From NCBI GenBank assembly GCA_919901555.1, contig CAKKPG010000057.1:1-32825 (forward strand): 32,825 bases of DNA, read 5' to 3'. Source of the DNA: Nitrospiria bacterium. GTDB taxonomy: Bacteria > Nitrospirota > UBA9217. The position numbers and the translations under genes were made by a program. Below are positions 1-32,825 of this stretch, piece by piece (within the stretch, counting starts at the first letter, position 1; every line of letters starts with the position of its first letter). The notes beneath the pieces are model-generated. The model worked only from the letters and a program-made list of their open reading frames with translations. It did no database searches and was not told the DNA's origin.

Positions 1-352
1 TGGTGGAGGCGGCGGGATTCGAACCCGCGTCCGGAAACCATCAGCCAGAAGCTCATACATGCTTATCCCCTCGTTTAGATCTCACCTCATCCGGCGCCTC
101 AGGGAAAGCTCAGGAATCGGCCAGCCCGGTTTTTCTCATCTCCCCGCCCCGGACGGTGTCGGGGAGACCAGCCTGAATTGTGACATCTCTTCAGCCGCTC
201 AGGCGGCAGCCGGGAGACGCGCTGCTTAGTTAAGCAGCGAGTGCCAGTTCTTGGTTATTGGCAGTTGGTGTTTGCCATGTGTTTAACGAGCCCCATGGCA
301 CCTCGGCATGCAACTCCTGACCTCTCAATCCCCGTCGAAGCCTGTCGCCCCC
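1..352 (-). ncRNA. ssrA: transfer-messenger RNA (tmRNA)
   Basis: One-piece tmRNA that rescues ribosomes stalled on broken mRNA. The 5' end GGGGGCG (352 down to 346) pairs completely, with one G-U, with CGCCTCC at 11-5, followed by discriminator A and an encoded CCA at 3-1. The T-arm GGTTCGAATCC lies next to the 3' end, and the 5' part carries the conserved GACAGGCTTCGACGGGGATT-like start. The best tag frame begins at the GCC resume codon at 262 and reads ANNQELALAA then TAA (232-230), ten residues with the usual ALAA degron. The stop sits in a small hairpin, GCTGCTTA/TAAGCAGC, as in other tmRNAs. Length of 352 nt is typical. The gene may extend no further left because CCA is exactly at the window edge. 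Confidence 0.95.
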
Positions 353-365
353 TTTGTGATTTTTT

Positions 366-435
366 GCCACGAATTTTCACGAACGGTCACGAAATACATT
401 GTCATTTTTCGTGTTTGTTCGTGTTCATTCGTGGC
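366..435. repeat. imperfect palindrome built from CACGAA words
   Basis: The left half GCCACGAAT..CACGAAC..CACGAAA is mirrored by TTTCGTG..GTTCGTG..ATTCGTGGC, giving a 70-bp imperfect inverted repeat with an internal six-base word repeated three times per arm. A relative occurs at 2628-2746. It lies between the tmRNA 5' end and its likely promoter and has no coding content. Confidence 0.75.
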
Positions 436-442
436 TGATACT

Positions 443-471
443 ATAATACCCTATTTCGCCTTTATCTTCAA
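443..471 (-). promoter_or_regulatory. candidate sigma-70 promoter for ssrA
   Basis: On the minus strand TTGAAG (471-466) and TATTAT (448-443) are separated by exactly 17 bases. It overlaps the stop of the DUF167 gene and would start a tmRNA precursor with a leader of about 85 nt ahead of the mature 5' end at 352. That leader contains the palindrome at 366-435. No better promoter is visible closer to position 352. Assignment to ssrA is inferred from position. Confidence 0.5.
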
Positions 472-753
472 CAGCCCATTCACGTCCTCTTCGCCCCTGC
501 CGCTGATCCGGACGCGTTTTCCCCTGGAGGTATGGCCGGACAGGATCTCGACCTGCGACTGGGCGATGGAAAAGAGGTCAGCGAGGAATTTAACAAGGGC
601 CTCGTTGGCGGCGCCGTCCACCGGCGGGGCCGTCAGCCTGATCTTAAGCGACCCGTCTTCCATCCGGACGATCCCGTTCTTCGATGCCCGGGGCTGAATT
701 CTCACCGTGAGGGTAACCGTCCCGGAACCGCCCTTACTCGGCGACCTGCTCAT
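451..753 (-). CDS. DUF167 / YggU family protein
   Basis: A 100-residue protein of the DUF167 (YggU) family, a small alpha/beta fold of unknown biochemical function found across bacteria, archaea and eukaryotes. Family hallmarks are visible: the IQPRASKN segment near residue 18, and the APPVDGAANEALVKFLAD core near residues 42-59 (proline, two alanines and asparagine conserved). The length is normal for the family. Its start overlaps the end of divIVA by 20 bases, so the two are probably translated from one message, and a GGA-rich stretch in the divIVA tail serves as ribosome site. Families next to divIVA, yggT and yggS often include this gene, but no division role is proven. The final codons overlap a promoter candidate for ssrA. 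Confidence 0.9.
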   Translation of the reverse strand: MSRSPSKGGSGTVTLTVRIQPRASKNGIVRMEDGSLKIRLTAPPVDGAANEALVKFLADLFSIAQSQVEILSGHTSRGKRVRISGRGEEDVNGLLKIKAK

Positions 754-1213
754 CCTTTACTTCCTCGCCGGCCTCCTCGTAGCTAACCATTTCAAGATGC
801 ATCTGGACGACCTTTTTCATGTCCTGGAGGAAATGGTGTTTTCTGCGTTTAAGATTCTGAAGCTCCGCTTCGAGCTTGATCCGCTCCGCCTGGGCCCGGT
901 CGAGGCTCTGCTGGGCCCTGACCTCGGCGTCTTTGATGATGAGCGAGGCCTCCTTGCGCGCGTTCTCCCGCAACTCATCCATGAGCTTCTGCGTCGTGAA
1001 CATGGTGCTCTTGAGCATGTCTTCCTTCTCCGCGAGCGCTCGGAGACGTTCGTCATAGGACTGGTGGAACTCCCGGAGCTCCGTCACCTCGCGCACGAGC
1101 GTCTCCATCTCTTCCCTGATGAGCTCGAGGAATTGCTCAACCTCCTTGCGGTCGTATCCGCGGAAGCCCGTGTGGAATTGTTTCTGCTGTATGTCGAGAG
1201 GTGTAACGTTCAT
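734..1213 (-). CDS. divIVA: DivIVA-domain cell-division/polarity protein
   Basis: A 159-residue coiled-coil protein of the DivIVA/GpsB/SepIVA family, which binds curved membrane at poles and septa and recruits division or envelope proteins. The N-terminal lipid-binding module is clear: MNVTPLDIQQKQF, then the GYDRKEVEQFLE motif around residues 19-30, where the family has (R/G)GYxxxEVDxFL. Nearly all of residues 28-140 are heptad-like and charged (coiled coil), and the tail is acidic. It follows yggT by 11 bases and overlaps the DUF167 gene, an arrangement known from firmicute ylm-divIVA operons downstream of ftsZ. That linkage supports a division or polar-growth role. The exact partner proteins cannot be told from sequence. 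Confidence 0.93.
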   Translation of the reverse strand: MNVTPLDIQQKQFHTGFRGYDRKEVEQFLELIREEMETLVREVTELREFHQSYDERLRALAEKEDMLKSTMFTTQKLMDELRENARKEASLIIKDAEVRAQQSLDRAQAERIKLEAELQNLKRRKHHFLQDMKKVVQMHLEMVSYEEAGEEVKDEQVAE

Positions 1214-1224
1214 TATCGGTCTCC

Positions 1225-1524
1225 TTACGTGAGCGACATCCCGAACCGGTACAGGGTCGCCACAACGGCTTTCCGGGCGAATGTAATAATGAGGATCGCG
1301 ATGATCGGGGACAGGTCTATTCCAAGCCGGTGCGCGGGGACAAGCTTGCGCAGAGGTTTGAGCGCCGGCTCCGTCAGCCGGTGCAGGACCTGCACGATCG
1401 TGTTATAGGGATCAGGGTTCACCCATGAAATGAGCGCCCTGGCAATGATGACCCACATATACATGACTAAGACCCAGTCGAGCACCTCGGCAACGCCGAG
1501 CAGAATATTTCCGAGTATGAACAT
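1225..1524 (-). CDS. yggT: YggT family integral membrane protein
   Basis: A 99-residue membrane protein of the YggT family (called YlmG in firmicutes and chloroplasts). There are two hydrophobic segments, about residues 3-27 and 66-88, separated by the conserved ISWVNPDPYNTIVQVLHRLTEP-type loop in which the proline-rich WVNPDP and the LTEP..KPLRKLVP motifs identify the family. Proposed roles are in division-site organisation, nucleoid distribution or membrane-complex assembly, none firmly established in bacteria. It lies between proC and divIVA on the same strand and is probably cotranscribed with divIVA. A long spacer on the proC side (1525-1797) holds repeats, so a separate promoter is possible. 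Confidence 0.92.
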   Translation of the reverse strand: MFILGNILLGVAEVLDWVLVMYMWVIIARALISWVNPDPYNTIVQVLHRLTEPALKPLRKLVPAHRLGIDLSPIIAILIITFARKAVVATLYRFGMSLT

Positions 1525-1586
1525 CGCGCCTCCTTGGCTGTTAATAAATCGTTGATGAACAATGGACCGGCGAAGCGGAGAATGGA

Positions 1587-1630
1587 GGAAGCGGAGATAT
1601 AGAAAGAATAATCACCGTTTCTCCGCTTCC
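1587..1630. repeat. inverted repeat (GGAAGCGGAGA stem)
   Basis: GGAAGCGGAGA at 1587-1597 is perfectly complementary to TCTCCGCTTCC at 1620-1630, with a 22-base A/T-rich loop. The same words continue outward imperfectly (CGAAGCGGAGA to the left, CCCCGCTTTCCCG to the right). It resembles the other word-type palindromes of this window. No T-run follows on either strand, so a terminator role is not supported. Confidence 0.65.
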
Positions 1631-1656
1631 CCGCTTTCCCGATTCATATATTTTCT

Positions 1657-1779
1657 GTAACTACTCGGGTCTCATGTAGCGCCCTCATTTACTGAGGGCG
1701 ACTAATCGTCGGGGATAAACCCCGACGCTACAACCTTTTGTGACTTCTGCGTCTTTTTGCGGCTGACTTGAGTAGTTAC
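1657..1779. mobile_element. MITE-like element with terminal inverted repeats and nested palindrome
   Basis: A 123-bp non-coding unit is bounded by GTAACTACTC (1657-1666) and its exact complement GAGTAGTTAC (1770-1779); over 14 bases the two ends match at 12. TCT directly flanks both ends, a possible 3-bp target duplication. Inside lies a 58-bp double palindrome (1675-1732) with TGTAGCG/CGCTACA ends, a hairpin CCCTC..GAGGG and a hairpin CGTCGGGG..CCCCGACG. The inner unit recurs in opposite orientation at 2655-2711. No transposase is present in the window. Confidence 0.55.
1675..1732 (+). repeat. REP-like double-hairpin repeat, copy 1
   Basis: TGTAGCG at one end and CGCTACA at the other enclose two stem-loops, CCCTC(attt act)GAGGG and CGTCGGGG(ataaa)CCCCGACG. 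The second copy at 2655-2711 reads the same way on the opposite strand: the CGTCGGGG stem-loop is identical, the first stem-loop has a different stem sequence, and the spacer is similar. The two copies flank proC in inverted orientation. Confidence 0.8.
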
Positions 1780-1797
1780 TCTTTCCTTAACTATGTC

Positions 1798-2610
1798 CTA
1801 CTTCCCCAGCTCCCTGCTCCGTTCCGTCGCCGCCGCGACGGCGTTCATGAGCGTTGCCCGAAGCTTTCCCTCTTCGAGCGCGTGAAGCCCTTCGATCGTG
1901 GTACCGCCCGGAGACGTGACCATGTCCCTGAGCTTGCCGGGATGCTCCTTTGTTTCCAAAACCATTTTCGCCGCGCCGTACACGGTCTGGGCCGCGAGTT
2001 CCAGCGCGAGCTGCCGGGGCAGGCCGGCCTTCACCCCCGCGTCGGCAAGTGCCTCAATGATCGTAAAGACATAGGCAGGCCCGCTGCCCGACAGGCCGGT
2101 CACCGCGTCCATCAGCTTCTCGTCAACAACGAAGGACCTGCCCACGGAGTTGAATATGCTTTGCGCCAGGGCAAGGTCGTCGCTGGTGGCGTTCTTCCCT
2201 CCTGCAAGCGCAGTAGCTCCTGCAAGCACCAGCGCAGGGGTGTTCGGCATCACCCGGACCACCCGGGGACCGCCCGTAAGTATTTTCTCGAGCCTGGCGA
2301 TCGTCACGCCCGCGGCGATGGAGATCACAAGCTTGCCCTTGTCCGCCACAGGCCCGATCTTTGTCAGGACCATATCGATGGCCTGGGGCTTTACACAGAG
2401 CAGGACGATCTCGGCCTGGGACACGGCGTCCTTGCTGCTCTTGTGGATAATGATACCATAAGTCTTCCTCAGATGTTCAAGCCGGTCCGACAAAATGTCC
2501 GCGACCAGGATTTGGTCCGGCTTTGCCGTGCCTGCCGCAATCAGCCCCTTGATGAGCGCCTCGGCCATGTTCCCGCCGCCGAGAAATGTGATCTTTTTAT
2601 CTATCGACAT
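1798..2610 (-). CDS. proC: pyrroline-5-carboxylate reductase
   Basis: A 270-residue cytosolic enzyme that reduces 1-pyrroline-5-carboxylate to L-proline with NAD(P)H, the last step of proline synthesis. The N-terminal Rossmann motif FLGGGNMAEA (about residues 8-17) binds the cofactor. The C-terminal dimerisation and substrate region shows GLSGSGPAYVF, the EALADAGVKAGL helix and TSPGGTTIEGL, all signatures of the family. The start was set at 2610 because GGAGG stands five bases before that ATG and because the Rossmann fold begins right after it; the open frame upstream is repeat sequence. Both ends of the gene are bordered by the REP-like repeats. It sits between yggS and yggT, a neighbourhood common in proteobacteria (yggS-proC-yggT). 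Confidence 0.96.
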   Translation of the reverse strand: MSIDKKITFLGGGNMAEALIKGLIAAGTAKPDQILVADILSDRLEHLRKTYGIIIHKSSKDAVSQAEIVLLCVKPQAIDMVLTKIGPVADKGKLVISIAAGVTIARLEKILTGGPRVVRVMPNTPALVLAGATALAGGKNATSDDLALAQSIFNSVGRSFVVDEKLMDAVTGLSGSGPAYVFTIIEALADAGVKAGLPRQLALELAAQTVYGAAKMVLETKEHPGKLRDMVTSPGGTTIEGLHALEEGKLRATLMNAVAAATERSRELGK

Positions 2611-2627
2611 ATAGCCTCCATTTTTCT

Positions 2628-2746
2628 CCACGAATAAACGCGAACAAAGGCAATCGGTAGCGTCGGGGTTTATCCCCGACGAATTACGTTGCCCATAAAG
2701 GGCAACGCTACAGTATCTTCTTCGTGAAATTTCGTGACCGTTCGTG
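2628..2746. repeat. CACGAA-type palindrome interrupted by a REP-like repeat
   Basis: The outer arms CCACGAATAAACGCGAAC (from 2628) and TTCGTGAAATTTCGTGACCGTTCGTGG (ending 2746) belong to the same word family as the palindrome at 366-435. Between the arms sits the double-hairpin unit at 2655-2711. The spacer between yggS and proC therefore looks like one repeat nested in another. Confidence 0.65.
2655..2711 (-). repeat. REP-like double-hairpin repeat, copy 2
   Basis: Read on the minus strand it begins TGTAGCGTTGCCC, passes through the identical CGTCGGGG/CCCCGACG hairpin and ends CGCTACC, matching copy 1 at 1675-1732 in arrangement. The other hairpin (GTTGCCC..GGGCAAC) differs in stem sequence between copies while keeping pairing. 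Confidence 0.8.
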
Positions 2747-2755
2747 GCTGAACAC

Positions 2756-3442
2756 TCATTTCCTACTCCCGAATATCGCCGTTCCAACCCTCACCATCGT
2801 GGCGCCTTCTTCTATGGCGACCTCAAAATCTCCGCTCATTCCCATCGACAGCTCCTTCATCGAGACGCCGGGAAGGCCCTTACGGGCAGTGCTCTGCGCC
2901 AACTCCCTGAGCTTGCGGAAATAGGGCCGCGAGTCCTCAGGGTTCTCCGAGAACGGCGGCATGGTCATGAGGCCATGGATTGCAATATTCTTGAGCTTCG
3001 CCGCCTCTTTGATGAGGTCCATCGTCTCGTCGATCCGCACGCCTGCCTTGGATGCCTCCCCCGCGATACTCACTTCGATCAGGACCGGCTGGACCTTGTT
3101 GATCTTCGCCGCCTGCCTGTCGATCTCCCCGGCTAGCTCCCGATTGTCCACGGAATGAATGAGCTCAAAGAGCTTCACCGCATACTTTGCCTTGTTCGTC
3201 TGGAGGTGGCCGATCAGGTGCCAGCTCGCGACATTCCCGAGCTCTTCGATCTTCTCCTTCGCCTCCTGCACCCGGTTCTCGCCGAGAATCTTCGAACCCG
3301 CGGCGACTGCCTCGCGGATCCGAGTGGCGTCGACGGTCTTGGTCACCACAACGAGCTTCACCGACGACGGGTCCCTTCCCGCGCGCTGCGCCGCAGAAGC
3401 GATCCTGTCCGTGACGGTCTTGAGGTTATCCGCTATCGACAT
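2756..3442 (-). CDS. yggS: YggS family pyridoxal-phosphate homeostasis protein
   Basis: A 228-residue TIM-barrel protein that binds pyridoxal 5'-phosphate and keeps free PLP and amino-acid pools in balance (PLPBP/YggS/ProSC family). The PLP lysine is expected at K35 in KLVVVTKTVDA. Other family motifs are present: GENRVQEAKEK, WHLIGHLQTNKAK, the HGLMTMPP strand, and the C-terminal LSMGMSGDFEVAIEEG and RVGTAIFG phosphate-binding loops. The ATG at 3442 was chosen because the family begins MSIADNL-like; the upstream open frame is A/T-rich repeat. No strong ribosome site is seen. It lies upstream of proC on the same strand, the usual linkage. Confidence 0.96.
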   Translation of the reverse strand: MSIADNLKTVTDRIASAAQRAGRDPSSVKLVVVTKTVDATRIREAVAAGSKILGENRVQEAKEKIEELGNVASWHLIGHLQTNKAKYAVKLFELIHSVDNRELAGEIDRQAAKINKVQPVLIEVSIAGEASKAGVRIDETMDLIKEAAKLKNIAIHGLMTMPPFSENPEDSRPYFRKLRELAQSTARKGLPGVSMKELSMGMSGDFEVAIEEGATMVRVGTAIFGSRK

Positions 3443-3454
3443 AGAAATAAAGAA

Positions 3455-3571
3455 TGAATGCAGAATGCAAAGTGCAAAATGCAAAAATCAAAATGAAAAA
3501 ATATAAAATCATAGCCACCGGCCATACCACAATTTTACAATTTGCATTTTGAAATTTGACTTTTGCATTGC
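3455..3571. repeat. A/T-rich palindromic word repeat (GCAAAATG family)
   Basis: The left side is a run of GCAGAATGCAAAGTGCAAAATGCAAAAATC-like words and the right side is their complement (CAATTTGCATTTTG.. GACTTTTGCATTGC), around a short GC-rich centre near 3517-3528. It fills the whole spacer between pgeF and yggS and contains no gene. Confidence 0.7.
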
Positions 3572-3581
3572 TTCTCTGGCA

Positions 3582-4322
3582 TTACGGTTTCAACATTATC
3601 ACCGACAGCATCCTGCCCGTCCTGCCTTCGACGCGAAAGGAATAGAACAGGTCTTTCCGGCAGGACGTGCAGAGGCCGACGGCGTGAATGTTGCCCTTGG
3701 CCAGACCGGCCTGCACGAGCTCGATCTTGTTTGCCTTGACCAGGTCAAGGCTCCAGCGGTCTTTCCCGCACGGCGCCGTCACTTCCTTCCAGAATGAAAA
3801 AGCCTCCCGCACCGGCCCCATCACCGGCTCGTCAACCTCATAGCACTCAGGCCCGATTGCCGGACCGATGGCGGCGATCATCCGAGCGGGATCGGAGCCG
3901 AAGGCTTCCTGCATTTTTCTCACTGCCTTCCGGACGATCTTCTTTACCGTGCTCCGCCAGCCTGCGTGGACTGCCGCCACTGCCGGAGTCGCGGGATCGA
4001 ACAGCAGGACCGGCACGCAGTCCGCTGTCTCAACGCCGAGTGCAAGCCCCGCTGCCTTCGTGATCATGGCGTCTGCCTGGGTGGAACGCATGCTGCGATA
4101 GTTCCGCATGTCCACCTTCACGATGTTCTCACCGTGCGCCTGGTTCACGGTGATCACCCGCTCGGGATCGATCTTGAATGCCTCAGCCACCGCACGCCAG
4201 TCTTCCGGCGACTTGATCCCGTTGTTCCTCGCCCCGTGTCCGTCCTTGCGGGTCGTGAATGCATGCTTGACGGCGCTCATTGCTTCCAGGGCGGGAATGG
4301 TTATAGAGTGCATATCAGCCAT
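3582..4322 (-). CDS. pgeF: peptidoglycan editing factor PgeF (YfiH, multicopper-oxidase-like fold)
   Basis: A 246-residue protein of the YfiH/PgeF/LACC1 family. In E. coli PgeF prevents mis-incorporation of L-Ser at peptide position 2 of muropeptides; relatives also act as purine nucleoside phosphorylases or polyphenol oxidases. The metal-ligand set is present: H63 in NQAHGENI, C102 in ETADCVPVLL and H119 in AAVHAGWRST, followed by IGPAIGPECYEV. The length is normal. The ATG at 4322 is preferred over the longer frame because the upstream part is repeat-derived; 4313 is also possible. Its place between yggS and the radical SAM gene, near the dcw cluster, agrees with a cell-wall quality-control job. 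Confidence 0.93.
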   Translation of the reverse strand: MADMHSITIPALEAMSAVKHAFTTRKDGHGARNNGIKSPEDWRAVAEAFKIDPERVITVNQAHGENIVKVDMRNYRSMRSTQADAMITKAAGLALGVETADCVPVLLFDPATPAVAAVHAGWRSTVKKIVRKAVRKMQEAFGSDPARMIAAIGPAIGPECYEVDEPVMGPVREAFSFWKEVTAPCGKDRWSLDLVKANKIELVQAGLAKGNIHAVGLCTSCRKDLFYSFRVEGRTGRMLSVIMLKP

Positions 4323-4334
4323 AAACGGGAAATT

Positions 4335-4452
4335 CCAATTCACAAGCACTAAATCCCAAACAATATTCAAAATCAAATTACCAATATCCGGAACGTTCGT
4401 ACTTTGGTGCTTGAAAATTATTTGTTGATTGGTGATTACTATTTGGTGCTTG
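4335..4452. repeat. A/T-rich palindromic word repeat (CAAGCACCAAAT family)
   Basis: The left arm CACAAGCACTAAATCCCAAAC and the right arm TTTGGTGCTTG (twice, near 4399-4409 and 4441-4451) are complementary, with related words between. The right arm supplies the last codons and the TAG stop of the radical SAM gene on the minus strand. Confidence 0.7.
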
Positions 4453-6181
4453 CCCCTTCACACACACCGCAGGTTTTGCATGACCCGACCCTGCACGGAG
4501 GGGTGAATTTGCCCTCGAAGGCTCTTTTATACTCGTTCATAAGATAATCTTTCCTCACGCCGATGTCAATAAAATCCCAGGGCAAATTCTCCGCAACATC
4601 GCGTGGCCTGGTCACATAAAAATCAGTGTCCATGCCGAGCTCCCGCGCAGCCGCCTTCCAGTCTCCCCCTTTTTCATGGGCGGCCATGATGAGGCGGCCG
4701 ACCCTCCTGTCGCCGCGCGAAAGCAGCGCCTGGACGTATTCCCACTTGGGAAGGTCATGGATCAGGTTCATGTTGCCGATCTTCTTGACGGCCTTTTCCA
4801 GATAGCGCAGCTTTCTGTTCAAGCTCTCCACGCGCTCCATGGGCTCCCACTGAAACGGCGTGAAGGGCTTGGGCACGAAGGAGTTCACGGAGAGCGTGAT
4901 CCTGCCGATCCTGCCTGCCGGCCGCGCGTGCCTGAGCTGGACCTCCCGCACGTTTTGGGCGAGAGTGAGAATTTCCTCCACGTCCTCCTGCGTCTCCGTG
5001 GGCAGGCCGATGATGAAGTACAGTTTCAGGTTCGGAATCCCGGCGCCGAATATCATGTCCGCGGCCCTGAGAATGTCCGCCTCGGTGATCCCCTTGTTGA
5101 TCACCCTGCGGAGCCGCTCCGAGCCCGCCTCGGGCGCGATGGAGATGGTCTTGTGCCCGCTTTTCGCGAGCCGCTCGATGAGCGCCGCGCTCACCGAGTC
5201 CGCGCGGAGCGACGAGACCGATACTCCGCCCTCGATGGCGGCGCAGAGCTCGCCGATTTCCGGATAATCCGACAGCGCCGCGCCCACAAGGCCTATCTTG
5301 CCGCACAGAGCATCCGCCTTCCGTGCTTGTTCCCTGGCCTGCTCCAAGCCGAGGTTCCTCGGCGGGAGATAGAGGTACCCGGCCATGCAGAAGCGGCAGT
5401 GCCTGCCGCAGCCCCGGGTGATCTCGGCCAGATACCTGTCGCTGAACTCGGTATTCGGCGTGAGGATCACCGACGCCGCGGGGGCCCTGTTGATGTCCTC
5501 AAGGGTCCGCTTTTTTATGACAGCGGACGCGGCAGGCTCCAGTTTTTTTCTCTCCTTGATCGTGCCGTCTTCATGGTAGGCGACCCCGTAGAACCCGGGT
5601 ATGTATACCCCGGGAATCGTACTGAGGGATCTGAGGAGTTCTTGCCGGTCTTTTGTCCGGTTCGCCTTGTAGACATCGATGAATTCTCCGATTGCTTCCT
5701 CCCCTTCGCCCACGATCACCAGGTCGAAAAAATCGGCAAGGGGCTCGGGGTTGAAGAAAGAGCAGATGCCGCCCAGCATCACCAGGGGATCATCTTCCGT
5801 GCGCACACGCTTATCAGCGGCGATACCCGACAGGCGAAGCATTTCGAGGATGTTCAGATAGTCCTGCTCGAAGGACACGGAAAAGGCGAGAATGTCGAAT
5901 TCCTTCACCGGCCGCCGGCTCTCGAGCGCAAAGAGGCCCGTACTGCTCTTTGCGTACTCGTCGATATCCTCTTCGTCGGGAAGAAAAACACGCTCGCACG
6001 AGGTATCATTGCGACTGTTCAGGATGGAATATATCCGGTGCACCCCGAGGTTCGACATGCCCACGTGGTAGGTGTTGGGATAGGCCAGCGCGAGCTCCAC
6101 CTCAGCGCCCCGGGGCTTGTAAACCGTTCCCCGCTCGGCAGCGAGCAGCGCCTCGATTTTCTCTCCCAGATGCCGTGACAT
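4439..6181 (-). CDS. B12-binding-type radical SAM protein (TIGR03960-like)
   Basis: A 580-residue radical SAM protein. An N-terminal region (residues about 25-170) with YPNTYHVGMSNLG and GGICSFFNPEPLADFFD..GEGEE motifs resembles the cobalamin-binding domain of the YgiQ/TIGR03960 group, but the classic DxHxxG cobalamin motif is not seen. The radical SAM domain carries the cluster cysteines C258, C262 and C265 in RGCGRHCRFC and the EAGSERLRRVINKG segment. The tail ends CRVGSCKTCGVCEGASTK, a second cysteine cluster. The length fits TIGR03960, whose function is unknown; in other genomes a TIGR03936 partner often follows, but none is seen here. The last residues and stop come from the repeat at 4335-4452. 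A consensus promoter abuts the ATG, suggesting a leaderless message. Confidence 0.9.
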   Translation of the reverse strand: MSRHLGEKIEALLAAERGTVYKPRGAEVELALAYPNTYHVGMSNLGVHRIYSILNSRNDTSCERVFLPDEEDIDEYAKSSTGLFALESRRPVKEFDILAFSVSFEQDYLNILEMLRLSGIAADKRVRTEDDPLVMLGGICSFFNPEPLADFFDLVIVGEGEEAIGEFIDVYKANRTKDRQELLRSLSTIPGVYIPGFYGVAYHEDGTIKERKKLEPAASAVIKKRTLEDINRAPAASVILTPNTEFSDRYLAEITRGCGRHCRFCMAGYLYLPPRNLGLEQAREQARKADALCGKIGLVGAALSDYPEIGELCAAIEGGVSVSSLRADSVSAALIERLAKSGHKTISIAPEAGSERLRRVINKGITEADILRAADMIFGAGIPNLKLYFIIGLPTETQEDVEEILTLAQNVREVQLRHARPAGRIGRITLSVNSFVPKPFTPFQWEPMERVESLNRKLRYLEKAVKKIGNMNLIHDLPKWEYVQALLSRGDRRVGRLIMAAHEKGGDWKAAARELGMDTDFYVTRPRDVAENLPWDFIDIGVRKDYLMNEYKRAFEGKFTPPCRVGSCKTCGVCEGASTK

Positions 6182-6187
6182 GCGGGG

Positions 6188-6216
6188 ATTATACTATTCT
6201 TTACCGCCTTGTGCAA
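6188..6216 (-). promoter_or_regulatory. sigma-70 promoter of the radical SAM gene, probably leaderless
   Basis: On the minus strand TTGCAC (6216-6211), a 17-base spacer and a perfect TATAAT (6193-6188) are followed after only six bases (CCCCGC) by the ATG at 6181. The predicted transcription start therefore falls on or next to the start codon, with no room for a ribosome-binding site. Confidence 0.75.
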
Positions 6217-6334
6217 AATTATTCCGGCTGCGGGGATCCAGGACGAGGAGGAGCGAATGGAGAAACCATGATGCGTCAGGAGGTTCAAAACGGCCTTGGG
6301 AGGACGCGGAAACGAGGAAACGCCGGGGCGGTAT

Positions 6335-6721
6335 CTATCTCGGCTCTTTGTTGTACTGAACACTCACTTCGTAGGCGATGCTGGCATGGCCGGGGCGGAG
6401 GTTTTCGTTTTTTCCATTGCACACGATCTTGCCCTTCACCGATTTTTTGCGGGTCTTGACAAGGCTGGAAACGATCGGGGCCAGGTCAAAGCCGCCGTTC
6501 GTGCATTCTTCCCGCATACAGTCCATGCGAAAGCAGGCATAGTCGGTAGGAAAGAAATTCACCGTCCGCACCATGAGAATAGGATCGGAGGTCTTCTGGT
6601 AATAGGTCATCCGGAAAACGATGCTCGAAATCCCGGGAAAGCGGTCTGACACCAGCCCTGCGGCAAGCATGCCCTGCCTCTTCAGTTCAAGCTTTTCCAT
6701 ATAGTTCTGTTTGTGTTGCAT
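6335..6721 (-). CDS. small cysteine-containing protein of unknown function
   Basis: A 128-residue protein I do not recognise. Four cysteines, C63, C68, C73 and C101 (spacing x4, x4, x27), in the segment DYACFRMDCMREECTNGGFD and near KGKIVCNGK, could bind a metal; there is no signal peptide or membrane segment. The ATG at 6721 has AAAGGAAAC just upstream as ribosome site, which makes the gene credible. Its composition and codon use look like the neighbouring housekeeping genes. A promoter at 6820-6848 and a terminator-like hairpin at 6751-6786 precede it, so expression may be attenuated. It is separated by about 150 bases from the radical SAM gene downstream, which has its own promoter. Function not inferred. 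Confidence 0.7.
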   Translation of the reverse strand: MQHKQNYMEKLELKRQGMLAAGLVSDRFPGISSIVFRMTYYQKTSDPILMVRTVNFFPTDYACFRMDCMREECTNGGFDLAPIVSSLVKTRKKSVKGKIVCNGKNENLRPGHASIAYEVSVQYNKEPR

Positions 6722-6750
6722 TGTTTCCTTTCAGGGCCGTCAAAGGGTCA

Positions 6751-6786
6751 ATAAAAAGACCACAAAGCCCGCGTCTTTGTGGTCTT
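6751..6786 (-). terminator. intrinsic terminator / possible attenuator in a 5' leader
   Basis: Read on the minus strand, AAGACCACAAAG and CTTTGTGGTCTT form a perfect 12-bp stem with a 7-base loop, followed by a run of five T. It lies about 30 bases before the ATG at 6721 and downstream of the promoter at 6820-6848. There is no gene upstream on this strand for it to terminate. Confidence 0.65.
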
Positions 6787-6819
6787 ACCGGTCGTGGTCC
6801 CGTTGAAAAATCATGTATT

Positions 6820-6848
6820 ATAATCGCACGTTACGCCCATAAAGTCAA
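6820..6848 (-). promoter_or_regulatory. candidate sigma-70 promoter of the small cysteine protein
   Basis: TTGACT (6848-6843), a 17-base spacer and GATTAT (6825-6820) on the minus strand. Transcription would start near 6813, giving a leader of about 90 nt that contains the hairpin at 6751-6786. Confidence 0.5.
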
Positions 6849-6877
6849 CAGTTGTTTTCACGCTTTTTTATACATCC

Positions 6878-6906
6878 TTGACTGCATTCTCCGATAATGG
6901 TATGGT
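6878..6906 (+). promoter_or_regulatory. candidate sigma-70 promoter of the RNA methyltransferase gene
   Basis: TTGACT (6878-6883), a 17-base spacer and TATGGT (6901-6906) on the plus strand. A start near 6913 would leave about 44 bases of leader before the GTG at 6957, and excludes the earlier in-frame ATGs as translation starts. Confidence 0.45.
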
Positions 6907-6956
6907 TATGGTTATGCCATCTTGTCGTCATAGAGGACTGGTTGAATAAGGAAATC

Positions 6957-7718
6957 GTGACGGCAGCGCCTCTCCGCCATTCTATGCCCCAGGAAACAAG
7001 CCTCCACAACATCAGCATTGTCCTCGTAAACACCAAGACGCCCGGGAACATCGGGGCCGTGGCCCGGTGCATGATGAACATGGGCCTGTCCCGGCTGCTC
7101 CTGGTCAAGCCGCCGCCGGACAGGCGCGGCGAGGCGATGAAGCTTGCCGCGGGCGCCGAGGAGCTCATGCAGAAGGCGGCGCGGTTTCACACGCTGAGGG
7201 AGGCCGTCGTTGACCACGGTCTCGTGGTGGGAACGTCGAAGCACGTCACCCGGCGCCGGAAGAATATTCATCCCCCCCGCGAGATGGCGGAGCATATCAT
7301 CCCGCTCTTGCCGAACAATAAAGTGGCTGTCGTCTTCGGCCGCGAGGTGAACGGCCTGGACAAGGATGACCTCGCCCTCTGCCAGGAACTCATTGCCATA
7401 CCCTCTTCCGACGCCTTCCCTTCCCTGAACCTCTCTCACGCGGTCATGGTCGTGGCGTACGAGTTGTTTCTGTCTGCCCGGGCCGGCGCCCCTGCTTCGG
7501 AAACCGCGCTTGCCCATGCCGATGCGCTCGAAAACTTCTACCGTCATTTACAGAACACCCTGCAGGACATCGGTTTCCTTGACCGGGAACATCCGGAGCA
7601 CATGATGTTCGCGCTGCGGCAGCTCTTCGGCAGGGCGCGGCTCGACCAGAGGGACGTCAGCATCCTCCGCGGCATCCTGCACACGATGGAACGCGCCGCA
7701 CCGCGCAGCAAGCCGTGA
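6957..7718 (+). CDS. TrmJ/SpoU-type RNA 2'-O-methyltransferase
   Basis: A 253-residue SPOUT-class methyltransferase that uses S-adenosylmethionine to methylate a ribose 2'-OH. The sequence has the three SpoU motifs: KTPGNIGAVARCMMNMG (residues about 28-43, motif 1 with the N and R catalytic positions), VVFGREVNGL (motif 2) and SLNLSHAVMVVAYELF (motif 3). The C-terminal helical extension (RHLQNTLQDIGFLD onward) matches TrmJ, which modifies tRNA position 32, so TrmJ is the most likely identity. GTG at 6957 was chosen because AAGGAA precedes it and a promoter lies upstream; ATG 6984 is an alternative. It is the only plus-strand gene on the left side and converges with ftsZ. Confidence 0.9.
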   Translation: MTAAPLRHSMPQETSLHNISIVLVNTKTPGNIGAVARCMMNMGLSRLLLVKPPPDRRGEAMKLAAGAEELMQKAARFHTLREAVVDHGLVVGTSKHVTRRRKNIHPPREMAEHIIPLLPNNKVAVVFGREVNGLDKDDLALCQELIAIPSSDAFPSLNLSHAVMVVAYELFLSARAGAPASETALAHADALENFYRHLQNTLQDIGFLDREHPEHMMFALRQLFGRARLDQRDVSILRGILHTMERAAPRSKP

Positions 7719-7739
7719 AATTCTGATTAGCCTGGAAAG

Positions 7740-7862
7740 AGCGTTTAGTCACGGATTTTGAAAAGCTTACGATGGATTCATGGGTCACCCATTCGGCGAA
7801 TCTTTGATATTATTTTTTGCTTGGTTTTATCCGTGGTTATCAGTGTTCATCCGCGGCCAACT
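7740..7862. repeat. intergenic word repeat (ACGGATGAACACTGATAACCACGG family)
   Basis: The spacer between the converging methyltransferase and ftsZ genes holds GTCACGGATTT on the left and TATCCGTGGTTATCAGTGTTCATCCGCGGC (7835-7858 region) on the right, which are partly complementary words. No clear intrinsic terminator was found in this spacer. Confidence 0.5.
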
Positions 7863-7874
7863 ACCGTCTTTAGG

Positions 7875-9077
7875 TTAATCCGCCTGCCTTCTCAAGAACG
7901 TGGGTTTATCGAGATCGTCGCCGTCGATGCCCAGGGCTTCGTTGCGAAAATCGAAGGCCTCCTGCCTGCGCTTGGGCTTTTCGATGACCTTCATGTATTC
8001 TTTCAGGCTCACGGGCCGCTTCACGCGGTCGCGGATGCCCTGCTCGTCGAAGCCCGTGGCGATGACCGTCACCATGATCTCTTCGCTCATGACGGGGTTG
8101 ATCACGGCGCCGAAGATGATGTTCGCGCCCGAATCGGCCTCTTCCTTGATGATGGCCGACGCCTCGTTCAGCTCGTAGATCCCCATATCGTTCCCGCCGG
8201 TGATGTTGATGAGCACGGCCCGCGCCCCTTTGATGGAACCGTCTTCCAGCAGGGGACTCGATATGGCCCGCTGCGCCGCTTCGATGGCCCGGCCCTCGCC
8301 CCTGGCCACGCCGGTGCCCATGACCGCGCGGCCGCGGTTGGACATGACGGTCTTCACGTCGGCGAAGTCCACGTTCACGTATCCCGGCACCATCACCACG
8401 TCGGAGATGCCCTTCACGGCCTGGCCGAGCACGTCGTCGGCGAGCTTGAAGGACTCCAGGAGCGTCGTCTTCTTCTCGGCCAGGTTGAGGAGCCGTTCGT
8501 TGGGGATTACGATGAGGGCGTCGACGTTCTTCTTGAGTTCCGCCAGGCCTTCCTCGGCCCGGTGCATCCGCGATATGCCCTCGAAACTGAAGGGCTTGGT
8601 GACGACGCCCACGGCAAGAGCGCCGACCTCGCGCGCAAGGCCCGCGATCACCGGCGCAGCGCCCGTGCCCGTGCCGCCGCCCATCCCGGCGGTGATGAAG
8701 ATCATGTCCGCTCCCGAAAGCATGGACTTGATCTTCTCCACGTCCTCGAGGGCCGCGCTTCTTCCGACCTCGGGGTTGCCGCCCGCTCCCCGCCCGCAGG
8801 TGAGCATGGAGCCGATCTGGAGCTTGATGGGCGCCCGTGCGAGTTCCAGGGCCTGCATGTCCGTGTTTGCAACGATGAACTCGACACCCTTGATCTCGGA
8901 CAGCACCATGGTGCCGACGGCATTGCTGCCGCCTCCTCCCACGCCGATCACTTTTATCTTTGCAGGCAGCTTCTCTTCATCGAACTGGAACATCCCGCTG
9001 TCCCTCCTTTTCTCGCCCGCGTTCTCGCTGGCGACAAAGTCCATGATATCCTGGAAACTGAATTCGAGATTGTCCAT
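7875..9077 (-). CDS. ftsZ: cell division protein FtsZ
   Basis: A 400-residue tubulin-like GTPase that polymerises into the Z ring. The nucleotide-binding loop GVGGGGSNAV is at residues 46-55, the tubulin signature GGGTGTG at 133-139, and the T7 loop and synergy residues are in FADVKTVMSNRGRAVMG. The C-terminal peptide DKPTFLRRQAD, which binds FtsA and other partners, is intact. About 38 residues precede the core, longer than the roughly ten in E. coli; this tail has an FxFQDIMDFV hydrophobic stretch. The ATG at 9077 has AGGGAG at good distance; the ATG two codons earlier has none. It is the last gene of the dcw run, separated from ftsA by a repeat-filled spacer. Confidence 0.98.
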   Translation of the reverse strand: MDNLEFSFQDIMDFVASENAGEKRRDSGMFQFDEEKLPAKIKVIGVGGGGSNAVGTMVLSEIKGVEFIVANTDMQALELARAPIKLQIGSMLTCGRGAGGNPEVGRSAALEDVEKIKSMLSGADMIFITAGMGGGTGTGAAPVIAGLAREVGALAVGVVTKPFSFEGISRMHRAEEGLAELKKNVDALIVIPNERLLNLAEKKTTLLESFKLADDVLGQAVKGISDVVMVPGYVNVDFADVKTVMSNRGRAVMGTGVARGEGRAIEAAQRAISSPLLEDGSIKGARAVLINITGGNDMGIYELNEASAIIKEEADSGANIIFGAVINPVMSEEIMVTVIATGFDEQGIRDRVKRPVSLKEYMKVIEKPKRRQEAFDFRNEALGIDGDDLDKPTFLRRQAD

Positions 9078-9102
9078 GGCCATCTCCCTGTACGGCAGGA
9101 AA

Positions 9103-9170
9103 AAATTGGAAACTGAAGATTGAAACTTGAAAATTTTAAATTTGAAATTTACATTTTCCAGCTTTCAATC
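9103..9170. repeat. A/T-rich palindromic word repeat between ftsA and ftsZ
   Basis: GATTGAAA at 9118-9125 pairs with TTTCAATC at 9163-9170, and the interval is made of TTGAAA, AAATTT and TTTGAAATTT words. It occupies nearly all of the ftsA-ftsZ spacer. Confidence 0.65.
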
Positions 9171-9181
9171 CGGCTCTGCCG

Positions 9182-10402
9182 CTATATGTATTCTCCCAAC
9201 CACTTCCAGAATTTGTTCATCATCCCGCCGCGGCTGAATTTTCGCGGGGCCTCGTCCTGGTTCTCCGCGCCGTAGAGCACAAGCCCCACTCCCGTGGCAT
9301 AGATGGGGCTGTTCACCACGTCCATGAGGCCGCCGATGTTTCGCGGGGCCCCGCGCCTGATCGGCAGTCCGAGATACCGCTCCGCCGCCTCCTGGATCCC
9401 CTCCATGAGCGCCGTACCGCCGGTAAGCACGATGCCCGAGGCAAACATGTCCTCGAACCCGGTCTTCTTGAGCTTCTGCTGCACCATGCCGAAAAGCTCC
9501 TCCACGCGAGGCTCGATGATCTCGGAGAGGATCTGGCGGGACAGCTGTCTTGGCGGCCTGCCGCCCACGCTCGGCACGTCGAGGGTCTCTTCGTGCTTGA
9601 CCAGGGAAGACAGCGCACATCCGAATTTTATCTTTATCTTCTCCGCCTCCGACGCGGGCGTGCGGAGCCCGATGGCGATGTCGTTCGTAAGGTGGTTGCC
9701 TCCGATGGGGAGCACCTCGGTATGCCACAGGCTCCCTTCAAGGAAGAGCGCCAGGTCCGTCGTCCCTCCGCCGATGTCAACCACGGCGACGCCCAAGTCC
9801 TGTTCCTCCGTGGTAAGCACCGCGCGGCTTGATGCCAGGGGCTGAAGCACCAGGTCGTTGACGCTGAGCCCCGCGCGGGAACAGCTCCTCACGATGTTCT
9901 GGATGGAGGTGACGGCGCCGGTGATGATATGCACCTTGGCCTCGAGCCTCACCCCGAACATGCCGTGGGGCTCCTTGATCCCGTCCTGGTCGTCGATGAT
10001 GAATTCCTGCGGGAGCACGTGGAGGATCTGCTGGTCCATGGGAATGTTGACCGCCCGGGCCGCGTCGATCACCCGCGCAACGTCCGTGGCCCCCACCTCC
10101 CTGTTCTTGATGGCCACGACGCCCCGGGAGTTGATGCCCTTGATATGGCTGCCGGAAATGCCCACGTAGACGGCGTTGATCTCCACGCCCGCCATGAGCT
10201 CGGCCTCCTGGACGGCCTTCTTGATGGACTCCACGGTGCTGTCGATGTTCACCACCACGCCCTTCTTGAGGCCGTGGGAGGGGCTGATGCCGATGCCGAT
10301 GATGTCCACCTGGCCGGTCTCTTTCACCTCGCCCACGATGGCGCAGACTTTGGTGGTCCCCAGGTCCAGCCCCACGATTATGTTGTCCTGCTTCTTTACC
10401 AC
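9182..10402 (-). CDS. ftsA: cell division protein FtsA
   Basis: A 406-residue actin-like ATPase that tethers FtsZ to the membrane and activates septal wall synthesis. The phosphate-1 motif VGLDLGTTKVCAIVGE is near residues 9-24, the SHS2 (1C) domain follows, then phosphate-2 VVDIGGGTTDLALF and the adenosine motif VLTGGTALMEG. The C-terminus MMNKFWKWLGEYI is the amphipathic membrane-binding helix. The GTG at 10402 was chosen because AGGAGG lies eight bases before it; upstream in-frame codons are repeat-derived. Length matches the family. It precedes ftsZ as in most dcw clusters. Confidence 0.97.
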   Translation of the reverse strand: MVKKQDNIIVGLDLGTTKVCAIVGEVKETGQVDIIGIGISPSHGLKKGVVVNIDSTVESIKKAVQEAELMAGVEINAVYVGISGSHIKGINSRGVVAIKNREVGATDVARVIDAARAVNIPMDQQILHVLPQEFIIDDQDGIKEPHGMFGVRLEAKVHIITGAVTSIQNIVRSCSRAGLSVNDLVLQPLASSRAVLTTEEQDLGVAVVDIGGGTTDLALFLEGSLWHTEVLPIGGNHLTNDIAIGLRTPASEAEKIKIKFGCALSSLVKHEETLDVPSVGGRPPRQLSRQILSEIIEPRVEELFGMVQQKLKKTGFEDMFASGIVLTGGTALMEGIQEAAERYLGLPIRRGAPRNIGGLMDVVNSPIYATGVGLVLYGAENQDEAPRKFSRGGMMNKFWKWLGEYI

Positions 10403-10432
10403 TGGCACCCCTCCTGAAGGGTCATAAGGCAT

Positions 10433-10496
10433 GGTCAAGGGGCAGGGGTCGTGCTCATTATTCATCCGACCCTTGACCCCGGACCCTTGCCCCTAT
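10433..10496. repeat. palindromic word repeat (GACCCTTGACCCC family)
   Basis: GGTCAAGGGGCAGGGGTCG is mirrored by CGACCCTTGACCCCGGACCCTTGCCCC. It fills the ftsQ-ftsA spacer. Related words (GACCCCTGCTCCTTGACCCCTGATCC) occur in the murB-ddl spacer at 12332-12358, where they provide the AAGGAG ribosome site of ddl on the minus strand. Confidence 0.65.
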
Positions 10497-11350
10497 CTTT
10501 TGACCATCACCGCCGCCTGCCGCTCGGGGCGGAGATCCACATAGGCGAAGGTGATTCCGCGCCGCTTCACGTCGGCCATGATCTCGCCGAGCCTCCGGAG
10601 CTTTTCAGCATAATTCCCCCTGCCGATCTTGAATTCACGACCCGCGTACAGAAGAGACAGGGACTCCGGCGTATTCGCATTCACCGTTACCTCTTCGAGC
10701 CGCCATCCCCGGCAGGCCGCCAGCTCGGCCAGGAGCGCCAACGCTTCGGCCACGCCCTCGTTGTCGACCCGGTCTCCGGCGCGGACCGGGCAGTTTTTTA
10801 CCTTCACCAGCGGGAGCGATGCCAGCGAGAGCGATGAAGGACGAGCGCCCTCCCTGGCCGCCTTGCCCACGACAACGCCCTCATCATCCACCAGGAACCG
10901 TCCCGTGCCGGTTTCCAGCACAGCAGCGGGACTGCGCTCGGTAAAGACCATGCTGATCCTGTTGGGCAGGCGGCGCTCTATCCTGACATCCTTGACCCAG
11001 GGATGGGCCCGCGCCCGGCGCGCCGCCTCGTGGAGGTCGACGCGAAAGATGTTCTGCCCGGTGAAACCGGCCGCCATGTCCTTGATCTCGCCCTCGCTGA
11101 TCTGTCTCACGCCCCGTACATCCACGCCGGCGATCTGAAAAACCTCGGCGCGGACCAGCGATTGATAGGCCGCCCAGCCGAGATAGCTTCCCAGAACGAT
11201 GACCGCGGCTGCCAGGCCCTTGACCAGCGCGCCTCCGAATCCTGCGCGCCGCTTCGGAGAACTCCGCGCCGCCGTCACGCGCTTCACCGTCACGCGGTTC
11301 CCGTCGCTCCGGTACTTCCTCGGGACTTTTACATTCTTATAGTCTTTCAT
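10493..11350 (-). CDS. ftsQ: cell division protein FtsQ (DivIB)
   Basis: A 285-residue bitopic inner-membrane protein of the FtsQLB divisome subcomplex. A basic cytoplasmic tail (residues 1-38) is followed by one membrane helix (about 41-62), the POTRA domain beginning VFQIAGVDVRGVRQISEGEI (about 70-138), and the beta domain with WVKDVRIERRLPNRISMVFTER and FLVDDEGVVVGKA, all standard for the family. Length is normal. It stands between ddl and ftsA as in proteobacteria. Its stop lies at the edge of the repeat that separates it from ftsA. The AGGA before the ATG is unusually close, so the start is only fairly sure. Confidence 0.93.
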   Translation of the reverse strand: MKDYKNVKVPRKYRSDGNRVTVKRVTAARSSPKRRAGFGGALVKGLAAAVIVLGSYLGWAAYQSLVRAEVFQIAGVDVRGVRQISEGEIKDMAAGFTGQNIFRVDLHEAARRARAHPWVKDVRIERRLPNRISMVFTERSPAAVLETGTGRFLVDDEGVVVGKAAREGARPSSLSLASLPLVKVKNCPVRAGDRVDNEGVAEALALLAELAACRGWRLEEVTVNANTPESLSLLYAGREFKIGRGNYAEKLRRLGEIMADVKRRGITFAYVDLRPERQAAVMVKR

Positions 11351-11386
11351 TTCCTCGCGTTCTGGATCAAGGCAACCGTGTTGCCG

Positions 11387-12331
11387 TTACCTCTGTACGC
11401 CGACACGGTCGGCTTGCTCCACAAGCGCCAATCGCAGTATCTCCTCGACCAGGTCCGGAAACGATATCCCCACACCCTTTGCAATCTCCGGAAGGAGGCT
11501 CGTGGCAGTCATGCCCGGCAGGGTGTTCACTTCGAGGACGAAGGGCCGGCCGGTCCCGTCGATGATGAAATCCACGCGGCTGTAGCCCGTGCAGCCGAGG
11601 GCGCGGTGCGCGGCAAGGCCCGCATTCAGCGTCCGCTGATAGACATCCTTCGGTATCCGCGCCGGGAAAAAATGGTCCGACATGCCCTTTTCATACTTTG
11701 CCTTGTAATTGTAGAACTCTTCTTTGGGCACGATCTCGATGGCGCCCAGCGCCCGGTCACCCAGGATGCCCACCTGCACTTCTTTGCCTTTGATATATTT
11801 TTCTATCAATATATCACAATCGTAGGTGAATGCGAGCTCTACGGCCGGACCGAGGTCATCGTTCTTATGGACAAGGCTTACGCCCACACTGGACCCTTCG
11901 GAGCAGGGCTTGACCACAAGGGGAAATCCCATCTCCGCGGCCGCGGCCTTTGCGCGCTCCCGCTCGGAAACTACCGCGTAAGGCCCGACGAGCAGGCCGT
12001 GGCTTTTAAACGCCAGCTTGGACACGATCTTGTTCATCCCCATGGCGCTCGCCAGTATCCCCGAGCCCGTATAGGGGATGCCCATGACCTCGAGCATTCC
12101 CTGGATGGCGCCGTCCTCGCCGTACGTGCCGTGGAGTCCGATGAATGCCGCTTCGACGCCGGCCTTCCGGATCTGCTCCGCCGCGTCCCTGTTGACGTCA
12201 ATGCCCACGGCGCTGTAGCCTTTGTCCTGGAACGCTTTCAAGATCGCTGTCCCGCTCGCGAGGGACACCTCGCGCTCCGACGACAGCCCGCCCATAAGGA
12301 CACCGATTTTTTTCTTCGTCACCAAGCCCAT
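11387..12331 (-). CDS. ddl: D-alanine--D-alanine ligase
   Basis: A 314-residue ATP-grasp enzyme that joins two D-alanines in the cytosol for the MurF reaction. Visible features: MGGLSSEREVSLASG near residues 13-27 (substrate-binding E and S), GLHGTYGEDGAIQGMLE, KPCSEGSSVGVSLV of the ATP-grasp core, YSRVDFIID and the metal-binding VLEVNTLPGMT with E and N ligands. Length is normal for DdlB. The ribosome site AAGGAG is contributed by the word repeat upstream. It follows murB by about 33 bases and precedes ftsQ. Confidence 0.97.
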   Translation of the reverse strand: MGLVTKKKIGVLMGGLSSEREVSLASGTAILKAFQDKGYSAVGIDVNRDAAEQIRKAGVEAAFIGLHGTYGEDGAIQGMLEVMGIPYTGSGILASAMGMNKIVSKLAFKSHGLLVGPYAVVSERERAKAAAAEMGFPLVVKPCSEGSSVGVSLVHKNDDLGPAVELAFTYDCDILIEKYIKGKEVQVGILGDRALGAIEIVPKEEFYNYKAKYEKGMSDHFFPARIPKDVYQRTLNAGLAAHRALGCTGYSRVDFIIDGTGRPFVLEVNTLPGMTATSLLPEIAKGVGISFPDLVEEILRLALVEQADRVGVQR

Positions 12332-12364
12332 GACCCCTGCTCCTTGACCCCTGATCCTTTCACG

Positions 12365-13276
12365 TTATGCATCTTCCCCGATGATCTTGATCTCCGGCTC
12401 AAGCCGGACGTTATGGACCGCGAGCACTTTCTCCTTCACCATCTCCATGAGGGCCAGCACGTCGGCGGCCTTCGCCGAGCCCAGGTTCACGATGAAGTTG
12501 GCGTGCTTTTCCGAGATCTGCGCCCCGCCCACGGTTTTGCCTTTCAGGCCTGACGATTCGATGAGCTGGCCCGCGGCGACGTCCTGGGGGTTCTTGAACA
12601 CCGACCCCGCGCTCGGCATCCCCCACGGCTGATGCTGCTTCCTCTTGTCCATGAGCTCCTTCACCCGGTTTTTGATCTTTTCCTCGGCGCCCCGGCGAAG
12701 GGTGATCGTGGCTTCAAGAACGAGGTGTCCGCCGGGAATTTTTGCCGTCCGGTAGCCGAAGCCCATCTCCTCGCGGCTTTTTGTGATGAGCCGTCCGTCC
12801 GGGGATATGAGGGTGACGGAGTCCGTAATGTCTCCAAGCTCTCCATCGGTCGTGCCGGCGTTCATGCACACCGCGCCGCCCACCGTGCCGGGGATGCCCG
12901 TGGCGAACTCAAGGCCCGTGAGTCCGTTCTCCACGGAAAAATTGAGAAGCCGCTGCAGGGGGGCGCCGGCCTGGACGTGGAGGACGGCAAAGGTGCCCCC
13001 CACCGAGCGGTATTCCCGGTCCAGGGAGATCGATGCGATGCGGGCGAGACTGACGGCAACGCCGCGGAACCCGCCGTCCCGTACCAGAAGGTTCGTGCCG
13101 CCGCCGAGGAAGAAATAGTTCAGTCCCCGGTTCTTGATCTCTTTCAAGAGGACGATCACGTCCTGTTTGTCCGCGGGGTAGACGAGGGCGTCCACCGGAC
13201 CGCCGATGCGGAACGATGTGTGGGAGCTCAGCGGCTCGTTCAACTTCACTTCTCCCCGAAGGTCAGTGAACTTCAT
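12365..13276 (-). CDS. murB: UDP-N-acetylenolpyruvoylglucosamine reductase
   Basis: A 303-residue FAD enzyme that reduces UDP-GlcNAc-enolpyruvate with NADPH to UDP-MurNAc. The FAD domain shows [33 protein letters not shown] and [15 protein letters not shown]. The active-site serine is in [10 protein letters not shown] and the C-terminal KHANFIVN motif is present; lack of the extra type I loop makes it type II, as in most non-enteric bacteria. Its first 14 bases overlap the end of murC, so the two genes are probably translationally coupled. The order murC-murB-ddl-ftsQ is classical. Confidence 0.97.
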
Positions 13277-14642
13277 GTTTTATCCTCTCCAGAATTCGTT
13301 CTCCCAGTTTCCATACGTCTCCCGCCCCGAGGGTGAGCACAAGGTCGCCCTTCCGGAGCACGCCGGCAAGATGGTCTACCACCTTGTCCTTGTCGGCGAT
13401 AAAGACCGCGTCCTTGTGTCCGTGGCGCTTGATGCCTTCGTAGATCGCCTGGCCCGACACGCCCGGTATGGGATGCTCTCCGGCGGCGTAGATCTCCATG
13501 ATGACCACCGTGTCCGCCTGGTTGAAAGCGGTGAAAAACTCCTTGAGCAGGTGCTGCGTGCGGGAGTACCGATGCGGCTGGAACACCGCCACCACCCGCC
13601 TCCCGGGGGCCGCCTTGGCCGCGGCGAGGGTCGCCTTGATCTCCGTGGGGTGGTGGCCGTAGTCGTCCACGACGAGGATGCCGCCTGCCTCTCCCTTGAT
13701 CTGGAACCGCCGCTGCACGCCGCTGAACTCCTTGAGCGCCCGGCGGATCACTTCGAGGTCGACGTCGAGCTCGCGGGCAACGACAATGGCCGCGATGCTG
13801 TTACTGACATTGTGGATGCCCGGAATGGCGATTTCGAACCATCCCAGGTCCTGGCCGTGATGGGTCACTTTGAACCGCGACCCCAGGGGCTGGAGGGAAA
13901 CCTCCTGTGCCTGGTAGTCCGCCTGGGTGCTCGTGCCGTAGGTGAGGTAACGCTTCTCCACCGACGGGATGAGGGACTGGATATGCCCCTCGTCCAGGCA
14001 GAGCACCGCGACGCCGTAGAACGGCACCTTGTTGATGAATTCCAGGAAGGCGTCCTTGATCTCGTTGATGTCCTTGTAGTAATCGAGATGCTCTTCGTCG
14101 ATGGTCGTGACCACGGCGATGGTGGGCGAGAGCTTGAGGAAGCTCCCGTCGCTCTCGTCCGCCTCGGCAACGAGGAACTCGCCCTGGCCGAGCTTGGCGT
14201 TCGTGCCCAGGCTGTTGAGCTTGCCGCCGATGACCACCGTGGGGTCGATGCCGCCTGCGGCCAGCACCGTGGCCACCATGGACGTTGTGGTCGTTTTGCC
14301 GTGGGCGCCGGCAATGGCCACGCCGTACTTGAGCCGCATGAGCTCGGCAAGCATCTCCGCGCGCGGGATCACCGGTATCTGCTTTTCCCGCGCCGCCGCC
14401 ACCTCCACGTTGTCCTTCTTCACCGCCGAGGAGATGACCACGACATGGGGCGACGTGATGTTCTCCGCCCGGTGGCCGATGAAGACCTCGCCGCCCAGCT
14501 GCTTCAGCCGCTCCGTGGTGTCCGAGTCCTTCATGTCCGAACCGGAGACCTTGTAGCCCAGGTTCAGGAGCACCTCGGCAATGCCGCTCATGCCGATGCC
14601 GCCGATGCCGACAAAGTGGATGTGCTTAATCTTTTTGAACAT
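13263..14642 (-). CDS. murC: UDP-N-acetylmuramate--L-alanine ligase
   Basis: A 459-residue Mur ligase that adds L-Ala to UDP-MurNAc with ATP hydrolysis. The N-terminal UDP-binding Rossmann motif [17 protein letters not shown] is at residues 9-25, the ATP loop [10 protein letters not shown] at 111-120, and the central EADESDGSF and C-terminal [11 protein letters not shown] motifs are typical of MurC. Length is normal. The gene overlaps murG upstream by 17 bases and murB downstream by 14, so expression is tightly linked. Confidence 0.98.
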
Positions 14643-15702
14643 AGGATATACAGATCCTCGCGATCTCTCCGGCCGCGCCCGACTCCATGAGGCCTGCGGC
14701 CTTTCCGCCTTTTCCGGCGTATTTTCGTATCACCGCCGCCAGCCCCGTCGGCGTCAGGTTTTTCTGGACAATGACGTCCGCGCTGCCGCGGTCGGCGAGC
14801 GTTCTGGCATTATACTCCTGATGGTTGTCCGCTGCAAAGGGATAGGGGATGAGCACTGCCGGTTTTCCGCACACGGCAAGCTCCGCCACGGTAGTGGCGC
14901 CTGACCGCGAGACCACAAGGTCCGCGGCGGCGTACGCCCCCGCCATATCATATATATAGGGAAAGACCGCTGCCCTCATCCCTGCCGCGTGATAAGCGGC
15001 CTTTACCTCTTCCACGTCTTTGTCCCCTGTCTGATGCAGGACCTGGATGTTCTGCATGTCCACGAGCAGACGGGCGGCCTCTTTCATGGCCATATTGATG
15101 GCATGGGCGCCGCCGCTCCCTCCGAACACGAAGACCGTGAACTTCCCTCGCGCGAGGCCGAAATCCTCGAGCGCCTTTTCCCGGTTTCCCCGGTCAATAC
15201 CCTGTCGCGTCAGAGGGCCTGTCACGACCGTCTTCTTCTCGGGGAAGAAGTTCATCCGGTTGGTTCCGGGAAAGCAGAGCACTACCCGGTCCACAAGGGC
15301 CGCCAGCATCCTGTTGGCAAGCCCCGCGTAGGAGTTGGGCTCCACAATGATCGTGGGGACCCTGAGCAGCCAGCCCGAGAACATTACCGGCGCAGAGGCA
15401 TAGCCTCCCACCCCGAGCACCACGTCCGGCCTCGCTTCCCGGAGAAGCCGGAACGACTGATACACGCTCCGCGGAAGCGTGATGAGCGTTTTGAGGACCG
15501 AGGCAACTCCCATGCCCTTGAGCTTGCCGGCGGTTATGAAACGCAGGGGCAGTCCTTCTTTGGGCAGGACTCTCGCCTCGATGCCCTGCTCCGTGCCGAC
15601 GAAGAGGACTTCATTCCCCGGCATCCGGAGCAGCTCCCGCGCAATGCTGATTCCCGGGTACAAATGCCCGCCGGTCCCGCCGCCTGCGATGAGGACTTTC
15701 AA
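14626..15702 (-). CDS. murG: MurG N-acetylglucosaminyltransferase (lipid II synthase)
   Basis: A 358-residue GT28 glycosyltransferase that transfers GlcNAc to lipid I on the inner face of the membrane. The N-terminal G-loop [11 protein letters not shown] (residues 7-17), the [14 protein letters not shown] segment, the [11 protein letters not shown] loop and the C-terminal [33 protein letters not shown] donor site are all present. The start is TTG at 15702, because the protein begins [11 protein letters not shown] directly there; no other start fits. Its end overlaps murC by 17 bases. A tandem 8-bp repeat lies just upstream. Confidence 0.97.
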
Positions 15703-15713
15703 TATATCTTTCC

Positions 15714-15761
15714 CCGATTCACCGATTCACCGGTTCTCCGATTATCCGATTATCCGATTCA
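15714..15761. repeat. six tandem 8-bp units CCGATTNN
   Basis: Units read CCGATTCA, CCGATTCA, CCGGTTCT, CCGATTAT, CCGATTAT, CCGATTCA without gaps. The array fills the spacer between ftsW and murG. It is the only strictly tandem repeat among the dcw spacers. Confidence 0.85.
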
Positions 15762-15766
15762 TGAAT

Positions 15767-16879
15767 TTATCGCGCTTCGCGCGATATATTGAGCAACACT
15801 CCCGCTGCCGCCAGCGTGATGACGAGCGATGAGCCTCCGTAGCTCACGAGGGGCAGCACGATCCCCTTCGTGGGCAGGAGCCCCGTCACCACCGCCATAT
15901 TGATGCATCCCTGGAAACAGATGAGGAGCGTGGTCCCCAGCGCCAGGAGCTTGCCGGACATTTCCGGTACGGACAGGGCGATCCTGGTCCCGCGCCACAG
16001 AATGACGAAGAACAGCGCCAGCACGGCAAGCGCCCCGATGAGTCCCAGCTCTTCACCGATCACGGCGTAAATAAAGTCCGAGTGCCTCTCGGGCAGGAAC
16101 AGGAGCTTCTGCCGCCCCTCGCCCAGGCCCCGGCCGAATATGCCGCCGCTCCCAAAGGCGAGGAATGACTGGATGATCTGATGCCCCGCACCCTGGGGGT
16201 CTGCCCAGGGATTGAGGAAGGAGAATATCCTTCGCATCCGGTACGCCGTGCCGGAAACGGCAAGATAGGCAAGCGGAAGCGCGGCAAGAACAACGCCCCC
16301 GAGATGCAAAAGGTTCGCTCCGCCGGCAAAGAGCATGATGAACATCACGCCGGCGATCACCACGGCTGCCCCGAAATCCGGCTGGAGCAGCATGATTGCC
16401 AGGAATGTTCCCGTTACGACGAACACCGGGACGAGGCCGTTTGTGAAGTCCCTGATGCGTTCGCCTTTTTTGGAGATGATGTAGCTCAGGTAAACCACGA
16501 CGGCGAACTTGGCGATCTCCGACGGCTGGAGCGTGAGCGATCCGAGCCGCAGCCACCTCCGCGCGCCGTTGATCTCCCGTCCGATGCCGGGGATGAGCGT
16601 CACCGCCAGAAGCAGAAGGGAAACAACAAGAAATCCCGCGACCGCGCGCCGGTCCGCGAACATCCGGTGGTCCATGCGCATGACAACGGCCATGAGCGCC
16701 AGCCCCAGCAGGACCCACAGGGCCTGGCGCTTCATGAAGTAGGCCGGATCGTCGTAGTTCGTGAGCGCCACGACGCTGCTCGAACTGTACACCATCACCA
16801 CGCTGATCACGAGAAGCGTCAGGACCGCGAAGAGCAGCGGCCTGTCAAAATGTGCCCGATTGTTTGTCCTGGTCTGCAT
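15767..16879 (-). CDS. ftsW: SEDS-family peptidoglycan glycosyltransferase FtsW
   Basis: A 370-residue polytopic membrane enzyme that polymerises lipid II at the septum together with FtsI. About nine or ten hydrophobic helices are visible from residue 12 on. The family motifs RRWLRLGSLTLQPSEIAK, the GGGL-like GIFGRGLGEGRQKLLFLPERHSDFIYAVIGEE loop and the C-terminal LPLVSYGGSSL are clear; the conserved catalytic Asp is expected in the loop with HSDF. Position between murD and murG fits FtsW rather than RodA. The spacer to murD (16893-16972) contains CTCCATGCTCCATG words. Confidence 0.96.
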   Translation of the reverse strand: MQTRTNNRAHFDRPLLFAVLTLLVISVVMVYSSSSVVALTNYDDPAYFMKRQALWVLLGLALMAVVMRMDHRMFADRRAVAGFLVVSLLLLAVTLIPGIGREINGARRWLRLGSLTLQPSEIAKFAVVVYLSYIISKKGERIRDFTNGLVPVFVVTGTFLAIMLLQPDFGAAVVIAGVMFIMLFAGGANLLHLGGVVLAALPLAYLAVSGTAYRMRRIFSFLNPWADPQGAGHQIIQSFLAFGSGGIFGRGLGEGRQKLLFLPERHSDFIYAVIGEELGLIGALAVLALFFVILWRGTRIALSVPEMSGKLLALGTTLLICFQGCINMAVVTGLLPTKGIVLPLVSYGGSSLVITLAAAGVLLNISREAR

Positions 16880-16892
16880 CTTCAGGATTCGT

Positions 16893-16972
16893 CCTTTTCA
16901 CGCATGGCGCAGAGCGCATAGGGTAACAACTTGCTGCCCTCCGCCCTTTGCTCCATGCTCCATGCCCTCTGC
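16893..16972. repeat. word repeat (GCTCCATGC / GCGCATAGGG family) between murD and ftsW
   Basis: The spacer reads CGCATGGCGCAGAGCGCATAGGG on the left and CCCTTTGCTCCATGCTCCATGCCCTCTGC on the right, words that partly complement each other. No gene or terminator seen. Confidence 0.5.
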
Positions 16973-18304
16973 TCACAACGCCTTCACCGCATCTTTAAAC
17001 TGTCTTCCCCGGTCCTCGAAGTCCTTGAACATGTCGAAGCTTGCGCAGGCGGGAGACAGAAGCACCACATCGCCTGAAGCCGCCTTCGCCGAGGCGAGGT
17101 GGACGGCGTCCTGGAGCGTTGCGGCGAATACCGTCTCCGTTGCCTTGCCGAGCGCCTTCGCCATCTTGTCCGCCGCCTTGCCGATGAGGACCAGGAGCTT
17201 TACCTTTTGTTTGAACAGGTCGTAGAGAGGGCTGAAGTCGCTCCCCTTGTCCAGCCCGCCGGCAATGAGGATGACGGGCTGCGTGAACCCTTCCACGGAC
17301 TTCACCACCGCGCCCACGTTCGTGCCCTTGGAATCGTTGATGTAGACGACCCCGCTTTTCTCCCGCACAAATTCCAGGCGGTGCTCAAGGCCGGGAAACT
17401 CCCTGAGCACGGCGGCAACGGACTCCCGGTCCGCGCCGGCAGCGAGCCCCATGGCGGCGGCGGCCATTGCATTCTCGATGTTGTGCACGCCCTGAATTTT
17501 TATCTCCCCGGCGCGGCAAAGGCGTTTTCCGTCGTACTCGAGATATCCGTTGAGCACGCACATGCCGGGGTTGAACCTCTGCATGCGTGAAAAGGGGACC
17601 ACGGCGGCGGACGTCCGTTTCGTGAAGGCCTTCACGATCGGGTCGTCGAAGTTCAGAACGAGGACATCCTTTTTCGTCTGGTTCTCGAAGATCCGGGCCT
17701 TCGCCGCGGCGTATTCGGCGATGTCCTGGTACCGGTCCAGGTGGTCCTGGGTCACATTCAGGATCGCGGCCACGGAGGGCCTGAAGGTATCGATGTCCTC
17801 AAGCTGAAAGCTCGAGAGCTCGGCGACGATCCAGTCCCGGCCCCTGAGCAGGCGGATGTCCTCGGTGAGCGCGTTCCCGATGTTCCCTGCCACGAGCACC
17901 CGTTTGCCCGCCTTCTGAAGCATGAGCCCCGCGAGCGTCGTGACCGTGGACTTGCCGTTCGTGCCCGTAACGCCGATGAAGGGCGAATCTGAAAGGAGCC
18001 AGGCAAGCTCCAGCTCGCTGATCACTTTCACCCCGCGCTGCCTGGCAGCGAGGACCTGCGGGATATTGGGCACGCCCGGGCTCAGCACGATGAGGTCCGT
18101 TTCGATAAAGATGCCGTCGGGATGGCCGCCTGCCTCCACCCTGATCGCGCCGCTCCCGAGCGCTGCGATCTGCGCGGTGAGCTGGTCGGCCGGTTTCTTG
18201 TCCGTAACCGTGACGACGGCGCCGAGAGCGTTAAGCGTCCGCGCCGCTGCAACGCCGCTCCGCGCCAGCCCCACCACGGTCACTCTCTTGCCTCTGAAAT
18301 TCAC
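16973..18304 (-). CDS. murD: UDP-N-acetylmuramoylalanine--D-glutamate ligase
   Basis: A 443-residue Mur ligase that adds D-Glu to UDP-MurNAc-L-Ala. Seen are the N-terminal VVGLARSGVAAARTL UDP-binding motif, VLSPGVP, the ATP loop GVTGTNGKSTVTTLAG near residues 112-127, NVTQDHLDRY, the HRLEFV motif and NDSKGTN, and LLSPACASFDMFKDFEDRG at the C-terminus, which is diagnostic for MurD. GTG at 18304 was chosen by alignment to the usual start (VNFRGKRVTVVG) with GGAGGAAGG upstream; the open frame beyond is the repeat at 18336-18419. Length is normal. Confidence 0.97.
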   Translation of the reverse strand: MNFRGKRVTVVGLARSGVAAARTLNALGAVVTVTDKKPADQLTAQIAALGSGAIRVEAGGHPDGIFIETDLIVLSPGVPNIPQVLAARQRGVKVISELELAWLLSDSPFIGVTGTNGKSTVTTLAGLMLQKAGKRVLVAGNIGNALTEDIRLLRGRDWIVAELSSFQLEDIDTFRPSVAAILNVTQDHLDRYQDIAEYAAAKARIFENQTKKDVLVLNFDDPIVKAFTKRTSAAVVPFSRMQRFNPGMCVLNGYLEYDGKRLCRAGEIKIQGVHNIENAMAAAAMGLAAGADRESVAAVLREFPGLEHRLEFVREKSGVVYINDSKGTNVGAVVKSVEGFTQPVILIAGGLDKGSDFSPLYDLFKQKVKLLVLIGKAADKMAKALGKATETVFAATLQDAVHLASAKAASGDVVLLSPACASFDMFKDFEDRGRQFKDAVKAL

Positions 18305-18335
18305 TTTCACCCTTCCTCCGAAAAAACTTGCTTCA

Positions 18336-18419
18336 GCCACAGAGGTCACCGAGAGCACAGAGTTTTTAAATGCTTTTAAGCCCTTCGTCCTTCTCTGTGA
18401 ACTCTGTGTGCTCTGTGGC
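18336..18419. repeat. imperfect palindrome (CACAGAG family) between mraY and murD
   Basis: The left arm GCCACAGAGGTCACCGAGAGC then ACAGAG and the right arm CTCTGTGAACTCTGTGTGC then TCTGTGGC are complementary apart from a few positions, around an A/T-rich centre. It fills the spacer entirely. Confidence 0.75.
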
Positions 18420-18427
18420 GAAAATTT

Positions 18428-19510
18428 TCACCTCAGCTTCAACGAGCTCAAGGACACGAGCGCCAGGATGATCCCCACGATCCAGAACCGGATGATGACC
18501 TTGGACTCGTGCCAGCCGAGCTGCTCGAAATGATGATGGATGGGCGCCATCTTGAATATCCGCTTGCCCGTGAGCTTGTACGACGCCACCTGGAGCATGA
18601 CCGAAAGGGCCTCCGCCACGAAGATCCCTCCCACGATGACCAGGATGAGTTCATGCTTGGTCACGAGCGCAAGGGCCCCCAGCGCGCCGCCCAGGGAAAG
18701 GGACCCCACGTCTCCCATGAACATCTCGGCAGGATGAGAATTGTACCAGAGAAAGCCGAGGCTCGCGCCGAGGAGCGCTCCGCAGAACACGGCCAGCTCT
18801 CCGCTGCCGGGAATGTACTGGATCTTCAGGTACTCCGAGATGACCCGGTGCCCCCCGAGGTAGACGAGGATGGCGTTGGCCGTTGCAGCGATCCCGACAA
18901 GCCCCGTTGCCAGCCCGTCAAGCCCGTCCGTGAGGTTCACGGCATTGGACGAGCCCACCAGAACGATCACCGCAAAAGGGATGTAAAACCAGCCGAGGTC
19001 GATGACGAGCCGCTTCACGAACGGCACCGTCAGGTGCGTGCTGCTCGGGTCGTTCGGGTTCATCGAGAGAAACAGGGCGATGGCAAGGGAGGCGAGGATC
19101 TGGAGCCCGAACTTCTCCCTGGCCCGGAGCCCCGTGGACTGTTTCTTCACGACCTTGAGATAGTCGTCCCAGAACCCGATGGCCCCGAAGGCCAGCGTTC
19201 CGAAGAGCACCACCCAGACATAGGCGTTTGTGAGGTCCGACCACAAGAGCACCGAGCCCGTGATGGCGGCGATGATCAGGAGCCCGCCCATGGTGGGAGT
19301 GCCCTGCTTTCCCAGGTGCGTCTGCGGCCCGTCGTCGCGCACGTGCTGGCCCACCTTGAGCATGCGCAGCCGCCGGATGACCCACGGCCCGAGGGCAAAG
19401 CTGACGACGAGGGCCGTTATCACGGCGCCGGCGCTCCGGAAGGTAATGTACTTAAACACGTTAAAACCGGAAAAGGCCGAATGCAGCGGATAGAGCAGGT
19501 GGTAAAGCAT
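18428..19510 (-). CDS. mraY: phospho-N-acetylmuramoyl-pentapeptide transferase MraY
   Basis: A 360-residue membrane transferase that moves the muramyl-pentapeptide from UDP to undecaprenyl phosphate, making lipid I. About ten membrane helices are visible. The catalytic aspartates are in GFWDDYLKV (residues about 112-120) and [13 protein letters not shown], with [11 protein letters not shown] and the conserved histidine loop [12 protein letters not shown]. Its ATG shares one base with the murF stop (TGATG), so the pair is translationally coupled. Length is normal. Confidence 0.98.
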
Positions 19511-20877
19511 CAGAACTCCTCCAGAATTTTTTCCATCTTCATGCCCCGTGATCCCTTGATGAGGATCGTGTCGCCGCGCCGGGTGCGCTCCTTGAGCAGG
19601 GCCGCCGCCGCGGCGTGCGATTTTGCTTCCACCACGCGCTCTCGCGGCATTCCGCCGTCGATGGCGCCCTCGGCGATATATGCGGCAAGCGTTCCCACCG
19701 TGACCAGCAGATCAACACCGAGTCGCGCCACGGTGCGACCCATTTCCCGGTGGGCCTCGGGCGCGGCCTCGCCGAGCTCGAGCATATCGCCGAGGACGGC
19801 AACGGCGGCCTTCCCGGACCGCAGGGAGACGAGGGTCTCGAGCGCCGCCGTGACCGAGCCGGGATTGGCATTGTAATAATCGGCCAGCACCAGTCTTCCC
19901 TCCACCGGCTTGAGCTCGGAGCGCATGGCCACCGGCGAAAAGTCCTCAAGTCCGAACTTCACGCTCTCCATGGGCATGCCCACGGCCAGGGCCGCGGCCG
20001 CGGCCGCCAGCGCGTTCGAGACATTGTGCGTGCCCACGGCCCTGAGGCGCACCGGGACCGAGCAGCCGTCGGTCCGAAGGGTGAAGTCCATGGCGTCCTT
20101 CGCCGGTCGAACGTCGCCGGCCATGACATCGGCATTGTTCTTGATGCCGAAGGAAAGAATGCTGCCGTAGAACTTGCCCTTGAGCAGGTCAAAGTACGGG
20201 TCGTCCGCATTCAACACGGCGGTGCCGTCGAGGCGCATGTTCTCAATGAGTTCGGCCTTGGCCTGGGCCACCATGTCCGTGCTCCCCAGGAACTCGAGGT
20301 GGGCCGGGCCGATGTTCGTAATGACGCCCACATCGGGACTGACGAGCCGGGTGAGCGTCTCGATCTCTCCCAACGCGCTCATGCCCATCTCGATCACCGC
20401 GGACCGGTGGCTTGCATCGAACTTCAGGAGCGTCAGCGGCACGCCGATGTGGTTGTTCAGGTTTCCTTCGTTCCTGAGCACGGGCCCCTTCTGACGAAGA
20501 ATGCACGCGAGCATCTCTTTCGTCGTGGTCTTTCCGTTCGATCCGGTAATGCCCACGACCGGCAGGGAGAACTTCTTCCGGTGTATCAAGGACAGCTCCT
20601 GGAGCGAAAGCAGCGTGTCCTCCACGGCAATGATGTTCTTGAGCCCGCCGATGCTCGCGTATCTCGTTTCGAGCACCGTACGCTCGACAACGGCGCCCCA
20701 GGCCCCTCTCTTAAGGGCATCGGGCACAAAGTCGTGGCCGTCGAACCGGTCCCCCCGGATAGCCACGAACAGTTCCCCTGCTTTGATGGTTCTGGAGTCT
20801 ATGGACACCCCCGTGATTTCCATCCTCTCGATCCCCCCGACAATCTCCCCCAGTATTTTTTTTTCCGCTTCGTTCAT
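19510..20877 (-). CDS. murF: UDP-N-acetylmuramoyl-tripeptide--D-alanyl-D-alanine ligase
   Basis: A 455-residue Mur ligase that adds D-Ala-D-Ala to the UDP-MurNAc tripeptide. Seen are the N-terminal [26 protein letters not shown] substrate domain, the ATP loop [15 protein letters not shown] (residues about 109-123), [20 protein letters not shown] and the C-terminal [15 protein letters not shown] segment, all characteristic of MurF. Only three bases separate it from murE, and its stop overlaps the mraY start. Confidence 0.98.
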
Positions 20878-20880
20878 GAA

Positions 20881-20940
20881 TCAGTTTCGGCTTTCGGAAT
20901 GCGGATTTCGGATCCCCCGATCCGCAATCCGCATTTTCCC
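20881..20940. repeat. word repeat (GCGGATTCGGAATCC family) forming the murE 3' end
   Basis: TTCGGCTTTCGGAATGCGGATTTCGGATCC is followed by its partial complement GGATCCG..CAATCCGCATT. On the minus strand it encodes the tail of MurE up to the stop. Confidence 0.65.
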
Positions 20941-22443
20941 TATCGCCTCCCGCGCCGTTTCCCGGTCGTCAAAGTGATGCTTGTTCTCCCCGATGATCTG
21001 GTAGTCCTCGTGCCCCTTGCCCGCCAGGACCACCACGTCGCCCGCGCCGGCGATCCGGACCGCGGCCTTGATGGCCTCCCGGCGGTCGGGAATGACCCGG
21101 TAAGGCGTCTTTCCCCCGGAGGACTGAAGAAGGGATTCCGTCCTTTCCGTTCTGAAGCCGCCCTCCATGCCGGCCTCGATCTCCTTGATGATCGCCAGGG
21201 GATCCTCTGTCCTGGGATTGTCCGACGTCACAACGACGATGTCGCTTCCCTTCACCGCGGCGGCGCCCATCTTCGGCCGCTTGGTCCTGTCGCGGTCGCC
21301 GCCGCAGCCGAAGACCGTGATCACCCTGCCTTGCGTCACTTCCCGCACCGCTTCCAAAAGCCGGGCGAGGGCGTCCTCGGTGTGCGCGTAGTCCACGACC
21401 ACGCCAAAGGCCTGGCCGGCCTCCACCTTTTCCATGCGGCCCGGAACCGCCTTCATGTTCCTGATCCCCCGGGCGATGACGTCGCCCTTGAACCCGAGCG
21501 CCGTCCCGACCCCGATGGCCGTCAGGATGTTGTAGACATTGTGCCTCCCCACGAGAGGAGATTCCACGGCCACGGCGCCTGCCGGGGTCTTCACGCCAAA
21601 GGAGAGACCGGTGATGCCGTGGGCGATCGTACCGGCCGGCCGGATGTCGGCCTTCTCCGAAAGTCCGGTGGTGATGACCTGCGCCCTGGTGGCGCGTATG
21701 ATCTCCTGGGCCCGGGGATCGTCACTATTGACGATCGCTGATTTGCCTTGTGAGAGCGCCGTGAACAGGAGGAGCTTGGCCTGGAAGTACGAGTCCATGT
21801 CCTTATGAAAGTCCAGGTGGTCCTGGGTCAGGTTCGTGAACGCAGCGGCTTCGAACACGGCCCCGTCCGTTCGCCCCAGGGCCAGGGCATGGGACGAGAC
21901 CTCCATGACGCAGTATCCCGCGCCGAGGCCGGCCATTTCTGCCAGGAGCCGCTGGAGGTCGAGGGACTCGGGCGTGGTGTTCGGCGCCGGGTAGATCGTG
22001 CTGCCGACGCGGTAGTCGATGGTCCCGATGAGCCCCGCCGTGCTTCCCGCCGCCTCAATGACGGATTTTACGAGATAGCTCGTTGTCGTCTTGCCGTTCG
22101 TGCCGGTTATGCCGATGAGCTTGAGTTTCCGCGAGGGATTCCCGAAGAACGCCGCGGCGAGCCGCGCCAGGGCGGCCCGGGAATCGGGCACCGTGATGAG
22201 CGGCGCGCCCGAAGCGGTCTGAGTGACCCTCCCGTGTTCGGCAACGACGGCAACAGCACCCTGCTGAAGCGCCTGCGGAATAAACTGATGGCCGTCCGAG
22301 TGAAATCCTCGTACGGCCACGAACAGAGAACCCGGCTTTACCTTTCGGGAATCGTTGGTAACATCGGTCACGTCTCTCGCGTGCAGGCCCGCTGTCACCG
22401 ATCCGTTCCTCTCCACTACGTTGAGCAGCTCTCCGAGTTTCAT
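20881..22443 (-). CDS. murE: UDP-MurNAc-tripeptide synthetase (meso-DAP adding)
   Basis: A 520-residue Mur ligase that adds the third peptide residue. The ATP loop GITGTNGKTTTSYL is at residues 111-124, followed by EVSSHALALGR, the carbamylated-lysine region and VFGCGGDRDRTKRP. The DNPR motif (408-411) is the meso-diaminopimelate signature, so the wall is predicted to be DAP-type. ATG overlaps the ftsI stop by four bases (ATGA). The last 18 or so residues (from KMRIADRG to SESRN) are encoded by a GCGGATTTCGGAT-type word repeat and have no family counterpart. Confidence 0.97.
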   Translation of the reverse strand: MKLGELLNVVERNGSVTAGLHARDVTDVTNDSRKVKPGSLFVAVRGFHSDGHQFIPQALQQGAVAVVAEHGRVTQTASGAPLITVPDSRAALARLAAAFFGNPSRKLKLIGITGTNGKTTTSYLVKSVIEAAGSTAGLIGTIDYRVGSTIYPAPNTTPESLDLQRLLAEMAGLGAGYCVMEVSSHALALGRTDGAVFEAAAFTNLTQDHLDFHKDMDSYFQAKLLLFTALSQGKSAIVNSDDPRAQEIIRATRAQVITTGLSEKADIRPAGTIAHGITGLSFGVKTPAGAVAVESPLVGRHNVYNILTAIGVGTALGFKGDVIARGIRNMKAVPGRMEKVEAGQAFGVVVDYAHTEDALARLLEAVREVTQGRVITVFGCGGDRDRTKRPKMGAAAVKGSDIVVVTSDNPRTEDPLAIIKEIEAGMEGGFRTERTESLLQSSGGKTPYRVIPDRREAIKAAVRIAGAGDVVVLAGKGHEDYQIIGENKHHFDDRETAREAIGKMRIADRGIRNPHSESRN

Positions 22444-24170
22444 CGTGCTACCAGGAGCATCCTCCCTCCCACGTCATCAGGCGGCACCTGAAGGTACGCC
22501 AGGCCCTGCTCCGCCACCGCCTTGAACACCGGCGCGGCCACGCTCCCTCCCCACACCACTCCCTCGGGGCTGTCCACCATGACAAGGATCACGAGCCGGG
22601 GAGCTTCGGCCGGTACGAAACCCACGAAGGAGCTTACGTAGTCCTGTTTTGAATATTTTCCCGTCGTCGGGTCGATCTTCTGCGCCGTGCCCGTCTTTCC
22701 CGCGGCCGTAAATCCCGCGGGCTTCGCCTTCTGGCCCGTGCCGCTCTCCACGGCCCGCTGGAGGATCTTATTCAGCGCCTTGCAGGTCCCTTCGGACACG
22801 GCGCGGCCCACGGCACAAGGCGTCATCTTTTTCCCGTCCCTTCCGTCGCGGTCCACGATCTCCGATACGATGTAGGGCTTCATGAGGGTCCCGCCGTTCG
22901 CGATCGCGGAGAAGGCCGCGGCCATCTGGATGGGCGTCACGCCGATCTCCTGGCCGATGGCGATGGAGCCGATGGATACGCCGGACCACAGCCGGTAGTC
23001 CTTCACCAGCCCGGAGATCTCTCCCGGAAGATCAATGTCGGTCTTGCGGCCGAACCCGAAGGCCGTAATATATTTGTAGAACCGCTCCTTCCCCACGCGA
23101 AGGGCGGCCTTGATGGTGCCTACGTTGCTCGACTCGGCGATGACGTCGGTGAAGGTCAGCACGCCGTGCTTCTTGGCGTCGCTGATCACCCGGTCGGCCA
23201 CCTTGATGCTGCCCGTGCTGCAATCAAACCGCTCCAGGGGATGGACGATCCTCTCTTCGATCGCGGCCGCGGCGAGGATCGGCTTAAAGATGGAGCCCGG
23301 CTCGAAGGCGTCCGTCACTGCCCGGTTCCGCCACTCCGCGGCCTTGTACTGCTGCGGCACGTTCGGGTTGAAGGCGGGCCTGCCGCGGCCGGTCGTGCGC
23401 ACCGACAGCGCCAGCACTTCGCCCGTCCGGGGGTTCATGACGATGCAGACGCCGCCTTTTGCACGGGTGTCAAGGAGGGCCTTGTCCAGCTCCTTCTCGG
23501 CAATGTGCTGGATCACCTCGTCGACGGTGAGAATGATGTCCTTGCCCGGCTGCGGGAGTTTATACTGGAACCCGGGCCCGCCGGGAAACACCGTCCTGCC
23601 GACAGCGTCCTTCTCGGCAAGCACCCAGCCGTTCACGCCGCGAAGGGCCTTGTCGTAGGAAAGTTCCACGCCTTCAAGGCCCTCGTTGTCCATACTGATA
23701 AAACCGAGCACCGGACCGGCCAGGTTCTTTTTCGGATAAAAGCGCCGCGTTTCGAGCAGGAGCCCCACCTCTTTGAAGCCCAGCTCTTTTACCTTCTCGG
23801 CCTTTGACGGCTCCACCTTGCGGCTGAGCCAGACAAAGTGTTTGTCGCTTGCCAGTCTGCTCTCCAGTGCCCGGGGGTCCTGCCGCAGGATGCGGGAAAG
23901 CTGCTGCGCCACGGCCCGCGGTCTGTCGGCCCTCGACGGTACGCCGTAGACGGAGTCCATTTCCACGCTCACGGCGAGCTCGCGCCCCATGCGGTCGTAG
24001 ATGGTGCCCCGCTTGGGTTCGAGCTTGACCATCCGCTCCTGCTGCCGCTCGGCGCGGAGCGCAAGGGCGGAGCGCTCGAGTACCTGCAGGTGCACGAGCC
24101 GAAGGGCCACGAGCCCGAATCCCAGGCCCAGCACCAGGAACACCGTGAGTATCCTGCCTCGCTTTTCCAT
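22440..24170 (-). CDS. ftsI: septal peptidoglycan transpeptidase FtsI (PBP3)
   Basis: A 576-residue class B penicillin-binding protein that cross-links septal peptidoglycan. One N-terminal membrane helix (about residues 8-24), a pedestal domain with KRGTIYDRMGRELAVSV (53-69), then the transpeptidase domain: SIFK (S293, K296) as the SxxK motif, SSN (347-349) and KTGT (492-495). The middle residue of SxxK is more often T (STFK/STVK); Ile here is unusual but catalytic S and K remain. No PASTA domains follow, the protein ending soon after VAAPVFKAVAEQGL. It overlaps murE by four bases and follows ftsL after a spacer of 116 bases in which I see no gene. Confidence 0.96.
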   Translation of the reverse strand: MEKRGRILTVFLVLGLGFGLVALRLVHLQVLERSALALRAERQQERMVKLEPKRGTIYDRMGRELAVSVEMDSVYGVPSRADRPRAVAQQLSRILRQDPRALESRLASDKHFVWLSRKVEPSKAEKVKELGFKEVGLLLETRRFYPKKNLAGPVLGFISMDNEGLEGVELSYDKALRGVNGWVLAEKDAVGRTVFPGGPGFQYKLPQPGKDIILTVDEVIQHIAEKELDKALLDTRAKGGVCIVMNPRTGEVLALSVRTTGRGRPAFNPNVPQQYKAAEWRNRAVTDAFEPGSIFKPILAAAAIEERIVHPLERFDCSTGSIKVADRVISDAKKHGVLTFTDVIAESSNVGTIKAALRVGKERFYKYITAFGFGRKTDIDLPGEISGLVKDYRLWSGVSIGSIAIGQEIGVTPIQMAAAFSAIANGGTLMKPYIVSEIVDRDGRDGKKMTPCAVGRAVSEGTCKALNKILQRAVESGTGQKAKPAGFTAAGKTGTAQKIDPTTGKYSKQDYVSSFVGFVPAEAPRLVILVMVDSPEGVVWGGSVAAPVFKAVAEQGLAYLQVPPDDVGGRMLLVAR

Positions 24171-24286
24171 CTATCCGGCGCCCTCAGACCATATGCCCCT
24201 GCCTCGGCAGCATCGCGTACTGCTCCAGAACGGGCAAAACTCCAAATGAGGAGCACAAAATTCCCTGCGCGCCAAAAATGCGGCTG

Positions 24287-24646
24287 CTACTCGGGATGCA
24301 GGAGCTGGGTTTTGGATTTTGCCCTCTCCGCCTTTCGCTTCACCGGCACGATGTATTCTTTCGCCGGCCTGATCATGCCCATGCGCTTGATCGCGATCTC
24401 CTCGATCCGGGCCGGCGCTGCGAGGCTCGACGCCTCGATCCGCAGGGACCGGTTGGCCCGCTCGAGCTCGCGCTTCTCGCGCTCCAGCGCCTCGGTGCGG
24501 TATCCCAGCCGCACGATCTGGACCTTGGCGCCCACATACAGGATCAGCCCGATGACGAAGAGGCCGACGGCGAGCATCCTGCGCAGGCTTCCGCTTCTGC
24601 TCTGCGCAAACGGGAAAAATCCTATGTCTCCGACGCGTGTATTCAT
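24287..24646 (-). CDS. ftsL: cell division protein FtsL
   Basis: A 119-residue bitopic membrane protein. A short cytoplasmic part is followed by one membrane helix (about residues 23-40) and a leucine-zipper coiled coil (about 43-78) in the periplasm, then the ERIxxxA-type segment RIEEIAIKRMGMIRPAKEYIV, which is typical for FtsL/FtsB-like proteins. Sequence conservation is poor in this family, but topology, length and location between rsmH and ftsI define it. It forms the FtsQLB complex with FtsQ and an FtsB encoded elsewhere. Starts six bases after the rsmH stop. Confidence 0.9.
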   Translation of the reverse strand: MNTRVGDIGFFPFAQSRSGSLRRMLAVGLFVIGLILYVGAKVQIVRLGYRTEALEREKRELERANRSLRIEASSLAAPARIEEIAIKRMGMIRPAKEYIVPVKRKAERAKSKTQLLHPE

Positions 24647-24652
24647 CTTATA

Positions 24653-25621
24653 TTACCACACCTTCTCCGCAGCCCGGAGCTTGGCGCTCCGCGCCGCGGG
24701 GTTGCGCTCCGCTTCATCGGGCCCGGGCGCCACCGGTCTCTTCGTAATGATCTTGAGCTCCGGCTTCTTGGCGCACGTACAGAGGGGCGCCCTCGGAGGG
24801 CAGATGCACTCCTTTGCACGTTCTACGAAGGTCTGCTTCACGATACGGTCTTCGAGAGAGTGGAACGATATCACCACCAGCCGGCCTCGCGGCTTCAGCA
24901 GCCGGATCATCTGGTCCAGTCCGTCGCGGAGCGCGCCCAGTTCATCGTTCACCGCGATCCGCAGGGCCTGAAAGGTGCGTGTGGCAGGGTGGATCCTCCG
25001 GGGGAGATAGGGGGGAAACACGCTCGATACGATCTCGGCAAGCCGGACCGTGCTCATGATGGGCCCCCGGGCCCTGGCCTTTTCTATGGCCCTGGCAATG
25101 GCTCCTGCTTTTTTCTCTTCCCCGTACTCGCCGAAGATCCTCGCAAGCTCGCCACGGGAAAGCGTGTTCACCAGGTCCGCAGCGGTCCGCGGCCTGCTCT
25201 TGTCCATGCGCATGTCCAACGGGCCGTCAAGCATGAAGCTGAACCCCCGCTCCGGACTCCTGAGGTGAAACGACGAAACGCCGACATCGAGGAGAATCCC
25301 CTCTACCGCCTCGATGCCGAGCCCGGACAAGACGGCGCCTATATCGCGAAAATTCGCCTTCCGGAGAACGACACGATCGCCAAAGACGGAAAGGCGCCTC
25401 CGGCTCCGTTCCATTGCCTCGGCGTCCTGGTCCAGGCCTATCACGATCCCGTCGGGACCGGAGCGCTTCAGAATCTCCTCGGCATGCCCGCCGGCGCCGA
25501 CGGTCCCGTCCACGTACAGGCCGCCCGGTTTCGGCGCCAGAAAATCAACCGCCTCACGGAGCAAGACGGGAATATGTTCCAAATTCGGAATTCGGAATTC
25601 GGAATTCGGGTCGTTACTCAT
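24653..25621 (-). CDS. rsmH: 16S rRNA (cytosine1402-N4)-methyltransferase RsmH
   Basis: A 322-residue SAM-dependent enzyme (former MraW) that methylates N4 of C1402 in the 16S rRNA P-site. Seen are LEHIPVLLREAVDFL near residues 14-28, the SAM loop VDGTVGAGGHAEEIL, GILLDVGVSSFHLRSPERGFSF, MRMDKSRPRTAADLVN, ALRIAVNDELGAL and ISFHSLEDRIVKQTF, all family hallmarks. The ATG at 25621 has GAGGA before it. The first 13 residues (MSNDPNSEFRIPN) precede the usual MEHIPVLL start and are encoded by the word repeat at 25579-25612. Confidence 0.97.
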   Translation of the reverse strand: MSNDPNSEFRIPNLEHIPVLLREAVDFLAPKPGGLYVDGTVGAGGHAEEILKRSGPDGIVIGLDQDAEAMERSRRRLSVFGDRVVLRKANFRDIGAVLSGLGIEAVEGILLDVGVSSFHLRSPERGFSFMLDGPLDMRMDKSRPRTAADLVNTLSRGELARIFGEYGEEKKAGAIARAIEKARARGPIMSTVRLAEIVSSVFPPYLPRRIHPATRTFQALRIAVNDELGALRDGLDQMIRLLKPRGRLVVISFHSLEDRIVKQTFVERAKECICPPRAPLCTCAKKPELKIITKRPVAPGPDEAERNPAARSAKLRAAEKVW

Positions 25622-25656
25622 GCACCATCCTCGGCAACTTATTCCGCATTCCGCAT
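25579..25656. repeat. word repeat (TTCGGAATTC family) at the rsmH 5' end
   Basis: CCAAATTCGGAATTCGGAATTCGGAATTC (25580-25608 region) contains three overlapping copies of GGAATTC, and CATTCCGCATTCCGCATTT follows at about 25640-25658. It straddles the rsmH start codon and supplies codons 5-13 of RsmH. Confidence 0.65.
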
Positions 25657-25661
25657 TTACA

Positions 25662-26021
25662 TCACAGCCCCAGCGGCAGGTTTGTCGCCGGTTTCGTCAC
25701 GCCGAAACTCCTGGCCGCCTGTTGGGCGGTATCGAACACGGGGAACGCGTCGAGCACCCCCGTCGTGCGAAAAATATTTTTTATATAATCCGACAGCCCC
25801 GCAAGGCGGAGATCTCCGCCGAAGGACTGGAGCCGTTTCTTTTCTTCCACGAGGCCGGACAGGATCGTGAAGTTCACGTGTTCCACGGCCTCAAAGTTCA
25901 GGATCAGGCCGTACATCTCCCCTTTGATCAGCTGGCCGATGACGCGGTTGATCTCGGCCATCTTCGTGGCGTCAACCTCGCCCTCGAGGTTCATCTGGTA
26001 TACTTTGACCTTTTCGTCCAT
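25662..26021 (-). CDS. STAS-domain protein (anti-sigma-factor-antagonist-like)
   Basis: A 119-residue single STAS domain, the fold of SpoIIAA/RsbV anti-anti-sigma factors that bind partner-switching kinases. The EGEVDATKMAEINRVI start, the central strand LILNFEAVEHVNFTILSGL and GGDLRLAGLSDYIKNIFRTTGVLDAFPVFDTAQQA match the family. The canonical DSSG phosphorylation site aligns with ILSG (residues 53-56): the phosphorylated Ser is Leu54 and the Asp is Ile53. It is therefore probably not controlled by the usual Ser phosphorylation. It starts two bases after the mraZ stop and sits between mraZ and rsmH, where most dcw clusters have nothing. No partner kinase or sigma gene is in the window. The role in division is unknown. 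Confidence 0.85.
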   Translation of the reverse strand: MDEKVKVYQMNLEGEVDATKMAEINRVIGQLIKGEMYGLILNFEAVEHVNFTILSGLVEEKKRLQSFGGDLRLAGLSDYIKNIFRTTGVLDAFPVFDTAQQAARSFGVTKPATNLPLGL

Positions 26022-26023
26022 TC

Positions 26024-26458
26024 CTATAAGCCCAGAGAGGCAAGCACCTCTCCGATCTTGTCTCCGTTCTGGGTGCTTCTCGCCGCCCACGCCTTCTCGT
26101 CCCAGATCTCGATCTTGTTGATGATGCCGACCACGACAACCGTCTTGTTGATCCCCGCCCGCTCACGGAGCTGCGGCGGCATGAGGATGCGGCCCTGCTT
26201 GTCGAGCTCGCACTCTGTTGCCGAGGAGAAGAAAAAGCGCATGAAATCCTTCACCTCTTTTTGCATCATAGGGAGGCCCCTGATTTTTTCTTCAAGCTTC
26301 TCCCACTCTTCCAGGGGGTACACGGTGAGGCATTTGTCATAGTCGAGGGCCAGCACAAGCCTGCCGTCATATCGGTCCGAGAGAATGTCCCGGAACTTGG
26401 ACGGTACGCTGACCCTGCCCTTGGAATCCACACTATGCTCGAAGCTCCCTCGAAACAT
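26024..26458 (-). CDS. mraZ: transcriptional regulator MraZ
   Basis: A 144-residue DNA-binding protein with two AbrB/SpoVT-like swapped-hairpin domains that forms a ring and regulates the dcw operon. Both halves carry the DxxGR motif: HSVDSKGRVSVPSKFR at about residues 8-23 and ELDKQGRILMPPQLRE near 75-90. The ATG at 26458 was chosen because GGGAG stands five bases before it and because MFRGSFEHSVD is the usual family start; the longer open frame runs back through the promoter. First gene of the dcw cluster; three cognate MraZ boxes lie in its leader, so autoregulation is likely. Confidence 0.97.
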   Translation of the reverse strand: MFRGSFEHSVDSKGRVSVPSKFRDILSDRYDGRLVLALDYDKCLTVYPLEEWEKLEEKIRGLPMMQKEVKDFMRFFFSSATECELDKQGRILMPPQLRERAGINKTVVVVGIINKIEIWDEKAWAARSTQNGDKIGEVLASLGL

Positions 26459-26474
26459 ACCGCTCCCGGATGCT

Positions 26475-26500
26475 CCCACTATTTCCCACTTTATACCACT
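26475..26500 (-). promoter_or_regulatory. MraZ-binding repeats (three boxes, 10-bp spacing)
   Basis: On the minus strand the hexamers AGTGGT, AGTGGG and AGTGGG begin exactly ten bases apart (26500, 26490, 26480). Direct TGGG-type repeats with this spacing are the known MraZ operator. They lie between the predicted transcription start (about 26504) and the mraZ ATG. Confidence 0.85.
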
Positions 26501-26510
26501 CGCTGGCCAA

Positions 26511-26539
26511 AGTATATCGTTCAGCCAGAGCAATGTCAA
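26511..26539 (-). promoter_or_regulatory. sigma-70 promoter of the dcw cluster
   Basis: A perfect TTGACA (26539-26534), a 17-base spacer and TATACT (26516-26511) on the minus strand. It is the strongest promoter seen in the window and lies just ahead of the MraZ boxes. Confidence 0.88.
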
Positions 26540-26740
26540 GAAAAATATCTATTTTTTGGGAGGTTACACGGTGGGAAGGGCTACAAGGGGGCTTCTCATT
26601 TTTGTCGTGACAACCACGGAAAAAACCGGTAGTATGCGTGTCCAGATAACAGAACCCAGACACGAGACGTCGGGCTAAAAAGAGAATTCAACTTCCCTGC
26701 CTCACGTCTGATATCTGTTTTCTGTACTCTATCTTTCACT

Positions 26741-27034
26741 ATGTCTGATTATTTCATAACCGTCGATGACGACCACATCAAGCGCGAAAAGGCAAAGGCG
26801 CGGGAACTCCGGAATTCCCAGTGGTGGAAGCGGAAACGCTCAAGCGGCATATGCCATTACTGCGGCGGGAAGTTCAAACCGGCGGAACTGACGATGGATC
26901 ACCTCATCCCCGTGGCGCGCGGCGGCAGATCAGTGCAGGGCAATCTCGTGCCCGCGTGCAAGGAATGCAACAGCAAAAAAAAATATCTCCTCCCCATGGA
27001 GTGGGAGGAGTATCTGGAGGCGTTGCGAAAATAA
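26741..27034 (+). CDS. HNH endonuclease
   Basis: A 97-residue small HNH nuclease. Zinc pairs C38/C41 (CHYC) and C73/C76 (CKEC) bracket the DHLIPVARGG catalytic beta-beta-alpha motif (D53, H54) and N77, as in McrA-like and phage HNH proteins. It probably cuts or nicks DNA; the biological role (restriction, phage-derived, homing) cannot be told. It is transcribed away from mraZ and has no good ribosome site before the ATG at 26741. The 280-base gap to mraZ holds the dcw promoter and otherwise nothing I can recognise. Such HNH genes are seen next to housekeeping genes as well as in defence islands. Confidence 0.85.
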   Translation: MSDYFITVDDDHIKREKAKARELRNSQWWKRKRSSGICHYCGGKFKPAELTMDHLIPVARGGRSVQGNLVPACKECNSKKKYLLPMEWEEYLEALRK

Positions 27035-27045
27035 TTTTTTTATGG

Positions 27046-27252
27046 TCAGTCGGATGGACGCAATAAGGGGGTAAAAAGTTCGACATCACCCAGTCCTTCG
27101 CCCCTGAATGCCAAGTACCCGGACATCGTCGTCGTTTCCGCTTCGGTTATGCCGTTGTACTGCAGAAAGGTGATGACCAGTTGCGGTTCAAATGCCTGGG
27201 AATATTTTCCGAACACAAGCAAGCCCGCAAGCGTTGGACTCAAAATGAAATT
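27046..27252 (-). pseudogene. remnant of a Schlafen/AlbA_2-type ATP-binding protein
   Basis: The frame SPTLAGLLVFGKYSQAFEPQ followed by LVITFLQYNG matches the internal segment usual in AlbA_2/Schlafen-AAA_4 ATP-binding (RecG-like) proteins (pattern PTLAGLL.FGK.PQ..FP). About 65 codons remain of a protein normally around 450 residues; the N-terminal AlbA_2 domain and the C-terminal helical part are absent. It lies in the same reading frame as the RhuM gene upstream, separated from it only by the RhuM stop (27255-27253). It looks like a decayed gene caught by a deletion. Recognition rests on the motif as I remember the family. Confidence 0.5.
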
Positions 27253-28239
27253 TCATGGTTTGTCTTTCGGCGGCGGCAATTGCTTCACCATGCGGTCAAA
27301 GTCCGATTCGAGTGCCCGGTCTTCGCGACTATGGAACTTGTCGTATTCCTCCTCCGCATAAGTCTTGGCCAGTTGTGCGGAAACTTTGCCGGCGTTCTGG
27401 AGAATTTCCCGATCGTTCAGCGTCAGGAATCCTTCCAGCTTGGTAATCCAGTCTTGCATGGTCATTGCCACCCGACGCTCCGCCTGGCCTTCAGCAAAAA
27501 TGAGATATTGTTCCACCAGGTTATTCAACGCCCGTAATTCCTCCTCGTTGAGGTAATTCTTCGCGATGCTGACATCCGATTTGCGGATGCGCGCCCCTTC
27601 CCAATTGGTAAGCCCCATGTTTGACAGGTCGCTGTCCGCGCGGGATTGGATCACCTCGGCCGCGGTCTGGCCGTGGATAGCGTAATGAACCTTATTTTGC
27701 ACGGTGGCGAAGAACTCCTTGGTGAGCGGATGGTCTTTGTCGTAATCCACGCTCGTCGCGTAAATGTCAGTGATTTTTTGGTAAAACCGCCGCTCGCTGG
27801 TGCGGATGTCCTGGATGCGCCGGGTCAGTTCCTCGAAGTAATCGTTCCCCAGCTTCGGGTTTTTCAGGCGCTCATCGTCCAGCACGAAGCCCTTGATGAT
27901 GTATTCCTTGAGCTTGTCGCCCGCCCACTGGCGAAACCGCACGGCCACCGGGCTACGCACGCGGAAGCCCAGCGCCAGAACCATGTCGAGGTTGTAGTAG
28001 GCCACCTTGTAGTCTTTGCCGTCGGCGGCAGTTGTTCGGAAATCCCGAACAACTGAATCGGCCTTCAATTCTCCATCCTCAAAGATGTGCTTGATGTGCT
28101 CGCTGATGGTGCCCTTGGACTTGCCGAACAGCTCCGTGAGCTGTTTCTGGTTGAGCCAGAGGGTCTTGTCCTCCAGCCGCACATCCAGCCTGGTACGTCC
28201 GTCCTCGCTTTGGTAAATCAAGAATTGGTTCATGGTCAC
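27253..28239 (-). CDS. rhuM: RhuM family protein
   Basis: A 328-residue protein of the virulence RhuM family, named from Salmonella pathogenicity island 3 and often found inside type I restriction-modification and other defence loci. The N-terminal part has a winged-helix-like DNA-binding stretch (LNQKQLTELFGKSKGTISEHIKHI, residues about 29-52) and the family motif YYNLDMVLALGFRVRSPVAVRFRQWA (81-106). The C-terminal half is helical, with SDLSNMGLTNWEGARIRKSDVSIAKNYL. Length is complete. The GTG start at 28239 overlaps the stop of a lost upstream gene (GTGA) and has GAGGAG before it. Biochemical function is unknown; regulation or toxicity in defence loci is a guess. Confidence 0.9.
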   Translation of the reverse strand: MTMNQFLIYQSEDGRTRLDVRLEDKTLWLNQKQLTELFGKSKGTISEHIKHIFEDGELKADSVVRDFRTTAADGKDYKVAYYNLDMVLALGFRVRSPVAVRFRQWAGDKLKEYIIKGFVLDDERLKNPKLGNDYFEELTRRIQDIRTSERRFYQKITDIYATSVDYDKDHPLTKEFFATVQNKVHYAIHGQTAAEVIQSRADSDLSNMGLTNWEGARIRKSDVSIAKNYLNEEELRALNNLVEQYLIFAEGQAERRVAMTMQDWITKLEGFLTLNDREILQNAGKVSAQLAKTYAEEEYDKFHSREDRALESDFDRMVKQLPPPKDKP

Positions 28240-28362
28240 GAACTCCTCACATCCACATTTTTCAGCTCATACAGCTGGAGGATGGCGGTAAGATTGGTTT
28301 TGGCCACGTCGGTGGCGAAGGCGCTGTCGCGGGAACACGGGAAAAAGTAAATAGAGTATCTC
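28236..28362 (-). pseudogene. 3' remnant of the gene formerly upstream of rhuM
   Basis: An open frame of about 40 codons ends ...SAFATDVAKTNLTAILQLYE then LKNVDVRSS and TGA, the TGA overlapping the rhuM GTG by two bases. Such coupling shows that rhuM once followed a larger gene; an in-frame TAG at about 28363-28365 cuts the frame. In other genomes rhuM follows type I restriction genes, but I cannot name the source protein from this tail. The change to AT-rich sequence lies close to its upstream end. Confidence 0.45.
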
Positions 28363-28396
28363 TAACAGTACCCAGCCCATCGACCGATAGACAACT

Positions 28397-28561
28397 TCAA
28401 CAATGCTCTTTTTCGCTATCCATATATGCGAGTCTACGACGCAGAACACTTGTATCATCATCTGAAACTGTTCCAGATAGCAACACTTTGCCCCATACTT
28501 TGCGGTTACTCGCATCACGATAACGATACACGAAAACAGAATAGCCTGTTGCCATATTCAT
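28397..28561 (-). CDS. small ORF downstream of the helicase gene
   Basis: A 54-residue frame starting ATG at 28561 with GGAAG a few bases before it, 36 bases after the helicase stop. It reads MNMATGYSVFVYRYRDASNR at the start, then a mixed hydrophobic and charged sequence with VWGKVLLSGTV near the middle and an acidic DDD, and ends DSEKEHC. It is too short to be confident and I do not recognise it, but the ribosome site, placement and protein-like composition suggest a real third gene of the NUDIX-helicase operon. The alternative is random open sequence or the start of a truncated gene. Confidence 0.35.
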   Translation of the reverse strand: MNMATGYSVFVYRYRDASNRKVWGKVLLSGTVSDDDTSVLRRRLAYMDSEKEHC

Positions 28562-28597
28562 CGTCTTCCAAACATTCTCTGCTACGAAGTAGGACTA

Positions 28598-31500
28598 TCA
28601 ACCGCCTCGTCGGTTTTCCTCGAACATGTCAGCTGGCATCGGATACTGTAATTGCCAAACCACTTTGATTGGCCTCTCGCTTTCATAACTAACGCGGTTT
28701 GCTGGCCCCAAGTATGTGAACGGAAAGGTAATATTATTTCTTTTTTTCGTAGCCCGAGCAAAAATCAGAATTGCATAGCCACGATCCATATGATGAATCA
28801 AATTCTTCCCCGTTTCGCTTTCTTGTGTTGTGTTGGACTGAGATTCCCAATGAAGCAGTTCACGGCTAATGGGATAATCTGCGTACATGGTACTTGGAGA
28901 GAACTCCCGTTCCGTCTTTTGGAAGGTGATGAGGAGAACATATGCTTTGATCTCCCTAAAATGAAGCACGCCGACTCCTGTCTGACCGGAAGATTCAAAC
29001 GTCGCCATTCCCAGAGCGGCATTGACGTCAACGCTGCCATATTGTGCATGCAGCTCAAACGTACAGGGGAACTTCAAAATCGGGACTGCGCCGCTTATAC
29101 GAGTTTCAGATTCTGTCCATTCAAGAACTTCATCCAGATCGGAGAGGATTGTGGGATTGGAGATGATTTTCATGAACGATTCTTCTATGGTTGTGATTCC
29201 CAATTGCCCAGCGGTTTTCGCCCACAACCGATAATGTACAGACATAGCAGTGTCATCAGTTGCAGCAACAGCTCCAGCGATATCGTGTTGCCGGAGCTTA
29301 TCCACCACTCGTCTCAACCGAAGAATCTCACGTGGTCCAGTTGTATAAGCAGCGCGCACAAGTGCTGACCTGAGGCGCTTGATGTCCGGGTCATGAGGTG
29401 GCGATACAAGTTGTGCTCGTGACTTCCACTCTGACCACGACTCTCTCATAAGAAGTAATTCAGGCTCGTAATCATGGTAGCGCACAAAATTGGCGAAGGT
29501 CAATGGCTGCTTTGATTCATTCTCAAAGGTTTGAAGCCTTTCTGGCACCTGAATAGAGAGATTTTGTAAATTCTCTCGAATATTTTTCAGCACATGCTCC
29601 CGTGCAATTCGGTCAAGCTGGATGGAGCATCCTGCGGGAAGATGCGGGAAATCAAGTTCAACCTCACGGTCGATCGCATATCTACTTTTGGGAAGCAAGG
29701 CCTTCAACTTACTATCAAGACGGTAGCGACGATGCGCCTGGCCGACAAAGTCAAGCACAGTAAGGCAATCCTTGCCCGGCGAATGGCGTAGACCTCTGCC
29801 CAGCTGCTGGAGAAACACTGTAAGACTTTCCGTGGGCCGGAGGAACAAGACGGTGTTCATGTCGGGAACATCAAGCCCCTCATTAAGCACATCCCGCGTG
29901 AACAAAAAGGTTAGTTTTCCCTCTCTAAAATCATGCAATAGCGCGGTTCGTTCACTGACGCCAGTTTCACCGACGAGTACAGCTGACGGTATACCACGGT
30001 CCGTGAACATACGCGCCATGAATTCTGCATGATTAACTGAAACGCAGAATCCAATCCCCTTCACCAGTGACAGGTCGGGCTCATAACGGAGTAGGGCATC
30101 CAGAATAACATCAAGGCGTTGCTTGGCCAAGGCATGTGCCCCTGTGTATATATTTTCCAACTCATTGATGTCGTATTTGCCATTACTCCAAAATCGGTCA
30201 GCGTCAAGTGCCACGGGGTCGGCCGCACCAAAGTAGTGAAAAGGACAAAGCAGTTTTTCTTCAAGCGCTTCAGGCAATCGGATGTCCGCAGCAAATCGGT
30301 TGCCAAAGTCCGCTGCAACGCTTTTCCCATCCATGCGTTCGGGTGTCGCCGTAAGCCCGAGCAGAATATGCGGCTTGAACTGGTCAAAAATCGCACGATA
30401 GCTGTCCGCTGGGCCATGATGCGCTTCATCAATAACAATGTAGTCGTAGAATTTCTCACCGACCTGTTCCCACAGCCGACGCGTGGACATCATATCCACT
30501 GAGCAGAACAGATGATCCATGCGCATTGCCACGTGAGGCCCTGCAAGGAGCTCACCGAAGTCAGCGATACGCAGTACATTCCTGAAGGTAGCCACGGCTT
30601 GTTCCAGAATCTCTCGGCGGTGAGCGACAAAAAGAAGACGGGCCTGCCTTTGCTTTTGCTCAAAGAATCGTCGGAAATCAAAAGCTGCAACGACGGTCTT
30701 TCCGGTACCTGTTGCAGCGATAATAAGGTTACGATAATAATTATGTACATTCCGCTCAGACTCCAGAGCATCGAGTATGCGCTCCTGAAATGGATGCGGG
30801 CGAAGGTCAAAAAAAGCCGTGGCAAGAGGATTTAGTGGATTGCGCGCATGCTGTATCGCATCGCGGAAAATTTGTGGGTTTTCAGCGTCAAAGGGTACAA
30901 ACTCTTGGCTGTTCCAATAGGTATCGAACTCAGCTGAAAATTTGTCGAGAATGTGCGGCATGTCCTGAGTTGTAACCTTGAGGTTCCACTCAAGACCGCT
31001 TGTAATTGCCGCGTGAGACATATTTGATGACCCGATATACGCTGTTGAATAACCGGTATTACGCTTGAAGTAATATGCTTTAGCGTGAAGCCGCGTTCTT
31101 TTTGTGTCGTACGATACTCGTACTTTGACATTCGGTTGCCGGGCTAACCACTCTACAGCCGGGGCATCTGAGGCACCCATATAAGAGGTCGTAATTACTC
31201 GAACAGACACGTTCCGCAATCGAAGATCTGCGAATGCAGGCATCAGAAGACGTAAACCAGCCCACTTGATGAAGGAAACCAATATGTCCACTTCATCGGC
31301 TGAACGCATCTCCTCTTGTAACTCATGCACAAGCTGAGGCTCGCGAGGCGCGCCAGTAAAAAGACTACTCTCAGTAAGCGGTGTCTCTGGCCGAGGCATT
31401 CCCTGCTGCACGTAATGAGGTGGCGTTATCTCCAGTAAAACGGACTTTGGATTGATGATTAATGTATGTTTTCCAAGGTGGGTTCTTTCTGCAGTCCCGG

Positions 31501-31750
31501 AAACAAAATTGATCAGTCGGTTACAAAGGGCTAAACGCGCCGCAGAATCCATTTCCAGTCGCAACGCTTGTTCGATTACCTTCGCAACAAAGGTGGCATA
31601 GCGTGCGGGCTCCTCCTCCGGATCAAGCTTTCCAAAAAGAGAACGCAACTCGGGATGCCTTTCGAGCGCGGCCCGCAAACCTTCGTCGAGCAGGGTCTCA
31701 TAGATGCCGAAAGCGGGAATATCTTTGTTGTCATAAGAAAATGTCGACAT
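28598..31750 (-). CDS. PLD-nuclease / SF2 helicase / DUF3427-like fusion protein
   Basis: A 1050-residue multidomain protein. Residues about 130-280 form a phospholipase-D-like nuclease domain with the HxK..N signature (H222, K224 and N243 in LHAKAYYFKR..YIGSSNMS). Residues about 315-690 are an SF2 DEAD/DEAH helicase core: Walker A AATGTGKT (345-352), DEAH (441-444), GLTATP (465-470) and motif VI QQLGRGLRH (648-656). The rest (about 690-1045) fits the DUF3427 region known from such proteins. The order PLD, helicase, DUF3427 is found in scattered bacterial accessory loci and is suggestive of DNA-targeting defence or repair. Its ATG shares a base with the NUDIX stop (TAATG), so it is translated with it. 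AT content is clearly higher than in the dcw genes, suggesting transfer. Exact function not known. Confidence 0.88.
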   Translation of the reverse strand: MSTFSYDNKDIPAFGIYETLLDEGLRAALERHPELRSLFGKLDPEEEPARYATFVAKVIEQALRLEMDSAARLALCNRLINFVSGTAERTHLGKHTLIINPKSVLLEITPPHYVQQGMPRPETPLTESSLFTGAPREPQLVHELQEEMRSADEVDILVSFIKWAGLRLLMPAFADLRLRNVSVRVITTSYMGASDAPAVEWLARQPNVKVRVSYDTKRTRLHAKAYYFKRNTGYSTAYIGSSNMSHAAITSGLEWNLKVTTQDMPHILDKFSAEFDTYWNSQEFVPFDAENPQIFRDAIQHARNPLNPLATAFFDLRPHPFQERILDALESERNVHNYYRNLIIAATGTGKTVVAAFDFRRFFEQKQRQARLLFVAHRREILEQAVATFRNVLRIADFGELLAGPHVAMRMDHLFCSVDMMSTRRLWEQVGEKFYDYIVIDEAHHGPADSYRAIFDQFKPHILLGLTATPERMDGKSVAADFGNRFAADIRLPEALEEKLLCPFHYFGAADPVALDADRFWSNGKYDINELENIYTGAHALAKQRLDVILDALLRYEPDLSLVKGIGFCVSVNHAEFMARMFTDRGIPSAVLVGETGVSERTALLHDFREGKLTFLFTRDVLNEGLDVPDMNTVLFLRPTESLTVFLQQLGRGLRHSPGKDCLTVLDFVGQAHRRYRLDSKLKALLPKSRYAIDREVELDFPHLPAGCSIQLDRIAREHVLKNIRENLQNLSIQVPERLQTFENESKQPLTFANFVRYHDYEPELLLMRESWSEWKSRAQLVSPPHDPDIKRLRSALVRAAYTTGPREILRLRRVVDKLRQHDIAGAVAATDDTAMSVHYRLWAKTAGQLGITTIEESFMKIISNPTILSDLDEVLEWTESETRISGAVPILKFPCTFELHAQYGSVDVNAALGMATFESSGQTGVGVLHFREIKAYVLLITFQKTEREFSPSTMYADYPISRELLHWESQSNTTQESETGKNLIHHMDRGYAILIFARATKKRNNITFPFTYLGPANRVSYESERPIKVVWQLQYPMPADMFEENRRGG

Positions 31751-32163
31751 TAACCTACATCCAAACTTTTTATCTTTAGCCGTTCTTGGTAACTCTTGAT
31801 CACCGGCCAGTCCGCATCAGCCCAGTCAAGCATATGTAGTTCCTCCGGCTGCATCCAAGCGATAGCCTTGTGCTCGTGGAGGGTGATTTCGCCTGCGACA
31901 ATTCTGCATACAAACGGGTAGAGTGTCACGATAAACGTCAGGTATGAGTGGGTTACTGGAGGATACGGCTCACTAACAGTAACTTCTATCCCCATTTCTT
32001 CAAGCAATTCACGTATCAAACATTCAGAGGGATTCTCCTCATGCTTGATCTTTCCACCGGGAAACTCCCATTTGAGCGGCAAGCTCATGGCCTCGCTACG
32101 CTGCGCCGCAAGAACTCTTCCATTCTGCTCTATGATTGCACATGCGACCGGTATTGTTTTCAT
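31750..32163 (-). CDS. NUDIX hydrolase (MutT/NudG-like)
   Basis: A 137-residue NUDIX protein that hydrolyses nucleoside diphosphate-X compounds, most like the 8-oxo-dGTP or (deoxy)CTP pyrophosphatases. The NUDIX box is complete: GGKIKHEENPSECLIRELLE and EMGI, giving G-x5-E-x7-REL-x-EE-x-GI with metal-binding glutamates. Length is typical. The ATG at 32163 begins MKTIPVACAIIEQ, the usual family start; 32196 is another ATG without ribosome site. It is the first gene of a two- or three-gene operon with the helicase. Pairing with a nuclease-helicase suggests nucleotide-pool or signal processing in a defence setting, which is inference. Confidence 0.92.
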   Translation of the reverse strand: MKTIPVACAIIEQNGRVLAAQRSEAMSLPLKWEFPGGKIKHEENPSECLIRELLEEMGIEVTVSEPYPPVTHSYLTFIVTLYPFVCRIVAGEITLHEHKAIAWMQPEELHMLDWADADWPVIKSYQERLKIKSLDVG

Positions 32164-32273
32164 ATCTCTACAAGTTGTTTCCGTAACACATTGCATTCAA
32201 ATAACCAATGTTAGTCAGAACGTTACTATAGGATGCCGGAAAATGCAAGAAATTAGATACGACATAATATGAG

Positions 32274-32762
32274 TTACTTATTCAATTTCAACTCCCGAAA
32301 TTCCTTATCCGCCCCGCTGCTAACAATATCAACGAGAACTTCCTTGACCCGCTTCGGACCTATGGTCTTTGCAGCTTCTTCCAGCACATCCTCCGTCTCG
32401 AATGCTTCTATCCCCCGCTTTGCCGCCTCCGCCAAAATATCCTCATCATCCGTCGCGAGGACCATGCTTCGTTCCTGGGCCACTGCGATACAGGCGCGGT
32501 CGGTGTCGCTGAACTTCCTCGGCAGGCTTGCAATGATCCCGAATTCCTCTTCCGTGAGGTCATCGATCATCGCGGTTTTTCCATCCATGATGGATGCAGC
32601 CAGCGCCTTCAGTTCGGGAAAGCGCTTTGTCCCACGCTCGGCCTCATCACGCACGAGGCTCAGAACGGACAGCCTACCCTGAAACATCCGTTCGAGAAGA
32701 CCGTAGTGGCCGGCCCGTGCGAAGTGAGAATAGGCAGAGGTATCAAGCAGGATGTTTTTTAA
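32274..32762 (-). CDS. PIN-domain protein, probable toxin (VapC-like)
   Basis: A PIN-fold ribonuclease of about 162 residues. Acidic metal-binding positions stand in NILLDTSAYSHF (D7), KFSDTDRACIAVAQ (D86, D88) and VLATDDEDIL (D105-D106), the order seen in VapC-type PIN toxins. The conserved first strand lies upstream of the first in-frame ATG (32687), so the true start must be further up; there the frame has TTA at 32762 or CTG at 32750 and no ATG, GTG or TTG. The start codon is therefore uncertain and may be non-standard. It overlaps the end of the preceding partial gene by about 20 bases, as in antitoxin-toxin pairs. Confidence 0.75.
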   Translation of the reverse strand, partial: LKNILLDTSAYSHFARAGHYGLLERMFQGRLSVLSLVRDEAERGTKRFPELKALAASIMDGKTAMIDDLTEEEFGIIASLPRKFSDTDRACIAVAQERSMVLATDDEDILAEAAKRGIEAFETEDVLEEAAKTIGPKRVKEVLVDIVSSGADKEFRELKLNK

Positions 32763-32825
32763 CGGCGCCTCTGCTTCTCTTGAGCCCGCTTTCCGCCAAC
32801 GCGGTTTTTAGCTCGAACACATCCT
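32743..32825 (-). CDS. 3' end of a gene upstream of the PIN gene (probable antitoxin), partial
   Basis: The last 27 codons of a frame that enters from the right edge read DVFELKTALAESGLKRSRGA then VKKHPA and TGA (32745-32743). The tail is basic, which fits antitoxins or small DNA-binding proteins, and it overlaps the PIN-domain gene. Only the C-terminus is visible, so identity is inferred from context. Confidence 0.45.
   Translation of the reverse strand, partial: DVFELKTALAESGLKRSRGAVKKHPA

What the first reader, a model, noticed from the sequence alone, without database searches (positions are those of the whole stretch)
28397..32163. NUDIX hydrolase coupled to a PLD-nuclease/SF2-helicase/DUF3427 fusion, with a small third ORF: candidate defence operon
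The sequence shows a NUDIX gene whose TAA overlaps the helicase ATG, a helicase carrying both PLD HxK..N (H222, K224, N243) and full SF2 motifs, and a 54-codon ORF with a ribosome site 36 bases downstream. SF2 helicases with PLD-type nucleases are established components of several defence systems. A nucleotide hydrolase in strict translational coupling is unusual for these and suggests a system that either uses a nucleotide signal or guards against damaged nucleotides. Lower GC and neighbours such as RhuM, PIN and HNH genes support a transferred defence island.
Basis: partly seen in the sequence, partly recalled or inferred. Interest (0 to 1): 0.8.

Follow-up and report, generated by a model that had tools for sequence, protein, structure and literature searches.

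The report
Restriction enzyme paired with nucleotide cleaner
Two overlapping genes encode an enzyme predicted to shred DNA carrying modified cytosine and a small partner predicted to destroy the matching modified building blocks; the pairing recurs across bacteria, including next to the well-studied SauUSI enzyme of Staphylococcus aureus, and has apparently not been explained.

Summary
In detail: a Nudix gene (31750-32163, minus strand) overlaps a PLD-nuclease/SF2-helicase/DUF3427 gene (28598-31750) at TAATG. The 54-codon third ORF has no homologue in 178 related loci and is not a component. [quoted passage not shown] The Nudix pairing is not chance. It accompanies 94 of 109 SauUSI-proper homologues in three gene arrangements, S. 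aureus has it too, and 27 of 98 members of the window's own class have it. It accompanies none of 30 related PLD-helicases; the five of these scanned lack the reader domain. All 44 linked Nudix enzymes tested have intact catalytic residues, and 43 share an Asp+His signature with three characterised 5-methyl-dCTPases, not with MutT. Best explanation: a two-gene system acting on modified cytosine in DNA and in the dNTP pool, the Nudix most likely preventing self-restriction. The adjacency was noted before (MutT homologues in Streptococcus; PDC-S07 with type IV in S. suis) without explanation in the passages read. I found no activity measured for a linked pair.

The parts
31750..32163 (-). Nudix hydrolase gene, 137 codons (longer frame to 32196)
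   Evidence: Pfam NUDIX 4e-18; PADLOC PDC-S07 1e-49; relatives begin at this ATG
31870..31872 (-). Nudix His98, column where MutT has Gly
   Evidence: His in 43/44 linked Nudix and in NudG, 3gwy, MutT2
31810..31812 (-). Nudix Asp118, MutT Asn119 column
   Evidence: Asp in 44/44 linked Nudix
31748..31752 (-). TAATG stop/start overlap of Nudix and helicase
   Evidence: sequence
28598..31750 (-). SauUSI-like PLD/SF2/SRA-type restriction enzyme, 1050 aa
   Evidence: PADLOC mREase_IV 1.5e-193; 7clg 2.6e-88
30914..31297 (-). PLD nuclease domain (aa 152-279), with H222, K224, N243
   Evidence: Pfam PLDc_2 2.1e-10; residues invariant
29723..30802 (-). SF2 ATPase (aa 317-676)
   Evidence: Pfam ResIII 1.1e-33, Helicase_C 8.4e-15
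28616..29194 (-). DUF3427 / SRA-type modified-cytosine reader (aa 853-1045), with Asp958 and Trp968
   Evidence: Pfam 1.4e-23; profile match to SauUSI TRD; fold search
28397..28561 (-). 54-codon ORF: examined, not a conserved part
   Evidence: no homologue in 178 loci

Best explanation
The two genes form a modification-dependent (type IV) restriction operon acting at two levels. The SauUSI-like protein reads 5-modified cytosine in DNA through its C-terminal SRA-type domain, translocates with its SF2 motor and cuts with its PLD nuclease. The Nudix enzyme hydrolyses the corresponding modified nucleotides (5-methyl-dCTP, 5-hydroxymethyl-dCTP) to monophosphates. Most likely this is protective: shredded or salvaged modified DNA yields 5-modified dCMP, which if rephosphorylated would be built into the host chromosome and make it a target. 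Shown here: anatomy, fold, recurrent and specific pairing, co-inheritance, intact catalytic residues, specificity signature. Inferred: substrate, the DNA modification read, and the protective role.
For: Pairing: in 80 genome loci with 648 kb of flank, all 22 Nudix hits lie next to the helicase and none elsewhere; SauUSI-proper 94/109 in three arrangements, with at least 7 rearrangements on the tree that keep adjacency. Specificity: DUF3427-bearing clades 42/115 versus 0/30 in the PLD-SF2 sister clade, p=9e-6; 5 of 5 of the latter scanned lack DUF3427. Co-inheritance: helicase-Nudix distance correlations 0.88, 0.63 and 0.76 within groups, permutation p<=0.006. Substrate: 44/44 intact Nudix boxes; Asp 44/44 and His 43/44 as in NudG, 3gwy and MutT2, versus Asn/Gly in MutT; 3gwy nests with SauUSI-linked Nudix proteins and hydrolyses 5-Me-dCTP and 5-hydroxymethyl-dCTP at 4-5e6 per M per s (PMC5158307), the two modifications SauUSI cuts in DNA (PMC7913695). 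Reader: the window TRD folds as SRA and keeps the cytosine-contacting Asp. In SauUSI-proper, acidic residue 858 goes with a Nudix (90/94), Asn without (9/10 lack it), p=2.5e-9 uncorrected for relatedness. The host genome has no C5-cytosine methyltransferase hit.
Against: In the window's own class only 27 of 98 have the Nudix, so it is not obligatory. The Asp-to-Asn correlation rests on 3 independent events, 2 for and 1 neutral. I found no assay of a linked Nudix; NudG-type enzymes also take other substrates (2-OH-dATP is listed for NudG in PMC5158307). Asp alone is not diagnostic: 3hhj and 3r03 have it too. A Nudix of the same clade also occurs without this helicase (L181). Genomes with the helicase do not significantly lack C5-MTases. 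The SauUSI Glu126 and Tyr831 positions are not conserved in the window, so its target may differ.
Confidence: 0.58

Rival explanations
1. Offence: the Nudix destroys modified dCTP that phages make during infection, starving their replication, while the helicase attacks modified DNA already made. Same substrate, opposite purpose.
For: The substrate inference is the same; phage kinases that phosphorylate 5-methyl-dCMP and 5-hydroxymethyl-dCMP are reported (PMC10742078).
Against: A solo Nudix of the same clade sits in a housekeeping context in L211.
Confidence: 0.22
2. General house-cleaning passenger: the Nudix removes oxidised or other mutagenic dNTPs, unrelated to the base read by the restriction enzyme, and is co-inherited for convenience.
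For: Optional in the window's class (27/98); MutT-type annotation in databases.
Against: MutT signature and NCBIfam cut-off not met; adjacency kept through at least 7 rearrangements; 0/30 in the PLD-SF2 sister clade.
Confidence: 0.12
3. Nucleotide-signal or regulatory role: the Nudix makes or breaks a small molecule that controls the nuclease.
For: Tight translational coupling in the window.
Against: Nearest characterised relatives are dNTP pyrophosphohydrolases; no cyclase or effector-sensor domain among the Pfam hits of the helicase.
Confidence: 0.05
4. Chance neighbours.
For: 71 of 98 window-class members have no adjacent Nudix.
Against: All 22 Nudix hits in 648 kb of flank are adjacent; 94/109 in SauUSI-proper; distance correlations.
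Confidence: 0.03

Closest known systems
SauUSI (S. [quoted passage not shown]
   Same: PLD nuclease, SF2 ATPase, coupler and SRA-type TRD in one chain; D858 and W868 equivalents kept; Nudix directly upstream in the S. aureus record
   Different: About 25% identity in the fold alignment; about 100 aa longer; the HxK(x)4E glutamate is Lys; Tyr831 position not kept; window falls in a separate supported clade. The structure paper's abstract and the terms searched in it mention no Nudix partner
Bacteroides fragilis Q5LBB1 (PDB 3gwy) and E. coli NudG, 5-methyl-dCTPases
   Same: Second and fourth best PDB matches of the window Nudix; same Asp+His signature
   Different: Activity measured there, not here; whether those two genes lie beside a SauUSI homologue was not checked
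PADLOC PDC-S07 (phage defence candidate)
   Same: Window Nudix matches at 1e-49; PDC-S07 and type IV RM co-localised in 23/23 S. suis occurrences (PMC12813430)
   Different: No mechanism given in the passages read; the profile also rings in 11 of 14 control genomes
Streptococcus SauUSI-MutT neighbours (PMC7641849, Fig. 9 legend)
   Same: Same adjacency noted in passing
   Different: The legend gives no function and no survey
NgoAVII/CglI PLD-ATPase restriction systems
   Same: PLD nuclease plus SF2 ATPase; Pfam RE_NgoFVII hit 5.2e-8
   Different: Those are multi-subunit enzymes with a B3 TRD (PMC7913695); here one chain with an SRA-type TRD

Membership tests
SauUSI-like type IV restriction enzymes | N-terminal PLD nuclease with catalytic His and Lys (HxK) | tested here: met
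   H222, K224 invariant in 26 relatives; Pfam PLDc_2 2.1e-10
SauUSI-like type IV restriction enzymes | Glu of the HxK(x)4E motif | tested here: inconclusive
   Position is Lys229 in the window and varies in relatives; the sections read do not show whether this Glu is needed
SauUSI-like type IV restriction enzymes | SF2 ATPase between nuclease and TRD in one chain | tested here: met
   Pfam order; Foldseek match of the AF2 model to 7clg over 933 columns
SauUSI-like type IV restriction enzymes | C-terminal SRA-fold modified-cytosine reader | tested here: met
   Profile match to SauUSI TRD 9.9e-12; top fold hits SauUSI, SUVH6, KRYPTONITE, AbaSI, LpnPI
SauUSI-like type IV restriction enzymes | No cognate methyltransferase | tested here: met
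   None beside the genes; no PF00145 match in the 96.5% complete genome
SauUSI-like type IV restriction enzymes | ATP-dependent cleavage of 5mC/5hmC DNA | not testable with these tools
   needs biochemistry
5-substituted-dCTP Nudix hydrolases (NudG type) | Intact Nudix box | tested here: met
   window and 44/44 linked proteins
5-substituted-dCTP Nudix hydrolases (NudG type) | Asp + His at the MutT Asn119/Gly columns, as in three characterised 5-methyl-dCTPases | tested here: met
   D118 and H98 in the window
5-substituted-dCTP Nudix hydrolases (NudG type) | NCBIfam NudG equivalog cut-off (PRK10546) | tested here: not met
   94 bits against cut-off 156: not filed as NudG itself
5-substituted-dCTP Nudix hydrolases (NudG type) | Measured hydrolysis of 5-methyl- or 5-hydroxymethyl-dCTP | not testable with these tools
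   needs enzymology
MutT 8-oxo-dGTPase | Asn119 and NCBIfam MutT cut-off | tested here: not met
   Asp at that column; 82.5 bits against 97.9

The most novel reading that the evidence does not exclude
A previously unexplained two-tier immunity in which a type IV restriction enzyme carries its own dNTP-pool guard: the Nudix removes 5-modified dCTP produced by salvage of shredded modified DNA, so that the host genome does not become a target.
Probability: 0.42. Interest if true: 0.78.

Novelty: new variant of a known kind. Interest (0 to 1): 0.62.

Why it matters
SauUSI is described as a major barrier to gene transfer in S. aureus (PMC7913695) and its structure paper, as far as searched, presents it without a partner. 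If its conserved Nudix neighbour destroys the matching modified nucleotides, modification-dependent restriction would have a self-protection step that restriction-modification systems get from a methyltransferase. It would also suggest a use for PDB 5x1x, named there only as a MutT protein, and for PADLOC candidate PDC-S07, and it predicts a testable match between reader base and Nudix substrate.

Tried and rejected
Third component: the small ORF has no homologue. Known multi-gene systems: PADLOC gave only weaker partial helicase hits to PbeA, BREX, Dpd, PsyrT and others, against 1.5e-193 for mREase_IV. MutT 8-oxo-dGTPase: signature and cut-off fail. Anticorrelation of the helicase with C5-methyltransferases: own genome has none, but 1/11 helicase-bearing versus 22/88 other relatives over the cut-off, and 4/25 versus 6/20 in Bacillota, are not convincing. 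Alternative conserved partner in Nudix-less loci: an HNH endonuclease recurs in 16 loci but also in Nudix-bearing ones. Reader-residue correlation: strong in raw counts, too few independent events to be significant. Fusion of Nudix to helicase: none seen in the loci scanned. The original SauUSI paper (gkr098) is not held. The full-length AF2 model is only moderate (pLDDT 78.8, pTM 0.61), so domain orientation is not interpreted.
Full report
Observation. On the minus strand a Nudix ORF and a 1050-aa ORF overlap at TAATG (31748-31752); the helicase has PLD, SF2 and DUF3427 domains above Pfam cut-offs. The third ORF (28397-28561) is real as an ORF but finds no homologue in 178 loci fetched around related helicases. 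Most of the rest of the window reads as the dcw cell-wall/division cluster (my reading of the ORFs) at 61% GC; helicase and Nudix have 48-49%.

What the helicase is. PADLOC's type IV mREase profile PDLC03659 covers aa 120-1043 at 1.5e-193, and the profile of SauUSI length scores 4.5e-87. The best PDB match is SauUSI, 7clg, at 2.6e-88. A profile of the last 230 aa from 39 relatives matches the SauUSI TRD alone at 9.9e-12. The AF2 model of that region (pLDDT 91.4) gives as its best fold hits SauUSI, SUVH6 with methylated DNA, KRYPTONITE, AbaSI, LpnPI, MspJI, PvuRTs1I and UHRF1 SRA: 5mC or 5hmC readers. SauUSI Asp858 and Trp868, modelled to contact and stack on the flipped cytosine (PMC7913695), are Asp958 and Trp968 here and invariant in the 26 aligned relatives. 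The methyl-contact position (Tyr831) and Glu126 are not kept, so the exact modification may differ from that of SauUSI.

Is the Nudix chance? Four data sets say no. (1) Genome contigs, 80 loci of the window's class: 22 Nudix hits, all next to the helicase, none elsewhere in 648 kb of flank. (2) Bacillota sample of 399 genomes: 13 of 15 SauUSI-proper genes. (3) Two class-level samples; all SauUSI-proper together 94 of 109, as upstream same strand (51), downstream same strand (24) or downstream convergent (19); the tree needs at least 7 changes of arrangement. Sets 2 and 3 overlap. (4) Records in the phage collection, possibly bacterial DNA: 6 of 8 with the helicase also hold the Nudix. The S. 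aureus record has it immediately upstream of SauUSI, and that protein is PDB 5x1x, 100% identical.

Specificity of the pairing. The helicase tree has three clades: PLD-SF2 proteins mostly of about 800-900 aa, 0 of 30 with Nudix (the five scanned with Pfam lack DUF3427; the others belong to that clade by tree only); SauUSI-proper, 15 of 17 in that tree; the window's class, 27 of 98. So the partner goes with the reader domain rather than with the PLD-helicase as such. Helicase and Nudix distances correlate within groups (0.88, 0.63, 0.76), which fits long co-inheritance; gain cannot be told from loss on an unrooted tree.

What the Nudix does. All 44 linked Nudix proteins have an intact box; all have Asp at the MutT Asn119 column and 43 have His where MutT has Gly. 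NudG, B. fragilis 3gwy and mycobacterial MutT2 share Asp+His; MutT has Asn and Gly; unlinked Nudix proteins have the His in 5 of 17. 3gwy nests with SauUSI-linked Nudix proteins with support 99/96. It hydrolyses 5-Me-dCTP (4.8e6), 5-hydroxymethyl-dCTP (4.4e6) and 5-OH-dCTP (8.5e4 per M per s) (PMC5158307); NudG prefers 5-Me-dCTP to CTP (1.3e6 against 4.7e4); [quoted passage not shown] SauUSI cuts 5mC and 5hmC DNA. The two enzymes are therefore predicted to act on the same two modifications, one in DNA and one in the pool.

A reader-base correlation. Among 104 SauUSI-proper genes, those with acidic residue 858 have the Nudix in 90 of 94 cases, those with Asn in 1 of 10. Asn in place of Asp would be expected to favour uracil- or thymine-type bases over cytosine (by analogy with uracil-DNA glycosylase, own knowledge). 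Only 3 independent changes underlie this (2 with Nudix loss, 1 without), so it is a lead, not a proof.

Mechanism. I favour pool protection: SauUSI shreds modified DNA, modified dCMP enters salvage, and the Nudix returns any modified dCTP to dCMP before it is built into the chromosome. The host genome has no C5-cytosine methyltransferase match, as expected if its own DNA must stay free of 5mC at target sites, though across relatives the trend is not significant. Offence against phage-made modified dCTP is the main rival and cannot be separated by sequence.

Known or new. The adjacency was mentioned for Streptococcus (PMC7641849), and PDC-S07 and type IV RM co-localise 23/23 in S. suis (PMC12813430). 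In the open-access library only one paper holds both SauUSI and Nudix, in unrelated passages, and the SauUSI structure paper holds none of the words operon, MutT or SAUSA300. The breadth, the restriction to reader-bearing clades and the substrate match are new as far as I could search; the window itself is a divergent member.

Noticed in passing
L003, L041, L047 and 13 other loci: An HNH endonuclease, mostly of about 290-380 aa, is the second most common neighbour of the window-class helicases; in L047 it lies directly upstream of the Nudix. It may be another restriction enzyme.
   Followed up: partly
L105, L110, L222, L243, L244, L274, L278: SauUSI homologues with Asn in place of the cytosine-reading Asp858 and without the Nudix; five of them share a divergent neighbour of about 350 aa. 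Possible change of target base.
   Followed up: partly
L302, L303: A second Asn858 group without Nudix, with same-strand neighbours of 281 and about 300 aa that are 95% identical between the two.
   Followed up: no
L212 3611-5832: In a relative with six C5-methyltransferase hits, a Nudix with the Asp+His signature overlaps the end of a RecQ-like helicase gene.
   Followed up: no
L211 5671-6066: A same-family genome without the helicase keeps a solo Nudix of the same clade beside histidine-synthesis genes.
   Followed up: partly
L006 4614-5354 (also L005): A gene that looks like a uracil-DNA-glycosylase family member overlaps the 3' end of Nudix-less helicases in one lineage.
   Followed up: no
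window 27253-28239 and 26741-27034: RhuM-family gene (PADLOC PDC-S05) and a 97-aa HNH gene sit between mraZ and the operon, suggesting an insertion site beside the dcw cluster.
   Followed up: no
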